A stretch of 64,000 nucleotides of DNA from Ferrimonas futtsuensis DSM 18154 (GTDB lineage: Bacteria > Pseudomonadota > Gammaproteobacteria > Enterobacterales > Shewanellaceae), in contig NZ_AUGL01000002.1 of assembly GCF_000422645.1 (NCBI RefSeq), forward strand, positions 248,001 through 312,000, written 5' to 3'. The position numbers and the translations under genes are program-made. Of this stretch, positions 1 to 64,000 are shown in pieces; the stretch's first letter is position 1; each line of letters opens with the position of its first letter. A model generated the notes under the pieces. It did no database searches, was not told the DNA's origin, and was given only the letters and a program-made list of their open reading frames with translations.

Positions 1-862
1 GCAGGTCCAAGGGCTCTTCCGGGGGCAGGGGATCCAGTTCGAAGCGGCTCTGGCTCAGCAGGGTCCCCAGCATGGGGCGCAGGGTGCTGGGGGCGGCCAT
101 CAGCTGGATCATCAGGTCTGCCAGCCCCTGCTGATGATCGCCGCTGATCAGGGAGGCCTGCTCTGGCTCCGAGTCAGAGATGAATCGTTTCTGGCCTGTT
201 CCGGTCTCCTGCAACTGGTCGGCCAGCTGACACAGCAGTTCCTGTTGACTGGGGGCGCGAAACCCCACCGAGTAGGAGAGTGACGGGGTCAGGGTCTGGC
301 CGCAGTGTGGGTAGCCGGGAGGAATGTAGAGCAGGTCCCCGGGGCCCATCTCCACGTCCAGCAGAGGCTCAAAATCCTCCACCAGGGCCAGGGCGCCGCT
401 GCCCTCTCTGGGTTTGTGATCTCCTTTGTCGCCCACCTGCCACCGACGCAGTCCCTGCCCCTGGATGATGAATACGTCGTAGTTGTCGATATGGGGGCCC
501 ACTCCGCCACCGGGAGCGGCAAAGGAGGCCATCAGATCATCGAAGCGCCAGTCCGGCAGGAAGCGGAAGCAGGCGGCCAATTCGCTGGCGGCGGGCTCCA
601 GATGGTTGACCGCCTGAACCAACAGCTGCCAGCCGGACTCGCCCAGTCGTTCGAAGTCGGTGACTGGCCCAGATTCACTGCGCCACTGGCCTTTGCGCTG
701 GATCACCAGGCGGCTGCTGACCGACTCTTCGGTGGCCAGGCCCGCCAGTTCATCGGGCGCCAAGGGGTCCTGGAAGTTGGCAAAGGCGGCCTTGATAAAC
801 AGGGGTTTCTTCTGCCAGTGGTGGCGAACAAACCCCGGGATGTCGAGATTGAGGTGGTACAT
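1..862 (-). CDS. roxA: 50S ribosomal protein L16 arginine 3-hydroxylase (JmjC/cupin oxygenase), 3' end missing
   Basis: I translated this directly from the minus strand; it stays open to the window edge, so the C-terminus is missing. RoxA (YcfD) is an Fe(II)/2-oxoglutarate dioxygenase that hydroxylates an arginine of ribosomal protein L16. The N-terminus reads MYHLNLDIPGFVRHHWQKKP. The iron-binding His-x-Asp is visible in GGVGPHIDNYDVF and the distal His in YIPPGYPHCGQT. The ATG at 862 has a GGAG ribosome site a few bases upstream. It follows the RND pump genes on the same strand. In E. coli roxA lies close to purB, and here purB is two genes away, which supports the call. High confidence in family and role. 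Confidence 0.93.
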   Translation of the reverse strand, partial: MYHLNLDIPGFVRHHWQKKPLFIKAAFANFQDPLAPDELAGLATEESVSSRLVIQRKGQWRSESGPVTDFERLGESGWQLLVQAVNHLEPAASELAACFRFLPDWRFDDLMASFAAPGGGVGPHIDNYDVFIIQGQGLRRWQVGDKGDHKPREGSGALALVEDFEPLLDVEMGPGDLLYIPPGYPHCGQTLTPSLSYSVGFRAPSQQELLCQLADQLQETGTGQKRFISDSEPEQASLISGDHQQGLADLMIQLMAAPSTLRPMLGTLLSQSRFELDPLPPEEPLDL

Positions 863-909
863 GGCGCTCCTTGTCGATCCTGCTCTCAATGAGCCGGGAT
901 TATATCCGC

Positions 910-3900
910 TTACCTGGGCGATGGAATACGGAAGAACAGGGCGTAGAGCACCGGCACCACGATCAGGGTAAGCAGGGTGGCAAAGGAGAGTCCGCCCACC
1001 AGCACCACCGACATGGAGCGGAAGAAGGCGTCGAAAAACAGCGGCAGCACACCCAGTACCGTGGTCAGGGCGCCCATCATCACCGGCCGGACCCGGCTGG
1101 CGGAGGCGTCGATCACCGCCTGGTAGGGGGGCTTGCCCTCATTGATCTCCAGATCGATTTGGTCCACCAGGACAATGGCGTTCTTGATCAGCAGGCCGGA
1201 GAGGGAGAGCAGGCCCAGGATCCCCATAAACTCCATCGGCGTGGCGGTGGTCAGCAGGCCGGCGACCACCCCAATCAGGGCCAGGGGCACCACCAGCCAG
1301 ATGATCACCGGCTGGCGGACGGTGCCGAACAGCACAAAGACGATCACCACCATAAACATGATGCCCAGGGGGATCACCGAGGCCAGGTCCTCCTGGGATT
1401 CGCTGGAGTCGCCATACTCCCCGTCCCATTCCAGGGTGTAGCCGTTGGGCAGAGGGATCGCCTCCACCTGACTCCTGATCCGCCCAAGCAGGTCCGATGC
1501 CAGCTCGCCGGGGAGTGGATCGCTCTGGGCCTTGATGGTCCACAGCCGATCCTCCCGCTTTATCTGGCCGTCGCGCCAGGTGGTGCGAAATCCCTCCACC
1601 ACCTGGGTGATGGGGACCGTCTGCCCTGTGGTGGCGCTCAGCACCTGAATGTTCTGAATCCCGTCAATCCCGACCCGTTCCAGGGCGGGGGCCCGGGCAA
1701 AGATGGGGATAAGGTCGTCAAACTCCCTGAACGTACCTATCTGGCGGCCGGAGAAGTTGGTCAGCAGCGCCATGGCCAGATCTTCCCGGTTGATGCCGGC
1801 TCGCCTGGCCTCTGACTCTGAGTAGAGCGGTTCAATGACGCTGACCGGCTGGCGCCAGTCGTCTTTGATGGCGATGGCCCCGCCGTCGGCGATCATGATC
1901 GCCTTGGCCTGATCCGCCAGTTGTCTGAGCCTGGCCCGATCCGGCCCCTTGAAGGTGGCTTCAATCTTGGAGCCTCCTCCCGGGCCCAGCACAAAGCGCC
2001 ACACCTTGGCCTGGGCGTTGGGAAAGCTCTGGTCGATGTAGTTCTGAACTTTGGGGATCAGGGTATCGTTGCGCCGATAGTCATCCACGCGGACCAGCAA
2101 CTGGCCGTAGGCGCTGTTCTCCGATTCCGGGGCGTACACCAGCATGTAACGCAGGCCGCCGGACCCTATGGTGGCGTTGACCGATTCCACCCCCTCCTGC
2201 GCCAGAATAAAGGCTTCAACGGCAGCCAGATCTTCATAGGTACGCTCGATGTCACTCCCTTGAGGCAACCAGTAATCCACCACCATCTGCGGGGTGGTGG
2301 AGGCGGGGAAGAAGCCATTTTTAACGAACTGGAAGCCCCAGCCGGACAGGAGAAATAGGCCAAATACACCGAGTATCAGCAAACTGCGCAGTTTCAGAGA
2401 CAGTTCCAGGGTGGCTTTGTAGCTGCGGATAAAGCCGCTCTCCTGGGATTGCTGCTGCTGGCCTGGCTGTTCTTTGAACAGCCAGTAGCAGAACAGTGGC
2501 GTCAACGTCAGGGCAAATACCCAGCTATAGAGCAGGGAGATGAGAATCACCCAGAACAGGTGGCCGGTGTACTCGGCGGTGTCGCCGGGGGCAAAGCCGA
2601 TGGGGGCGAAGGCGATGATCCCCACCAGGGTGCCGCCCAGCAAGGGCCATTGGGTCTGAGTGACGATGGTTCTGGCGATCTCGAGTTTCTTGATGCCCCG
2701 TTGCATCCCCACCAGAATCCCCTCGGTGACCACGATGGCGTTATCCACCATCATCCCCAGGGCAATGATCAGGGCCCCTAAAGAGATGCGATGCATGGGG
2801 ATGCCGCCGATGTGCATGGTGGCCAGGGTGGCGGCGATGGTCAGCAGCAAGATGGCGCCGATCACCGTGGCGGATTTCAGCCCCATAAACAGCAACAGGG
2901 TAACGACCACGATCACCAGGGCAATCAGCACATTGGCCACAAACCCTTGCACCGAGGCTTCCACCTCCTGCCCCTGGTGATAGAACTGGTTTACCTGGAC
3001 GCCCCAGGGGCGGCGGCTCTCCGCTTCAGCCAGCTTGGCGTCAATCGCCTTGCCCACCTTGACGATGTTGCTGCCCTGGACGGCGGAGATCCCCATGGCC
3101 ACCGCAGGCTGGCCATTGAAACGGTAGCTGTGATCCCTGGGGGTCTGGTAGCCGCGCCAGACGTTGGCGATGTCCTTGAGGTAGACCACCTGGCCGTCGG
3201 CGGTGGAGGAGACCTGCAGGTTGCGAATGGACTCCACCGAATCGATGTTGCCACTGGGGTAGATGATCACCCGCTTGTCGCCAATCTTCACGTCACCGGC
3301 GCTGCTGACGGTGTTCTGACTCTCCAGGGTGGCGTAGATGTTGTTGATGTTCAATCCCAGGGCGGTGGCGTGTGCCCGGGAGATCTCCACATAGATCCCT
3401 TCGCTGCGCTCCCCGCCCAGGGTGACCTTGGCCACATCTTCCACCTGCAGCAACTCGCTCTGCAGCTGTTTGGCGTAGTGGCGCAGCTCCGCATCGGAAA
3501 ACCCCTGGCCGGTGATCAGGTAGTAGAGGCCGTAGACGTCACCAAAGTCGTCCACCACCACAGATTCGTAGGTGCCCGGGGGCAGGTCGCGCTGGGCATC
3601 CCGGACCTTGTTTCTGAGCTTGGTCCACACCAGCTGAAGGGCGTCCTTGGTCTTGGAAAATTCATACTTGATGTTGACCTTGATCTCCGACACTCCGTCC
3701 GATGAGGTGGACTCTAGGAAGTCCACCTCCTGCATCTCCTGGATCGCCTGCTCCAGGGGATCGGTGACCTCCTCGGCCACTTCCTCGGGACTGGCGCCGG
3801 GGTAGAGCGTGATCACCGGTGCTTCCCGGATGGTGAAGTCCGGGTCTTCCAGCCGGGGCATCTCCTGATAGGCGTTCCAGCCTCCCATACACACCAGGAT

Positions 3901-3963
3901 GATGAGGATGACGCTGAACACCTTGTTGCGGATGCTGAACTCTGCCAGGTTCAATCCTGCCAT
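910..3963 (-). CDS. RND efflux transporter permease, HAE1-like (1017 aa)
   Basis: Inner-membrane pump subunit of a tripartite RND exporter, driven by the proton gradient. Length (1017 aa) is normal for the family. A short cytoplasmic N-terminus is followed by a first membrane segment (VFSVILIILVCMGGW), a large periplasmic loop, a block of membrane helices near residues 335-540, a second periplasmic loop and a final helix block from about residue 860. The helix that carries the proton-relay pair in AcrB reads GMMVDNAIVVTEG, with Asp-Asn where AcrB has Asp-Asp; this variant is common in some RND subfamilies. The start overlaps the end of the adaptor gene by 13 bases, so the two are co-translated. 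Substrate cannot be told from sequence. Confidence 0.93.
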   Translation of the reverse strand: MAGLNLAEFSIRNKVFSVILIILVCMGGWNAYQEMPRLEDPDFTIREAPVITLYPGASPEEVAEEVTDPLEQAIQEMQEVDFLESTSSDGVSEIKVNIKYEFSKTKDALQLVWTKLRNKVRDAQRDLPPGTYESVVVDDFGDVYGLYYLITGQGFSDAELRHYAKQLQSELLQVEDVAKVTLGGERSEGIYVEISRAHATALGLNINNIYATLESQNTVSSAGDVKIGDKRVIIYPSGNIDSVESIRNLQVSSTADGQVVYLKDIANVWRGYQTPRDHSYRFNGQPAVAMGISAVQGSNIVKVGKAIDAKLAEAESRRPWGVQVNQFYHQGQEVEASVQGFVANVLIALVIVVVTLLLFMGLKSATVIGAILLLTIAATLATMHIGGIPMHRISLGALIIALGMMVDNAIVVTEGILVGMQRGIKKLEIARTIVTQTQWPLLGGTLVGIIAFAPIGFAPGDTAEYTGHLFWVILISLLYSWVFALTLTPLFCYWLFKEQPGQQQQSQESGFIRSYKATLELSLKLRSLLILGVFGLFLLSGWGFQFVKNGFFPASTTPQMVVDYWLPQGSDIERTYEDLAAVEAFILAQEGVESVNATIGSGGLRYMLVYAPESENSAYGQLLVRVDDYRRNDTLIPKVQNYIDQSFPNAQAKVWRFVLGPGGGSKIEATFKGPDRARLRQLADQAKAIMIADGGAIAIKDDWRQPVSVIEPLYSESEARRAGINREDLAMALLTNFSGRQIGTFREFDDLIPIFARAPALERVGIDGIQNIQVLSATTGQTVPITQVVEGFRTTWRDGQIKREDRLWTIKAQSDPLPGELASDLLGRIRSQVEAIPLPNGYTLEWDGEYGDSSESQEDLASVIPLGIMFMVVIVFVLFGTVRQPVIIWLVVPLALIGVVAGLLTTATPMEFMGILGLLSLSGLLIKNAIVLVDQIDLEINEGKPPYQAVIDASASRVRPVMMGALTTVLGVLPLFFDAFFRSMSVVLVGGLSFATLLTLIVVPVLYALFFRIPSPR

Positions 3964-4982
3964 GGTTTCACCTCCATCCCCTCCGCCAGGTAGGTGCCGC
4001 CAGCGGCGACTATGGTATCCCCAATCTGCAGCCCCTCCTCGACGGGCACCCGATCACCCACCCCTTCAGCGACCCGGATATCCCGGCGGCTGACGGTGTT
4101 GTCCTGCCGATGGTAGAGCCAGACATAGGTTTGTGTGCCTTGCTGCTGTACCGCCTCCAGGGGAATCGCCAGGGGGGCGTTGTCTGCTCCTGGGGGAATG
4201 GCTTCCACCGTGGCCAGCATGCCGGGCAGGATCAGCCTGCCCTGGGGGGGAGTGAACAGCCAGGTGACCGGGTAGGTTTGGGAGCTGGGGTCGGCAATCA
4301 GGCCGATCTCCTTAAAGCGGGCGGTAAAGCGTTGGCTGGGATCGGCGTTGATGTAGACCTCAATCGTGGGGGGCGCGCCGGTCTTAATTAGCCTGGAGGG
4401 CACATTGAAGTTCACCTCCAGCTCCTGGGTATCGATCAACTTGGCCACCAGTTCCCCGGCGGCGATGTTCTGCAGGTTGATCACCGGCACCTGAGCGATG
4501 ACGCCGGAGAAGGGCGCGTGCAGTACGCTGTCATCCAGGGCTTTCTGGGCGATGCCCAGGTTGGCTTTGGCGATGTCCCGGGCGGAGAGTTGCTTGGTGA
4601 GGTCACTCTGGGAGATCAGCCCCTTAGAGGCCACCTGTTCCAGCCGTCGGTACTCCCGCTCGGCGTTGTCGTACTCCGCCTGGGCCGAGGCCAGCTTATT
4701 GACGAAATCCCTCTGGTCCAGCTTGGCCAGCAGCTCCCCCTCCTGCACCTGTTGAGCCTCAATGACATTGAGCTCTTTGAGCAAACCACTGACCTGGAAG
4801 CTCAGATCCGCGTCCCTGGAGGCGTCCACCACCGCGGGAAACTCATAGATCTGGTTTCGCTGGGCGTCGGTGATGGTAAACAGCTTGACCGGCCGTACTG
4901 CCGCGGCGCGTTGTTGTTCCGGTTCCGGGGAGCAGGCGATCAGCAGTGGCAGGCTGAGCAGCAGGGGTTTCAGGGCATTCAT
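3951..4982 (-). CDS. RND efflux periplasmic adaptor (membrane fusion lipoprotein)
   Basis: Adaptor linking the downstream RND pump to an outer-membrane channel. The N-terminus is a lipoprotein signal (MNALKPLLLSLPLLIAC) with the lipobox Cys at about residue 17. A barrel-sandwich/biotinyl-lipoyl-like half, a coiled-coil hairpin (about residues 95-140, many Ala, Glu and Leu), a beta-barrel domain and a membrane-proximal domain follow in the usual order; 343 aa is typical. No TolC-type outer-membrane factor is encoded beside the pair, so the pump probably uses a channel encoded elsewhere. Transcription most likely starts in the short gap after the purB terminator. No regulator is adjacent. Confidence 0.92.
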   Translation of the reverse strand: MNALKPLLLSLPLLIACSPEPEQQRAAAVRPVKLFTITDAQRNQIYEFPAVVDASRDADLSFQVSGLLKELNVIEAQQVQEGELLAKLDQRDFVNKLASAQAEYDNAEREYRRLEQVASKGLISQSDLTKQLSARDIAKANLGIAQKALDDSVLHAPFSGVIAQVPVINLQNIAAGELVAKLIDTQELEVNFNVPSRLIKTGAPPTIEVYINADPSQRFTARFKEIGLIADPSSQTYPVTWLFTPPQGRLILPGMLATVEAIPPGADNAPLAIPLEAVQQQGTQTYVWLYHRQDNTVSRRDIRVAEGVGDRVPVEEGLQIGDTIVAAGGTYLAEGMEVKPWQD

Positions 4983-5043
4983 CTGGGTCTCCGTCGGCGA
5001 AAGCTCTGTGTTTAGCCTAGACGAAGATGTTGGGTGAAAGAGG

Positions 5044-5073
5044 AAAGAAAAACGCCACCTTAGCGGTGGCGTT
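5044..5073 (-). terminator. Intrinsic terminator after purB
   Basis: A 9-bp perfect stem (AACGCCACC at 5051-5059, GGTGGCGTT at 5065-5073) with a 5-base loop; read on the minus strand it is followed by a U-rich run. It lies just past the purB stop and isolates purB from the efflux genes. Confidence 0.85.
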
Positions 5074-5090
5074 CTTAACGGGCCCGGGCG

Positions 5091-6458
<1,368 letters not shown>

Positions 6459-6553
6459 TTAGGACTCCTTGGGTACAAAGACAGAGGTTGTGACCCGGGC
6501 TCGTGCCAGGGCTCGTTATAGTTGAGGGCAATTCTATCAAAGGCCTGCCCGAG

Positions 6554-6596
6554 TTTGGAGGGGCTCCAAAAAAAGATGCGCCCTCGGGGCGCATCT
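6554..6596 (-). terminator. Intrinsic terminator after hflD, with a second small hairpin
   Basis: A 10-bp stem (6574-6583 with 6587-6596, three-base loop) followed on the minus strand by a run of seven U. A second 7-bp hairpin (6554-6560 with 6564-6570) lies directly behind it. It ends the mnmA-hflD unit and precedes the purB promoter region. Confidence 0.88.
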
Positions 6597-6616
6597 GCTG
6601 GGGTGCTAACCCTCGG

Positions 6617-7228
6617 CTATCGCAAGGCCTGCATGGCCGCCTTGACCATGGCGCCCCGTGAGAACATCAGCTGACGGCGCTTGCCACCGAGCTGGCGCCA
6701 CAGCACCGCCGCACGAACGGCCCCCAGCAGCAGGGCACGGATTCGGGCCTGGTTGCTGCTCTGTTGCAGCTGCTCCGGGTTGCCGACCACCTGAATTTTT
6801 GCCCCCAGAGGACTGATGACGTCGCTGTAGATGGAGGCCATGTTGGCCAGCACCTGAGGATCGGTCAGTTCGAAGTGGTGCAGCTGGCGCTTCACCTGGC
6901 TAATGCGTTCACCCAGCATCCCCAGGGCAGAGGAGTTCTTGGCCAGCTTGCGCTCCAGGGCCAGGATGCCGACGATGTAGCGGGTCAGGTCCACGTCCTT
7001 ACGGTTGCCATCGCCTATTTGATCCACCAGGGTGCGGAAGCCGGCATTGAGCTGGTGGCGGTCGTAGACCTCCTCCACGCTGTCCGGGGTGGTGATCATC
7101 ACCGCGCCGAGGGAGTGGCTCATCGCCTCCTCATCGACCCGGCCATAGCGAGCCAGTTGCTGCACCTGCCATACCGCCTGACAGAGGGCGGCGAAAGCCA
7201 GGGTGCGCGCTTGCAGGTTATCTTGCAT
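6617..7228 (-). CDS. hflD: HflD family protein (high frequency lysogenization regulator homolog)
   Basis: 203-aa helical, membrane-associated protein. In E. coli, HflD binds phage lambda CII and is always found between mnmA and purB; its normal cellular job is unclear. The N-terminus MQDNLQARTLAFAALCQAVW and the internal stretch RYIVGILALERKL are characteristic. It starts 11 bases after the mnmA stop on the same strand, so the two are very probably one operon. No membrane span is obvious; peripheral attachment is likely as in E. coli. Confidence 0.93.
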   Translation of the reverse strand: MQDNLQARTLAFAALCQAVWQVQQLARYGRVDEEAMSHSLGAVMITTPDSVEEVYDRHQLNAGFRTLVDQIGDGNRKDVDLTRYIVGILALERKLAKNSSALGMLGERISQVKRQLHHFELTDPQVLANMASIYSDVISPLGAKIQVVGNPEQLQQSSNQARIRALLLGAVRAAVLWRQLGGKRRQLMFSRGAMVKAAMQALR

Positions 7229-7239
7229 CTTAAATTCCG

Positions 7240-8349
7240 TTAGCGAATGACAGCGTCGATGATGCCGCCGCCCAGGCAGACCTCACCATCATAGAATACG
7301 GCGGACTGGCCAGGGGTGACCGAGGAGACCGGCTCATCGAACATCACTTCCAAGTCCCCATTATCCAATACCTTGAGGCTACAGGGAATATCCTGTTGGC
7401 GATAGCGGGTTTTTACCGTTATCCGGCTGCCATCGGCCGGGCCTGTGCGGTCCACCCAGTGCAGTTGGTTGGCCACCAGGCCCCGGGAGTAGAGTCTGGG
7501 GTGGTCGGCCCCCTGGGCCACCAGCAGGACATTGCGCTCCAGATCCTTGTCCACCACGTACCAGGGGTCATCCCCTGAGTTCTTCAGGCCGCCGATCCCC
7601 AGTCCTTTGCGTTGGCCCAGAGTGTGGTACATCAGCCCCTGGTGAGTGCCGATCACTTCGCCGTCGACGGTCTCGATGTCACCGGGCTGAGCAGGCAGAT
7701 ACTTGGAGAGGAAATCGGTGAACTTGCGCTCGCCGATAAAACAGATGCCGGTGCTGTCCTTCTTGGAGGCGGTGACCAGATCCTGCTCTTCGGCGATGCG
7801 GCGCACCTCGGGCTTCTCCAGTTCACCCACGGGGAACAGGGTCTGACCCACATGCTCGCTGCCCAGGGTGTAGAGGAAGTAGCTCTGGTCCTTGTTGCCA
7901 TCCAGGCCTCTGAGCATCTGGAAGCTGCCGTCCTCGGCCTGGCGACGGCGCACGTAGTGGCCGGTGGCGATGTAGTCGGCGCCCAGGGCTTCGGCGGCGA
8001 ACTCCAGGAAGGCTTTAAATTTGATCTCTTTGTTGCACATGATGTCCGGGTTGGGGGTGCGCCCGGCCTTGTACTCCTCCAGGAAGTACTCGAACACATT
8101 GTCCCAGTACTCGGCAGCGAAGTTGACGCTGTGCAACTCGATGCCAAGCTTGTCGCACACCGCTTGAGCGTCCGCCAGATCCTGCGCTGCGGCGCAGTAC
8201 TCTTCGGTGTCATCCTCCTCCCAGTTCTTCATGAACAGGCCCTCGACCTGGTAGCCCTGCTGCATCAGCAGATAGGCGGAAACAGAGGAGTCGACGCCGC
8301 CGGACATACCGACGATCACCTTTTTTGAGCTGTTATCTGACATAGACAA
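7240..8349 (-). CDS. mnmA: tRNA-specific 2-thiouridylase
   Basis: Adds sulfur to U34 of tRNA for Lys, Glu and Gln, using ATP and sulfur relayed by the Tus proteins. 369 aa. The ATP-binding PP-loop is [15 protein letters not shown] near the N-terminus. The two catalytic cysteines are visible in [13 protein letters not shown] and [12 protein letters not shown]. The start at 8349 ([10 protein letters not shown]) could also be the internal ATG two codons later; the difference is trivial. First gene of the mnmA-hflD unit. In E. coli nudJ sits between mnmA and rluE; here it is absent and the gap is 143 bases. Confidence 0.98.
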
Positions 8350-8379
8350 GCGAATTCCGGTTAGTGGTGTGGCTCAACA

Positions 8380-8404
8380 AAAAACGGCGCCCGCAATGCG
8401 GGCG
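8380..8404 (-). terminator. Weak intrinsic terminator upstream of mnmA, downstream of rluE
   Basis: Stem GCCCGC/GCGGGC (8389-8394 and 8398-8403) with a three-base loop; on the minus strand it leads into a run of U at 8380-8384. It would end transcripts coming from rluE before mnmA. Confidence 0.5.
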
Positions 8405-8448
8405 GGGCAGAATTTTATCACGAAATGGCCATATGGGGTTAGTGTCGA

Positions 8449-8492
8449 CCCCCTTCAAGGGGGGAAGTGGAGAAACTTCCAAATTGTTGGAA
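8449..8492 (-). repeat. Two tandem hairpins directly after the rluE stop
   Basis: TTCCAA/TTGGAA with a four-base loop (8477-8492) begins immediately after the rluE stop codon, and CCCCCTT/AAGGGGG with a single-base centre (8449-8463) follows. They may stabilise the rluE transcript 3' end or act with the next hairpin in termination. No known family is recognised. Confidence 0.45.
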
Positions 8493-9107
8493 CTAATTTT
8501 CCAGCAGACGGTATTCTCCGCTGGCCAGTCCGTCCAGGGTCCAGTTCCCCATGCGATAGCGAATCAGTCTCAGAGTAGGGTGGCCGATGTGGGCGGTCAT
8601 GCGACGAACCTGGCGGTTGCGTCCCTCGATGAGGGTGATCGCCAGCCAACTGGTGGGGATCGCTTTGCGCTCGCGAATAGGGGGGGTGCGTGGCCACAGC
8701 TCCTGGGGCTCCGCCATACGCTCCACCTTGGCGGGCAGGGTAGGGCCATCTTTGAGAGTCACCCCATCGCGCAGCTGTGTCAGCGCTTGGTCACTGGGTA
8801 CCCCCTCCACCTGGACCCAGTAGGTCTTGCTGGTCTTCTTGCCCGGTTGGGTCAGTCTGGCCTGAAGCTTACCATCGTTGGTGAGCACCAGCAGACCTTC
8901 GCTGTCCCTGTCCAGGCGACCGGCGGCATACACCCCGGCGACGGGAATGAAATCCTTGAGGGTGGCGCGATTCTGATCGTCGGTGAATTGGGTCAGCACA
9001 TCAAAAGGCTTGTTGAACAGCAGCACCTGCCTCGGCTCCTGCGGGGGACGAGGGCGGCTAGCCGATGCCGGACGGCGCGGGGATCGTTGGGGTCTTCTCT
9101 TTTGCAT
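8493..9107 (-). CDS. rluE: 23S rRNA pseudouridine synthase RluE
   Basis: RsuA/RluB/E/F-family pseudouridine synthase; RluE modifies U2457 of 23S rRNA. 204 aa. A basic, arginine- and proline-rich N-terminal tail ([19 protein letters not shown]) precedes the single catalytic domain, and no S4 domain is present, which fits RluE rather than RluB or RluF. The catalytic Asp lies in [13 protein letters not shown]. It is divergent from icd, as in E. coli, which strengthens the specific RluE assignment. Confidence 0.93.
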
Positions 9108-9450
9108 TCGTTTAGTTTACCCAGCTTGAGAGGGAGGGACTAGGGTATGTGGAGTCTGGCTGGGTGATTTTCCATCGTTTGGCGCGCCGATGCCCGGATT
9201 CAGGGTGGCCTTAATGGTGATCTCAGGGAGATGCCGCCGCTGGTTGCCAACATTTAACCGGTGAAAAAACAACCCCTAGACCAAGGTTCAATGGTATGAC
9301 CCTTATGATGAAGTCATACTCTATGAGGCGAAGTGGTGGCCGTTTCTAATCTGTGCAGTCTGGTATATGATGACGGCGAAATGTGACAAAGCTCATGATT
9401 CGGTCGGAAGGGCCGGCCCCCCTACATGCGCAAGGAAAAAGGAGAATTAC
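9108..9450. promoter_or_regulatory. Divergent rluE/icd promoter region with a 7-bp dyad
   Basis: This 343-base gap separates two divergent genes and contains no convincing small ORF. A perfect inverted repeat GTATGAC (9294-9300) / GTCATAC (9313-9319) lies about 145 bases before the icd start and could be an operator. The stretch just before the icd leader (about 9340-9375) is the likely icd promoter region. I could not assign a known regulator. Confidence 0.45.
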
Positions 9451-10704
<1,254 letters not shown>

Positions 10705-10705
10705 G

Positions 10706-10767
10706 AGCCTGTGACGCCACAGGCTGCGAGCAACAAAAAAAGCAGACCCTCGGGTCTGCTTTTTTTA
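10706..10767. terminator. Bidirectional terminator between icd and cspD
   Basis: The main hairpin is a near-perfect palindrome (AGCAGACCC / GGGTCTGCT at 10741-10760) with a run of A before it and a run of T after it, so it serves both icd and the converging cspD. A second 8-bp hairpin (AGCCTGTG / CACAGGCT, 10706-10725) precedes it right after the icd stop. Confidence 0.9.
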
Positions 10768-10780
10768 TTCAGATTCCGCC

Positions 10781-10987
10781 TTACTTGGCAAGCGTGATGT
10801 TGGAGGCGTGCATCCCCTTGGGACCCTCTTCCATCTCAAACTCCACGTGTTGGCCGGCCTTTAGCGTCCGATAACCTTCCATCTGGATGGTGGAGTAGTG
10901 GGCAAACACATCTTCACCTCCGGTCTCAGGGCAGATAAATCCGAATCCTTTGGCATTGTTAAACCACTTCACTGTTCCGTTAGCCAT
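10781..10987 (-). CDS. cspD: Cold-shock-like protein CspD
   Basis: 68-aa cold-shock-domain protein that binds single-stranded nucleic acid; in E. coli CspD is made in stationary phase and inhibits DNA replication. It begins [20 protein letters not shown], with RNP1 (KGFGFI) and RNP2-like (VFAHYS) motifs. The start is the ATG at 10987 with GGAAGG upstream; a longer in-frame reading from 11044 adds an unconserved tail. It lacks the longer C-terminal tail of E. coli CspD. Its position next to clpS/clpA is conserved in gammaproteobacteria and supports CspD over other Csp paralogues. Confidence 0.93.
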
Positions 10988-11185
10988 ACCTCGACTTCCT
11001 TCCATTAGTCTTGAATCGTCTTGTAATCGTCTGGTTTCGCCCATATAACTGGTAGTGAGGGCGAGACGTAGCGGCCAACTATTGATGTTGACTCTTTATC
11101 TATTAACAAATGAGCAACATGGCCGTCAAGCCCTAAATGAATCACAATCTTCAACAAACCCCTACGGAATGACTAAGCTTTTACA

Positions 11186-11500
11186 ATGAGCAGAGAGACC
11201 CTACCAGACTTGGTTGTTGAGAGAGACTCTCAAAAACAGGCTGTGGAGCCGCCACCTCAGTACAAAGTGATACTGAATAATGATGACTACACACCCATGG
11301 ACTTTGTGGTTGAAGTACTGCAGAAATTTTTTGCCAAGCCCGTCGAGGAAGCGACGGAGATCATGTTGACAATCCACCAGCAGGGAAAGGGCATTTGTGG
11401 GTTGTACACCCTGGACATCGCCGAAACTAAGGCGATGCAGGTAAACCGGTACGCTCGTGAACACGGTCATCCTCTGTTGTGCTCAACAGAGCGCGTGTAA
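11186..11500 (+). CDS. clpS: ATP-dependent Clp protease adaptor ClpS
   Basis: N-recognin that binds N-terminal Leu, Phe, Tyr and Trp and delivers substrates to ClpAP. 104 aa. An extended acidic/hydrophilic N-terminal tail (about residues 1-24) is followed by the folded core, with the binding-pocket region [18 protein letters not shown]. His in [10 protein letters not shown] is the conserved pocket residue. It is followed 34 bases later by clpA on the same strand and forms an operon with it. Divergent from cspD across about 200 bases that must hold both promoters. Confidence 0.97.
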
Positions 11501-11534
11501 ATGGCATGTCCAACGTAACTCAGGGGAACTCCAT

Positions 11535-13802
11535 ATGCTGAACAAAGACCTCGAACTGACCTTGAACACGGCGTTCCAGCGGGCCAAGAACAGCCGCCAC
11601 GAGTTCATGACCGTTGAGCACCTGCTGCTCGCCCTGCTGGACAACCCGGCCGCCAAGGAGGCCCTGGAGGCCTGTGGCGCGAAACTCGTGACTCTGCGAC
11701 AGGAGATCGAGGGTTTTATCGAACAGACCACGCCGCTGATCCCTTCCGATGACGAGGAGAGGGAGACCCAGCCGACCCTGGGGTTCCAGCGGGTGCTGCA
11801 ACGGGCCGTATTCCATGTGCAGAGCAGCGGACGCAATGAGGTGTCTGGTGCCAACGTGCTGGTGGCCATCTTCAGTGAGCAGGAGTCCCAGGCGGTCTAT
11901 CTGCTGCGCAAATCCGACGTCACCCGACTGGACGTGGTCAATTTCATCGCCCACGGGGTGGTGAAGGGCGGCGAGGATATGGACGCCGGCGGTGATGACA
12001 GCCAGGAAGAGGTTCAGAACGAAGAGTCCGCCGAGGGCAACGAGAAGCTCGAGAACTTCGCCACCAACCTCAATGAGCAGGCCAAAGCAGGCCAGATCGA
12101 TCCGTTGATTGGCCGCGACAACGAACTGGAGCGCGCCATTCAGGTATTGTGTCGCCGCCGTAAGAACAACCCGCTGCTGGTGGGTGAAGCCGGTGTGGGC
12201 AAGACCGCCATCGCCGAAGGCTTGGCCTACCGCATCGTCAATGAGCAGGTGCCCGAGGTGATGGCCGACGCCATCATCTTCAGCCTGGATATGGGCTCTC
12301 TGCTGGCGGGCACCAAGTACCGGGGTGATTTTGAAAAGCGGTTCAAGGCGGTGCTTCGCCAGCTGCAGCGCCGTAAAAACGCCATCCTCTTTATCGATGA
12401 GATTCACACCATCATCGGTGCCGGGGCCGCCAGCGGCGGCATGATGGACGCCTCCAATCTGCTGAAGCCTCTGCTCTCCAGCGGCAAGCTGCGCTGCATC
12501 GGCTCCACCACCTATCAGGAGTTCCAGGGGATCTTCGAGAAGGACCGGGCCCTGGCCCGGCGTTTCCAGAAGATTGATGTAGTGGAACCCAGCGTGGAGG
12601 ACACCATCCGCATCCTGCAGGGCCTGAAGGAGCGGTATGAGCAGCACCACGGAGTGCGCTACACCCAATCTGCCCTGACTGCGGCGGCGGAGCTCTCCTC
12701 CAAGCACATCAATGAGCGTCACCTGCCTGACAAGGCGATCGACGTGATTGATGAGGCGGGCGCCCGGATGGCGCTGTTGCCGCCTTCGAAGCGCAAGAAG
12801 ACGGTCTCGGTCACCGACGTCGAAGCGATCATCGCCAAGATGGCGCGGATCCCCGAGAAGTCGGTGTCTGCGTCGGATAAGGATCTGCTGGCCAATCTGG
12901 ACCGCAACCTGAAGATGGTGGTCTTCGGTCAGGATCCGGCCATCGATGCCCTGACCGCCTCCATCCGCCTCTCCCGCTCAGGCCTGGGCAACGAGGATAA
13001 GCCCGTGGGCAGCTTCCTGTTGGCCGGTCCGACCGGGGTCGGTAAGACCGAGGTCACCAATCAGCTGGCCAGGCTGATGGGGATTGAGCTGATTCGCTTC
13101 GATATGTCCGAGTATATGGAGCGTCACAGCGTGTCCCGTCTGGTGGGCGCGCCTCCGGGCTATGTGGGCTACGACCAGGGTGGTCTGCTCACCGATGCGG
13201 TACTCAAGCATCCCCACTCGGTGGTGCTGTTGGATGAGATCGAGAAGGCCCACCCGGATGTGTACAACCTGCTGCTGCAGGTGATGGATCACGGCACCCT
13301 GACCGACAACAACGGCCGCAAGGCGGACTTTCGCAATGTGATTCTGGTGATGACCACCAACGCCGGTGTTCAGGAGACCATCCGCAAGTCCATTGGCTTC
13401 CGTCAGCAGGATCACAGCCTGGATGCCATGAGCGAAATCAATCGGGTGTTCACTCCTGAGTTCCGCAACCGCCTTGATTCCATCGTCTGGTTCAACCATC
13501 TGGATATGCAGGTGATCGCCAAGGTGGTGGATAAGTTCCTGGTTGAGCTGCAGGCGCAGCTGGACGCCAAGGGGGTGACCCTGCAGGTGGATGAGGATGC
13601 CCGGGTATGGATGGCTGAGAAGGGGTATGACCAGAACATGGGGGCACGTCCTATGGGGCGCCTGGTTCAGGAGCAGCTCAAGAAGCCATTGGCCAATGAG
13701 ATCCTCTTCGGGCGTCTTCAGGGCGGCGGTGAGGTGCAGGTGACGGTGGAGTCGGATGAGCTGACTTTCCACTATGCCCCTGAAGAGGTCGCGCAAGCCT
13801 GA
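11535..13802 (+). CDS. clpA: ATP-dependent Clp protease ATP-binding subunit ClpA
   Basis: Hexameric AAA+ unfoldase that feeds ClpP. The start at 11535 (MLNKDLELTLNTAFQ) gives 755 aa, matching the family; a longer in-frame start at 11457 would overlap clpS and is not conserved. Domains: Clp N-domain repeats (about 1-140), an acidic linker (about 140-170), AAA-1 with Walker A GEAGVGKTAIAEG and Walker B LFIDEIHT, AAA-2 with Walker A GPTGVGKTEVTNQ and Walker B VLLDEIEKAH, and a ClpP-docking loop around KSIGFRQQ. A strong terminator follows. Confidence 0.98.
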   Translation: MLNKDLELTLNTAFQRAKNSRHEFMTVEHLLLALLDNPAAKEALEACGAKLVTLRQEIEGFIEQTTPLIPSDDEERETQPTLGFQRVLQRAVFHVQSSGRNEVSGANVLVAIFSEQESQAVYLLRKSDVTRLDVVNFIAHGVVKGGEDMDAGGDDSQEEVQNEESAEGNEKLENFATNLNEQAKAGQIDPLIGRDNELERAIQVLCRRRKNNPLLVGEAGVGKTAIAEGLAYRIVNEQVPEVMADAIIFSLDMGSLLAGTKYRGDFEKRFKAVLRQLQRRKNAILFIDEIHTIIGAGAASGGMMDASNLLKPLLSSGKLRCIGSTTYQEFQGIFEKDRALARRFQKIDVVEPSVEDTIRILQGLKERYEQHHGVRYTQSALTAAAELSSKHINERHLPDKAIDVIDEAGARMALLPPSKRKKTVSVTDVEAIIAKMARIPEKSVSASDKDLLANLDRNLKMVVFGQDPAIDALTASIRLSRSGLGNEDKPVGSFLLAGPTGVGKTEVTNQLARLMGIELIRFDMSEYMERHSVSRLVGAPPGYVGYDQGGLLTDAVLKHPHSVVLLDEIEKAHPDVYNLLLQVMDHGTLTDNNGRKADFRNVILVMTTNAGVQETIRKSIGFRQQDHSLDAMSEINRVFTPEFRNRLDSIVWFNHLDMQVIAKVVDKFLVELQAQLDAKGVTLQVDEDARVWMAEKGYDQNMGARPMGRLVQEQLKKPLANEILFGRLQGGGEVQVTVESDELTFHYAPEEVAQA

Positions 13803-13815
13803 GTGTCAGCTAAAC

Positions 13816-13844
13816 AAAAAGCCCAGCGTTTGCTGGGCTTTTTT
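13816..13844. terminator. Terminator between clpA and infA
   Basis: Stem AGCCCAGC / GCTGGGCT (13820-13827 and 13832-13839) with a GTTT loop, then six T; an A run in front allows use by the converging infA as well. Confidence 0.9.
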
Positions 13845-13884
13845 GAATCCGGCGTCGGCCGCTATAGCGGCCTCGCAACAGGGA

Positions 13885-14118
<234 letters not shown>

Positions 14119-14140
14119 TTACGAAACAAAAATCGGGCGT

Positions 14141-14169
14141 ATCATGCCGCAATTTACGGCTAGTGTAAA
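14141..14169 (-). promoter_or_regulatory. Predicted sigma-70 promoter of infA
   Basis: On the minus strand, a -35 box TTTACA (5 of 6 to consensus; 14164-14169) and a -10 box CATGAT (4 of 6; 14141-14146) are separated by 17 bases, about 38 bases before the infA start. Confidence 0.55.
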
Positions 14170-14175
14170 GTTGGC

Positions 14176-14874
14176 TTAGGTCAGGGTGTGCCAGCCGCCT
14201 GTTGTCAGGGTCTGATAGGGGCGATACTGGGTTTTGTAGGCCATCTTCCGACACTCCTCGATCTGGTAGCCCAGATAGAGAAAATGTTTGCCCTCACTCT
14301 TTGCATACTCCAACTGCTTAAGTATACCGCACACCCCTAAAGAACGCTTATCCAAGTCGGGCTCGAAGAAGGTGTAGACCGCAGACAACGCCTGGCTGAG
14401 CCGGTCGGTGACCGCCACCAGCACCAGCTTGCCGTCGAGGCGCCCCTCCAGGTACCTCTGCTCGAGCCAGTCGCAGGGGAGGAAGCGGTTGAACTGCTCA
14501 TCGGTGGGCGGGTACATGGGGCCATCGCTGTGACGCCCCCGAATATACCTGTGGTACAGGGACCGGTGCTCGTCGGTGGGCTGACTGACCACCCGCCAGG
14601 TCAGGTCCCGATTTTTGGCCAGGATCCGCCTTTGAGAGCGGCTGGGGACAAACTCTTTCACCAGTACCCTCACCGGCTCACAGGAGCGGCATTCCGGGCA
14701 GTGGGGCCGGTAGACGTCGCTGCCGCTGCGGCGGAACCCCAGGGTCATCAAACCTTCGAAGTGACCCGGGTTCATCTTGCTCTGCACGATCAGCAGTTGC
14801 TCTTTCTTCTCTGGCCGGTAACTGCACTCGAAGGGTTGGCTCAGCCCCAGAGGCAACCGGCTCACTTCAGACAT
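14176..14874 (-). CDS. bpt: Aspartate/glutamate leucyltransferase
   Basis: Transfers Leu from Leu-tRNA to proteins with N-terminal Asp or Glu, turning them into ClpS substrates; related to eukaryotic Ate1. 232 aa. The Cys-rich N-terminal motif is visible as PHCPECRSCEPVRV, and the transferase core includes FLYLGYQIEECRKMAYK. It overlaps the end of aat by 8 bases, so the two transferases are co-translated. The family has been annotated as arginyltransferase (ate) in older records; the bacterial enzymes are leucyltransferases. Confidence 0.95.
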   Translation of the reverse strand: MSEVSRLPLGLSQPFECSYRPEKKEQLLIVQSKMNPGHFEGLMTLGFRRSGSDVYRPHCPECRSCEPVRVLVKEFVPSRSQRRILAKNRDLTWRVVSQPTDEHRSLYHRYIRGRHSDGPMYPPTDEQFNRFLPCDWLEQRYLEGRLDGKLVLVAVTDRLSQALSAVYTFFEPDLDKRSLGVCGILKQLEYAKSEGKHFLYLGYQIEECRKMAYKTQYRPYQTLTTGGWHTLT

Positions 14875-15580
14875 CCAGATTGATCTCCTGTGGTTGCCAG
14901 CGAACCGGATCCACCCGCTGATCCCGGCAGCCGGTCAGCAGCTGCAGAAACGCGTCGCGAGAGAGGCTTTCACTGCCCAGGTTGGTCAGGTGTTCATTGG
15001 GCACCTGGGCGTCAATCCACTGTATGTTGCATGACCTCAGGTGGTGGTTCAGGGCCCAGAAGGCAGCTTTGGAGGCATCACTCTGGCGGTGAAACATCGA
15101 TTCACCGCAGAACAGGCCGCCCACCAGTACCCCATAGAGGCCTCCCACCAGGGTGCCGTTGTGCCACACCTCCACAGAATGGGCCTGACCCAGGCGATGA
15201 AGCTCGAGGTAGCCGGCGCGCATCTGGGGTGATATCCAGGTCCCCTCCTGTTTGGTTCTGGGGGAGGCACAGCCATCGATGACCCCGGCGAAATGATGAT
15301 TGAGGGTCAGTCGCCACCCCATGCGGCGCATGGATCGCTTCAGGCTGCGAGATGGCCGGTGGTTGGCCACCTGAAACACCGCCCTGGGATCGGGAGACCA
15401 CCAGAGAATGGGTTCATCCGGGTTGAACCAGGGGAAGATCCCCTTTCGATAGGCCTGCATCAACCGTTCCGGCGAGAGATCGCCACCTATGGCCAGCAGG
15501 CCGTTGGGTTCGGCCAGCGCCTCCTCCGGTGTGGGGAACCAGTGATGTTCATTATTGAGGTAGCGGACAACCTTGACCAT
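14867..15580 (-). CDS. aat: Leucyl/phenylalanyl-tRNA-protein transferase
   Basis: Adds Leu or Phe to proteins with N-terminal Arg or Lys, making them ClpS/ClpAP substrates. 237 aa. Typical family sequence: NGLLAIGGDLSPERLMQAYR, KGIFPWFNPDEPILWWSPDP and LVGGLYGVLVGGLFCGESMF. First gene of the aat-bpt pair; divergent from the glycine-zipper gene, with only 47 bases between the starts, so both promoters must overlap in that gap. Confidence 0.98.
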   Translation of the reverse strand: MVKVVRYLNNEHHWFPTPEEALAEPNGLLAIGGDLSPERLMQAYRKGIFPWFNPDEPILWWSPDPRAVFQVANHRPSRSLKRSMRRMGWRLTLNHHFAGVIDGCASPRTKQEGTWISPQMRAGYLELHRLGQAHSVEVWHNGTLVGGLYGVLVGGLFCGESMFHRQSDASKAAFWALNHHLRSCNIQWIDAQVPNEHLTNLGSESLSRDAFLQLLTGCRDQRVDPVRWQPQEINLDV

Positions 15581-15627
15581 AACGCGTACTATAGAACCTG
15601 TGTCTTATTAAAGTTAGCGAAAAAACC

Positions 15628-16098
15628 ATGCAGGTGATACGAGGATTGTTGGTGCTGATGCTTCTCGGCACCTCCCTGGCCCATGCCCAGGTGTATAATC
15701 GCAACCAGGCGGTGCCGGTGCAGAAGGTGGATTATGCCACAGTGGAATCGGTGCGCCAGGTGGAACAACAGGAGCTTATCGAAGATCGCAACCGGGGTTG
15801 GAAAACCTTTGGTGGTGCCCTTATCGGCGGCCTGATCGGCAACCAGTTCGGTGATGGCTCCGGGCGGGATGTGGCCACAGTGGTTGGCGCCCTGTTGGGG
15901 GCCAACATGGCGCATAACCGCAATCCAGGCTATCAGGTACGTCAGGTTCGCCTGGTGGAGCTGATTGTGGTCACCGAGGAGGGGGAGCGCCTCATGGTGC
16001 TGCAGGACAGGGACCCGGCGATGCTGTTTGCCCCCGGGGATGAGGTGAGGCTGGTGTTCCTCTCCAATGACAATGTCCGGGTCGACAAGGCGATGTAG
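15628..16098 (+). CDS. Exported glycine-zipper 2TM-domain protein
   Basis: 156 aa with a signal peptide (MQVIRGLLVLMLLGTSLAHA, cleavage after AHA), so it is periplasmic or envelope-bound. No lipobox Cys is seen. Residues about 57-92 form a glycine zipper (GGALIGGLIGNQFGDGSGRD), as in SlyB and the 17-kDa surface antigen family. The C-terminal half is predicted beta-rich. Its function is unknown; related proteins affect outer-membrane integrity. It is a single-gene unit divergent from aat, ended by a strong bidirectional terminator. Confidence 0.85.
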   Translation: MQVIRGLLVLMLLGTSLAHAQVYNRNQAVPVQKVDYATVESVRQVEQQELIEDRNRGWKTFGGALIGGLIGNQFGDGSGRDVATVVGALLGANMAHNRNPGYQVRQVRLVELIVVTEEGERLMVLQDRDPAMLFAPGDEVRLVFLSNDNVRVDKAM

Positions 16099-16120
16099 CG
16101 CCACCGTGATGCCGAAGCAG

Positions 16121-16146
16121 AAAAGGGCGCCTTGTGGCGCCCTTTT
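16121..16146. terminator. Bidirectional terminator between the glycine-zipper gene and cydC
   Basis: An 11-bp perfect stem (AAAAGGGCGCC / GGCGCCCTTTT) around a TTGT loop. A and T runs are part of the stem, so it works for both converging genes. Confidence 0.92.
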
Positions 16147-16151
16147 GCGTG

Positions 16152-17807
16152 TTAGTGACCGCTGACAATCCGGCCCTGTTCCATCTGAAGTACCCGGTCC
16201 ATCCTTTCCAGGCCGGCGCTCTTATGGGTGACATAGAGGACGGTTCGCCCGCCTTGGAGCAGACCGCTGAGAACCTGTCGCTCGGTGTCATCGTCCAGCC
16301 CCTCTGTGGGCTCATCCATCAGCAGCACCGAGCCAGGGTGGAGCAGGGCACGGGCCAGGCCGATGCGGCGGGCTTCGCCGCCGGAGAGCTGCCGCCCTCC
16401 CTCTCCCAGCCAGAGTGCCAGCCCCTCCTTCTCCAGCAGGCCCTTGAGGCCCACCGCCTCCAGAACCTCTTCCAGCTCTGCCTCCTTGGCGCCGGGCCTG
16501 GCCAGAAGCAGGTTCTCCTCCAGGGTGCCGCTGAACACATGGACCCGCTGTTCCACCAGGCAGACCTGTTGCCGCAGCGTGGCTTCGCTGAGCTCCTGCC
16601 AGGGGATTGAGCCCAGGGTCAGGCTACCGGAAGTTGGCTGCCACTCCCGGCTCAGCAGGTTCAGCAGGGAGGACTTGCCACAACCTGTTTTGCCCACCAG
16701 GGCCACCTTCTCGCCGGGGGCCAGAGTCAGGCTGACCTGCTCCAGGGCGGCAAGGGGGCTGCCTGGGTAGGCAAAGCTGATGTCATTGAGCTGGATCGGG
16801 GCATCCTGCCAGCTGGCCTGGCCAAAGGTGAGGGATGAGCGCTGCTCCAGTACCGGTTTCAGTCGTCCGGCGGCATTGATGGTGTGGCTCAGGTGCTGGA
16901 AGGCGCCGGCCACAGGCACCAGGGCTTCGAAGCTGGCCAGGGTGACAAAGGCCACCAGGGCCAGCAGCGGCCCGGGCGGGGAAAGAGTGCCAATCTGATC
17001 GGCGGACAGATAGAGCATCAGTACCAGGGCCCAGCCGTTGAGCAGCTGCAGCAGGGCCTGAGAGGCGGCGGTGACCCGGGTCAGTTGGCGCTGGGACTGC
17101 AGCAGCTCAGATTCGGCTTTGCGGATCTGGCCCCGCTGGGCCAGGGTGCCGCCGTAGACCGCCAGTTCGGTCTGGGCGGCGATGAAGTCCACCAGCTGCT
17201 GGCGCAGGGTGCGGGTGCTTTCCCCCAACTGCCGTCCGGGGGCGCGGCCCAGACGATAGAAGATCAGCGGCAGGATCACCAGCAGGCTCAGCAGAATGGC
17301 CACCAGCACCGCCGCCAGGGCCGGATCAAACAGGGCCACCAGGGCGCCTACGGCGGCGATGGCCACCATGGCCGCCACCAGAGGGGAGATCAGCCTCAGG
17401 TAGAGGTGGTCCAGGGTGTCCACATCCGCCACCATCCGGTTCAGCAGATCGCCGTCGCGCAGATCGCCCCTGTCCCCCGGGGTCAGAGGTGCCAGGGCGC
17501 GGAAGAAGCGGTCGCGCAGATCGGTGAGCAGACGGAAGGTGGCATCATGGCTGACCACCCGTTCGGCCCAGCGGGCTGCGGTGCGCAGGATGGAGAGGCC
17601 GCGCACCCCGCCGCTGGGGTACATGTAGTTGAACTGGCCGCGGGTTGCCACCACCAGGCCGGCGCTGGCCGACGCCGCCAGGAACCAGCCGGACAGGGAG
17701 AGCAGTCCGATGCTGGCACACAGGGTGATAATCGCCAGCAAAATACCCAGGCTCATCATTCGCCAATGGGGGCGGAACAGGCTCAGGAAGGGTTTCAGAT
17801 CATTCAT
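16152..17807 (-). CDS. cydC: Thiol reductant ABC exporter subunit CydC
   Basis: Half of the heterodimeric CydDC exporter that sends cysteine and glutathione to the periplasm and is needed to assemble cytochrome bd. The start chosen is the ATG at 17807 (MNDLKPFLSLFRPHWRMMSL), overlapping the cydD stop by 8 bases; 551 aa. The reading frame is open further upstream, but that part is a shadow of cydD. Six membrane segments are expected in residues 1-310; the nucleotide-binding domain has Walker A LVGKTGCGKSSLLNLL, signature LSGGEARRIGLARAL and Walker B VLLMDEPTEGLD. Confidence 0.96.
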   Translation of the reverse strand: MNDLKPFLSLFRPHWRMMSLGILLAIITLCASIGLLSLSGWFLAASASAGLVVATRGQFNYMYPSGGVRGLSILRTAARWAERVVSHDATFRLLTDLRDRFFRALAPLTPGDRGDLRDGDLLNRMVADVDTLDHLYLRLISPLVAAMVAIAAVGALVALFDPALAAVLVAILLSLLVILPLIFYRLGRAPGRQLGESTRTLRQQLVDFIAAQTELAVYGGTLAQRGQIRKAESELLQSQRQLTRVTAASQALLQLLNGWALVLMLYLSADQIGTLSPPGPLLALVAFVTLASFEALVPVAGAFQHLSHTINAAGRLKPVLEQRSSLTFGQASWQDAPIQLNDISFAYPGSPLAALEQVSLTLAPGEKVALVGKTGCGKSSLLNLLSREWQPTSGSLTLGSIPWQELSEATLRQQVCLVEQRVHVFSGTLEENLLLARPGAKEAELEEVLEAVGLKGLLEKEGLALWLGEGGRQLSGGEARRIGLARALLHPGSVLLMDEPTEGLDDDTERQVLSGLLQGGRTVLYVTHKSAGLERMDRVLQMEQGRIVSGH

Positions 17808-19491
17808 GGCCGGCCTCCCTGGGCTGAATCTCCAATACCAGGTCCAGCTCCTCCAGCGCCTGACGGCGGTGGCTGACCAGGACCACACTTCGTTGTTGCC
17901 AGTGGTGTCTCAGGCCGTCCATCACCAGGGTTTCACTCTTGTGATCCAGGCTGGCGGTGGGCTCATCCAGCAGCAGCAGGGGGGCATCTTTCAGCAGGGC
18001 CCGCGCCAGGGCCAGCCGCTGCGCCTGGCCGACCGACAGTCCGCTGTTGCGGTCCCCGACTCTGTGTGCCAGCCCGTCCGGGAACAGGGCCAGGGCCTCA
18101 TCCAGGTGGGCCAGCGCACAGGCCTGGACCAGCTGTTTCTCGGTGATCTGGGGGTTACCCAGAAGCAGGTTGTCCCGGACACTGCCGTGAATCAGGGCGG
18201 GGTTCTGACCCAGCCAGCTGTAGTGTTCCATCCAGTGGTCCCGTGCCAGCTCTGCGACTTCACAACCATTGACTTTGAGGCTGCCCTGGTAGGGCATCAG
18301 GCCCATGAGTGCCTTGAGGATGGAGCTTTTGCCAGCACCGGAGGGACCTACCAGGCCGAGCTTCTGCCCGGGCTCCAGCCGGAAGCTGACCGGCCGAGTC
18401 AGTGGGGTACCATCGGGGGCGGTGACCACCAGTTGGTCGGCTTCCAGGGTGATCTGCTGTTGCTGACTGAGGGTGTGCCCGCCGGAAGCCTGGGGTTCAG
18501 GTTGCTCCAGAAACTCGACGATGGACTCGGCGGCGCCCAGGGCCTGGGCCTTGGCGTGGTAGAAGGCGCCAAGATCTCGCAAGGGCTGATAGAACTCTGG
18601 GGCCAGCAGCAGTACCAGGAAGCCGGTAAACAGGGTGATGCCGGCGCCATAGTGGCCGAAATCCAGATGGCCCAGATAGCTGAAACCAAAGTAGACCGCG
18701 ATCAGGGCGATGGAGATGGCGGCGAAGAACTCCAGCACCGCCGAGGAGAGGAAGGCCATGCGCAGCACCTCCATGGTGCGCTCACGGAACTCCTCTGAGG
18801 CCTGGTTCAGGGAGCGGGCCTGGGCGTCGGCGGCGGCAAACTGGCGGATGGTGCTGATGCCACGGAGACGGTCGAGGAAGGTGCCGGAGAGGCGGGCCAG
18901 CGCCTGGAAGTTGCGTTTGTTGGCGTCGGCGGCGCCCATGCCGATGATCGCCATAAAGAGGATGGTCAGTGGGGCGGTGCCCAGCAGGATCAGCCCGGCA
19001 ATCCAGTTGATGGGGAACAGCAGCACCAGGATCATCAGCGGGATCATCCCTGCCAGCATCATCTGGGGCAGATACCTGGCGAAGAAGTCCTGCATCTGCT
19101 CCGTCTGCTCCAGCAGCATGGTGGTCCAGGCCCCCTGGGCTCTCTGAGCCGTGTAGGCGGGCCCCAGACGGTCCATCTTGTCCAGGACGGTGCTGCGGGT
19201 ATTCTGGCGCACCAGGGCGCCAATGTTGAAGCTGAAGCGCTCACGCCCGGCCAGGGCCAGGGATTTGAGCGCGATGAGCGCGGCCAGCATCAGAAACGGC
19301 TGGGTCAGCTGCTCCTTGGCCACCTCGAGGATGATGAGTCGGTGTAGCAGGTCCGCCAGGACCCACGCCTGGCCGATGATCGCCAGACCGGCAAGCAGGC
19401 CGCACCCCAGGGTGAGCATCAGCCACAGGCGGGCCGGCTTGGCAGCGCCGCGGAGCCAGGAGGTCAGGTGGCGCTGAAGGGCTTTATCCAT
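17800..19491 (-). CDS. cydD: Thiol reductant ABC exporter subunit CydD
   Basis: Partner of CydC; 563 aa with an N-terminal membrane domain and C-terminal ATPase. Walker A is LVGPSGAGKSSILKAL, the signature LSVGQAQRLALARAL and Walker B LLLLDEPTASLD. The gene follows trxB on the same strand, as in E. coli, tying cytoplasmic thioredoxin reduction to periplasmic thiol supply. The trxB-cydD gap holds a weak hairpin terminator, so cydDC may have partial read-through from trxB as well as its own promoter. Confidence 0.96.
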   Translation of the reverse strand: MDKALQRHLTSWLRGAAKPARLWLMLTLGCGLLAGLAIIGQAWVLADLLHRLIILEVAKEQLTQPFLMLAALIALKSLALAGRERFSFNIGALVRQNTRSTVLDKMDRLGPAYTAQRAQGAWTTMLLEQTEQMQDFFARYLPQMMLAGMIPLMILVLLFPINWIAGLILLGTAPLTILFMAIIGMGAADANKRNFQALARLSGTFLDRLRGISTIRQFAAADAQARSLNQASEEFRERTMEVLRMAFLSSAVLEFFAAISIALIAVYFGFSYLGHLDFGHYGAGITLFTGFLVLLLAPEFYQPLRDLGAFYHAKAQALGAAESIVEFLEQPEPQASGGHTLSQQQQITLEADQLVVTAPDGTPLTRPVSFRLEPGQKLGLVGPSGAGKSSILKALMGLMPYQGSLKVNGCEVAELARDHWMEHYSWLGQNPALIHGSVRDNLLLGNPQITEKQLVQACALAHLDEALALFPDGLAHRVGDRNSGLSVGQAQRLALARALLKDAPLLLLDEPTASLDHKSETLVMDGLRHHWQQRSVVLVSHRRQALEELDLVLEIQPREAGHE

Positions 19492-19512
19492 AACAACTGT
19501 CTTTCAAAGGCG

Positions 19513-19538
19513 AAAAGGGGGAGTCTGCGCTCCCCCTT
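19513..19538 (-). terminator. Weak terminator between trxB and cydD
   Basis: A 9-bp stem (AAGGGGGAG 19515-19523, CTCCCCCTT 19530-19538) followed on the minus strand by only four U, then GC-rich DNA; termination is probably partial. Confidence 0.6.
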
Positions 19539-19561
19539 AATTCTTGTTAATAACTGGACGT

Positions 19562-20545
<984 letters not shown>

Positions 20546-20566
20546 CTATGGGCCGGGGGCACAAAA

Positions 20567-20593
20567 GAAAAGGGGGCCATTGCCCCCTTTTTT
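20567..20593 (-). terminator. Intrinsic terminator after ald
   Basis: A 9-bp stem (AAAGGGGGC 20569-20577 / GCCCCCTTT 20582-20590) with a CATT loop and A/T runs on both sides. It sits between the ald stop and the trxB start on the minus strand. Confidence 0.85.
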
Positions 20594-20613
20594 CGATTGC
20601 ACTGTCAGGTTTT

Positions 20614-21732
20614 TTATCCAACCAGCAGGGAGCGGGGCTCGACGAACTCGAAGTTCAGGGCCTCGGCGACCTCTTCACAGGTGATTTTGCCGTCCATCAC
20701 GTTCAGGCCGTTCAGCAGGTGCTTGTCGTCCAGCAGAGCCTGCTTATAACCCTTCTCCGCCAGGGCCACGATGTAGGGCAGGGTGGCGTTGTTCAGGGCG
20801 AAGGTAGAGGTGCGCGGTACGGCGCCGGGCATGTTGGCCACACAGTAGTGCACCACGTCGTCGACGATGTAGACAGGGTCCTGGTGAGTGGTGGGCTTGG
20901 AGGTTTCCACACAACCGCCCTGGTCGATGGCGACGTCTACGATGGCAGCGCCGGGCTTCATTCTGCTGATGTGCTCGCGGGTCACCAGCTTGGGAGCGGC
21001 GGCGCCGGGGATCAGTACGCCGCCAATCACCAGGTCCGCTTCCAGAACGTGCTTCTCCAGGGCTTCGGCGGTGGAGTAGATCACCTTGGCGCGGTTCTCG
21101 AACTGATTGTTGAGATCACGCAGTACGTTGACGTTGCGATCCAGGATGGTCACATCGGCGCCCAGGCCGACCGCCATCAGGGCTGCGTTGCGGCCAACCA
21201 TGCCGCCACCGATGACCACCACTTTGGCAGGTTCTACGCCGGGTACGCCACCCAGCAGCATGCCGCGGCCCTGGTGGGATTTTTCCAGTGCCTGGGCACC
21301 GGCCTGGATGGACATGCGACCGGCCACTTCAGACATGGGGGCCAGCAGAGGCAGGCCGCCTTTATCATCGGTCACGGTTTCATAGGCGATGCAGATGGCG
21401 CCGCTCTTAACCAGGTCCTCGGTCTGAGGCAGGTCGGGGGCCAGGTGCAGGTAGGTGAACAGGATCTGGCCGGGGCGCAGCATGGCACGTTCGACTGCCT
21501 GAGGCTCTTTTACCTTTACAATCATCTCCGCCTGGGCGAAGACCTGCTCTGCGGTGCCGAGGATCTCGGCGCCGGCGTTGATGTAGTCCTGATCGTCAAA
21601 ACCAATACCGCTGCCTGCCTGGGTTTGCACCAGTACCTGATGGCCGCGACGGGTCAGTTCCCGCACGCTGGCTGGCACCATGCCAACACGGTACTCGTGA
21701 TTCTTAATCTCCTTTGGCACACCGATGATCAT
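20614..21732 (-). CDS. ald: Alanine dehydrogenase
   Basis: NAD-dependent oxidative deamination of L-alanine to pyruvate and ammonia. 372 aa, normal for the family. It starts [20 protein letters not shown], with the conserved substrate-binding Lys and Arg region; the catalytic His-Asp region is [13 protein letters not shown], and the NAD fold carries [20 protein letters not shown]. Divergent from lrp, with an Lrp box in the shared intergenic region, so alanine- or leucine-responsive control by Lrp is likely. Confidence 0.98.
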
Positions 21733-21825
21733 ATTGTCCCCTTTTGTATTTTCTATTGATCCACAGGCGTAAGTATTGAAAAACTACCCCTGAATATGAT
21801 TTTTTCGTGGCTATCGGGTGCGAAT

Positions 21826-21840
21826 CAGTATATTATTCAG
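21826..21840 (+). promoter_or_regulatory. Lrp-binding box in the ald/lrp intergenic region
   Basis: CAGTATATTATTCAG matches 14 of 15 positions of the E. coli Lrp consensus YAGHAWATTWTDCTR. It lies about 77 bases before the lrp start and about 93 before the ald start, suitable for autoregulation and control of ald. Confidence 0.7.
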
Positions 21841-21859
21841 TCGGAAGTTTTTCTTCCGA
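21841..21859. repeat. Perfect inverted repeat beside the Lrp box
   Basis: TCGGAAG (21841-21847) and CTTCCGA (21853-21859) surround TTTTT. It abuts the Lrp box and sits in the probable lrp promoter or leader, followed by AT-rich DNA. It may be a second regulator site or a hairpin in the lrp leader. Confidence 0.5.
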
Positions 21860-21916
21860 TATATTTGGGCATTATTAGGATAAAATCCCAACCAAGAAGG
21901 GAAAAGGAAGCACAAA

Positions 21917-22423
21917 ATGGCATATAATAAGAAAAAGCCACTCAAAGAGTTGGACAGAATCGACCGCAACATCCTTAATGAACTGCAGAAGGATGGCCGC
22001 ATCTCCAACGTTGAACTGTCCAAGCGCGTAGGCTTGAGCCCCACTCCCTGTCTGGAGCGGGTGAAGCGCCTCGAGCGTCAGGGTTTCATTCAGGGCTACA
22101 CCGCACTGGTTAACCCCCACTACCTGGGCGCCTCTTTGCTGGTTTATGTGGAGATCACCCTCAATCGTGACTCCCCGGACGTGTTTGATAAGTTCAATCA
22201 CTCCGTTATGGCTCTGGAAGACATCCAGGAGTGCCACCTGGTATCCGGCGATTTCGACTACCTGCTGAAAACCCGCGTAAGTGACATGTCCGCTTACCGT
22301 CAGCTGCTGTCCGACACGCTGCTGAAGCTCCCCGGTGTGAAAGACACCCGCACCTATGTGGTGATGGAGGAGGTCAAGCAGACCAGCCGGGTTCAGATCA
22401 GCCAGACCAGCGTCCCAGCCTGA
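21917..22423 (+). CDS. lrp: Leucine-responsive regulatory protein
   Basis: Global Lrp/AsnC-family regulator. 168 aa: N-terminal winged helix-turn-helix (about residues 10-65, LDRIDRNILNELQKDGRISN and KRVGLSPTPCLERVKRLE) and a C-terminal RAM ligand domain (about 75-155). It matches true Lrp rather than AsnC-type paralogues in length and in the HTH sequence. Ribosome site AAGGAAG is well placed before the ATG. Upstream of ftsK, the conserved E. coli-like order. A weak hairpin terminator follows. Confidence 0.97.
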   Translation: MAYNKKKPLKELDRIDRNILNELQKDGRISNVELSKRVGLSPTPCLERVKRLERQGFIQGYTALVNPHYLGASLLVYVEITLNRDSPDVFDKFNHSVMALEDIQECHLVSGDFDYLLKTRVSDMSAYRQLLSDTLLKLPGVKDTRTYVVMEEVKQTSRVQISQTSVPA

Positions 22424-22442
22424 TCCTCGGGAAACCCCCAGC

Positions 22443-22475
22443 CAACAGTGCCTCCAGCGGAGGCATTGTTGCGTT
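22443..22475 (+). terminator. Hairpin after lrp
   Basis: A 13-bp stem with one G-T wobble (22443-22455 / 22459-22471) around AGC. The following sequence GCGTTTAGG is only slightly T-rich, so it may be a weak terminator. Confidence 0.55.
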
Positions 22476-22584
22476 TAGGCCCAAGAAAGCCCCGCCAATA
22501 ACTGTATAGATAACCATGCATCCGCCGCCATTGTCTGATATGGTAGGCTTCTCTATTGAATCTGCGAGAAAAAAGGGTCACGCC

Positions 22585-25197
22585 TTGAGTGAGCAAGAGA
22601 CTGCGCCACGCACTCTAAACGGCATTCAGCGATTACTGGAACTGGGGTTGATTCTCTGTTGTGCCCTGGCTCTCTACCTCCTTGCCGCCCTGGGAAGCTT
22701 CCATCCGGCGGATCCGGGCTGGAGCCAAACCGCCTGGGACGGGCAGGTGCACAATACCATGGGACGGGTCGGCGCCTGGCTGGCAGACCTGCTGTATTTC
22801 GCTTTTGGCATCAGTGCCTGGGCCATTCCGGTGCTGACTGCAGGCATAGGCTGGCTGATGTTCCGTCGCAGCTACCACCTTGTTGAGATTGACTACTTCT
22901 CCGTGGCCCTGCGCATCGTCGGCCTGCTGCTGATGTTGCTTGGCTTCGCCACCCTGGCCTCCATCAATGCCGATGACATCTACTACTTCTCCGCTGGCGG
23001 GGTGATTGGTGATGTGATTCGCGATGCCATGCTGCCCTATTTCAACCTGATGGGCACCACCTTGCTGCTGCTCTGTTTCATCGGTGCGGGTTTCACCCTG
23101 TTCACCGGCCTGAGCTGGGTGACTGTGGTGGAGGCGGTGGGTGCCGGTGTTATCAAGGCGCTGCTGTGGCTCTGGGCCCTGCCGGGCAGGATGCTCAACC
23201 GTGACAAAGGGGCGCCGACGCCGCCCGAGGACGACATTCTGTCCCTGGCCAAAAAGCACAAAGAGCCCGCCTTTGGCGGTGCCACTCCAGCCTACGCTAC
23301 TTCAGCCGTCTCGGCGGACCTGGACCGAGAAGCGGAGAGTGAGGATGAGCCCACCGACTGGCTCGATCGGGTGCCTTTCCTCTACCGTTTCCGTTGGTTC
23401 AACCGTTTCGTAGCCTGGTATGACGAGCGTCGTTACGGGCCGGAAGAGGCGCAGGATGAGCCGCCGCAGTTGTCCTCCAGGGCTGAGCCCCAGGTGGACA
23501 CCGAAAGTCTGTTCGGCGCCCGGACCGAGCCCATGATGGGCGGCGAGCCTCAGCAATCGGAGCCAGTTATGCCAGCCCTAGCCCAGGGATTGGCGCCGGA
23601 AGCAGCAGAGACCGGCATTGTCCCTAAGGCAACCAAACCGAGAAAGGCCGCAAAACCCAAGGGTGAGCCAACCCTGCCCGTAGCTGCACAAGCACAGGCA
23701 GAGGCCCAGACCCTGATGCCCACTTTGGAGCTGCTGGACAGGCCCAACAAGAGTAAGAACCCCATCAGCCGGGACGAGCTGGATCAAATTGCCCGTCTGG
23801 TGGAGCTGAAGCTGGCGGATTTCAGCATCTCTGCCCAGGTGGTGGATGTGCATCCCGGCCCGGTGATCACTCGGTTTGAACTGGACCTGGCCCCCGGGGT
23901 CAAAGTCTCCAAGATCACCAACCTGGCCAAGGACCTGGCTCGGGCCTTGTCTGCGGTCAGCGTACGGGTGGTGGAGGTGATCCCCGGCAAGTCGGTGATT
24001 GGCCTGGAACTGCCCAACAAGCACCGGGAGATCGTCTATCTTCGCGATGTGTTGGGCAGCGACAAGTTCGAGCAGTCCAAATCCAACCTGGCCATGGTGC
24101 TGGGGCAGGACATCGCCGGTTATCCGGTGACCGTGGATCTGGCCAAGATGCCCCACCTGCTGGTGGCCGGTACCACGGGCTCGGGTAAATCGGTGGGGGT
24201 CAACGTGATGATCCTCAGCTTGCTGTACAAGTCCACCCCGGAAGAGGTGCGGCTGATCATGATCGACCCCAAGATGCTGGAGCTGTCGGTCTACGAAGGG
24301 ATTCCTCACCTGTTGTGTGAGGTGGTCACCGACATGAAGGAGGCCTCCAACGCCCTGCGCTGGTGCGTGGGCGAGATGGAGCGCCGCTACAAGCTGATGT
24401 CCGCCCTGGGCGTGCGCAACCTCAAGGGGTTCAACGCCAAGGTGCAGCAGGCCAGAGACGCCGGTGAGCCGCTGACCGATCCCCTGTGGAGCGCAACGGA
24501 CTCCATGGATGTTCAGCCCCCTGAGCTTGAGAAGCTGCCCTCCATTGTGGTGGTGGTGGATGAGTTTGCCGACATGATGATGATCGTCGGCAAGAAGGTG
24601 GAGGAGCTGATCGCCCGTATCGCCCAGAAGGCCCGGGCCGCAGGCATCCATCTGATTCTGGCGACTCAGCGTCCGTCGGTGGATGTGATTACCGGCCTGA
24701 TCAAGGCCAACATCCCCACCCGTATCGCCTTCCAGGTCTCCAGTCGGGTGGATTCCCGCACCATCCTGGATCAACAGGGTGCGGAGCAACTGCTGGGGCA
24801 GGGTGACATGCTTTACCTGCCGCCCGGTACCGGGGTGCCGATGCGGGTCCACGGCGCGTTCGTGGATGACCATGAGGTGCACCGGGTGGTGGCCGACTGG
24901 CGTGCCCGCGGTGAGCCGAATTATATCGAGGAGATTCTCGCCGGCGAGAGCGGCGGGGAACAGGTGCTGCTCCCGGGAGAGAGCGGAGACGCAGAGGGTG
25001 AGAAGGACCCTCTTTACGATGAGGCGGTGGCTTTTGTCATCGAGTCCCGTCGGGCCTCCATCTCCAGTGTTCAGCGTAAGCTGAAGATCGGCTACAACCG
25101 GGCGGCGCGCCTGGTCGAGGAGATGGAGCAGAGTGGGCTGGTGAGCCCTCCGGGCCACAATGGCAACCGTGAGGTGCTGGTGCCCGCCAGAGATTAG
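22585..25197 (+). CDS. ftsK: DNA translocase FtsK
   Basis: Septal DNA pump that aligns chromosome ends and activates XerCD at dif. The start is uncertain: the TTG at 22585 (next residues [18 protein letters not shown]) has AAAAAAGGG upstream and fits homologues; in-frame ATGs at 22516 and 22540 add about 15-23 residues. From the TTG it is 870 aa, with a 4TM N-terminal domain (to about 180), a fairly short Pro/Glu/Ala linker, the alpha/beta motor with Walker [14 protein letters not shown] and Walker [11 protein letters not shown], and a C-terminal gamma winged helix ([20 protein letters not shown]) that reads KOPS. Confidence 0.96.
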
Positions 25198-25265
25198 ACA
25201 CGATGCCCGGGGAGAGGCGATGGCGCAACGCTCTCCAGCATGGGCATCCCCTCCAGAGAGGAATT

Positions 25266-25865
25266 ATGAAAAGACTGTTTTTGGCAGTGGCCTTGCTGCC
25301 TGCTCTGGCTCATGCCGGGGCCGAAGAGAACCTGAAACAGAAGCTGGCACAGCTGGAAAGCTTCCAGGCGGGTTTCAGTCAGCAGGTATTCGACGACCAG
25401 GGTGAGCTGATCCAGGAGGGCGAAGGCCGTCTGGCGGTGAGCTCCCCCGACCGCTTCCGTTGGCAACTGACCGCACCCGAGGAGAGTCTGGTGGTGGCCG
25501 ATGGCAGTGCCGTCTGGGTATACGACCCGCTGATGGAGGCGGTGTCCGTCTATCGTCAGGATGACGCCATCGCCCAGACGCCGCTGACCATACTGACCCG
25601 TACCGATGACGAGGCCTGGAGCCAGTATCGCTTCAGTCAGAATGAGCAGTGCTTCGACGCCGAGCCCATCAGCGAAGAGAGCCACATTCGCCGCATGTCC
25701 GTCTGCTTCCAGGGTGACAGCATTGCCTCTCTGGCGATGCTGGACAGCCAGGCGGTGCGCAGTGAATTTACCCTGTCCGATTTCAGCTCTGATGCTGTGG
25801 CCGCGGACCAGTTCCAGTTTACGGCGCCAGAGGGCACCGAGATCGACGATCAGCGCGGCCAATGA
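25266..25865 (+). CDS. lolA: Outer membrane lipoprotein carrier protein LolA
   Basis: Periplasmic chaperone that carries lipoproteins from LolCDE to LolB. The start is the ATG at 25266 behind GAGAGGAATT, giving a 199-aa precursor with signal peptide [17 protein letters not shown]. An in-frame start at 25203 would hide the signal peptide and is rejected. The core has [19 protein letters not shown] and [20 protein letters not shown], typical of LolA. Its stop overlaps the rarA start (ATGA). A second, divergent LolA-like protein occurs in the pigment cluster at 60005. Confidence 0.95.
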
Positions 25866-27182
25866 GCAGCCTGAGCCTGGACTTTAGCCCGGACTTTCGT
25901 CCTCTGGCGGCGCGAATGCGCCCGGAGAAACTGGAACACTATATCGGCCAGGAGCACCTGTTTGCCCCCGGCAAACCGTTGCGCCAGGCACTGGAAGCGG
26001 GCCGAGCCCACTCCATGATCCTCTGGGGGCCACCAGGTACCGGCAAGACCACCCTGGCAGAGCTGGTCGCCAGCTACTCCAACGCCCACGTAGAGCGGAT
26101 CTCCGCAGTGACTTCCGGGGTCAAGGAGATTCGTGAGGCGATCGCCAAGGCCAAGGAGGTGGCTCAGGCCCAGGGACGGCGCACCCTGCTGTTTGTGGAC
26201 GAGGTCCACAGGTTCAACAAGAGCCAGCAAGATGCGTTTTTGCCCTTCATCGAAGATGGCACGGTGATCTTCATCGGCGCCACCACGGAAAATCCCTCTT
26301 TCGAAGTGAACAGCGCGTTGCTCTCCCGGGCCAGGGTCTATGTGATCAGAAAGCTGGGCGCCGAAGCAATCACGCGCATTCTCAGCGATGCCCTGACCGA
26401 CGCTGACAGGGGGCTGGGCAAGCTCAAGCTCACCATGGCCGATGAGGTGCTGACCGCCCTGGCCACCCTGGTGGACGGAGACGCCCGCCGCGCCCTGAAT
26501 CTGCTGGAGTTGATGGCGGACATGAGTGAGGACGGCCTCCTCACCCAGGAGATGCTGATCCAGGTTGCCGGAGAACCGGTGGCCCGGTTCGACAACAAGG
26601 GCGATCAGTTCTATGACCTGATCTCCGCTGTGCACAAGTCGGTGCGCGGCTCCAACCCGGATGCGGCCCTCTACTGGTACTGCCGTATCCTCGAGGGGGG
26701 CGGCGATCCCCTGTATGTGGCCCGGCGCTGCCTGGCCATCGCCTCCGAAGATGTGGGCAACGCCGATCCCAGAGCCATGGAGGTGGCCCTGAACGCCTGG
26801 GACTGTTTCCACCGGGTCGGTCCGGCGGAAGGGGAGCGGGCCATCGCCCAGGCCCTGGTGTATCTGGCGGCGGCGCCCAAGAGCAATGCGGTCTACACCG
26901 CCTTCAAGGCTGCACGGCTGCGGGCTCGGGAGACCGGCCACCTGGAGGTGCCGGTGCACCTGCGCAATGCCCCCACCAAGCTGATGAAGGAGCTCGGGCA
27001 CGGCGCCGAGTACCGCTACGCCCATGATGAGCCCGGTGCCTACGCTGCCGGTGAGGTCTATCTGCCGCCGGAGCTGGAACAGGAGAAGTTCTACCAGCCT
27101 GCTGATAGAGGCCTGGAGAGGAAGATCAAAGAGAAACTCAATCAGTTGGCGGAAATGGATCGCCAAAGTGGGAACAAACGCT

Positions 27183-27190
<8 letters not shown>
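25862..27190 (+). CDS. rarA: Replication-associated recombination protein A (AAA+ ATPase)
   Basis: Clamp-loader-like ATPase (also called MgsA) acting at stalled replication forks. 442 aa. It opens with [20 protein letters not shown] and [14 protein letters not shown]; Walker [17 protein letters not shown], Walker [21 protein letters not shown], sensor 1 [13 protein letters not shown]. The C-terminal MgsA tetramerisation region is intact. Co-translated with lolA (4-base overlap) and crcB (8-base overlap); lolA-rarA-(crcB)-serS is a conserved run. Confidence 0.97.
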
Positions 27191-28858
<1,668 letters not shown>

Positions 28859-28882
28859 TCGAAAGCGTCCGCATTTTTGCAG

Positions 28883-28910
28883 AAGCCCGGCCTTGAGCCG
28901 GGCTTTTTTG
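28883..28910 (+). terminator. Terminator of the serS operon
   Basis: Stem AAGCCCGGC / GCCGGGCTT (28883-28891 / 28897-28905) followed by a T run. Confidence 0.92.
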
Positions 28911-28913
28911 CGT

Positions 28914-29105
28914 TTAAGGCTTAGGGCTTTCCTTGTTTTCCAGCTGTTTTAGCCGTTGCCTCAGGGCAACCACTTCGCTCAGCAAGGCGGAGAACACCAG
29001 CACCATGATGGAGATGATGGAGAGTTCGCCGCTGGAGTAACTGTCGTAGCGCATTACCGTATAGACCACGGCGGTCAACAACAGGACCAGGGTGGAGATC
29101 AGCAT
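28914..29105 (-). CDS. Small membrane protein of unknown function (63 aa)
   Basis: Begins MLISTLVLLLTAVVYTVMRY. Two hydrophobic segments (about residues 2-18 and 29-45) are joined by a short polar turn, then a charged C-terminal helix (RQRLKQLENKE). It resembles small two-helix inner-membrane proteins found singly beside serS in related bacteria, but I cannot name a family. It is convergent with serS and uses sequence right after the serS terminator. Coding is supported by the clear hydrophobic pattern; moderate confidence it is real. Confidence 0.55.
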   Translation of the reverse strand: MLISTLVLLLTAVVYTVMRYDSYSSGELSIISIMVLVFSALLSEVVALRQRLKQLENKESPKP

Positions 29106-29202
29106 GGCCAGGCCTCTCCTGTGCAGGGGGATACTCTGATAATAGACGCCTATCGAGCAGATAGCATAGATTCACCAGTGAGTTACAGCTTTTGCAGAGG
29201 CA

Positions 29203-29229
29203 AAGAGAAAGAGGCGCACAAGCGCCTCT
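29203..29229 (-). terminator. Terminator of the TonB-dependent receptor gene
   Basis: Stem AGAGGCGC / GCGCCTCT (29210-29217 / 29222-29229) with an ACAA loop; on the minus strand it leads into a mixed U/C run (TTTCTCTTTG). Confidence 0.7.
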
Positions 29230-29258
29230 GATTGAAGAGGTTAGTCCGCGAAGGGCGC

Positions 29259-31376
29259 TTAGAAGCGTATCTTGGCACCCAGATTCAGCGTGGTGCCCAG
29301 CCCCTTGGTGTTGTAGCCACCATAGGTGTACGCTTGCGAGGTGGCGGGGTAGTAATCCTCGTTGAACAGATTCTCGATGCCAGCAAACAGCTCCCAGTTG
29401 CCCAGCTGGTAGCGGCTGCTCAGGTTGAACAGATCGTAGCTGTCGATGGGACCCTGATCGCCTACGTACTTGCCATCGACGGGGTCGAATCTGTCGCGGC
29501 TGCCCACATGCAGGTAGGTCAGTGACAATTTGGCGTTGTCCACTGGTCGCCAGTCCAGGAAGGCGGTCAGCTTGGGCGCGGAAATCTGCCTGGCCCCCAG
29601 GTAGACATCCTTGTCGGTGTCCTTGCCCTCAACCCAGCTGTAGGTGGCCCCCAAAGACAGACTGTCGTCGACGGCGTAGTCCAGGCTGGCTTCATACCCC
29701 CAGATCTTCTGCGGGGCGCGCACGGGCATGTAGACGCCGGTGTTGGGATCGAATGTGTTGGAGGTGCCCAACTCCGAGGTGCTGCGGTAGGCGGCCAGGC
29801 TGAACATCAGGTCGTCAAACTGGCTGCTGAAACCCACCTCGTAGTTGTCGATGATGGACGCTTCGGTGCGAATATCGCTGATGTCGGTCACGGTGGCGGT
29901 GCGCAGCAGCCGGCCAATGTCGGAGATGTCGGCGCCCTGAGAGTAGTTGGCAAAGGGGGAGAAGCGTTCGTCGGCCATGTACCTCAGGCCGACGTTGTAG
30001 GTGGTGGCCCGGTATTCCAGCTTGCCTCCGGTGACATCCATGGGAATGGAGCAGACGTCGGCGCTGCGGCACAATTTCAGGGTCTGATAGTCGTTTACGT
30101 CCAGATCAATGCTCTCTTTGCGTACCCCTGCCTTTAACACCCAGTCATCGGCGATGATCCACTTGGTCTGGAGGAAGAACGCCAGGTTGCTCATGTCCAT
30201 CTCAGGTACCCAGATCCGGCCATCGACCAGAGGCTGGGAGGTGACATCATTGAGCAGGTCAGCGCCGTAGATAAAGGTGCCCTCTATCTGGTCCCACTCA
30301 AGCTGGCTGTTGAATGTGGCTCTGAAGCCTCGTTTTTCTGATTTGATGTAGGACTGCCCACCGGCGTAACCCTCATCGGGGTTGGCGAGGACCGGAGAGT
30401 AGAAGAAGACGTTCTCAATTTTCTGCCAGTAGCCATCCAGAGTCATGTCGGTATTGCTGAACACCTCAAAATCTTGGTACTGAAGCATGGCGTTATGATT
30501 ACCCCGGGGTCCCTGGGGTTCACCTGGATTGGGTTCGCCAGAGGTGTTCTTAATTGCGTAGGTTTTTATGCCAGCATTGATATCGCCAACGACATCAACC
30601 AGATCGGCGTCCATCTGGGATTCATAGTAGTTGTAGGTCAGCTGAAGGGACTTGTCGTCGTCAAACTGGTAGGCGAGTTTGGTGAAGTAGTTTTGGGCCA
30701 CGCTTTCCGATATGCCGTACTTGGTGCCGATGATGTCGCCTTCAGCGTCGCGCTGTACGCCATTTTCCTCTCTCACCGCCGACAGCACGTAGCTGAACTG
30801 ATTCACCGACCCGTTCAGTCCTCCCTCCAGTCGGTGTCCCTGACTGTCTTCCAGTTTCACCAGACTGGCTCGGCTGGAGAGACCCAGTTCCACCTGATGT
30901 TCCTTGCCTGGCTTTTTGGTGATGTAGTTGATGATGCCCCCTGCCGCGCCGTTGCCGTAGATTGAGGTTGCTCCCTTGATCACTTCGATCCTCTCGATCA
31001 CCGAGGGGTCCAATGTCCGCACCCCCAGGGCGCCGTTGCGCAGGGGCGTGGATTGGGGCACGCCGTCAATCATCACTAGTGCGGCTCGGCCTCGCAGAGT
31101 CTGGCCAGAGTTACTGCTGCTGCCGGTGGAGGGCGCCATTCCGGGCACCCGAATGGCCAGCATATTCTGAAGTTCTGAGCTGACCTGCAGATCATCTTGA
31201 AGCTGTTCTGCGGTCACAATGGTGATGGAGGCGGGGACTTCGTCAATGCTTTCGATGATCCTGCTGCCGGTCACCACAATCCGTTCGATATTCTCGCTGT
31301 CCGGCACACTGGCATTGGCCAGAGCGAGGGTGGGAAGCGCCAGGGTTACGCAGAGGGATAGGTAGGATTTGTGCAT
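29259..31376 (-). CDS. TonB-dependent outer-membrane receptor, probably for an iron complex
   Basis: 705 aa with signal peptide MHKSYLSLCVTLALPTLALA. A TonB box-like segment (ERIVVTGSRI) starts the mature part, followed by the plug domain (to about 165; VIERIEVIKGATSIYGNGAAGG) and a beta barrel ending in aromatic Phe (LNLGAKIRF). Sequence type is close to siderophore receptors of the FepA/IrgA/CirA kind, but the ligand cannot be fixed. It has its own terminator and a promoter with a Fur-like box, which supports iron-repressed expression. No siderophore synthesis or ABC importer gene is adjacent. Confidence 0.9.
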   Translation of the reverse strand: MHKSYLSLCVTLALPTLALANASVPDSENIERIVVTGSRIIESIDEVPASITIVTAEQLQDDLQVSSELQNMLAIRVPGMAPSTGSSSNSGQTLRGRAALVMIDGVPQSTPLRNGALGVRTLDPSVIERIEVIKGATSIYGNGAAGGIINYITKKPGKEHQVELGLSSRASLVKLEDSQGHRLEGGLNGSVNQFSYVLSAVREENGVQRDAEGDIIGTKYGISESVAQNYFTKLAYQFDDDKSLQLTYNYYESQMDADLVDVVGDINAGIKTYAIKNTSGEPNPGEPQGPRGNHNAMLQYQDFEVFSNTDMTLDGYWQKIENVFFYSPVLANPDEGYAGGQSYIKSEKRGFRATFNSQLEWDQIEGTFIYGADLLNDVTSQPLVDGRIWVPEMDMSNLAFFLQTKWIIADDWVLKAGVRKESIDLDVNDYQTLKLCRSADVCSIPMDVTGGKLEYRATTYNVGLRYMADERFSPFANYSQGADISDIGRLLRTATVTDISDIRTEASIIDNYEVGFSSQFDDLMFSLAAYRSTSELGTSNTFDPNTGVYMPVRAPQKIWGYEASLDYAVDDSLSLGATYSWVEGKDTDKDVYLGARQISAPKLTAFLDWRPVDNAKLSLTYLHVGSRDRFDPVDGKYVGDQGPIDSYDLFNLSSRYQLGNWELFAGIENLFNEDYYPATSQAYTYGGYNTKGLGTTLNLGAKIRF

Positions 31377-31412
31377 GGGTTACAACCTTAAACAATGGCT
31401 AAAAACCGCGCC

Positions 31413-31441
31413 ATATTACTCACAAATCCTTCAAATGCAAA
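31413..31441 (-). promoter_or_regulatory. Predicted promoter of the TonB-dependent receptor
   Basis: Minus-strand -35 TTTGCA (31436-31441) and -10 TAATAT (31413-31418) separated by 17 bases, about 40 bases before the start codon. It directly abuts the Fur-like box. Confidence 0.55.
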
Positions 31442-31442
31442 T

Positions 31443-31461
31443 GAGAATGATCACGATTCGC
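31443..31461. promoter_or_regulatory. Fur-box-like operator
   Basis: GAGAATGATCACGATTCGC matches 13 of 19 positions of the E. coli Fur consensus and lies immediately upstream of the -35 box of the receptor promoter. Confidence 0.6.
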
Positions 31462-31682
31462 AACAATGCAAATCCACATAAAGAGTAAGAGAAAAGCAAT
31501 TTAGAACAGACTGTTACTCGAATAGAGGAGGGGGGGCTCACGCCTCTTCGGCGGGAGGGAGCGCGCAGTAGTCGGATCTGGCCATCTGTCTCCTCCGGTT
31601 ACAACTCTTTGCTGTTGCTGAACTTCCATGGATGGTATAGATCTCTTTTAATGCCTTTTTTTCCCAAGCGCCCTGAGCCTCT
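31462..31682. other. Rest of the divergent intergenic region upstream of the metal-transport operon
   Basis: The full gap from 31377 to 31682 separates the receptor from the plus-strand operon. This part must hold the operon promoter; a TATAGAT-like -10 near 31640 is possible. I searched by eye for a Zur-type dyad and did not find a convincing one. A 68-residue minus-strand reading (31538-31744) overlaps the operon's first gene and is not supported. Confidence 0.35.
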
Positions 31683-31979
31683 ATGTCCATGACCGCCCCA
31701 TCGCTGCGGGCCTTAGCCCTGGTTGTTATGATCTGGACAGCCAATCTGTCGATGTTGGCCTGCCAGGGGCTGAAGGAGGCGCTGCACCACCACGAGGCTG
31801 GTGTGCCCTGTGTTCACGCCCTGCTGATAGACCACTGGTTCCAGGCGACCGGCCTGTCCGCAGTCACCTGGCCGGCTTCGCCTCCGTTTCTGAACAGGGC
31901 GTTGCCGCATTCCCGCCCCCTGGCTCAGCCTGCGATCCAGTACAGAGGCAACCGTGACCCACCCCTCGCTCTGTCGTGA
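31683..31979 (+). CDS. Small His/Cys-containing membrane-type protein at the head of the metal operon
   Basis: 98 aa with an N-terminal hydrophobic segment (LRALALVVMIWTANLSMLAC) and then HHHEAGVPCVHALLIDHW, a cluster of His and Cys suited to metal binding. The rest is low-complexity and Pro-rich. It ends 36 bases before the DUF2796 gene on the same strand. The ribosome site is poor; an alternative start is the second ATG at 31689. It may be the small accessory component of a ZrgABCDE-like system, but I do not recognise a family with certainty. Confidence 0.5.
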   Translation: MSMTAPSLRALALVVMIWTANLSMLACQGLKEALHHHEAGVPCVHALLIDHWFQATGLSAVTWPASPPFLNRALPHSRPLAQPAIQYRGNRDPPLALS

Positions 31980-32015
31980 ACCCACCCTTATTCGATTTAC
32001 AGACGGAGTTTCTCT

Positions 32016-32576
32016 ATGGGAACCAAATCAAAACTGGGTCAGGCCGCCCTGTTGATTGGCTCAGTTCATATGCCGGTCAGTGCTATGGCGTCGGACCATC
32101 AAGGTCATCATCACCACGAATTTCAGGCGCATCAGGCCCACCGGCATGGGGAGGGCTTGCTGACTCTGGTCCAGGACCAGAATCTGGTGCAGATCAGCCT
32201 GGAGGTGGACACTCATTCCCTCTGGGGTTTTGAACATGCCCCGGCCGATGAAGCGCAGTGGGCACAGGTAGAACAGGTGCTGACTCGACTGGAGCAGGGG
32301 CATGCTCTGTTCAGTTTGAATGATCAGGCTCAATGTCGCCCCGACGGCGTCAACCTGAACCGGCCTGAAGGGCTGGACCGTCCTTCGGCGAGTGGTCATA
32401 TGGCCCTGGAAGCAGACTGGCAGTGGCGCTGTGAGAACCCCTCTGCGCTGAACCAGCTTGGGGTGACGCTGTTTGCCCAATTTCCCGATCTGCACTCGCT
32501 GACCGTTCAGCGACTGACCGCTCAGGGCAGTGGTGGTGGCCAGCTCGACCGCCAGCACACCACCCTCAGCTGGTAG
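32016..32576 (+). CDS. DUF2796 (ZrgA-like) exported histidine-rich metal-binding protein
   Basis: 186 aa. An N-terminal signal-like segment (LGQAALLIGSVHMPVSAMA) is followed by a His-rich stretch (SDHQGHHHHEFQAHQAHRHG) and a beta-rich domain that starts GEGLLTLVQDQNLVQISLEV, the DUF2796 pattern. In Vibrio cholerae ZrgA, of this family, takes part in zinc uptake. Here it is followed by an ABC ATPase, an FtsX-like permease and a DUF3299 protein, the same kind of neighbourhood, which makes a zinc role likely though unproven. Confidence 0.85.
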   Translation: MGTKSKLGQAALLIGSVHMPVSAMASDHQGHHHHEFQAHQAHRHGEGLLTLVQDQNLVQISLEVDTHSLWGFEHAPADEAQWAQVEQVLTRLEQGHALFSLNDQAQCRPDGVNLNRPEGLDRPSASGHMALEADWQWRCENPSALNQLGVTLFAQFPDLHSLTVQRLTAQGSGGGQLDRQHTTLSW

Positions 32577-32584
32577 GGGGCACG

Positions 32585-33274
32585 ATGACTCAACTGGCGA
32601 TAGAGGGGCTCAGTTACCGCTGGCCTGGCTCCGGAAGAGAGCTCAGAGTGGATGAGCTTGCACTGAAAACGGGAGAGAGGGTGTTGTTGCAGGGGCCGTC
32701 AGGCAGCGGCAAGTCCACCCTGCTCAACCTGATCAGTGGTGTGCTGTCTGGCTATGGGGGCGGACTCAAGCTGGAGGGGGCAGAGCTTTCGGCCCTGTCA
32801 GCGGTGGGGCGTGATCGCCTGCGGGCGGAGTCCATGGGGATCATCTTTCAGCAGTTCAATCTGCTTCCCTATCTGAATGTGGAAGAGAACGTGCTGATGC
32901 CACTGAAGTTTTCTAAAGAACGCCGACGCAGAGCCGGCAATCCCGCTCGGGAGGCCAGTCGCCTGCTGACCGCCATGGAGCTGGATCAGAGTCTGCATCG
33001 TCAGCCGGTAACTCAGTTGTCCGTTGGGCAGCAGCAGCGGGTGGCGGTGGCCAGGGCACTGATTGGTGCTCCCGGGCTGATTCTGGCGGATGAACCGACC
33101 TCCGCCCTGGATCCCAAGGCCAGGGACAGCTTCCTGTCATTGCTGACGCAGCAGTGCGCCCAGTCAGGCTCTGCCCTGTTGCTGGTCAGTCATGATCCGG
33201 CGCTGGCCCAGGTGGTGGAGCGGGGTTATCGGCTCGAGGTCACTCCCCAGGGTACCGAGGTGCTGCCATGTTAA
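32585..33274 (+). CDS. ABC transporter ATP-binding protein (LolD/MacB-like) of the metal operon
   Basis: 229-aa ATPase with Walker A GPSGSGKSTLLNLISG, Q-loop IIFQQFNLLPYLNVEENV, signature LSVGQQQRVAVARALIG and Walker B LILADEPTSALD. The family (LolD/MacB/FtsE-like) powers MacB/FtsX-type permeases rather than classical metal importers. It starts 8 bases after the DUF2796 gene and overlaps the permease gene by 7 bases, so it is a firm part of this operon. Confidence 0.93.
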   Translation: MTQLAIEGLSYRWPGSGRELRVDELALKTGERVLLQGPSGSGKSTLLNLISGVLSGYGGGLKLEGAELSALSAVGRDRLRAESMGIIFQQFNLLPYLNVEENVLMPLKFSKERRRRAGNPAREASRLLTAMELDQSLHRQPVTQLSVGQQQRVAVARALIGAPGLILADEPTSALDPKARDSFLSLLTQQCAQSGSALLLVSHDPALAQVVERGYRLEVTPQGTEVLPC

Positions 33275-34518
33275 GCCTGATGACACGAAGTATGGCCAAT
33301 CGGCGCACCAGCGTTGGGCTGACCCTGGCGGTGATTGCCCTCTCCGTTGCCCTGTTTATCGGGGTCGAAATGGTCAGGACCCAAGCCAGGCAGAGCTTTG
33401 CCAACACCATTTCAGGCACGGATCTGGTGGTGGGAGCACGAAGTGGCGGCATCAACCTGCTGCTCTACTCGGTGTTCCGGCTGGGGGATGCCACCAACAA
33501 TATTGGTTATGACACCTACCAGAGGCTGGCCGGCACCAAAGGGGTGGCCTGGACCATTCCCCTGGCCCTGGGGGATTCCCACAGGGGGTATCGGGTGGTG
33601 GGCACCAATCTCGATTATTTCCACCACTACCACTATGGCAAGGGGCAGTCTCTGGCCCTGGCTCAGGGTGTCCCATTTGAGGGACTGTTTGATGTGGTCC
33701 TTGGCGCCGAGGTGGCCAGCAAACTGGGCTATCAACTTGGCGATCAGCTGGTGCTCTCCCACGGTGCCGGGGCGTCGGTCAGCTTCTCCCAGCACGATGA
33801 GATGCCCTTTACCGTCGTGGGAATCCTGGCACCAACCGGCACCCCGGTAGATCGAAGTCTGCACGTTTCTCTGCAAGCCATAGAAGCGATTCACCTGGGT
33901 TGGCAGGGGGGAAGCCGCCGTTATGCGATCAGCGGTGGTCAGGTAAACCAGTATGATTTGACTCCAAAGACCATCACCGCCTTCCTGGTGGGGCTGGAGA
34001 ACAAACTGCGACTGCTTGGGGTACAGCGGGCCATCAACACCAACCGTTCTGAGCCCTTGTCCGCCATCTTGCCTGGTATGGCCCTGTCTCAGTTGTGGGC
34101 GCTGCTGTCTCAGGGGGAACGGGCCCTGGCCATTGTCTCCGGCTTTGTAGTGGCGGTGGGACTGACCGGTATGTTGACCACCCTGTTGGCCAGCCTGGGA
34201 GAGCGGCGCCGAGAGATGGCCATATTGCGGGCCATGGGCGCCGGACCCAGGCACATCTTCCTGTTGCTGTGGGGGGAGGCGGCCCTGCTGAGCCTGATTG
34301 GCACCGTGTTGGGCTACCTGCTGGCCCAGCTTAGCGTGCTGCTGCTGTCGCCCTGGGCAAGGAGTCAGTATGGTCTTGAGCTGAGTCTGGGGATGCCCGC
34401 AGATTCTGTGCTGTGGATGATGGGGGCGGTGCAGTTGGCCGGCACCTTGGCCGGGATAGTACCTGCCTGGCGCGCTTACCGGCATACCCTCAGCGATGGC
34501 CTGACCCAAAGATTGTAA
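33268..34518 (+). CDS. FtsX/MacB-like ABC transporter permease
   Basis: 416 aa. One N-terminal membrane segment (LTLAVIALSVALFIGVEMVR), a large periplasmic MacB-type domain (about residues 45-270), then three membrane segments (about 275-410; ALAIVSGFVVAVGLTGMLTT, IFLLLWGEAALLSLIGTVLG). The FtsX core sequence ERRREMAILRAMGAGPRHIF is clear. Permeases of this type usually move or extract envelope lipids and peptides, so its part in metal uptake would be mechanistically unusual. Confidence 0.93.
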   Translation: MLSLMTRSMANRRTSVGLTLAVIALSVALFIGVEMVRTQARQSFANTISGTDLVVGARSGGINLLLYSVFRLGDATNNIGYDTYQRLAGTKGVAWTIPLALGDSHRGYRVVGTNLDYFHHYHYGKGQSLALAQGVPFEGLFDVVLGAEVASKLGYQLGDQLVLSHGAGASVSFSQHDEMPFTVVGILAPTGTPVDRSLHVSLQAIEAIHLGWQGGSRRYAISGGQVNQYDLTPKTITAFLVGLENKLRLLGVQRAINTNRSEPLSAILPGMALSQLWALLSQGERALAIVSGFVVAVGLTGMLTTLLASLGERRREMAILRAMGAGPRHIFLLLWGEAALLSLIGTVLGYLLAQLSVLLLSPWARSQYGLELSLGMPADSVLWMMGAVQLAGTLAGIVPAWRAYRHTLSDGLTQRL

Positions 34519-34527
34519 GGAGAGAAA

Positions 34528-35028
34528 ATGAACGTTCGATATCTGTGTTTGGGTCTGTTGGCCCTGATGAGTCAATTGGCCTATGCCGACGTCAAGGTGC
34601 TGGAATGGGAAGACCTGGTCCCGGCTGAGGAGCGTAATCAGCCGCTGCCTCCGCCCTCCATGGCCATTCACCCCATGTTTGCCGATGAAAGCGCGCCCAT
34701 CGATTGGATACAGACCTATGGCAAGGTGGTGGAAGCCCTTAACGGTAAACAGGTGAGATTGGCCGGGTTTGTGGTGCCTCTGGAGGGGGATGAGAACAAG
34801 GTCACCGAGTTTTTGCTGGTGCCATACTATGGCGCTTGTATTCATGTGCCACCGCCGCCCACCAACCAGATCGTCTATGTGAACTATCCTGAAGGCCTGC
34901 CGCAGGACATTGTCTGGGATGCGGTGTGGGTGACCGGCACGCTCAATGCGGTGACCTACGACATGGAAACCTTTGCGGCGGGTTACTCGATGAAGGCGAC
35001 CCTGGCCAATCCCTACGACGAGGGGTAG
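34528..35028 (+). CDS. DUF3299 exported protein of the ZrgA-like operon
   Basis: 166 aa with signal peptide MNVRYLCLGLLALMSQLAYA. The DUF3299 hallmark FLLVPYYGACIHVPPPPTNQ, with a Cys and His suited to metal binding, is present. The fold is predicted beta-rich (OB-like). It follows the permease by 9 bases behind GGAGAG. Members are periplasmic or lipid-anchored and usually travel with DUF2796 and MacB-like genes. Function unknown; a periplasmic metal-handling role is inferred from context. Confidence 0.88.
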   Translation: MNVRYLCLGLLALMSQLAYADVKVLEWEDLVPAEERNQPLPPPSMAIHPMFADESAPIDWIQTYGKVVEALNGKQVRLAGFVVPLEGDENKVTEFLLVPYYGACIHVPPPPTNQIVYVNYPEGLPQDIVWDAVWVTGTLNAVTYDMETFAAGYSMKATLANPYDEG

Positions 35029-35209
35029 GCCGTGACAGGGCAGGGGATCTGGCCCGGCCTGTTCCCATTTCGGAGCGGGGTGGGGGAAGATTCCAGGCCC
35101 CTTTTTGGTGATGCCCGGGTAATTTCAACTCAGAGCAATAAGTTAGTTGCCTAAAGTTCGAGGGTGAATATACTCGGCAATTATCTGTTGAATTTTGTAT
35201 AGGAAGAAC

Positions 35210-35695
35210 ATGCCTGAGGCACAATACTGGCCTGAGGTGCTTGTGGCACTTCGGCGCATCATCCGGGCGACCGACCTGCAGTCTAAGAGGATGATCAAAG
35301 CCTGCGGGCTGACCATTCCCCAGGTGATGGTGCTCAGAGCCATCGATACCCTCGGGGATGTGACGGTGCGCCGTCTCTCTAATGACGTCTCACTGAGTCC
35401 GGCGACGGTCACCACCATCTTGAATCGTCTGCAGGACCGCGGACTGATTGAGCGGGTCCGCAGTCAGACCGACAAGCGTATCGTCAATGCCAGGCTGACC
35501 GAGGAGGGGAGCCGGGTTTTGGCATCGGCTCCGCCACTTCTGCATGAGAAGTTCATCGACCGGTTTGAGAATCTCAATGATTGGGAAAAGACCCAAATCC
35601 TCTCTTCCATGCAGCGAGTTGCCTACATGATGGACGCCGAGACTCTGGATGCGGCGCCTCTGCTGGATATCGCCTCACCGGATACAGTGAAGTAA
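35210..35695 (+). CDS. MarR-family regulator, CosR/EctR type
   Basis: 161 aa from the ATG at 35210 behind AGGAAG; a TTG-initiated extension from 35195 would cover the ribosome site. The winged helix is near residues 40-105 (TIPQVMVLRAIDTLGDVTVR, DVSLSPATVTTILNRL, GLIERVRSQTDKRIVNARLT). The C-terminus ILSSMQRVAYMMDAETLDAA is like the CosR/EctR group, which represses osmolyte synthesis and transport genes in Vibrio and methylotrophs. It lies next to porin and BCCT transporter genes whose promoters share a dyad, so it is the likely regulator of the osmolyte locus. Confidence 0.88.
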   Translation: MPEAQYWPEVLVALRRIIRATDLQSKRMIKACGLTIPQVMVLRAIDTLGDVTVRRLSNDVSLSPATVTTILNRLQDRGLIERVRSQTDKRIVNARLTEEGSRVLASAPPLLHEKFIDRFENLNDWEKTQILSSMQRVAYMMDAETLDAAPLLDIASPDTVK

Positions 35696-35710
35696 ACCAG
35701 GAACCCCATA

Positions 35711-35738
35711 AAAGGGCGGCGTAAGCCGCCCTTTTTTG
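35711..35738 (+). terminator. Terminator after the MarR-type regulator
   Basis: A 10-bp perfect stem (AAAGGGCGGC / GCCGCCCTTT) with a GTAA loop and a trailing T run. Confidence 0.93.
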
Positions 35739-35741
35739 TGT

Positions 35742-35772
35742 CTGAAATCAGCACAATGATTTGAGATCAAAT
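35742..35772. promoter_or_regulatory. Two candidate MarR operators upstream of the porin gene
   Basis: ATTTGAGATCAAAT (35759-35772) is a perfect 6-2-6 inverted repeat. A shorter one, CTGAAATCAG (35742-35751), lies 7 bases before it. The first matches the dyad in front of the BCCT gene (38783-38796). A further inverted repeat CGTTA/TAACG (35781-35795) sits downstream. Confidence 0.6.
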
Positions 35773-35876
35773 GATTGCTCCGTTAACATGTAACGTTGTT
35801 GCGTCCCGGCGGTTAAAGAAATGTGGTTCGGGGCGTCTGTTGGAACATTCACAAAAATCATTTAGGACGCGTTGTA

Positions 35877-37076
35877 ATGAAAACCAAACTGGCCATTGTC
35901 ATCGGTATGATTTTCTCCGCCGCGGCTGCAGCTCAAACCAGTGAAATCGAGGAGCTTAAGCAGCGAATCGACGAGTTGGAGAAGCGTCAGCAAGCGGTAG
36001 AGCAGGAAAAGGATGAGGGAGGCATTACCCTGGGTGGTGCGGCTCGATTCCAATATAGCTATGAAGATTATAGCGATGACAACAGCGACAGAGGCGGAGA
36101 CTTCGATTTTGATGTGTTCAGGTTGGATGCCAATGGCAAGATTGGCGACCTGACGCTGTCTGCTCAATACCGTTGGTACCAATATATGGATGTGCTGCAT
36201 CATGCCTGGGTTGGCTATGATTTCAGTGACAGCCACAGCGGTCAGATCGGTGTCACCCAGGTGCCTTTCGGCATCCTGCCCTACGCTTCTCACAGCTTCT
36301 TCTTCAGCTCAAACTTTTACACTGGCCTGGAAGATGACTATGACATGGGCCTGAATTATAAGTTTGAGTCCAAACGAAATCGATTGGATGTGGCGTTCTA
36401 CAAGAACGATGAGCAGGGCGGCATCGATGGCTATGTGTCTGAGCGCAGCGATCGTTACTCCTATGACGTGCTCGGCGTGCGCCTGGAGGGCGAGGGCACC
36501 TACGATGCGCCAAGCCTGGAGGTGGGGGAAACCAACACCTTCAACCTTCGCTACGCTCACACCCTGCAACTGGACGGCGGTTCGGTGGAACTGGGCCTGT
36601 CGGGCCAGTTTGGCGAGTTGGAGGTGGACGGCAACATGGATGGTGATCACTGGGCTGCGGCGGTGCACGGCGTCATCAACTATGGTGCCTGGAACGTTCA
36701 GCTTCAGGCGTCCGACTACGAATACGACATCGATGGCATGGAAGTGGAGCAGATGGTCGTCGGCGCTTATGCCTTTTACGATTCCATTCCCGCAGAAGCG
36801 ATCACCTACACCGCCAACATCGCTTACAGCCTGCCGGTGAAGATGGGCCCGGTGACCAACCTGACCTTCTACAACGATTACTCGCTGATGACCGACAAGC
36901 CGGGCGAGTTGGACGACACCTTCATGAACGTCACCGGTATGGCGATCAGTGCCGGGGCGCTCTACACCTACGTGGATTTTGTGGTTGCTGAGAATCAGCC
37001 CTTTATCGGCGGCACTCTGGTGGGCAGTGGTGACACCAACAAGCGGGTGAACATCAACTTCGGCTACTACTTCTAA
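35877..37076 (+). CDS. Outer-membrane porin-like beta-barrel protein
   Basis: 399 aa from the ATG at 35877; the signal peptide is MKTKLAIVIGMIFSAAAAAQ. A frame open upstream (from 35823) adds no signal-like sequence. A short coiled-coil trimerisation segment (EIEELKQRIDELEKRQQAVE) is followed by a Gly/Asp/Tyr-rich beta barrel that ends in a C-terminal Phe (NINFGYYF), as in trimeric porins. The coiled coil recalls OprP/phosphoselective-type porins. Lying between the CosR-like gene and a BCCT transporter, it may admit betaine- or choline-type osmolytes; the substrate is inferred only. Confidence 0.85.
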   Translation: MKTKLAIVIGMIFSAAAAAQTSEIEELKQRIDELEKRQQAVEQEKDEGGITLGGAARFQYSYEDYSDDNSDRGGDFDFDVFRLDANGKIGDLTLSAQYRWYQYMDVLHHAWVGYDFSDSHSGQIGVTQVPFGILPYASHSFFFSSNFYTGLEDDYDMGLNYKFESKRNRLDVAFYKNDEQGGIDGYVSERSDRYSYDVLGVRLEGEGTYDAPSLEVGETNTFNLRYAHTLQLDGGSVELGLSGQFGELEVDGNMDGDHWAAAVHGVINYGAWNVQLQASDYEYDIDGMEVEQMVVGAYAFYDSIPAEAITYTANIAYSLPVKMGPVTNLTFYNDYSLMTDKPGELDDTFMNVTGMAISAGALYTYVDFVVAENQPFIGGTLVGSGDTNKRVNINFGYYF

Positions 37077-37096
37077 GCCAGAGGTTCACAGCATCC

Positions 37097-37125
37097 AGCC
37101 CCGCCCATTGGCGGGGCTTTTTTTG
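37097..37125 (+). terminator. Terminator of the porin gene
   Basis: Stem AGCCCCGCC / GGCGGGGCT (37097-37105 / 37110-37118), CATT loop, then seven T. Confidence 0.93.
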
Positions 37126-37148
37126 TCTGGTGGTTGGTCTCGGGCCAA

Positions 37149-37174
37149 CAAAAAGGGGCGCCGCGGCGCCCCTT
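37149..37174 (-). terminator. Terminator of the BCCT transporter gene
   Basis: A 10-bp stem (AAGGGGCGCC / GGCGCCCCTT, 37153-37174) with a 2-base centre; the minus strand continues into U run and GTTGG. Confidence 0.8.
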
Positions 37175-37191
37175 GGAATCGGAATGTGAGG

Positions 37192-38766
37192 TTACCCTCT
37201 TGGCTCGGTCTTCATGCCTTTGACCAGGCTGACGCACATCATCAGCAGGATAAAGGTGAAGGGCAAAGCGGTGGAGATGGTGCCCGCCTGCAGGGCCTGA
37301 ATCGCTTCGGTGCCGCCGATCCACAGCAGGGTGGCTGCGATGGCGCCTTCGATGGTGGCCCAGAAGATGCGCTGAGGTACAGGGGCGTCCACCTTACCCC
37401 CGGCGGTGATGCTGTCGATCACCAGGGAGCCGGAGTCGGAAGAGGTGATGAAGAACACCATGATCAGCACGATGGAGATCACTGACAGGAAGGTGCTCCA
37501 GGGCAGGGCATCATAGGTGTAGAACAGCGCCAGGGTGATGTCCGACAGGCCATTGGTGCCCAGTTCGCCCACCTTGTTGACGATCTGGTCGATGGCGATA
37601 CCACCAAATACCGACATCCAGATGATGCATACCGCTGTGGGGATAAACATCACCGCAATCAGGAATTCACGCACGGTACGACCTTTGGACACCCGGGCGA
37701 TGAACATGCCAACAAAAGGAGACCAGGAGATCCACCAGGCCCAGTAGAACACGGTCCAGCCATGCATCCAGGCTTCATCTTCCCGCCCATGAGGGTTGCT
37801 CAGGGGGATCAGGTTCTCGGCGTAGCCCAGCAGGGTTTGTCCCAGATTGCCGAAGGCGACGGCGGCGCCCACCAGGGTCACAAACACCAGCAGGGCCAGA
37901 GCCACCAGCATGTTGACGTTACTCAGTACCTTGACGCCGCCCTCGATGCCGCGGACCACGGAGACCACCGCCAGGCCGGTGACAAAGGCGATGACGCCAA
38001 CCTGCATGCCGATGCCGCCTTCGGTGCCAAACACATGATTGATGCCGCTGGAGGCCTGTTGGGCACCCAGGCCCAGAGAGGTCGCCAGACCAAACAGGGT
38101 TGCCAGCACCGCCATAATGTCGATGGCGTGACCAAACCAACCCCAGGTCCGATCCCCCAGGATGGGGTAGAAGATGGAGCGGATCGACAGGGGCAGCCCC
38201 TTGTTGAAGGCGAAGAAGGCCAGGGACAGGGCGACCACGGCGTACATTGCCCAGGGGTGCAGGCCCCAGTGAAAAATGGTGGCGCCCATGGCGACCTTGA
38301 TCGCTTCAGGAGAGTTGGCTTCGACGCCAAGTGGCGTTTCATACCAGCCGGTGAAGTAGGCAACGGGCTCGGCAACACCCCAGAACATCAGGCCGATGCC
38401 CATGCCAGCGGCAAACAGCATCGCCATCCAGGACAGGTTGGAGTGTTCGGGACGGGCGTCGGCACCGCCGAGGCGGATGCGGCCGTAAGGGCTGACCACC
38501 AGCCATAAACAGAAAATCAGGAACAGGTTAGCCGACCACATAAAGAGGGCGTCGAAGTTGTTTATGATTTTCCACTTGATGCCGTCGAGGGCGGCTTTGG
38601 CGGTGGCGGCATCACTGATGAGGATGGCTGCCAGGAAAAGAAGAATCAGGCCGGCACTGATGCCGAATACAGGGTTATGGACATCAAACCCCCACTTCTG
38701 AATGTTGTCTTGACCAACGGTATAGTCCGTATTATCGATACTGTACTTATCTATGGGGTTACTCAT
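37192..38766 (-). CDS. BCCT-family betaine/choline/carnitine-type transporter
   Basis: 524 aa, about 12 membrane helices. The family signature is visible as WTVFYWAWWISWSPFVGMFI followed by ARVSKGRTVREF, and the Gly-rich helix as MLFAAGMGIGLMFWGVAEPV, close to the sodium-coupled betaine type. N- and C-terminal tails are short, so the long osmosensing tail of BetP is absent. It takes up compatible solutes such as glycine betaine or choline; exact substrate unknown. A CosR-like operator lies 17-30 bases before the start codon, placed for repression. The porin gene converges on it. Confidence 0.94.
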   Translation of the reverse strand: MSNPIDKYSIDNTDYTVGQDNIQKWGFDVHNPVFGISAGLILLFLAAILISDAATAKAALDGIKWKIINNFDALFMWSANLFLIFCLWLVVSPYGRIRLGGADARPEHSNLSWMAMLFAAGMGIGLMFWGVAEPVAYFTGWYETPLGVEANSPEAIKVAMGATIFHWGLHPWAMYAVVALSLAFFAFNKGLPLSIRSIFYPILGDRTWGWFGHAIDIMAVLATLFGLATSLGLGAQQASSGINHVFGTEGGIGMQVGVIAFVTGLAVVSVVRGIEGGVKVLSNVNMLVALALLVFVTLVGAAVAFGNLGQTLLGYAENLIPLSNPHGREDEAWMHGWTVFYWAWWISWSPFVGMFIARVSKGRTVREFLIAVMFIPTAVCIIWMSVFGGIAIDQIVNKVGELGTNGLSDITLALFYTYDALPWSTFLSVISIVLIMVFFITSSDSGSLVIDSITAGGKVDAPVPQRIFWATIEGAIAATLLWIGGTEAIQALQAGTISTALPFTFILLMMCVSLVKGMKTEPRG

Positions 38767-38782
38767 TAATCCTCTCTGTTAG

Positions 38783-38796
38783 ATTTGAAATCAAAC
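38783..38796. promoter_or_regulatory. Candidate MarR (CosR-like) operator before the BCCT gene
   Basis: ATTTGAAATCAAAC, a 5-2-5 perfect inverted repeat, differs from the porin site ATTTGAGATCAAAT at the centre and the last base only. It overlaps the region between promoter and start codon. Confidence 0.6.
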
Positions 38797-39180
38797 CAAT
38801 TGATGAGATGTTTTAGTTGTAATGCGGGACAATGCTAACAAAGTGTTAGGGTAGAGCTCAAATCGTCTGGCGACTTGAAATCTGCTTTCGAGCATGTTTT
38901 GGTGATAAAAACACCAGCGAGTTACGGTTTGAATATCATTAAGTTCATTAAAAACAGTTGCTTATGCTGTTTTTGGCGTCGAGTGGGCCGAAAGGGAAAA
39001 TGCAACGAGCTGTAGTGAAAATAAAATGACATCTATTGGGCAAAAGTGCATTCAAGTCTAAATATTAACCGCTCAATGCTTATAGCTGAAATTAATTGTT
39101 CAGGTTTCAGAGTTTGGCGTAGCCGGCTAAATGGCTACGCCAGTTGTTTGGATCCTAACAAGCTAAGGGGGGATGGCCGA
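38797..39180. other. Long AT-rich intergenic region with several dyads between BCCT and ablB
   Basis: No ORF is supported here. Dyads: CTAACA/TGTTAG (38835-38849, 3-base centre), TGGTG/CACCA around 38900-38916, AAAAACAG/CTGTTTTT (38950-38957 / 38967-38974), and a 10-bp stem TGGCGTAGCC/GGCTACGCCA (39115-39142) just past the ablB stop that may end the abl operon, although its U run is poor. The left part contains the BCCT promoter. Confidence 0.5.
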
Positions 39181-40047
39181 TCATCTCAAGGCCTTATACC
39201 AGACGTTCATGGTTTCTATATGTCCGCTTATCTGGGTATTGTTGGTCAGGCGCCCCGCCAGTTGATATCTCTGACGGGCAAAGGTGCGGTTCATGCCGAC
39301 TGAGTATGCCCTGGCAATGGTATAAGCCACTCGATAGCCCTCAGAAGAGACTTCCTGCTCCATCTGCCGCAGCAGTAGGCTGGCCAGTCCCTGGCCTCTG
39401 GCTGCCGGGCTGGTGGCAAAATCGGTCATCTCAACAGTCATTGAACCGGGGGATTTCTCTGCGGCGGCCAGGGCCATCAGTTCCCCCTGTTGTTCGATGC
39501 AGAAGTAGTCCACATCCTCCTCCATGCTTTGCTGCAGGACATCGGGCTGATCGATGGCAAAGGGGTAACTGGGAAATACCTGCCGATAGAGTTGGGCCAT
39601 TGCGTCCACGTCTTGAGGCCGGCAGCGACGCACCCCGGAACCGCTGTCAGGGGTGTGCACCGGAGCCAGGTTGTGCCTGGCCAGCTGAAGCACCTTGTGC
39701 AATTGGTGCGTCTGGGCCTCCTTGGCGCGCTGGGGATCAGGATAGAGTCCCAGAAACAGGGCATCGCACTCTGGATAGAAGCCGGGAATTCGAGCCTCGA
39801 CGCGAAACCCATGAGATAGGAATCGACCGGCACGGTGCTCCGGGACTTTCGCAAAGAGCTTGCCATAACCGTGCTCTCTGGCCAGTGACTGCATCTGGAT
39901 GATCAAGCGTGCAGGATCTGCCTCTTTGAGATCCATCAAGTAGATGCGGTTGTTGTTCGGACCATGTTGAATCTGTGCGCCCTCCAAGGAGGTAAGGATG
40001 TCGTAGGGGCTCTGATCCTGAGTGTTAGGGGCGAGTGAGTCAGTCAT
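39181..40047 (-). CDS. ablB: Beta-lysine N6-acetyltransferase
   Basis: 288 aa GNAT enzyme that acetylates beta-lysine to N-epsilon-acetyl-beta-lysine, an osmolyte first known from methanogens. The N-terminal half is AblB-specific (IYLMDLKEADPARLIIQMQS, REHGYGKLFAKVPEHRAGRF); the GNAT acetyl-CoA loop is ATSPAARGQGLASLLLRQME near residue 230. The start overlaps the symporter end by 8 bases, tying it to the ablA operon. The combination with a lysine 2,3-aminomutase makes the assignment strong. Confidence 0.92.
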   Translation of the reverse strand: MTDSLAPNTQDQSPYDILTSLEGAQIQHGPNNNRIYLMDLKEADPARLIIQMQSLAREHGYGKLFAKVPEHRAGRFLSHGFRVEARIPGFYPECDALFLGLYPDPQRAKEAQTHQLHKVLQLARHNLAPVHTPDSGSGVRRCRPQDVDAMAQLYRQVFPSYPFAIDQPDVLQQSMEEDVDYFCIEQQGELMALAAAEKSPGSMTVEMTDFATSPAARGQGLASLLLRQMEQEVSSEGYRVAYTIARAYSVGMNRTFARQRYQLAGRLTNNTQISGHIETMNVWYKALR

Positions 40048-41488
40048 GGAGCTCCTTTTGCGAGTGGGAAGTGGAGAAAATACAGTTCATCATATGGGCG
40101 ATACCCATGGCGCAGGCGGATGCTGTTAGGCCAAATACGCCCGCATCCAGGCCGCTTGCCTGAATCAACTCGGGCACCGGCAGGGGGGGCCACATCAGCC
40201 AGAGTGAGGTGATGCAGCCTGTCAGCATGGAGGCCAGGGCCGTGCCCTGACTTACTCTGGGCCAAAACAGGCAGGCCAGGGTTGGCATTACCAACCCTGA
40301 TATCATTAGGGTGTAGGCCATCAGTATGGCGGAAAGAACCGATTCAGCCCTGGCGGCCAGGATGATGGCGATCACACCCAGTATCAGAGTGGCCAGCATC
40401 GAGTAGCGGACGGTGTACCGGTCATTGTCACGCAGACCCATCAAGTCATTAAGCAGGTTGCCAGAGCAGGCCATCAGGCAGCTGTCAGCGGTAGACATGA
40501 TGGCGGAAAAGTAGGCGGCAACCACCAGGCCCGTGACGCCCACGGGAAGCAGATCCCGAATCATGGCCGGGACCGCGCTCTCTGCGTCCATCTCAGGCAG
40601 GAGTACCCTTGCACACATCCCCAGCAGCACACCACTGAATGCCATCACCGGGTACTCCAGCAAGCCGGCCATAAACCAGGCACGCTTTGCCGTTGCATCG
40701 TCCCGGCATGCGTAGATACGTTGATACAGGGTCATGGCAACAAACCAGATGGGGGTAATGGTTACCATCCAGTTGATCAGCGTTATGCCACTGATGCTGC
40801 TTAGGCTGAAGAAGTGCTCAGGCAGGGTTGCATTCAGGCCTGACCAACCCCCTACCTGACTCCAGGCCATGGGCAGAGCAAGGCAGAGCAGCCCCAGCAG
40901 CAGCACCAGCCATTGGATGCTGTCGGTCATGATCACCGCTTTCAGTCCGCCAAACGCGGTGTATAGGATGGTGGTGCCGCCGATGATCCACAGGGCCAGG
41001 GTCAGGGGGCTGTCAAACGACAGTGAGTCGGGAATCAGTGTGACAGAGGCCAACTTGGCTCCTGCCAGCAACTGGGCGGAGGTAAAGCCCAGATAACCAA
41101 CTCCTGAGATGAGCGCGGCGATCATCGCAACCCTAGGGCCAAAATGGTGGCGCAGCAGATCCGGATAGGTAAACAGGTTTTGGGTTTGGTCCCGTCGTTT
41201 TACTTTGGGGATCAGCAGCACCGCCGTGAGCCAGGCTCCCAGCAGACCGGTAAACAGCAGCCAGCTGGCGGAAAGACCCATGGTGAATCCCAGACCCGCA
41301 AGACCAATGGAGAATCCGCCCCCTACGTCGGTGGCGGCAATGGAGAAACCCACATGCTTGGCAGGCAGGTTCCTGCCCGCCAGATAGTAATCCTCTCCCC
41401 CACGGTGGCGACGGTAGTAGTACAGGCCGACCGCCAGCAATGCCATCAGGTAGCCGAAAAACAGCAGGTAATCGATGGTGTGCATCAT
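40040..41488 (-). CDS. Sodium:solute symporter family protein inside the abl operon
   Basis: 482 aa, about 13 membrane helices; it starts MMHTIDYLLFFGYLMALLAV. SSS-family features include YYLAGRNLPAKHVGFSIAAT and FGGLKAVIMTDSIQWLVLL. It begins 6 bases after the ablA stop and overlaps ablB by 8, so it is translated as part of the operon. Substrate is not evident: lysine, beta-lysine or N-acetyl-beta-lysine uptake are natural candidates from context. Sequence is not clearly of the PutP, PanF or ActP subgroup. Confidence 0.88.
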   Translation of the reverse strand: MMHTIDYLLFFGYLMALLAVGLYYYRRHRGGEDYYLAGRNLPAKHVGFSIAATDVGGGFSIGLAGLGFTMGLSASWLLFTGLLGAWLTAVLLIPKVKRRDQTQNLFTYPDLLRHHFGPRVAMIAALISGVGYLGFTSAQLLAGAKLASVTLIPDSLSFDSPLTLALWIIGGTTILYTAFGGLKAVIMTDSIQWLVLLLGLLCLALPMAWSQVGGWSGLNATLPEHFFSLSSISGITLINWMVTITPIWFVAMTLYQRIYACRDDATAKRAWFMAGLLEYPVMAFSGVLLGMCARVLLPEMDAESAVPAMIRDLLPVGVTGLVVAAYFSAIMSTADSCLMACSGNLLNDLMGLRDNDRYTVRYSMLATLILGVIAIILAARAESVLSAILMAYTLMISGLVMPTLACLFWPRVSQGTALASMLTGCITSLWLMWPPLPVPELIQASGLDAGVFGLTASACAMGIAHMMNCIFSTSHSQKELHD

Positions 41489-41494
41489 CAGTCT

Positions 41495-42700
41495 CTACAG
41501 CAGGTAGGAGACATCAGCGGTGCGGCCTTCGAAGTTGGTGGCGACCAGTCGAGTTTGCTCACCATGGTGTTCTTTACGGACATAGTCAGGCTGTACCGGC
41601 ATTTTGCCCAGGCCACCAACGCCGTCGACGATAAAGGTGGGAATTGCCGGGCCAGACACCCAACCACGAATGCCGTGATAGATCTCCAGCATCCGATCAT
41701 AGCTGACTTGGAACTTGCTGTTCCCAGGAGCGGGATCCATAGAGTAGACGTAATAGGGGCGGATACCATTGGACACCAGGTCCATCACCAGATCCCGCAT
41801 CACTTCAACATCGTCGTTGACCCCCTTCATCAGCACACTTTGGTTGCCCAGCATGATACCGGCACGTCGCAACAGGCTGACGCGCTCCTGGAACAGAGGG
41901 GTAATCTCCTTCGGATGGTTGACCTGGGTATTGATCAGGGTGACGCGATTTTTCACCAGTACCTTGCACAGCTCAGGGGTTACCCGGGTGGGCAGCTGTG
42001 CCAGCATGCGGCTGCCGATGCGCAAAATCTTCAGATCCGGCCTGGCCTCGCGGATCATCGACAGAATCTGGCCCAACTTGTCGTCGGTGAGAAGCAAAGG
42101 GTCGCCACCAGAGAGCAGTACATCCTGCACTTCGGGATGGTCACGCAAATACTCTACGGACTTACGAATGCGATCCATGGAGATGACATTCAGTGGGTCG
42201 GAAACCATACGTTTTCGGGTGCAGTGTCGGCAGTAGGCGCCGCAGATGTTGTGCACCAGAAACAGCACCCGATTGGGGTAGCGGTGCACGATGGAGGTGC
42301 CCTCCGGCATCATGTCGTCTTCTGACAGCTGGTCACCCATTTCGTGAGGGGCCACCTCCAGCTCATCCTGCTCCGGCACATACTGGATGCGGATGGGACA
42401 CTCAGGGTCATGTTCATCCATCAGTTGCGCGATGTAGGGCGTTACCCTGGCAGCGATTACCTTGTAAACCTCCCGATCTACCGGGCGAACCTTTTGCAAA
42501 ACCTTGGCCAAGTCCCTGTCGGTTTTAAAGGACTTGGCCAAGGTTTCACGCCATGGGTGGGCGGCGACATCAAAGTTCATCAGTTCGCTGCGGCTGGCGA
42601 AATGGTGAGGGGTGGAGGGGTTAATCAGGGTAAGAGGGATGGTGCGTTTCGAGGGGGCTGAGACCCGTTTCTCAGCGGTACTGGTTGACATGTCAAACAT
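41495..42700 (-). CDS. ablA: Lysine 2,3-aminomutase
   Basis: Radical SAM, PLP-dependent enzyme that converts L-lysine to beta-lysine. 401 aa. The [4Fe-4S]-binding CxxxCxxC is CGAYCRHCTRKR; the SAM-binding glycines follow in VLLSGGDPLLLTDDKL; the PLP Lys region is in the C-terminal part (PTFIVDGVGGLGKMP). Starts at the first ATG (42700) or at the fourth residue. It is the full-length KamA/AblA kind, not the short EpmB that modifies EF-P. First gene of ablA-SSS-ablB. Confidence 0.95.
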   Translation of the reverse strand: MFDMSTSTAEKRVSAPSKRTIPLTLINPSTPHHFASRSELMNFDVAAHPWRETLAKSFKTDRDLAKVLQKVRPVDREVYKVIAARVTPYIAQLMDEHDPECPIRIQYVPEQDELEVAPHEMGDQLSEDDMMPEGTSIVHRYPNRVLFLVHNICGAYCRHCTRKRMVSDPLNVISMDRIRKSVEYLRDHPEVQDVLLSGGDPLLLTDDKLGQILSMIREARPDLKILRIGSRMLAQLPTRVTPELCKVLVKNRVTLINTQVNHPKEITPLFQERVSLLRRAGIMLGNQSVLMKGVNDDVEVMRDLVMDLVSNGIRPYYVYSMDPAPGNSKFQVSYDRMLEIYHGIRGWVSGPAIPTFIVDGVGGLGKMPVQPDYVRKEHHGEQTRLVATNFEGRTADVSYLL

Positions 42701-42724
42701 CCGTTTATTGGTAATTGGTTAGTG

Positions 42725-42734
42725 ATGAAATCAT
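42725..42734. promoter_or_regulatory. Shorter version of the osmolyte-locus dyad before ablA
   Basis: ATGAAATCAT, a 4-2-4 inverted repeat, shares the core TGAAATCA with the BCCT and porin sites. Its centre is about 29 bases before the ablA start, a distance close to that at the BCCT gene. Confidence 0.4.
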
Positions 42735-43022
42735 TCGTTCTCTAATTAAAATAACGGCTATTACCGACAATTTCAATGGTCCATATGAATGCCAACAAAG
42801 ATGGTGGTGTCTAAGCATCTGTTTTTATGGCGTAAATTTTGACTTGATAAATTAAGGTGTCATGATGTAACGAACGCTTAACGGAGTTTGGCAAGGTAAA
42901 TGTTTGATCATAAGTTTGATGCCAAACGTTTGGCGAGGGGTTGGAAAGGGGGTTTTGTTAGATGTCATTTGAATTGTGCCCCCCCGGAATGAGCAACTTT
43001 TCGAGGGGCCTATTTCAGTTGA
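42735..43022. other. AT-rich intergenic region with a perfect 14-bp palindrome
   Basis: No gene is supported between ablA and the next upstream gene. GCCAAACGTTTGGC (42921-42934) is a perfect palindrome; another TTTGGC copy lies at about 42889. It is about 220 bases upstream of ablA and about 90 bases past the end of the 43023-43781 gene. It could be an upstream operator for ablA; it lacks a U run and is not a terminator. Confidence 0.45.
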
Positions 43023-43781
43023 TCACCAGCGTTGGCCGGTGTAATCCAAGAGTCGTACCTCTTTGCTGCCCAGATCGAAGGCGGCTCTGAGGCTGCCGCT
43101 TTTACCTATGGCCCGTTGGGAGGGCAGGTGCAGATAGAGGGGGATCTGAGAGTGACTGAGGGTCACGGGTTGCCACAGGCCGCTCTCGCTTTCGGTCAGC
43201 ACCTCGAGGAACACAGTAACAATCAGGGCGTCGCTGTTGTTGCCCCCCATGCCGTACCCCAGCCTGTGAAGGGGGTAGAAGGGATTATCCAGGTCATAGC
43301 GGTTGCCTGACGGGACGGTCATCCTGAATCGGTAGGTAAGATAGGAGGCGGCGCGTTCCGGATAGGTCAGCTGCAGTGGTTCTTTATGATAGGGGCTGTT
43401 GCGGTCGAAAAACGGAGTGGTCTGTTTGCGTCTGCTGTCGCTGGAAGCGGCGTCGAAACACAGCGGCCGTTCCCCCTCTTTCGCAAGGTAACGGTAGACC
43501 AGGCAGGTCAGTTCGCCACCCAGTTGCCGCAGGCCTCTCTCCAGATTGGGATCCCGGCTGAGATCTCTCACCAGTTGCCGTTGATCGTCTGGGGTGTTGA
43601 GGGCCATTACCCCCTGAAGGACGCGACGGTTGTCTCGAGTGGGCGGATACCAGTGGTTGCCTGAGATGGCGTACTCGAAGGAGCGAATGTGGTCTACCTG
43701 GAAGTAGAACTTGGGGTAGGCGTGCCTGGCCCAGGCAGGCAGAGCGGTGGCCAGCATCAACATCAGTATTGCAATTCTCAT
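43023..43781 (-). CDS. Exported protein of unknown function (252 aa)
   Basis: Signal peptide MRIAILMLMLATALPAWA with a probable cut after AWA, so it acts in the envelope or outside. The mature part is rich in Tyr, Arg and Pro, has two Cys (GELTCLVYRY and RPLCFDAASS) that could form a disulfide, and no membrane segment. I do not recognise the family. It stands alone between the abl operon and the divergent racemase gene, with about 200 bases of upstream sequence for its promoter. Confidence 0.75.
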   Translation of the reverse strand: MRIAILMLMLATALPAWARHAYPKFYFQVDHIRSFEYAISGNHWYPPTRDNRRVLQGVMALNTPDDQRQLVRDLSRDPNLERGLRQLGGELTCLVYRYLAKEGERPLCFDAASSDSRRKQTTPFFDRNSPYHKEPLQLTYPERAASYLTYRFRMTVPSGNRYDLDNPFYPLHRLGYGMGGNNSDALIVTVFLEVLTESESGLWQPVTLSHSQIPLYLHLPSQRAIGKSGSLRAAFDLGSKEVRLLDYTGQRW

Positions 43782-43986
43782 GGTATCCCTCCGAGAGACG
43801 CTGGATAAATCATACTCAATTCATTCCCGGGCTGTTAAGATTTCTGGTTGAAAATCAACGGAATTGTTGACTTTTTCTCGGAAATTGACAACTCGGTGGT
43901 GCCCGGTGAGCAATTCTGTCCAAGCTCAATGGAGACCTTGAGCCTAGTCTGGGGGCAATCGACGAATGAGCGGAGAATGAGGGTCT

Positions 43987-44691
43987 ATGAAAACCATCGG
44001 CATCATTGGCGGCATGAGCTGGGAGTCCAGCGTCAGTTATTATCAGCAGATTAACCGGGGTGTTGCCGCTGCTCTTGGTGGGCTGCACAGCGCCAAACTG
44101 GTGCTCTACAGCGTGGATTTTGCCGAAATAGAGGCCCTGCAGACCCGCGGCGACTGGCAGAGGTCCGGAGAGCTTCTGGCGCAAGCGGCCGTGGCACTGG
44201 AGTCTGCCGGAGCCGATTTCCTGGTGATTGCCACCAATACCATGCATAAGGTGGCGGAGCAGGTGGTTCAGGCCGTGGAGATCCCCCTGCTGCACATCGC
44301 CGACGCTACCGCCGACGCTACCGCCGACGCGCTGCTGAGCTCTGGAATCAGTTGTGTCGGCCTGTTGGGGACCCGGTTTACCATGGAGCAGGCATTCTAT
44401 CGGGAGCGTCTGGAGGCGAGGGGGATCCAGGTACTGGTTCCTGATGGGGCGGGGCGGGCCATGGTGGATAGGGTCATCTATCAGGAGCTGTGCCTGGGTC
44501 AGGTCAAACCCCTGTCCCGCCGGGATTACCTGGAGGTGATCGAAAAGCTGGCGTCAGAAGGCGCCCAGGGGGTGGTCCTGGGCTGCACCGAGATTGGCCT
44601 GCTGGTCGGCGACAGTGACACGGTGGTGCCCCTGTTCGACACCACAGAGATCCATGCAAAAGCGGCGGTTGCCAAAGCCCTGGAATCGTGA
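43987..44691 (+). CDS. Aspartate/glutamate racemase superfamily protein, YgeA-like
   Basis: 234 aa, closely like E. coli YgeA, a broad-specificity amino acid racemase. It begins MKTIGIIGGMSWESSVSYYQ. In this group the first catalytic Cys is Thr (ATNTMHK) and the second is present (VVLGCTEIGLLV), both as in YgeA. Residues about 106-115 contain a short repeated DAT/ADA stretch coded by a 12-base tandem repeat. An ordinary GNAT gene follows 51 bases later, so both could be in one transcript. Confidence 0.9.
   Translation: MKTIGIIGGMSWESSVSYYQQINRGVAAALGGLHSAKLVLYSVDFAEIEALQTRGDWQRSGELLAQAAVALESAGADFLVIATNTMHKVAEQVVQAVEIPLLHIADATADATADALLSSGISCVGLLGTRFTMEQAFYRERLEARGIQVLVPDGAGRAMVDRVIYQELCLGQVKPLSRRDYLEVIEKLASEGAQGVVLGCTEIGLLVGDSDTVVPLFDTTEIHAKAAVAKALES
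44301..44330 (+). repeat. 12-base in-frame tandem repeat in the racemase gene
   Basis: CGACGCTACCGC occurs twice in tandem (44301-44312, 44313-44324) and then half a third time. It lengthens the protein by about four residues (DATA) relative to the simple HIADAT segment of YgeA. Confidence 0.85.
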
Positions 44692-44742
44692 GAAAAAGAT
44701 AGATTCCCATAAAGTTTCAATGAGATAGAAAAGGGAGACACT

Positions 44743-45237
44743 ATGCTCATTCGCGCCCCCCGCCCCGAAGACGCCGCCGACATTACCCAGACCATGGCGC
44801 AGCCGGTCTGTTATGGCAATACCCTGCAGATGCCCCACCCCACCGAGCAGATGTGGTGTGAGCGGCTGACCAGTAAGCCCGACAATCTCCATGTGCTGGT
44901 GGTCGAGGTGCAGGGCAGGGTGGTGGCCAATGGGGGACTTGAACTGGCGGCCTTTCCCCGTCGTCGTCATGTGGCCAACATCGGCATGGCGGTGCACCCC
45001 GAGTTTCATGGTCAGGGCGTGGGTTCGGCGTTGTTGGCTTCGTTGCTGGAGTTGGCGGACAACTGGCTGGCGTTAAGGCGCATCGAACTCGAGGTGTACA
45101 GTGACAATGAGGCGGCCCTGGCGCTCTATCGTAACCATGGCTTCGAGGTGGAGGGGACCGCCCGCGAATACGCGTTCCGGGACGGTCGTTACGTCGATGC
45201 TCTGCTGATGGCCAGGATCCGGACGCCGGGCTGTTGA
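44743..45237 (+). CDS. GNAT acetyltransferase, YhhY/AaaT-like
   Basis: 164 aa. The acetyl-CoA loop is GMAVHPEFHGQGVGSALLAS (about residues 82-101). The stretch YGNTLQMPHPTEQMWCERL aligns with E. coli YhhY (AaaT), an amino-acid N-acetyltransferase; the C-terminal YRNHGFEVEGTAREYAFRDG is also alike. Its substrate here is not proven. It follows the racemase on the same strand and converges with the 45239-45712 gene with almost no space and no visible terminator. Confidence 0.88.
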   Translation: MLIRAPRPEDAADITQTMAQPVCYGNTLQMPHPTEQMWCERLTSKPDNLHVLVVEVQGRVVANGGLELAAFPRRRHVANIGMAVHPEFHGQGVGSALLASLLELADNWLALRRIELEVYSDNEAALALYRNHGFEVEGTAREYAFRDGRYVDALLMARIRTPGC

Positions 45238-45238
45238 T

Positions 45239-45712
45239 TCAGGGCAGGGTCAGAGTCACCGAGGGCTGGGCCCGGTTGAGCTGCCAGCTCTGGGTTTGGC
45301 GGAAATCCTGAAGGTTCAGGGTATTCACCTGACTGGGTTCCACCTCCTGCAGCAGGGTCAGGGTGATGGTCAGGGGGTGTCCCCGATATTCGCCAATGGG
45401 CAGCTCCTGATAGATGAGGATATCCTTTACCGTGGGGTCGATGCCCACCCAGTTTGGTTCCAGCTGCAGCCCGGTATCGGTCTCCAGCCTGAAGTGCTGG
45501 CTCAGGTACTGCTCCAGCTGCAATTCGGCATCGGCGAAGCCTTTGCTGGCAGGCAGCTCCAGGGCGCGCCCCATATCCCGGGCGCTGTAGCGGTGGATGA
45601 TCTCCAGGGACTGACCGTTGCGGCTCAAGGCCATTTCGGTCAGTCCAAAGTGGAAATTGTGGGCCCAGGCGCCGCCGCTGAGCAGCGCCAGGACCAGAAG
45701 CCAGAGTCTCAT
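45239..45712 (-). CDS. Small exported DUF6702-like protein partner of the M1 peptidase
   Basis: 157 aa with signal peptide MRLWLLVLALLSGGAWA. The mature start HNFHFGLTEMALSRNGQSLE is like the DUF6702 group. The protein is beta-rich, with no catalytic motif seen. Its start overlaps the end of the M1 peptidase gene by 4 bases, so it is co-translated with it. Such pairs occur in marine gammaproteobacteria; the partner role is inferred. Confidence 0.72.
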   Translation of the reverse strand: MRLWLLVLALLSGGAWAHNFHFGLTEMALSRNGQSLEIIHRYSARDMGRALELPASKGFADAELQLEQYLSQHFRLETDTGLQLEPNWVGIDPTVKDILIYQELPIGEYRGHPLTITLTLLQEVEPSQVNTLNLQDFRQTQSWQLNRAQPSVTLTLP

Positions 45713-48069
45713 TGGGTCTCCTTACCGTCCTCCTTCAGAGGTTCGGCGAACTTCTGCATCATGTTCTTCTTCTTTTTCTCCTTAAACAGCTCCAGCCTGG
45801 AGGGCAGGATCTGTCTCGGATAATGGTTGTTGTCCACACTGGTGTCGGCGGTTTGCCAATGGGGGTCAACCACCACAGAGGTTAGCCTTTTCTCCTGGGG
45901 CCGTACCAGCATCTTCGTCACTTTTTGAGCGTTCTTCACCCAGATTTCAGCGGGCAGGGTGAGCGACTCCTGTGTGCCGTCGTCGTAGCTGAGCTCCAGG
46001 ATGATGGGCATCACCAGGCCACCCAGGTTGGAGAAGTCTAACAGGTAGACGTTGTGATCGTCCTGCAGCAGCTCCCGTTCGTACGGCTCCAGTTTGGCCA
46101 GCATCTTAGCGTAGTCGTTGCGGTCTTTGTTGGTGGCGGTGAACCGGTCATGCTCGTTGTAGAAGTCCTGCTGCGCGGGTTTGCCGTCGATGAAGCGAGG
46201 CATCCCCTGGTTGCGCAGCTCGGTGATGGTTTCCGGTTTCTCCTGATGCTGCTGGCGCTGCCATTGGGACTCGATGTCAGGGTCTTTGGTGTTCACCGTG
46301 AAGTGACGCACCCGGTCGATGCTGATGTCGACGTGATCCGTGGTGTAGAACCAGCCGCGCCAGAACCAGTCCAGGTCGATACCGGAGGCGTCTTCCATGG
46401 TGCGGAAGAAGTCTGCGGGCATGGGTCGTTTGAACTTCCAGCGTTCGGCGTATTCCCGGAAGGCGAAATCGAACAGTTCACGGCCCAGGATGGTTTCCCG
46501 CAGGATGTTCAGGGCGGTGGCTGGCTTGGCATAGGCGTTGTTGCCAAACTGCAGAATCGACTCGGAGTTGGTCATGATCGGCACCTGACCCTCACTCTTC
46601 ATGTAGGAGATGATCTCCTGGGGTTCGCCGCCCTTGGAGGGGTACTCCTCCTCCCACGCCTGTTGGGCCAGGTACTGAACGAAGGTGTTGAGCCCCTCAT
46701 CCATCCAGGTCCATTGGCGTTCATCGGAGTTGACGATCATCGGGAAGTAGTTGTGGCCCACCTCGTGGATGATCACCGTGATCAGCCCGTACTTGGTGCG
46801 CCTGGACCAGGTGCGGTCGCTGCGATCCTCCTTGTTGATCTCAGGACGAGGGCCGTTGAAGGAGAGCATGGGGTACTCCATACCGCCCACCGGACCGTTG
46901 ACCGAGATCGCCACCGGGTAGGGGTAGTCGAAGCTGTAGCTGTTGTAGACGTCGATGGTGTGGACGATGGCGGCGGTGGAGTACTTGTCCCACAGTGGCG
47001 TCGCTTCCTCCGGGTAGAAGGACATGGCCAGGGTGTCGGTGCCGCCCTTCTTATAGCCCTGGGCATCCCACAGGAACTTGCGGGAGGAGGCCCAGGCAAA
47101 GTCACGCACCTTGTCCGCCTTGAAGCGCCAGGTCTTGGTGTCCTTGCTGCGGCGCTTCTCGTTCTCCAGGGCCTCGGCCTGGGTGATGATGTACACCGGC
47201 GTGTCAGCTTCTCTGGCCTGTTTCAGGCGCTGACGCTGGGTGCGGGTCAGCACTTTGTCTGGGTTGGTCAGGGTGCCGGTGGCGCTGACCACATGGTCCG
47301 CGGGCACGGTGATGTTCACCTCATAGTCACCAAACTCCAGGGTGAATTCGCCATGGCGCAGGAAGGGTTTGTTGTGCCAGCCATGGGCGTCGCTGTAGAC
47401 CGCCATGCGGGGGAACCACTGGGCCACTTCGTAGAGGTAGTTGTCGTCCCGCTCGAAGTACTCGTAGCCCGATCGACCACCCAGGGCTTTCTGCTCATGA
47501 ATCTGGTAGTGCCAGCCAATGGTCAGCTCGAAGCTCTGGCCGGATTTCAGGGCCTTGGGCAGGTCCACCCGCATCAGGGTGTCCACCAGGGTGTATTTCA
47601 GGGCTTGTCCGTCCTTGCCACTGACCCGGGTCAGGTTGATGCCGGAGGGGTGGACCTGGGTCATCAGCTCCCGGCGGTAGCTGCCCATGTCGATGCGGTT
47701 TGCCTTGTCTCCCTCGTCGGCCACCGACACGGTGCGCATGCGGTTGGCCATGGAGTCCTGGCGGAAACGGTTGGCGTCCAGTTGCAACCACAGGTAACGC
47801 AGGCTATCCGGTGAGTTGTTGGTGTAGGTGATCACCTCCTCTGCGGACAGGCTCTGATTAGTGTCATCCAGAGTTACATCGATGCGGTAATCCGCCTGCT
47901 GTTGCCAGTACTGGTGACCGGGGGCGCCGGAGGCGGTCCGGTAGCTGTTGGGGGTGGGCAGCAGCTCTTCTAGCTGGCGAAACTTGTCACCGGCGACCAG
48001 CAGCGGATCGGCGGCCAGGGCGACGGTTGCGATCAGCGACAGGCCCAGGATAAGGGAGCGAAATGGCAC
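45709..48069 (-). CDS. M1-family zinc metallopeptidase, exported
   Basis: 786 aa with signal peptide MPFRSLILGLSLIATVALAA. The zinc site is HEVGHNYFP, with the third ligand Glu in WMDEGLN exactly 18 residues later, as in aminopeptidase N. The exopeptidase motif appears as GGMEYPM rather than GAMEN, a change found in the exported M1 branch. The C-terminus is basic and Lys-rich (LFKEKKKKNMMQKF). Likely a periplasmic or surface aminopeptidase for peptide use. Confidence 0.93.
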   Translation of the reverse strand: MPFRSLILGLSLIATVALAADPLLVAGDKFRQLEELLPTPNSYRTASGAPGHQYWQQQADYRIDVTLDDTNQSLSAEEVITYTNNSPDSLRYLWLQLDANRFRQDSMANRMRTVSVADEGDKANRIDMGSYRRELMTQVHPSGINLTRVSGKDGQALKYTLVDTLMRVDLPKALKSGQSFELTIGWHYQIHEQKALGGRSGYEYFERDDNYLYEVAQWFPRMAVYSDAHGWHNKPFLRHGEFTLEFGDYEVNITVPADHVVSATGTLTNPDKVLTRTQRQRLKQAREADTPVYIITQAEALENEKRRSKDTKTWRFKADKVRDFAWASSRKFLWDAQGYKKGGTDTLAMSFYPEEATPLWDKYSTAAIVHTIDVYNSYSFDYPYPVAISVNGPVGGMEYPMLSFNGPRPEINKEDRSDRTWSRRTKYGLITVIIHEVGHNYFPMIVNSDERQWTWMDEGLNTFVQYLAQQAWEEEYPSKGGEPQEIISYMKSEGQVPIMTNSESILQFGNNAYAKPATALNILRETILGRELFDFAFREYAERWKFKRPMPADFFRTMEDASGIDLDWFWRGWFYTTDHVDISIDRVRHFTVNTKDPDIESQWQRQQHQEKPETITELRNQGMPRFIDGKPAQQDFYNEHDRFTATNKDRNDYAKMLAKLEPYERELLQDDHNVYLLDFSNLGGLVMPIILELSYDDGTQESLTLPAEIWVKNAQKVTKMLVRPQEKRLTSVVVDPHWQTADTSVDNNHYPRQILPSRLELFKEKKKKNMMQKFAEPLKEDGKETQ

Positions 48070-48331
48070 GAGCGGTTTCCTTCTAAAGGGTGAATCCCAC
48101 GGCCGCTCTGGTTATGAGTTTGGTGCGGCGGGGTGTTGTGGCGCGGGCACGATACCATAGGCGTAAGGCGGTGAAAAACCTCGGGCGGCGCCGTCGGGGA
48201 GCCGCCGACCAATAAACCGGATTCAGGATATTAAGCTGTGGTTAACACCCGGGATTTACTGGTGAAAAGTACTGGATCTCAGCAAATTGGGAACAGGAAA
48301 AATTGTGTAAGCTGGTTTGTCCAGGGCCGAA
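48070..48331. other. Intergenic region between the M1 peptidase and the LysR gene
   Basis: A GC-rich half (48070-48230) contains small hairpins, and an AT-richer half follows. The M1 promoter must lie here. I see no small ORF with a ribosome site and no clear terminator for the LysR gene. Confidence 0.3.
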
Positions 48332-49234
48332 TCAGTTCAGCCATTCCCGGTTCAACTGGTCTCTGTCCTCGCCCAGATAGTCCAGTACCCAGGCCAGCAG
48401 GGCGTTGGACTCGTCCTTGCGCCAGGCCAGGCAGCAGTGGCTGGGACTGCGTGGGGTGGGCAGACTTTTTTCTACCAGGATGCCCCGGGCAATCAGCGGC
48501 TCGGCGTAGTGGCGGGGCATGCAGCCCAGTCCCAGCCCCTCACTGAAGCAGGCGATGGCGTTGGGCCAGTCGGGCACCATCAGCCGACGTTGGTGAGGCA
48601 GTTGCCAGTTGCTGCGCTTGGGCAGGGTGCGGGCACTGTCTTCCAGGCTGATGGCGGGGTAGTGACCGATGACCTCTTCATTGAGATCTTTGTTGTTGGC
48701 CAGGGGGTGGTGAGCCGCCATCACAAAGGCCCAGTCGATCTCGCCCATGTCCAGATAGCCGAAGTCCCCGCCGACCGGGATGGCGGAAGTGGCGCCAATG
48801 GCAATCTCTGCCCGGCCCTCGGCCAGGGCGTCCCACACGCCGTTGAACACCTCCATGCTGATCACCAGCTCGGCGTTGTCGAAGTGGCGATAGAAATCCC
48901 GAATCAGGGCGGTGATCCTGTGGGGCTTGACCACATTGTCCAGGGCCAGGCGCAGGGTCTGCTGCCAGCCACTGGCGACCCTCTGGGTCTGGGCTTTGAC
49001 CTCCTCCATCTGCCTGAGCATTGCCCTGGCTTGGGTGATGAAGTGTTGGCCCGCTTCGGTCAGCTCGACCCGACGAGGCAGGCGATGGAACAGTTCGACC
49101 CCCAGCTCCCCCTCCATCTGGCGCACCCGGTAGCTGATGGCGGAGGGCACCTTGTGCAGTTGACCGGCGGCGGCGGTGAAACTGCCCAGGCGGGCGACGC
49201 AATCCAGCAGTTCGAGATCGGTTTTGGCAAACAT
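48332..49234 (-). CDS. LysR-family regulator, PunR-like
   Basis: 300 aa; N-terminal winged HTH (LELLDCVARLGSFTAAAGQL, KVPSAISYRVRQMEGELGVE) and a C-terminal ligand domain. It is divergent from an MFS gene that resembles E. coli punC (ydhC), and it is itself of the punR (ydhB) type, an activator of purine nucleoside uptake. A 5-12-5 dyad lies between the two genes. Assignment by family, pairing and orientation; the inducer is not known here. Confidence 0.85.
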   Translation of the reverse strand: MFAKTDLELLDCVARLGSFTAAAGQLHKVPSAISYRVRQMEGELGVELFHRLPRRVELTEAGQHFITQARAMLRQMEEVKAQTQRVASGWQQTLRLALDNVVKPHRITALIRDFYRHFDNAELVISMEVFNGVWDALAEGRAEIAIGATSAIPVGGDFGYLDMGEIDWAFVMAAHHPLANNKDLNEEVIGHYPAISLEDSARTLPKRSNWQLPHQRRLMVPDWPNAIACFSEGLGLGCMPRHYAEPLIARGILVEKSLPTPRSPSHCCLAWRKDESNALLAWVLDYLGEDRDQLNREWLN

Positions 49235-49270
49235 TTGGCATCAAAATTTTTGAATGATAACCCAGGATAA

Positions 49271-49292
49271 TATCGTTTAATTTTCTTCGATA
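49271..49292. promoter_or_regulatory. LysR-type dyad between the regulator and transporter
   Basis: TATCG (49271-49275) and CGATA (49288-49292) form an inverted repeat with 12 bases between them, in an AT-rich stretch of the divergent gap, a layout suited to LysR binding. Confidence 0.45.
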
Positions 49293-49372
49293 CGACAAAT
49301 ACAATCCTGTCCGTTGATATACAAGGGGCTGGCGCCACCTCGCTCGATGAAAATTATTGAAAGGTATTTATA

Positions 49373-50581
49373 GTGAAAACCACCAAACTGGAGATGGTTT
49401 ACCTGGCGGCTCTGTCGATGCTGGGATTTGTCGCCACCGACATGTATCTGCCCGCCTTCGAGCGGATGCAGGATTTCTTTGGCAGTGGCCCGGAAGCGGT
49501 GGCGCTGTCCCTGTCGGTGTTTCTGGCGGGCCTGGCCATGGGGCAACTGCTGTGGGGGGCGGTTTCTGACCGGCTGGGGCACCGCAGTGCGCTGCTGACT
49601 GGCCTGACGCTTTTTGTCCTGGCTTCGGTGGCCATTGCCTACAGTCACAGTATCTGGCAACTGCTCGCCTTGCGGGCCCTGCAGGCGGTCGGGGTGTCCT
49701 CTGCCGCGGTGATCTGGCAGGCGATGGTGATCTCGGAAAAGAGTGAACGCGAGGCGCAGCGCCTGTTTGCCAGCATCATGCCCCTGGTGGCGCTGACCCC
49801 GGCACTGGCACCTCAACTCGGGGTAGCGCTGATGCAGTGGTTTGACTGGCAGGGGATATTTGTCGGGCTGGCGCTGATGGGACTGGCCTGTCTGCTGGTG
49901 ACCCTGAGCCGTACGCCGCGCAGGCCACTGGCTTGCCGAGGCAGTATCGCCGCCGATTTCGGCTTGCTGCTGCGACGGCCCGGTTATCTGGGTAATGTGC
50001 TGATCTACAGCTTCGGCTCGGCGGCCTTCTTCGCATTTCTGACCGGCCTGCCCAGGGTGATGACCGGGATGGGATACGTTGCCGCCGATATCGCCATGGT
50101 GTTTTTGCCGCAGACACTGGCTTTCATGGCGGGCGGTTACCTGGGCAAGCGACTGGTTGAGCGAATGGGGGATGAGTGGCTACTGAAGCAGCTGTTGGTG
50201 TTGTTTGGTTTTGCCTCACTGTTGCTGACGGTCGTCTCCCTGCTGCCCCTCCCGGTTATCTGGCCGATGTTGCTGCCCTTCTGTTTACTGGCCGCCGCCA
50301 ATGGTGCCCTTTATCCCATCGCCGTCAACCGGGCCCTGGGGCAGGCGAGGGAGTGCCCGGCGACTGGAGCAGGGCTGCAGAACTGCATCCAGATCAGCAT
50401 CAGCTTTGCCGCCAGTGCGGCGGTGGCGCTCTTTGCCAGCCAGGCTCAGGCCGCCATTGGCATCGCCATTGGCCTCAGCTGTGTCGGTGTGATGCTGGGG
50501 TATGTGGTCTCCGATGCCAGCCAGCGTTGCCAGTGGACCCGGCCAGACCCGGCCCGGGTGGCCATGGATGAGCGTGAGTAG
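49373..50581 (+). CDS. MFS transporter, PunC-like (Bcr/CflA family)
   Basis: 402 aa with 12 predicted helices. The sequence LGFVATDMYLPAFERMQDFF is the Bcr/CflA-type start; LLWGAVSDRLGHRSALLTGL is the loop 2-3 signature and LQAVGVSSAAVIWQAM is close to E. coli PunC, a purine nucleoside importer. Divergent from the PunR-like regulator, as in E. coli. Drug export is the alternative role for this family. Its end nearly touches the converging hydrolase gene. Confidence 0.85.
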   Translation: MKTTKLEMVYLAALSMLGFVATDMYLPAFERMQDFFGSGPEAVALSLSVFLAGLAMGQLLWGAVSDRLGHRSALLTGLTLFVLASVAIAYSHSIWQLLALRALQAVGVSSAAVIWQAMVISEKSEREAQRLFASIMPLVALTPALAPQLGVALMQWFDWQGIFVGLALMGLACLLVTLSRTPRRPLACRGSIAADFGLLLRRPGYLGNVLIYSFGSAAFFAFLTGLPRVMTGMGYVAADIAMVFLPQTLAFMAGGYLGKRLVERMGDEWLLKQLLVLFGFASLLLTVVSLLPLPVIWPMLLPFCLLAAANGALYPIAVNRALGQARECPATGAGLQNCIQISISFAASAAVALFASQAQAAIGIAIGLSCVGVMLGYVVSDASQRCQWTRPDPARVAMDERE

Positions 50582-50589
50582 CCTGCAGT

Positions 50590-51465
50590 CTAGGGGTTGG
50601 CTGATGGACCGGCCAATTGACTTCGGCGCGAAGGTAAAGAGGGAGTTGCAAGCTGATCGAACCGAAGCAGTAATCTACTTTGATGCTGTGGGTGGTCACT
50701 GGTAAAGGTTCTGGCATGAGCGCATAGAGGCATCAGCCAAAACTCCTTCTGTGTCTGCGCAGCCTCATAGAGCTGTATAGAACGTATTGCCGGAATCAAC
50801 CGGTCCTGACTGCAGTGACTGATGACCACTGGCAGGTGATTCAATGACCTTATCCGTTCTTTCGGTGCGTCATCGGTGTTGATCAGCAGCGGCATCAGGT
50901 TGCGCCAAAGAGTGCCACCGGGGTAAGTGCTTACAACGTCCTGTGCCAGTAGCAGGTAGTCATCGAAGGAGCTGTCCAGCACAAGTAAGTCGAATTGGTG
51001 TTCAAGCCCGCTTTGTGCCAACCCATCGAGTGCTATGGCACCGCCCATAGAGGTGGCGAGGATGATTCGAGGCAGAGAGTGAAAGTTCGGTCGAGCAACG
51101 GCGTGTTCGAGCAGAGAGCGAGCGTCCAGAGCCAGTGCCTCTTTGCTGGCCTTGCCGCCGGATAAGCCGAAACCTGAATAATCAAACAGGAGGACCTGAT
51201 AGCCTTCATTCACCAGCCACAGCGCTTTTTCGCCGGTTTCGTCAAGATGTCCACGGTTACCGTGAAAATGGATCACCGTGCCTTTGGCGTAGCCCGGGGG
51301 GCTATGCAGCTGAACGTGAAGTTGATTGCCGGAGCGGGAGTCCAGGAAGTAGTTGTCGATGCCTGAGCCGATGCGCATTACGTCGGCGCTCTTTGGCGAA
51401 TAGAAGAATCGATGACCGCAACCGAACAGATTCATCAACAGCAGGGTAAGCAGCATAAATCGCAT
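50590..51465 (-). CDS. Alpha/beta hydrolase lipoprotein (YfhR/BEM46-like)
   Basis: 291 aa. The N-terminus is a lipoprotein signal (MRFMLLTLLLMNLFGC) with Cys at about residue 16; ribosome site AAGGAG. The oxyanion region VIHFHGNRGHLDETG, nucleophile elbow ILATSMGGAIAL, an Asp near LLVLDSSFDDY or SQDRLIPA, and His in PLCAHARTF make a full catalytic set. Substrate unknown. It is about 65 bases downstream of the pigment-cluster phosphopantetheinyl transferase on the same strand and could be transcribed with it, but no functional link is known. Confidence 0.82.
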   Translation of the reverse strand: MRFMLLTLLLMNLFGCGHRFFYSPKSADVMRIGSGIDNYFLDSRSGNQLHVQLHSPPGYAKGTVIHFHGNRGHLDETGEKALWLVNEGYQVLLFDYSGFGLSGGKASKEALALDARSLLEHAVARPNFHSLPRIILATSMGGAIALDGLAQSGLEHQFDLLVLDSSFDDYLLLAQDVVSTYPGGTLWRNLMPLLINTDDAPKERIRSLNHLPVVISHCSQDRLIPAIRSIQLYEAAQTQKEFWLMPLCAHARTFTSDHPQHQSRLLLRFDQLATPSLPSRRSQLAGPSANP

Positions 51466-51531
51466 TCAAGTCTCCTTGAGGAGGCCGGAGGGCCGCCTGT
51501 GATGGAATCACCTGATAGTGCGGGTTTGTTG

Positions 51532-52161
51532 TTATAACGCGCTGAATTTCAAGTTAGTACAGATGGGTTGCTTCAGCAAACTGTCGCTGCAAACTAAGCT
51601 GGCGCTCAACCCATTTACGGGAGACCAGCACAGGGCCCAGGATTCCAGGCAAGGGAAGGGGGCAGGGTTTGACGGGATATCTATTTCACCAACTTTCTTG
51701 ATCAGGTCTGGCGTTATATCTTGCGCCGCCTTAAACGTCGCCTCATACAGGCACCAACGACGAAATAGTTGATCTTTTGGCCATTTCAGGTAATCGGCAT
51801 ACTGATGGAGTTTGTTATTTTTTTCCAATTGAATGTCCACCCCTATGGAGGCATTCAGGCACAGTGCGATGGCAACGAAATGGCCGCTGTGGCTGATGGA
51901 GATCTGCCACTGCGAGTCTAGAAAACGTGGCTGCCCCGATGGGGTGCGGTGCCAGCTGTCGGGAAGTGCGCCATCATCGTTAAGTTCTGCAAACAGAGCC
52001 TTTACCGCATCTCTTTGTTGTTCTTTCAGTTTTCTATCATTTGATGGTGCTGAAAATTCGGCCAATCCCACTCTGATCTTCTGTTGTTTTGTGATTGCGG
52101 ACCTATTTAGAGTTATTGTCATCACTGGTGACTCTGATTCAGAGGCCTCTTGTTGTAACAT
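51532..52161 (-). CDS. 4'-phosphopantetheinyl transferase of the aryl polyene cluster
   Basis: 209 aa Sfp-type enzyme that converts apo acyl carrier protein to the holo form using CoA. The Mg-binding motif is GVDIQLEKNN, and the second motif is RRWCLYEATFKA (the WxxKEA class with Tyr for Lys). Start is uncertain: the first ATG (52161) has no clear ribosome site, and another in-frame ATG lies at 52122. It is divergent from the first biosynthetic gene, with a 67-base shared promoter, and most likely activates the two carrier proteins encoded at 53681 and 53950. Confidence 0.88.
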   Translation of the reverse strand: MLQQEASESESPVMTITLNRSAITKQQKIRVGLAEFSAPSNDRKLKEQQRDAVKALFAELNDDGALPDSWHRTPSGQPRFLDSQWQISISHSGHFVAIALCLNASIGVDIQLEKNNKLHQYADYLKWPKDQLFRRWCLYEATFKAAQDITPDLIKKVGEIDIPSNPAPFPCLESWALCWSPVNGLSASLVCSDSLLKQPICTNLKFSAL

Positions 52162-52228
52162 ATGTAAAAAAGGGCTATGGTAGCGCCCGCTTGGCGGCCT
52201 TTCGAATTTAGTTTAAATCAAGAAAAAC

Positions 52229-52921
52229 ATGAAGCAGATATTCCCTATTCTGGAGTGGGAAGGGTGGTGTTCAGGAGGTTCCATGGAACTGGAATCGCTG
52301 CCTGAGTATCCCTGGAGCGATCAAGGCGATGCACCTGTTGTGAGTGTGGTGCCAGCGATGCAGCGCCGCAGGCTCACTCGTCTGTCTAAAATGGCGCTTC
52401 ATGTTGCTTCCGCTCTGGATGAGTCTCATGACCTTCCGTCTGTGTTTGCCTCTCAGCATGGAGAGGTGGCGCATACCATGACCATGTTAGAGGGTATTTT
52501 TGGCGGCGACGCTCCCTCTCCCACCAAATTCAGCCAGTCAGTGCACAACTCCGCTTCTGGGGCTTACGGTATCCATTTTTCAAATCAGTCTGCTTCCACA
52601 TCCATCGCGGCAGGGCGTGACACCCTGTTCTCCGCTTTGGTGGAGGCTCGGGCCATGCTCGAGCCGGGGAGAGACGTGCTGGTCATCTATGTGGATGTGC
52701 CCCTGCCTGAGCGGTTTCGCAATGCGGAGGAACCCGCCATTGCCTTAGGTATCCGACTCTCTTTAACAGCCCCACGTCAATTGGTGGCCGAAACGACCAC
52801 TGACACCCCAGAGTCCTGTGACCAGCCTGCCTGGCAGCTATTGAGTTTGCTGCACAAGGGAGAAGGGGAGCGCGTGGTGAGTCAGGAGCGCCGGTGTTTG
52901 CGGTGGAGCCTGGAGTCGTGA
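52229..52921 (+). CDS. Beta-ketoacyl synthase-like (chain-length-factor type) protein
   Basis: 230 aa, much shorter than a full condensing enzyme and belonging to the N-terminal ketoacyl-synthase-like family usual at the start of aryl polyene clusters. TMLEGIFGGDAPSPTKFSQS and VHNSASGAYGIHFSNQSAST correspond to a ketoacyl synthase segment, with Ser in place of an active Cys, so it is probably non-catalytic and works with a partner synthase. First gene of the operon; its TGA overlaps the next ATG (TGATG). Confidence 0.82.
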   Translation: MKQIFPILEWEGWCSGGSMELESLPEYPWSDQGDAPVVSVVPAMQRRRLTRLSKMALHVASALDESHDLPSVFASQHGEVAHTMTMLEGIFGGDAPSPTKFSQSVHNSASGAYGIHFSNQSASTSIAAGRDTLFSALVEARAMLEPGRDVLVIYVDVPLPERFRNAEEPAIALGIRLSLTAPRQLVAETTTDTPESCDQPAWQLLSLLHKGEGERVVSQERRCLRWSLES

Positions 52922-53736
52922 TGGGGCAGCTGTATCATCTCTATCGCATTGTCGTGACCGGCCTGAGTTTTACCCTCTTCGGGGTGGGCGGGCTGGTGAC
53001 CGGCTTGCTGTTTTTTCCCCTGCTGGCGATGTTACCGGGGAAACCCATGGTGAAGGAGCGCCGGGCTCAACGTTGTGTGCACCTGATGTTTCGTGGCTTT
53101 GTCCGCTTCATGGAGCTGCTGTGGGTAACCCGGGTCGAGGTGGACAAGCCAGAACGTCTCGCGCAGGCCAGGGGGTGCATCATTATTGCCAATCATCCCT
53201 GCCTGTTGGATGTGGTGGTGATGATCTCCGTGGTACCTCACACCAACTGCATTGTGAAACAGTCCCTGCTGCGCAACCCCTTTATGCGTTGGGTGATTAA
53301 GGCCGCGGGTTACATTGCTAACGACGATCCCGAGTACGTGGTTCGTGACGTTAAAGAGCGCCTGGCGCGAGGCGATAACCTCATCGTGTTCCCTGAAGGC
53401 ACCCGAACCACCCCAGACAACCCCATCAGCATGCAGCGGGGCGCCGCCAGGCTGATTTTACGTAATCAGGCGCCCGTGCTGCCGGTTACAATCCGTTGCA
53501 CACCGACCACTTTGACTAAGGGGACTCCTTGGTATCATGTGGCCCCCCGGCGATTCGTTATTGATCTCAGGGTGGGCGAGCAGGTCAACTATGCCCCGGA
53601 CCCAGAATTACCCGAGTCTCTCCAGGTACGACAACTGACTCGTCGCCTTGAGGCCGGTTACAACATGGAGCTACACCCGAATGAACGAACTGAAACTGGA
53701 ATTGAAGCAGCTGATCATCGAGTCCTTAGAACTTGA
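52921..53736 (+). CDS. PlsC-type acyltransferase of the aryl polyene cluster
   Basis: 271 aa from the ATG at 52921, which is fused to the previous stop. One membrane segment near the N-terminus (FGVGGLVTGLLFFPLLAML). Acyltransferase motif NHPCLLDVVV (variant of HX4D), EGTR in VFPEGTRTTPDNP. It may attach or remodel the acyl part of the pigment in the membrane. Its last 56 bases overlap the start of the first carrier protein gene in another frame, longer than the other overlaps in the operon. Confidence 0.88.
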   Translation: MGQLYHLYRIVVTGLSFTLFGVGGLVTGLLFFPLLAMLPGKPMVKERRAQRCVHLMFRGFVRFMELLWVTRVEVDKPERLAQARGCIIIANHPCLLDVVVMISVVPHTNCIVKQSLLRNPFMRWVIKAAGYIANDDPEYVVRDVKERLARGDNLIVFPEGTRTTPDNPISMQRGAARLILRNQAPVLPVTIRCTPTTLTKGTPWYHVAPRRFVIDLRVGEQVNYAPDPELPESLQVRQLTRRLEAGYNMELHPNERTETGIEAADHRVLRT

Positions 53737-53950
53737 AGAGATCACCCCCGAAGAGATCGAATCTGACGAACCTCTGTTTGTTGAAGGCCTCGGACTGGAC
53801 TCCATTGACGCCCTGGAGTTGGGCGTAGCCATCAAGAAACGATACGGTGTGAAGCTGGATCCCAACGCAGAGGATACCCGCTCTCACTTCGCCAGTGTGA
53901 CTGCGCTGGCCAACTTTATCGAAACACAGAAAAAACAGGAGTCCCTGTAA
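53681..53950 (+). CDS. Acyl carrier protein 1 of the aryl polyene cluster
   Basis: 89 aa from the ATG at 53681. The phosphopantetheine Ser lies in GLGLDSIDALELG (the DSI of the family). Helical ACP fold with an extended C-terminal part. A frame extension from 53648 is not used. It ends TAATG, shared with the second carrier protein start. Two ACPs are typical of aryl polyene clusters, where one carries the starter and the growing chain. Confidence 0.93.
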   Translation: MNELKLELKQLIIESLELEEITPEEIESDEPLFVEGLGLDSIDALELGVAIKKRYGVKLDPNAEDTRSHFASVTALANFIETQKKQESL

Positions 53951-54198
53951 TGAGCCGCAGAGAGCAACTGCTTGCGGAGCTGTCCGCCATCCTGATCGAC
54001 GAGTTTGAGATCGACGCCGATGACATTCAGCCGGACGCCAACCTCTACGAAGATCTGGACCTGGACAGCATCGATGCTGTGGACCTGGTCATCAAGCTAC
54101 AGCAGTCTTCCGGGGTGAAGATTCAGCCTGAGGAATTTAAGGCCGTGAGAACCGTAAACGACGTTCTGGACGCCCTGGAAAAGCTGATTCCCGCGTGA
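53950..54198 (+). CDS. Acyl carrier protein 2 of the aryl polyene cluster
   Basis: 82 aa; Ser in DLDLDSIDAVDLV. It begins within the previous stop (TAATG) and its own TGA overlaps the start of the membrane protein gene. Sequence is more acidic and slightly shorter than the first carrier. The two share only the general ACP fold, which suggests different partners. Confidence 0.93.
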   Translation: MSRREQLLAELSAILIDEFEIDADDIQPDANLYEDLDLDSIDAVDLVIKLQQSSGVKIQPEEFKAVRTVNDVLDALEKLIPA

Positions 54199-54737
54199 TG
54201 AAACGCCTGTTGGCAGTGATGGCAACCCTGTTGCTGCTGGCTTACCCCGTCCTGGTGTTCCTGTCGGTGAACCAGGGAGGAGGGATGATTCTGGCTGCCC
54301 TCCTGTTTCTGGTGTTGGCGGCCAGAGCCATTCTGGCCCCGGCAGGCAGCCGGCTGCTGCCTGCGGCCGGATGTGCCCTGGTGATGCTCTACGGGGTCAC
54401 CCGCCAGGATCAGGTGCTGATGTGGTACCCGGTCATGGTGAATCTTGTGATGCTGGTGACCTTTGCCCTGACGTTGAAGCGGGGCCCCAGTATGATTGAA
54501 CGGTTCGCTCGCCTGCGTCATCCCGACTTGCCCGACGCTGCCCGCCCCTACCTGGTGCGGGTGACCCGGGTCTGGTGCGGTTTCTTCGTGATCAATGGCA
54601 GCCTGGCGCTGGCGACTGTACTGATGGGCGATCTGCAGTGGTGGGCCATCTACAATGGCCTGATCTCTTATGGGTTAATGGGGGTGCTCATGGCCGGTGA
54701 ATGGTTGGTGCGACCCAAGCACGAGGCGGTGCAATGA
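54198..54737 (+). CDS. COG4648-type membrane protein of the aryl polyene cluster
   Basis: 179 aa from the ATG at 54198 (MKRLLAVMATLLLLAYPVLV). Five or six hydrophobic segments are visible (about 4-24, 30-50, 55-72, 76-96, 125-142, 148-166), with a charged loop LRHPDLPDAARPYLVRVTRV. Members of the family occur in this class of pigment cluster; the role is unknown, perhaps holding the membrane assembly. Overlaps its neighbours at both ends. Confidence 0.82.
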   Translation: MKRLLAVMATLLLLAYPVLVFLSVNQGGGMILAALLFLVLAARAILAPAGSRLLPAAGCALVMLYGVTRQDQVLMWYPVMVNLVMLVTFALTLKRGPSMIERFARLRHPDLPDAARPYLVRVTRVWCGFFVINGSLALATVLMGDLQWWAIYNGLISYGLMGVLMAGEWLVRPKHEAVQ

Positions 54738-56041
54738 GGCTGAGTATCGGTCAGGCGTTGATGGGCGATGACAGCGTCAGCTGTGTCATCACCGGTGAGG
54801 GCTGCGTCGACCTCGAGGCCCTGCGTCGGCGAGTGGCTCGTGTTCAGAGTTCTGTGCCGGCAGGTGTAAGCCGGGTCATGCTGTACAGCGAGTGCAGTGG
54901 CACATTTCTAGTTCGCCTGCTTGCCCTGTTGGGGCTGGGCATTGAGGTAGTGCTGCCCGCCAATGGTCAGCCGGAGTCGCTGGCCAAGTTGGCCTCAGAA
55001 CACCAACTTCAGATGGACGATGACTGGCAACCCGCCTGTGGCCAGCCAGGGCCTGTGCGCTGGAGTCAGCAGGGCAGGCTGCGGCTGTTCACCTCAGGCA
55101 GCAGCGGTGATGCCAAGCCGGTGGAAAAGACGCTGGAGCAGATAGAAGCGGAGCTGGCCGCCCTTGAGCAGATGTTTGGGCCAAGGTTGGCGGGGACCAC
55201 CGTGATCGCCAGCGTGTCACACCAGCACATCTATGGCCTGCTGTTTCGTGTTCTCTGGCCTTTCGTCAGCGGTCGCCCCTTTTTGGCTCAAACCCTGCGC
55301 TATCCCGAGTGCATCGAAGGCGCACTGCTGAAGTATGCGCCTGCGGTGCTGGTTGCCAGTCCTTCTGTGCTGGAGCGTTGGGACCTGAATGGAAAGGGGG
55401 TACCCCGGTTGGCGTTCAGTTCCGGCGGACCCCTGGCTCGTTCTGCGGCGGTAGCCAGAGCTCAGGGCTGGGGAGAGGGCGTGGTGGAGATTTATGGCAG
55501 TACAGAGACCGGGGGGATAGCCCGGCGACAGACCTCTGCGGCGCAACCGAATCCGGCCTGGCTTCCCTTCCCCGGGGTGGAAACGCGTATCGAAGCGCAG
55601 CGACTGCAGCTTCGTTCAGCCTTCGTTGACCCCCACAGCTGGTATCTTACCGATGATCTGGTGGAGTCGGCGGGCGAGGGTTTTTGCCTCCTTGGCCGGG
55701 CTGATCGCACCGTCAAGCTGGCGGAAAAACGGGTCAACCTGGTGGCTATGGAGCGTGCCCTGGAATCATCGGCATGGGTTCGCAAGGCGGCCCTGGTGAT
55801 GCTGCCTGGCCGACGCGCCCAGTTGGGGGCTGCCCTCGAGCTGACCGTGGCCGGTCAGCAATCCTTGGCAGAGGTCGGCCACCGGGGCTTGTCCGAGAGG
55901 TTGAAGCAGGCCCTTATGGGGGAATTTGAGCGGGTGACCCTGCCCAGACGCTGGCGCTACCGGGATCAACTTCCCTACAACAGTCAGGGCAAGCTGCCCC
56001 GGACCGCATTATTGGAGCTTTTTGATGTTAACCAAGGTTGA
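54734..56041 (+). CDS. AMP-dependent acyl-CoA synthetase/ACP ligase-like protein
   Basis: 435 aa from the ATG at 54734 (MRLSIGQALMGDDSVSCVIT). It is shorter than full acyl-CoA synthetases and lacks much of the usual N-terminal part. The nucleotide-binding loop is LFTSGSSGDAKPVEKT; YGSTETGG, the GRADRTVKLAEKRVNLVAME hinge and NSQGKLPRT with the C-terminal catalytic Lys are present. It probably activates the aryl starter acid and loads it on a carrier protein. Overlaps the dehydratase gene by 17 bases. Confidence 0.88.
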   Translation: MRLSIGQALMGDDSVSCVITGEGCVDLEALRRRVARVQSSVPAGVSRVMLYSECSGTFLVRLLALLGLGIEVVLPANGQPESLAKLASEHQLQMDDDWQPACGQPGPVRWSQQGRLRLFTSGSSGDAKPVEKTLEQIEAELAALEQMFGPRLAGTTVIASVSHQHIYGLLFRVLWPFVSGRPFLAQTLRYPECIEGALLKYAPAVLVASPSVLERWDLNGKGVPRLAFSSGGPLARSAAVARAQGWGEGVVEIYGSTETGGIARRQTSAAQPNPAWLPFPGVETRIEAQRLQLRSAFVDPHSWYLTDDLVESAGEGFCLLGRADRTVKLAEKRVNLVAMERALESSAWVRKAALVMLPGRRAQLGAALELTVAGQQSLAEVGHRGLSERLKQALMGEFERVTLPRRWRYRDQLPYNSQGKLPRTALLELFDVNQG

Positions 56042-56381
56042 TCCTCTTTGGGTGGCACACACTCAGGATGGCCCATTGCACAGCTTTGAGATGACGATTC
56101 CCGAAGATTTGGACTATTTTCGCGGTCATTTCAATGGCGCTCCGGTGTTGCCCGGAGTGGTGCAACTTCAGTGGGCGATTCGCAAGGCTCAGCAGACATT
56201 CCCCATGGCGGAGTATTGCACTCGGCTGGACGTCGTCAAGTTTCAGCATCTGCAGTTGCCGGGGCAGAGTGTCACTCTGGAGCTGGAGCAGCTGGATGAT
56301 GCCCGGGTGCGTTTTGCCTATTTCAGTGGCGACAAACGCTACTCCAGCGGTCGCATCGTATTTGAGACGGAGAGTGCATGA
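56025..56381 (+). CDS. FabZ-like 3-hydroxyacyl-ACP dehydratase of the aryl polyene cluster
   Basis: 118-aa hot-dog domain protein. HFNGAPVLPGVVQLQW holds the active-site His and the LPGV loop, as in FabZ. It would dehydrate 3-hydroxyacyl intermediates to make the conjugated chain. ATG at 56025; the preceding TTG in frame is not needed. Related proteins (ApeI type) act with a second dehydratase, which may lie outside the window. Confidence 0.88.
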   Translation: MLTKVDPLWVAHTQDGPLHSFEMTIPEDLDYFRGHFNGAPVLPGVVQLQWAIRKAQQTFPMAEYCTRLDVVKFQHLQLPGQSVTLELEQLDDARVRFAYFSGDKRYSSGRIVFETESA

Positions 56382-58042
56382 CACCCTGCCTGCTGATTCC
56401 GCATTACAACCACAGCAAGCAACTGCCGCCGGTGCTGGCCTCTCTGGCTCGCCACGGCATCGACTGTGTGCTGGTGGATGACGGTTCTGCCGCGGCGCAC
56501 CGTGAGGCGCTGGATGAACTGATCGCCGACCGCCCCTGGGTCAAGCTGGTGCAGCGACCCCACAATGGTGGCAAAGGCGCGGCGGTAAAAAGTGGGCTGA
56601 ACTGGGCGTTTGACCAGGGGTACACCCATGCGATTCAGGTGGACGCCGACGGTCAGCACGACCTAGAGGACCTGCCTGAGCTGTTGGGATTGTGCCGGGA
56701 ACACCCCCAGGCGCTGATCACCGGCATCCCCAGTTACGATGATTCAGTGCCCCGTCACCGATATTGGGCCCGATACCTGACCCACGTCTGGGTCTGGATC
56801 GAGACCCTGAGCCTGGAGCTCAAAGACACCATGTGCGGTTTCAGGGTGTACCCCCTGGCATCAGTGGTGGAGGTTCTGCGCACCCAGACGTTGGGGGACC
56901 GCATGGACTTTGATCCGGAGATCATGGTGCGCATGCACTGGCAGGGGGTGCCCATTATTCAGCGGCCCACCAAGGTGATCTATCCAGAACAGGGCCTGTC
57001 CCATTTCCGTGCCCTGGAAGACAACTGGCTGATCAGTAAGATGCATACCCGCCTTGTGTTTGGCATGTTGTGGCGGGCCCCCCGGCTGCTGTTTCGTAAA
57101 AGTCGCAGCCAACACTGGAGCAATGCCTCGGAGCGCGGTGCCATGTGGGGCCTGAAGACCCTGCTTTGGCTCTATCGTCATGGTGGTCGCTGGTTGTGCC
57201 AGGGGTTCCTGCCGCTGCTGATTGGCTATTTCTATCTGACCGGCACCCAGGCCAGGAATGCCTCTAGGGAGTTTCTCTATCGGGTCGCCAAGGCCAAGCA
57301 GGGGGCGGAAGCACCTCGCCCGGGCCACTGGCAGAGCTATCGCCATTTCCTGAATTTCGGACAGGCGGCACTGGCCAAGTTGGACGCCTGGAGCGGCCGG
57401 CTGGACGTGGGGCCTGCCCAGTTCCCCAATCGTCACCTGTTGGTGGAGCTGTTTGAACAGCGCCGGGGGGCGGTGATTCTGACCGCGCATTTTGGCAACA
57501 TCGAGATATTTCGGGCGGCGGCCGAGAGTCAGTTCAAACCCAGAATCAATGTGTTGGCCCTGACCAGTCATGCGGCCAAATTCAACGCCATCCTCAAGGA
57601 GCTCAACCCTGAATCTCAGGTGGAGCTGCTTCAGGTGGATGACCTTGGGGTGGAGACGGCCATGCTGCTGCAGGAGCGGGTCTCCAACGGCGAGCTGGTG
57701 ATCATCGCCGGCGATCGCACCTCTGCCAGCAACTTTGGCCGAGTTCATTATGCCTCCTTCCTGGGGGCGCCGGCGCCCTTCTCCGTAGGGCCCTATGTGC
57801 TCGCCTCCGTTCTGGAGTGCCCGGTCTACCTGATGTTGGGGCTGCCGACTCCCGAGCTTCACATGGAGAAGCTGTCGGATTCGCTCAAGGGCCCGAGAAA
57901 AGAGCGGCAGGCGCAGATTGGCCGCTGCATAGACGACTACGCCGCCCGACTGGAGCAGCAGGTGCTCAAGCACCCGCTCCACTGGTTCAACTTTTATGAT
58001 TTCTGGCTGCGGGACGATGCCCTGCAGCTTGATAAGGATTGA
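56378..58042 (+). CDS. Glycosyltransferase family 2 / LpxL-type acyltransferase fusion
   Basis: 554 aa, two enzymes in one chain. Residues 1-230: GT-A glycosyltransferase, PCLLIPHYNHSKQLPPVLAS, DDGS, and the metal-binding DADGQHDLEDLP. Residues about 285-550: lysophospholipid acyltransferase of the LpxL/HtrB family with GAVILTAHFGNIEIFRAAAE (HX4E-like) and GDRTSASNFG. This fusion is characteristic of aryl polyene clusters, where it is thought to link the polyene to a sugar and acyl anchor in the outer membrane. Confidence 0.92.
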   Translation: MTPCLLIPHYNHSKQLPPVLASLARHGIDCVLVDDGSAAAHREALDELIADRPWVKLVQRPHNGGKGAAVKSGLNWAFDQGYTHAIQVDADGQHDLEDLPELLGLCREHPQALITGIPSYDDSVPRHRYWARYLTHVWVWIETLSLELKDTMCGFRVYPLASVVEVLRTQTLGDRMDFDPEIMVRMHWQGVPIIQRPTKVIYPEQGLSHFRALEDNWLISKMHTRLVFGMLWRAPRLLFRKSRSQHWSNASERGAMWGLKTLLWLYRHGGRWLCQGFLPLLIGYFYLTGTQARNASREFLYRVAKAKQGAEAPRPGHWQSYRHFLNFGQAALAKLDAWSGRLDVGPAQFPNRHLLVELFEQRRGAVILTAHFGNIEIFRAAAESQFKPRINVLALTSHAAKFNAILKELNPESQVELLQVDDLGVETAMLLQERVSNGELVIIAGDRTSASNFGRVHYASFLGAPAPFSVGPYVLASVLECPVYLMLGLPTPELHMEKLSDSLKGPRKERQAQIGRCIDDYAARLEQQVLKHPLHWFNFYDFWLRDDALQLDKD

Positions 58043-58044
58043 TC

Positions 58045-59598
58045 ATGGAACAGCAGACGACCTCCGCCCTCCAGAGCGGGATCATCACCCTGGGCGAGAG
58101 CGCTCTGACCATAGAGCAGGTGAACGCCATTGCCGATGGCGCCAAGGTGCGCCTGAGTGATAGTGAACAGGTGCTAGGACGGCTGCAGCGCAGCGCCGAC
58201 CTGTTGGATACCCTGCTCAGGCAGGACGGTGAGATCTACGGTGTGACCACCGGCTACGGCGATTCCTGCACCGTGTCCATCCCGGATCACCTGGTGGAGG
58301 AGTTGCCCCTGCACCTGACCCGCTTCCACGGGTGTGGCCTGGGGCGCCATCTGGATCTGCGTCAAGGCAGGGCGGTACTGGCGGCGCGTTTGGCGTCTCT
58401 GGTGATCGGCCGCTCCGGCGTCAGTGTGGCTCTGCTGCAACGCATGGTTGACCTGCTCAACCATGACATCATCCCCCGCATCCCAGAGGAGGGCTCGGTG
58501 GGCGCCAGCGGCGATCTGACTCCGCTCTCCTACATCGGCGCCGTGCTGGTGGGGGAGCGAGAGGTCTATTATCACGGCGAGGTGCGTGATACCCAGGATG
58601 TCTATGCCGAGTTGGGCTGGCAGCCGCTGGTGCTTCGCCCCAAAGAGGGCCTGGCGCTGATGAACGGCACCGCAGTGATGACCGCCCTGGCCTGTGATGC
58701 CTTCGCCCGGGCCGAATACCTGAGCCGCCTGTGCGCCAGGATGACCGCCCTCTGCTCCATTGCCCTCAAGGGCAACCCCTACCATTTCGATCCGCTGCTG
58801 TTTCAGGCCAAGCCTCACCCCGGCCAGGCAGAGGTGGCTCACTGGATCTATCAGGATCTCGGTGGCAACGATGGCAACCCCAATCCCCCAAGACTGCAGG
58901 ACAGATACTCTCTGCGCTGTGCCCCTCATGTGGTGGGGGTGCTGGCGGACGTCCTGCCGTTTTTGCGGCAGACCATCGAAACCGAGCTCAACAGTGCCAA
59001 CGACAACCCCATCATCGATGGCGAAGCGGGCCGAATTCTCCATGGTGGCCATTTCTACGGCGGCCACATCGCCTTTGCCATGGACAGCCTGAAGAATGCG
59101 GTGGCCAACCTGGCGGATCTGATGGACCGGCAGCTGGCTCATCTGGTGGACACCAAATTCAATAACGGATTGCCCCGCAACCTGTCCGCCTCGACGGGCG
59201 AGCGCGCCGCCATCAACCACGGTTTCAAGGCGGTGCAGATCGGGGCGTCCGCCTGGACCGCGGAAGCGCTGAAGCAGACGATGCCTGCGTCGGTGTTCAG
59301 CCGCTCCACCGAGTGCCACAACCAGGACAAGGTCAGTATGGGCACCATCTCCGCTCGGGATGCCCTGAGAGTGCTGACGCTCACCGAACAGGTTGCTTCG
59401 GCCCTGCTTCTGGCCAGCTACCAGGCGGTGTGCCTGCGTCGCCGCCTAGAGGGTGAGCAGCCGCTGACCTCAGGAATCACCGCCCTGATGTCGCAGTTGG
59501 CTCAGGAGTTTGACCTGGTGATTGAGGATCGCCCCCTGGAGCACAGCCTGCGTCAGACGGCCACTCAGATTCAGCAGCAGTACTGGCAGGTGCCCTGA
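58045..59598 (+). CDS. HAL/PAL-family aromatic amino acid ammonia lyase
   Basis: 517 aa from the ATG at 58045. The MIO cofactor triad Ala-Ser-Gly is in GSVGASGDLTPLSYIG; the active-site Tyr lies in YGVTTGYGDS, the Arg in QDRYSLRCAPH. At the position where histidine lyases have Glu (NQED), this protein has HNQDKVSMG, as in Phe/Tyr lyases. FHGC stands at the substrate-selectivity site. Together with the cluster, this suggests production of a cinnamate- or coumarate-type starter rather than urocanate; no other hut genes are nearby. Confidence 0.9.
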   Translation: MEQQTTSALQSGIITLGESALTIEQVNAIADGAKVRLSDSEQVLGRLQRSADLLDTLLRQDGEIYGVTTGYGDSCTVSIPDHLVEELPLHLTRFHGCGLGRHLDLRQGRAVLAARLASLVIGRSGVSVALLQRMVDLLNHDIIPRIPEEGSVGASGDLTPLSYIGAVLVGEREVYYHGEVRDTQDVYAELGWQPLVLRPKEGLALMNGTAVMTALACDAFARAEYLSRLCARMTALCSIALKGNPYHFDPLLFQAKPHPGQAEVAHWIYQDLGGNDGNPNPPRLQDRYSLRCAPHVVGVLADVLPFLRQTIETELNSANDNPIIDGEAGRILHGGHFYGGHIAFAMDSLKNAVANLADLMDRQLAHLVDTKFNNGLPRNLSASTGERAAINHGFKAVQIGASAWTAEALKQTMPASVFSRSTECHNQDKVSMGTISARDALRVLTLTEQVASALLLASYQAVCLRRRLEGEQPLTSGITALMSQLAQEFDLVIEDRPLEHSLRQTATQIQQQYWQVP

Positions 59599-60020
59599 TG
59601 AGTGCGCTGCCTTCTGCGATGGTCCGGGTGGAGGTGCCGTTTCACGACTGCGATCCCATGGGAATCACATGGCACGGCAATTATTTGCGCTATTTCGAGT
59701 TGGCTCGATGTGCGCTGCTGGATTCATTCCAATATAACTATCGGCAGATGGAGGCGTCCGGTTACCGCTGGCCCATCATCGACCTCAAGGTGCGCTATCC
59801 CCAGCCGTCGACCTTTGAGCAGAAGCTGGAGGTCCATGCGGAGCTGGTGGAGTGGGAGCAGCGGCTGAAGATTCGCTACAAGGTGCTGGACGCGGAAACC
59901 GGCCGCCGCCTGGTCAAGGGAGAGACGGTGCAGGTGGCGGTACACAACGACACCGGTGAGATGTGCCTGGTCTCGCCGCCGGTATTACGAGAGAGGTTGT
60001 CCCCATGGCTCGATGGTTGA
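59598..60020 (+). CDS. 4HBT-family (YbgC-like) acyl thioesterase of the aryl polyene cluster
   Basis: 140-aa hot-dog thioesterase; its start shares bases with the lyase stop (TGATG). VEVPFHDCDPMGITWHGNYL holds the catalytic Asp of the family. It may release or edit the acyl chain from carrier protein. It overlaps the LolA-like gene by 16 bases. Confidence 0.9.
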   Translation: MSALPSAMVRVEVPFHDCDPMGITWHGNYLRYFELARCALLDSFQYNYRQMEASGYRWPIIDLKVRYPQPSTFEQKLEVHAELVEWEQRLKIRYKVLDAETGRRLVKGETVQVAVHNDTGEMCLVSPPVLRERLSPWLDG

Positions 60021-60571
60021 TCCCCTTGCTGTTGGCGCTGGCCGGCGGAGCGCAGGCGCTGGAACTGAGTGCCCTGCAGTCGCTGCTGGACAATAACCAG
60101 CCTGTGCGAGGCCAATTTACCCAGTCCAAGACCCTGGCGTTTCTGTCCAGGCCCATGGTCAGCGAAGGGGAGTATCTGATGGCCCCCGGGATGGGACTCA
60201 TCTGGGATCAGGTCACCCCCTGGCCCCAGGAGATGATCCTCAGCCAGGGTAAGTTAACCATGGACGGAGAGTCTGTGGAGATGCAGGCGGGGCCCTTTGC
60301 ACCTGTGATTGCCGCGTTGATGCAGGGACAGTTGGATACCCTCAGGGAGCACTTCACCCTGACAGGGGAGGGCAGTTTAGAGAGCTGGCGCCTTCAGCTG
60401 GTGCCCAAGGCGGAGCCCATGACGAGGCTGTTCAGCACCATAGAGATCCGCGGTGAACAGCGGCAGATCCTCGGGCTCACTCTGACCGACACCGCCGCAC
60501 AGCCCACAGAAATAGGTTTCAGCGACATTCGTTTCGGTGAACTGAAGGAGGATGAACGTGCTCGCTTCTGA
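60005..60571 (+). CDS. LolA-like exported protein of the aryl polyene cluster
   Basis: 188 aa with signal peptide MARWLIPLLLALAGGAQA (ATG at 60005). The fold matches LolA: SLLDNNQPVRGQFTQSKTLA, PGMGLIWDQVTPWPQEMILS. It is clearly distinct from the housekeeping LolA at 25266, so it probably carries a lipid-like pigment intermediate in the periplasm, in partnership with the MMPL exporter encoded next. Members are regular parts of this pigment cluster. Confidence 0.88.
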   Translation: MARWLIPLLLALAGGAQALELSALQSLLDNNQPVRGQFTQSKTLAFLSRPMVSEGEYLMAPGMGLIWDQVTPWPQEMILSQGKLTMDGESVEMQAGPFAPVIAALMQGQLDTLREHFTLTGEGSLESWRLQLVPKAEPMTRLFSTIEIRGEQRQILGLTLTDTAAQPTEIGFSDIRFGELKEDERARF

Positions 60572-62870
60572 GCGCCGCCACGTCTCTGCCGGCCAGGGCT
60601 GGGTGCTCTGGCTGGGTTTGTTGCTGCTGCTTTTCTCGGCGGCGGCTGTTCGACTGGAGTTCCGGCTTCCCCGCCTGGATACGGAGATCACCGCACTCTT
60701 GCCGAGCGCCGACGACTCCAGCCCCGCGACCGTGGTGCTGGAGCGGTTGGCCGAGTCCGGAGCCAATACCCTGTTCCTGATGATGGAAGGCCCACAAACC
60801 GGTCAGACACGCCAGGCCCTGGCGTCACTGGTGCCAGAGCTGGAGCGAGCCGGGCTCACCCTGGTGGCCCCCGGCAGTGAGCAGCATCTTGCCCTGGGAA
60901 CGGCGCTGTTTCCCTACCGCTTTGGCTTGCTCACCGATGAGGCTCGGGCCAGGCTGAAGCAGGACAATCCCCAGTTGTGGATCAGGCCGCTGCTGCGTGC
61001 TCTGGCGACCCCGGGGACGACGCCGGCCGCAGGGCTTATCAGTCAGGACCCCCTGCTGTTGTTTCCTGAGTTTCTCTCCTCTCTGGCCGGCGACCAGGGC
61101 AACTGGCACCCCGGCAACCTGGCGCTGGAGCGCCGGCTGGGCCAACAGCAGGTACTGCTGAGCCAGTGGCGTGTCGGCACCAGTGCCTTCGATATGGGGC
61201 TGCAGCAGCGGGTGTTCGACCAGTTGTCCCGGTTCGAGGAGGCGCATCCTCAGATCAGCCTCAGCCGAGCTGGGGTGCTGTTCCATGCCGCCGAGGCGGC
61301 CCGATCCGCTCGCCAGGAGATGACTCTGCTGGGCAGCGCGTCATTGCTGATGGTGATTCTGCTCTCCTGGCTGGCGTTTCGGCGACTGATGCCCCTGGGC
61401 TGGCTATTGCTGGTGGTGGGGTCAAGCATGACGGTGGGAGTGGCCGCCTGCCTGTTGCTGCTGGGTGAGCTGCATGCCATCACCCTGGTGTTCGGTACCA
61501 CCCTGGTCGGAGTGGCGGTGGATTATACCCTGCACCTGAGTTGTCATGGCGCAGGCAACAGTCGACGGGCCGCGGCCCTGTTGCGTCGGCCTATGGCCCT
61601 GGCGCTGATCAGCTCCTGTCTGGCCTACCTGGTGATGTTGCTGCTGCCCTTTCCTGGCCTCAAGCAGATGGCGGTGTTTTCCGTTGCCGGACTGTGCTGG
61701 GCCTTTGTCACGGTTCAGTGGATGCCCGCCATGGGTTTTCATTCGCCAGGCGTGGCGCCAGGTTTGGCCCCGGCAGCGCGCACCCTGGCACTGACCGCAC
61801 GTCGTCTGACCGGCTCAACCCTGTTTTGGGCGCCGTTTTTGGCGCTGGTCTTGGCGGGGCTCAGTCGTTTGGGGGTGGATGACGATATTCGTCACCTGCA
61901 GCACAGTGCCCCTGAGTTGCTGACACAACAGGAGCGGTTGCAATCTCTGTTGCCTCAGCCTGATCAGAGTCGCATGTTGTTGGTGGAAGCGGCTACGGCG
62001 GAAGAGGTTTTGCAGGCTGAAGAGGCGTTGCGTGTCGGGCTGGACGGCTTAGTGGCGTCCGGTGCCCTCAAGGGCTATCGCCGGGCGTCTGACTCCCTGC
62101 CTTCTCTGGCGCAGCAGCGGAGTGACCGTCAGCTTCTGGCCCGCCGTTATCAGAGCCCCGAACTGGAGTCCATGATGCTGGAGATGGGGTTTGCCCCGGG
62201 TTTGTTGTCCAGTCTGTCTCAGACGATTCAGCAGGCCCCTTTACTCACTCCGGAACTTTGGCTGTCACAGGCCGCGTTGGCGCCCTTGCAGATGCAGTGG
62301 CTGGGTCAAGGGGAGCATGGGTGGAGGACGGTGATCCTGCTCGAGGGAGTGGCCGACATCGACTCTCTGCGCGCCATCGCGGCTGGCAGTGGAGTAAGGT
62401 ATCTGGACAGGGTGGAGGACCTCAGTCAGTTTATGGCGCATTATCGGCAGGCCTTGTCGGTGGTCATGGGGCTCATCCTGCTGGCGGCGTTGTTGCTGGT
62501 GAGTCGCAGCTATGGTCTGAAATCCGCCATTCGAATACTGGCGCCCCCGACACTCTCTGCCCTGATGGTGCTGGCTCTGTGGGGCCTGCTGGGCACTCCC
62601 CTTAACCTTTTCCATATGCTGGGGCTGTTGCTGATGTTTGGTATCGCCCTGGATCAATCCCTGTTTCTGGCAACCTCCGGTCCCACTGAGTTGGGCCGGT
62701 GTGCCCTGGCCATCGGTCTGAGTGTGGTGTCCACAGTCGTCGCCTTCGGCATGCTGGGCCTGTCTCAGACGCCCGCCCTGGCGGCCTTTGGCCAAAGCCT
62801 CAGCCTCGGATTAATGACGGCACTGGTGCTGTCCACCATGGCCCTGACAAATGATGAGAAGGACAGATAA
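60552..62870 (+). CDS. MMPL/RND-family lipid exporter of the aryl polyene cluster
   Basis: 772 aa. The start is uncertain: GGAGG (60547-60551) directly abuts the ATG at 60552, while the GTG at 60558 has a better 6-base spacing. Two repeats, each a large periplasmic loop plus five or six helices (about 250-420 and 620-770), as in MMPL transporters. Its gene overlaps that of the LolA-like protein by 20 bases. The likely cargo is the aryl polyene lipid moving to the outer membrane. Confidence 0.92.
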   Translation: MNVLASERRHVSAGQGWVLWLGLLLLLFSAAAVRLEFRLPRLDTEITALLPSADDSSPATVVLERLAESGANTLFLMMEGPQTGQTRQALASLVPELERAGLTLVAPGSEQHLALGTALFPYRFGLLTDEARARLKQDNPQLWIRPLLRALATPGTTPAAGLISQDPLLLFPEFLSSLAGDQGNWHPGNLALERRLGQQQVLLSQWRVGTSAFDMGLQQRVFDQLSRFEEAHPQISLSRAGVLFHAAEAARSARQEMTLLGSASLLMVILLSWLAFRRLMPLGWLLLVVGSSMTVGVAACLLLLGELHAITLVFGTTLVGVAVDYTLHLSCHGAGNSRRAAALLRRPMALALISSCLAYLVMLLLPFPGLKQMAVFSVAGLCWAFVTVQWMPAMGFHSPGVAPGLAPAARTLALTARRLTGSTLFWAPFLALVLAGLSRLGVDDDIRHLQHSAPELLTQQERLQSLLPQPDQSRMLLVEAATAEEVLQAEEALRVGLDGLVASGALKGYRRASDSLPSLAQQRSDRQLLARRYQSPELESMMLEMGFAPGLLSSLSQTIQQAPLLTPELWLSQAALAPLQMQWLGQGEHGWRTVILLEGVADIDSLRAIAAGSGVRYLDRVEDLSQFMAHYRQALSVVMGLILLAALLLVSRSYGLKSAIRILAPPTLSALMVLALWGLLGTPLNLFHMLGLLLMFGIALDQSLFLATSGPTELGRCALAIGLSVVSTVVAFGMLGLSQTPALAAFGQSLSLGLMTALVLSTMALTNDEKDR

Positions 62871-62872
62871 AG

Positions 62873-64000
62873 ATGCACACGGAGAAGCGCACTGTGGTGG
62901 TGATTGGTGCCGGCCCCTCTGGCGCACTGGTCAGCGCCTTGATGAAGAAGCAAGGGCGGGATGTGGTCGTATTGGAGCGGGATCGGTTTCCCCGATTCTC
63001 CATTGGAGAAAGCCTGCTGCCTCAATGCATGGCCTTCATGGAGCAGGCTGGCTTGCTGAATGCCGTAGAGCAGGGGGGCTACCAGCATAAGAACGGCGCC
63101 GCATTTGCCTGGGGTCAGCGGTACACCGAGTTCGATTTTCGCGAGAAGTTTTCTCCGGGACCGGGGACCACCTATCAGGTGCCCAGAGCCGATTTTGATA
63201 AACGCCTTGCCGACGCCGCCGAAGCCCAGGGAGTGGAGATTCGTTATGGCCATACCCTGGTGGGTGTGACTCTGCAGCAGAAGGGGGCCCAGCTCTGTGT
63301 GGAGGCCGATGGACAGAGCTATCGCATTGAGTGCGATTTTGTTCTAGATGCCAGCGGCTTTGGCCGGGTGCTGCCAAAGCTTCTCAAGCTCGAGCGACCC
63401 TCAGACTTTCCGTCGCGGCGGGCCATCTTCACCCACATCCAGGATAACGCCGAAGGCCGGTTCGATCGCAACAAGATCCTGATTACCGTCCACCCTGAGC
63501 ATCAGGACCTGTGGTTCTGGCTGATCCCCTTCTCAGATGGCCGTGCTTCTCTCGGCGTGGTGGGAGAGGAGCACTTCTTCAAGGAGGGGGTGCCCTGGGA
63601 GGAGCAGCTCAAGGCCTGGGTGGCCGCGACGCCCAGCCTGGCGTCTGTATTGACCGACAGCCAATTCGATCGTCCTGTCCAGAGCCTCAAGGGCTACTCT
63701 GCCGATGTTACCACTCTGGCAGACCCGCGTTTTGCCCTGCTGGGCAATGCGGGTGAGTTCCTGGATCCCGTGTTCTCGTCCGGAGTGACCATCGCCATGA
63801 AGTCGGCGGTGCTGGCCGCACAAGTGCTGGGGGAGCAGCTGGAGGGCAACACCGTGGATTGGCAGCAGCAGTATGCCAGGCCGCTCCAGCAGGGGGTCAA
63901 CACCTTCAAGACCTATGTCAAAGCCTGGTACCGAGGCGATTTTCAGACGCTGATGTTCCATCCCAATCCAAACAGTGACATACGTGATATGGTCAGTGCC
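62873..64000 (+). CDS. FAD-dependent halogenase-like oxidoreductase (3' end beyond the window)
   Basis: Translated directly from the ATG at 62873, two bases after the MMPL stop; 376 residues without a stop before the window end. FAD site VIGAGPSGALVSALMKKQG; FSIGESLLPQC; HKNGAAFAWG with a Lys where FAD-dependent halogenases have theirs; LWFWLIP, near the halogenase WxWxIP motif but with Leu for the leading Gly; GNAGEFLDPVFSSGVTIAMK for the second FAD contact. Such proteins occur in aryl polyene and xanthomonadin clusters; halogenation, hydroxylation or reduction are all possible. Confidence 0.88.
   Translation, partial: MHTEKRTVVVIGAGPSGALVSALMKKQGRDVVVLERDRFPRFSIGESLLPQCMAFMEQAGLLNAVEQGGYQHKNGAAFAWGQRYTEFDFREKFSPGPGTTYQVPRADFDKRLADAAEAQGVEIRYGHTLVGVTLQQKGAQLCVEADGQSYRIECDFVLDASGFGRVLPKLLKLERPSDFPSRRAIFTHIQDNAEGRFDRNKILITVHPEHQDLWFWLIPFSDGRASLGVVGEEHFFKEGVPWEEQLKAWVAATPSLASVLTDSQFDRPVQSLKGYSADVTTLADPRFALLGNAGEFLDPVFSSGVTIAMKSAVLAAQVLGEQLEGNTVDWQQQYARPLQQGVNTFKTYVKAWYRGDFQTLMFHPNPNSDIRDMVSA

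Follow-up and report, generated by a model that had tools for sequence, protein, structure and literature searches.

A candidate CosR/EctR-type regulon that would link a porin, a BCCT importer and the acetyl-beta-lysine genes in Ferrimonas futtsuensis

CosR-type regulators are small DNA-binding proteins whose family is known for controlling genes that protect against salt; acetyl-beta-lysine is a salt protectant familiar mainly from methanogens. In Vibrio parahaemolyticus and V. cholerae, CosR is described as a MarR-type regulator that targets osmolyte synthesis and uptake genes (PMC7876524, PMC8070244), with the quoted consensus TTTGA-NN-TCTAA (PMC8070244). EctR1 of Methylomicrobium alcaliphilum is a MarR-type repressor of an osmolyte operon that binds over a -10 (PMC5924519), PA3458 of Pseudomonas aeruginosa is a MarR-type repressor that adjoins and controls an osmolyte operon and has a partly palindromic site (PMC8070244), and ablA-ablB of Methanosarcina mazei is salt-dependent (PMC1224877). 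The earlier note on this DNA was not aware of a described link between such regulators and abl genes, and none was found in the portions of the literature searched: ablB and CosR never appeared together, and acetyl-beta-lysine and MarR were co-mentioned but unlinked, though the primary CosR/EctR1 papers might mention a link.

The window analysed here, a 64,000-nucleotide stretch of the F. futtsuensis DSM 18154 genome, contains the following genes and terminator-like element.

35210..35695, + strand: MarR-family regulator, CosR/EctR type, 161 aa (Pfam MarR PF01047, 55.7 bits)
35710..35735, + strand: terminator-like stem separating the regulator gene from the porin unit (11 pairs, T tail)
35877..37076, + strand: outer-membrane porin-like protein, 399 aa (from a homolog's Pfam match and a low-confidence fold)
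37192..38766, - strand: BCCT transporter, glycine-betaine type (PF02028, 586.8 bits)
39181..40047, - strand: ablB, beta-lysine N-acetyltransferase (TIGR03827, 301.2 bits, cut-off 205.1)
40040..41488, - strand: sodium/solute symporter between ablB and ablA (PF00474, 145.4 bits)
41495..42700, - strand: ablA, lysine 2,3-aminomutase (best match TIGR03820, alignment to 2a5h)

Membership of the CosR/EctR type was judged by a MarR winged helix of about 160 aa, an osmolyte-gene neighbourhood and a CosR-like operator (TTTGA-NN-TCTAA type) at target promoters. The window regulator displays all of these, with the BCCT and abl genes nearby. It scored above the cut-off of no NCBIfam equivalog, and its C-terminal MMDAxxLDAAPxL is common to most relatives. 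In a 45-row tree of uncharacterised sequences (L294 was left out, having no usable row) it belonged to a clade of 17 rows (100/99), next to relatives from Vibrio and Shewanella; the bootstrap was not fully settled. Neighbours of the checked relatives include ectA/ectB, NAGGN genes, proX and PutP, and the V. nigripulchritudo relative has annotated ectABC and proVWX as neighbours.

Membership of the abl pathway was judged by both enzymes. AblB lies above its curated cut-off. AblA scored below the curated TIGR03820 cut-off (332.6 vs 525.4), though this was its best family; it aligns to the lysine 2,3-aminomutase 2a5h at 3.3e-83 with D293, D330, R134 and K337 kept, of which we take D293 and D330 to be the lysine-binding aspartates and K337 the PLP lysine. 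The symporter exceeded the cut-off of no NCBIfam equivalog, and the best NCBIfam model for the BCCT protein, NF047988, gave 512.8 bits, under its cut-off of 650. The porin-like protein itself had no Pfam or NCBIfam match at 1e-3, and a PDB profile search with it found no porin. Its 51% identical Pseudoalteromonas homolog matches Porin_O_P (PF07396, 23.0 bits vs cut-off 20.9), and Foldseek matches of its low-confidence structure model (pLDDT 52) were mostly porins at TM-scores of 0.28-0.38.

The earlier note had reported a shared 14-base dyad, ATTTGAGATCAAAT before the porin gene (35759-35772) and ATTTGAAATCAAAC before the BCCT gene (38783-38796), with shorter dyads ATGAAATCAT before ablA (42725-42734) and CTGAAATCAG before the porin (35742-35751). 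All four are present. Allowing at most two mismatches, the 14-mer pattern gave 7 matches in the window, two of the places entering the count once per strand; 100 shuffles averaged 1.22 matches and never exceeded 5. The full palindrome, however, spans 18-20 bp and has the 14-mer as its core. A palindrome model built from ablA promoters of the family only, TMRTTMGMRYKCKAAYKA, is an 18-bp form that corresponds both to this 14-mer and to the CosR consensus of V. parahaemolyticus, with the core RTTNG-N4-CNAAY. The training set comprised 9 of the 12 family ablA upstreams, three having been dropped as closely resembling a fourth; the de novo palindrome reached a log-likelihood of 98.8 (200 search starts), compared with 41.8 (sd 3.2, max 52.8) in 20 dinucleotide shuffles (60 starts). 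The boxes that it marks in the window are given below.

35757..35774, + strand: candidate porin operator box TGATTTGAGATCAAATGA, held-out score 15.7
38781..38798, - strand: BCCT box 1, containing the dyad, score 8.4, 14 bases before the ATG
38848..38865, - strand: BCCT box 2, score 7.4
42716..42733, - strand: secondary ablA box overlapping ATGAAATCAT, score 11.2
42731..42748, - strand: candidate main ablA operator box TAATTAGAGAACGAATGA, score 17.8 (in training)

Such places were rare in a sample of this genome. Among 399,660 sampled positions, 9 scored at least 8, a single one at least 11 (12.9, within a reading frame) and none at least 13. A model from 7 upstreams, with the own and the G021 ablA left out, still gave 14.1 for the main ablA box, 13.0 for the porin and 14.0 and 13.0 for a proX-led operon elsewhere in the genome, above its background maximum of 12.6. 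The loose palindrome was not enriched over its backward control (168 vs 298 places genome-wide with one mismatch; fewer exact places than the control in 9/12 relatives), and the weighted model was therefore relied on. The exact core TTTGANATCAAA occurs at four places in the genome, two of them being the porin and BCCT sites; by eye, one of the others precedes a GntR-type gene, and the last separates an oxidoreductase-like gene from a chemotaxis-receptor-like one. Autoregulation was considered for the regulator gene and rejected, the best upstream score being 3.5, with no box.

The porin box was found in 5/5 Ferrimonas genomes compared, at -116 to -120 and with held-out scores of 15.7-19.7. The second porin dyad, CTGAAATCAG, directly follows the regulator gene's terminator stem. 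It is altered in the other four Ferrimonas porin upstreams compared and was rejected as an additional site. At ablA the short dyad of the earlier note turned out to overlap the secondary box (10.4 at its G021 equivalent), which the stronger main box adjoins. The proX-led operon carries two held-out boxes (16.0 and 13.8), which suggests a regulon larger than the three units first proposed. From these sequence comparisons we consider it probable that one CosR/EctR-type MarR protein governs the porin, the BCCT importer and the abl genes, most likely as a CosR-type repressor active at low salt, for which abl and a porin would be new targets. The regulon assignment is supported for the porin and ablA; BCCT membership is likely, and less sure than theirs.

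The two BCCT boxes score no higher than the background extremes, which counts against them, and box 1, which holds the reported dyad, scores lower in four close orthologs (2.2, 0.7, -5.1 and -5.1), although two of them still have a dyad, its bases changed. Box 2 is better conserved by score (15.0, 12.8, 12.8 and -4.5 at its position, hence in 3/4 close orthologs). A regulon of ablA, porin and proX only, with the BCCT dyads due to chance or decay, would fit the low scores, the 9 background places of at least 8 in 400 kb and the poor conservation of box 1. We regard it as unlikely, though a serious competitor, for the two sites stand about 70 bp apart and three of the close BCCT upstreams reach 15.0, 14.6 and 12.8 (the fourth 6.6 at best). 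Among 30 BCCT and 30 porin loci scored, from 40 and 49 genomes with matches, boxes of at least 11 preceded 19/49 orthologs in genomes with a CosR relative and 0/11 in genomes without one, a set chosen by hand from the table of family genomes (Fisher 0.012, which ignores kinship); the 30/49 without such a box count against the regulon.

The mechanism that we propose builds on the identified genes, on the conservation of the box and its scarcity in the genome sample, on its co-occurrence with regulators of this family and on its overlap with promoters in a consensus scan. A regulator dimer would bind the 18-bp palindrome, of which two copies each lie ahead of the BCCT gene and the proX-led operon. 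The palindrome covers the -35 of the predicted porin promoter (35761-35789), and at ablA it starts on the final base of the predicted promoter's -10 (42776-42748). At low salt the bound repressor would block the polymerase; at high salt it would be released, and betaine uptake, the outer-membrane pore and N-acetyl-beta-lysine synthesis (ablA, symporter, ablB) would rise together. Both the protein-DNA binding and the salt control are parts that we infer. An activator, or a response to a signal other than salt, appears improbable: some MarR proteins may act as activators from a -35 overlap such as that at the porin, but the ablA box lies on the start-site side of the -10. Activation is suggested for two PA3458 targets (PMC8070244), whereas for CosR, EctR and PA3458 the described role is repression of osmolyte genes.

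That a different, SlyA- or OhrR-like MarR protein binds the box, the neighbouring regulator being incidental, is slightly less probable still. MarR operators have a TTNG...CNAA core in common, including the SlyA site TTAGCAAGCTAA as quoted in PMC8070244. In two Ferrimonas genomes another MarR gene, OhrR-like by eye, has two sites immediately upstream, which score 19.7 and 14.3 in one genome and 19.4 and 13.3 in the other, and the box model is therefore not specific to CosR. Box presence nevertheless tracks CosR-type genes across orders, and none of the 11 orthologs in cosR-less genomes carries a box. A CosR relative lies 311-9170 bp from ablA in 12/12 genomes with a close ablA (116 family genomes surveyed). 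Outside the family (4 same-family loci of 80 excluded), the best hit of the model fell beside the regulator relative in 42/76 loci against 3.5 expected, a number reached by 0/200 column-permuted models. In the remaining 34/76 it lay elsewhere, which counts against, and the Vibrio relative L298 had no box of at least 7 beside its regulator. In Marinomonas, boxes precede ectA and proX. Since the box fits the published CosR consensus, flanks regulator relatives in other orders, and precedes ectoine and betaine genes there, and since every family genome with a close ablA links it to a regulator of this kind, the CosR/EctR-type assignment is preferred. That the dyads are chance AT-rich palindromes is barely credible, the loose pattern lacking genome-wide enrichment but the held-out, background and cross-family tests all disfavouring it.

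The ablA search at 1e-120 in 369 class genomes returned the own genome only, and AblB family searches turned up more abl loci. In another family, 3/3 ablA upstreams carry boxes of 17.9-21.9; no cosR was seen beside these genes, and one of the genomes (G736, 85% complete) had no CosR relative at 1e-15. A third family has the order regulator-ablA-ablB in 2/2 genomes found, with weak dyads (9.3, 10.1), which count against. Two loci with ablB and no ablA match had no box of at least 11 (L326 none of at least 9; L327 10.3 and 10.8). We lean towards CosR-type regulators as a plug-in switch for whichever osmolyte module a gammaproteobacterium has, with abl wired in across three families via much the same box, even where no cosR was seen beside ablA; in Ferrimonas a cousin about 50% identical, from the Oceanospirillales/Sedimenticola clade, would have taken the regulator's place with the abl boxes retained, probably a natural example of operators outlasting the exchange of their regulator for a distant relative. 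For bacterial acetyl-beta-lysine synthesis the analysis supplies a regulator and an operator that can be tested. It also connects osmolyte control with an outer-membrane porin and offers the box model as a predictor of regulon members in other genomes.

Compared with the described systems, as far as the available parts of the sources go, the window regulator resembles Vibrio CosR in being of MarR type, in having a BCCT gene and a pro operon among its putative targets (proVWX in Vibrio) and in its similar consensus; the Vibrio targets named are ectABC-asp, betIBA-proXWV, bccT3 and proVWX, and neither abl nor a porin is among them (PMC7876524, PMC8070244). EctR1, compared by description, has ectABC-ask and its own gene as targets (PMC5924519), whereas the window regulator has no box upstream. 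PA3458, likewise compared by description, differs in its target, the NAGGN operon, and in its motif TTHGNASDSRAARDA (PMC8070244). The abl genes resemble those described for methanogenic archaea (PMC1224877) in the ablA-ablB pair, in the AblB above its cut-off and in the lysine-type AblA residues; in contrast to the archaeal operon, a symporter gene stands between the two.

The window (contig C2, positions 248001-312000; genome size 4.30 Mb) carries genes for a MarR regulator, a porin-like protein, a BCCT transporter, AblB, a symporter and AblA, the symporter gene (40040-41488) separating ablA and ablB. The dyad sequences that an earlier note had reported before the porin, BCCT and ablA genes were located exactly where claimed. 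Nine of the 12 ablA upstreams, taken from the 12 of 116 family genomes matching ablA at 1e-120 or better, were searched for palindromic motifs, which recovered the 18-bp box TMRTTMGMRYKCKAAYKA with a log-likelihood of 98.8, compared with a maximum of 52.8 in 20 shuffled sets run with fewer search starts. The model scored at least 12 at two positions of the window, listed here with the third-best:

42731-42748, ablA box, before ablA, score 17.8, in training
35757-35774, porin box, before the porin gene, score 15.7, held out
42716-42733, third-best box, score 11.2, overlapping the ATGAAATCAT of the earlier note

Among 399,660 background positions sampled elsewhere in the same genome, one reached at least 11 and none at least 13. 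A reduced model of seven training upstreams, leaving out the own and the F. sediminicola ablA, gave 14.1 for ablA, 13.0 for the porin and 14.0 and 13.0 for two proX boxes, all above the background maximum of 12.6.

The porin box lies at -116 to -120 and is conserved in all five Ferrimonas compared. The BCCT position proposed earlier (near -32) scored 2.2 or less in all four close orthologs; a dyad with changed bases is kept in two. Another BCCT position near -99 scored 15.0, 12.8 and 12.8 in three of these orthologs and -4.5 in the fourth, and in the window's genome BCCT has two boxes, both weak. The putative regulon extends beyond the window to a proX-led betaine-type ABC operon on contig C3 of the same genome: proX, with an OpuAC domain, is preceded by boxes at -392 and -72 (locus L293, 6728-6745 and 7048-7065; 16.0 and 13.8), and the following frames resemble proW and then proV by eye. 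Scoring of 60 BCCT and porin ortholog upstreams, kinship ignored, revealed a box of at least 11 in 19 of 49 from genomes with a CosR relative, the other 30 being without one, versus 0 of 11 from genomes lacking such a relative. In five Pseudoalteromonas (L250, L252, L253, L257, L258) a porin homolog, 50-53% identical in the matched part, directly follows the CosR relative, as in the window.

Further boxes were seen in Ferrimonas genomes. F. kyonanensis (L294, 6806 and 6921) and F. sediminum (L295, 7197 and 7314) each have a pair of boxes, spaced by roughly 115 bp, that lacks an obvious target gene. In the window's genome, a box of 14.8 lies amid short ORFs of unknown kind near the end of contig C7 (L296, 5179), and another, scoring 13.4 on contig C11 (L156, 1501-1518), is flanked by a clpX-like and a lon-like gene (by eye); the latter 18-mer recurs in F. 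sediminicola and in the close relative G025.

A strong CosR relative, present in 83 of 116 family genomes by hand count, lies 311 to 9170 bp from ablA in all 12 family genomes with a close ablA. An order-wide search of 375 genomes detected AblB over the cut-off in five genomes of one other family. Three of these have ablA, 78-80% identical and preceded by boxes of 20.6, 17.9 and 21.9; the stretches around these three gave no regulator match at 1e-8. Of these three genomes, G682 and G664 encode on another contig a regulator that shares 71% identity with the one in Ferrimonas G015, and G736, 85% complete, gave no match at 1e-15. Two other-family loci with ablB and no ablA match had no box of 11 or more. 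In the abl loci of this family (L328-L330) the symporter is unmatched, or shows a short partial match (L329). A third family contributed two genomes (G287 above the AblB cut-off, G141 just below), each with the order regulator-ablA-ablB; the regulator is 37-39% identical to the window's, the aminomutase is about 32% identical, and the dyads before the regulator are weak (9.3, 10.1).

The window regulator shares 98% identity with that of F. sediminicola. In G025, whose regulator is identical, the abl genes are absent between BCCT and the next gene (L056). In a tree of 45 rows, its bootstrap not fully settled, the window regulator grouped with Oceanospirillales and Sedimenticola (100/99), and other Ferrimonas and most Shewanella-type regulators formed a separate clade (100/98). 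Since both clades accompany ablA promoters carrying the same box, we infer that the regulator was probably replaced while its operators were kept.

A scan of named genomes with the regulator alignment yielded, from the best 80 of 419 relatives and leaving out four same-family loci, 76 loci. The best match of the ablA-trained model flanks the regulator gene in 42 of these, which include many Marinomonas and near kin and are not independent, versus 3.5 expected; 200 column-permuted models gave a mean of 4.2 and a maximum of 26. By family models, the regulator relative adjoins NAGGN synthesis genes in Sedimenticola, proX in Neptunomonas and Marinomonas, ectA and ectB in Gayadomonas and PutP in Paraglaciecola. 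In one Marinomonas the best match is distant from the regulator, before ectA. An annotated V. nigripulchritudo plasmid unites ectABC, proVWX and a CosR-kind regulator, and its proV is preceded by a box scoring 14.5; the model scan of Vibrio locus L298 found none beside the regulator. Counting against specificity for CosR, a separate MarR gene, OhrR-like by eye, in two Ferrimonas has strong sites just upstream (L294, 758 and 814; L295, 1204 and 1261), scoring 19.7 and 14.3 or 19.4 and 13.3. These are probably its own operator, an instance of the core that MarR sites share.

The earlier observation is confirmed in part, and its reading as a CosR-type osmolyte regulon is supported: the regulator is probably a repressor that acts through this box on ablA and the porin gene, with BCCT a less secure member. 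A promoter scan (8 promoter-like sites versus 5.1 expected, each weak alone) placed the porin box over the predicted -35, and the ablA box begins at the last base of the predicted -10. Because CosR, EctR and PA3458 are described as repressors in passages of PMC7876524, PMC5924519 and PMC8070244, our best guess is that the regulator would repress its targets at low salt. The abl genes look like a new target pathway of a CosR-type regulon; passages of PMC7876524, PMC5924519, PMC10992012, PMC8070244, PMC1224877 and PMC5112694, a set outside which the primary CosR and EctR1 papers fall, contain no abl-MarR link. The CosR consensus of V. parahaemolyticus is given as TTTGA-NN-TCTAA in an excerpt of PMC8070244. 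Methanosarcina mazei has an ablA-ablB pair, which is salt-dependent there according to a passage of a review (PMC1224877).
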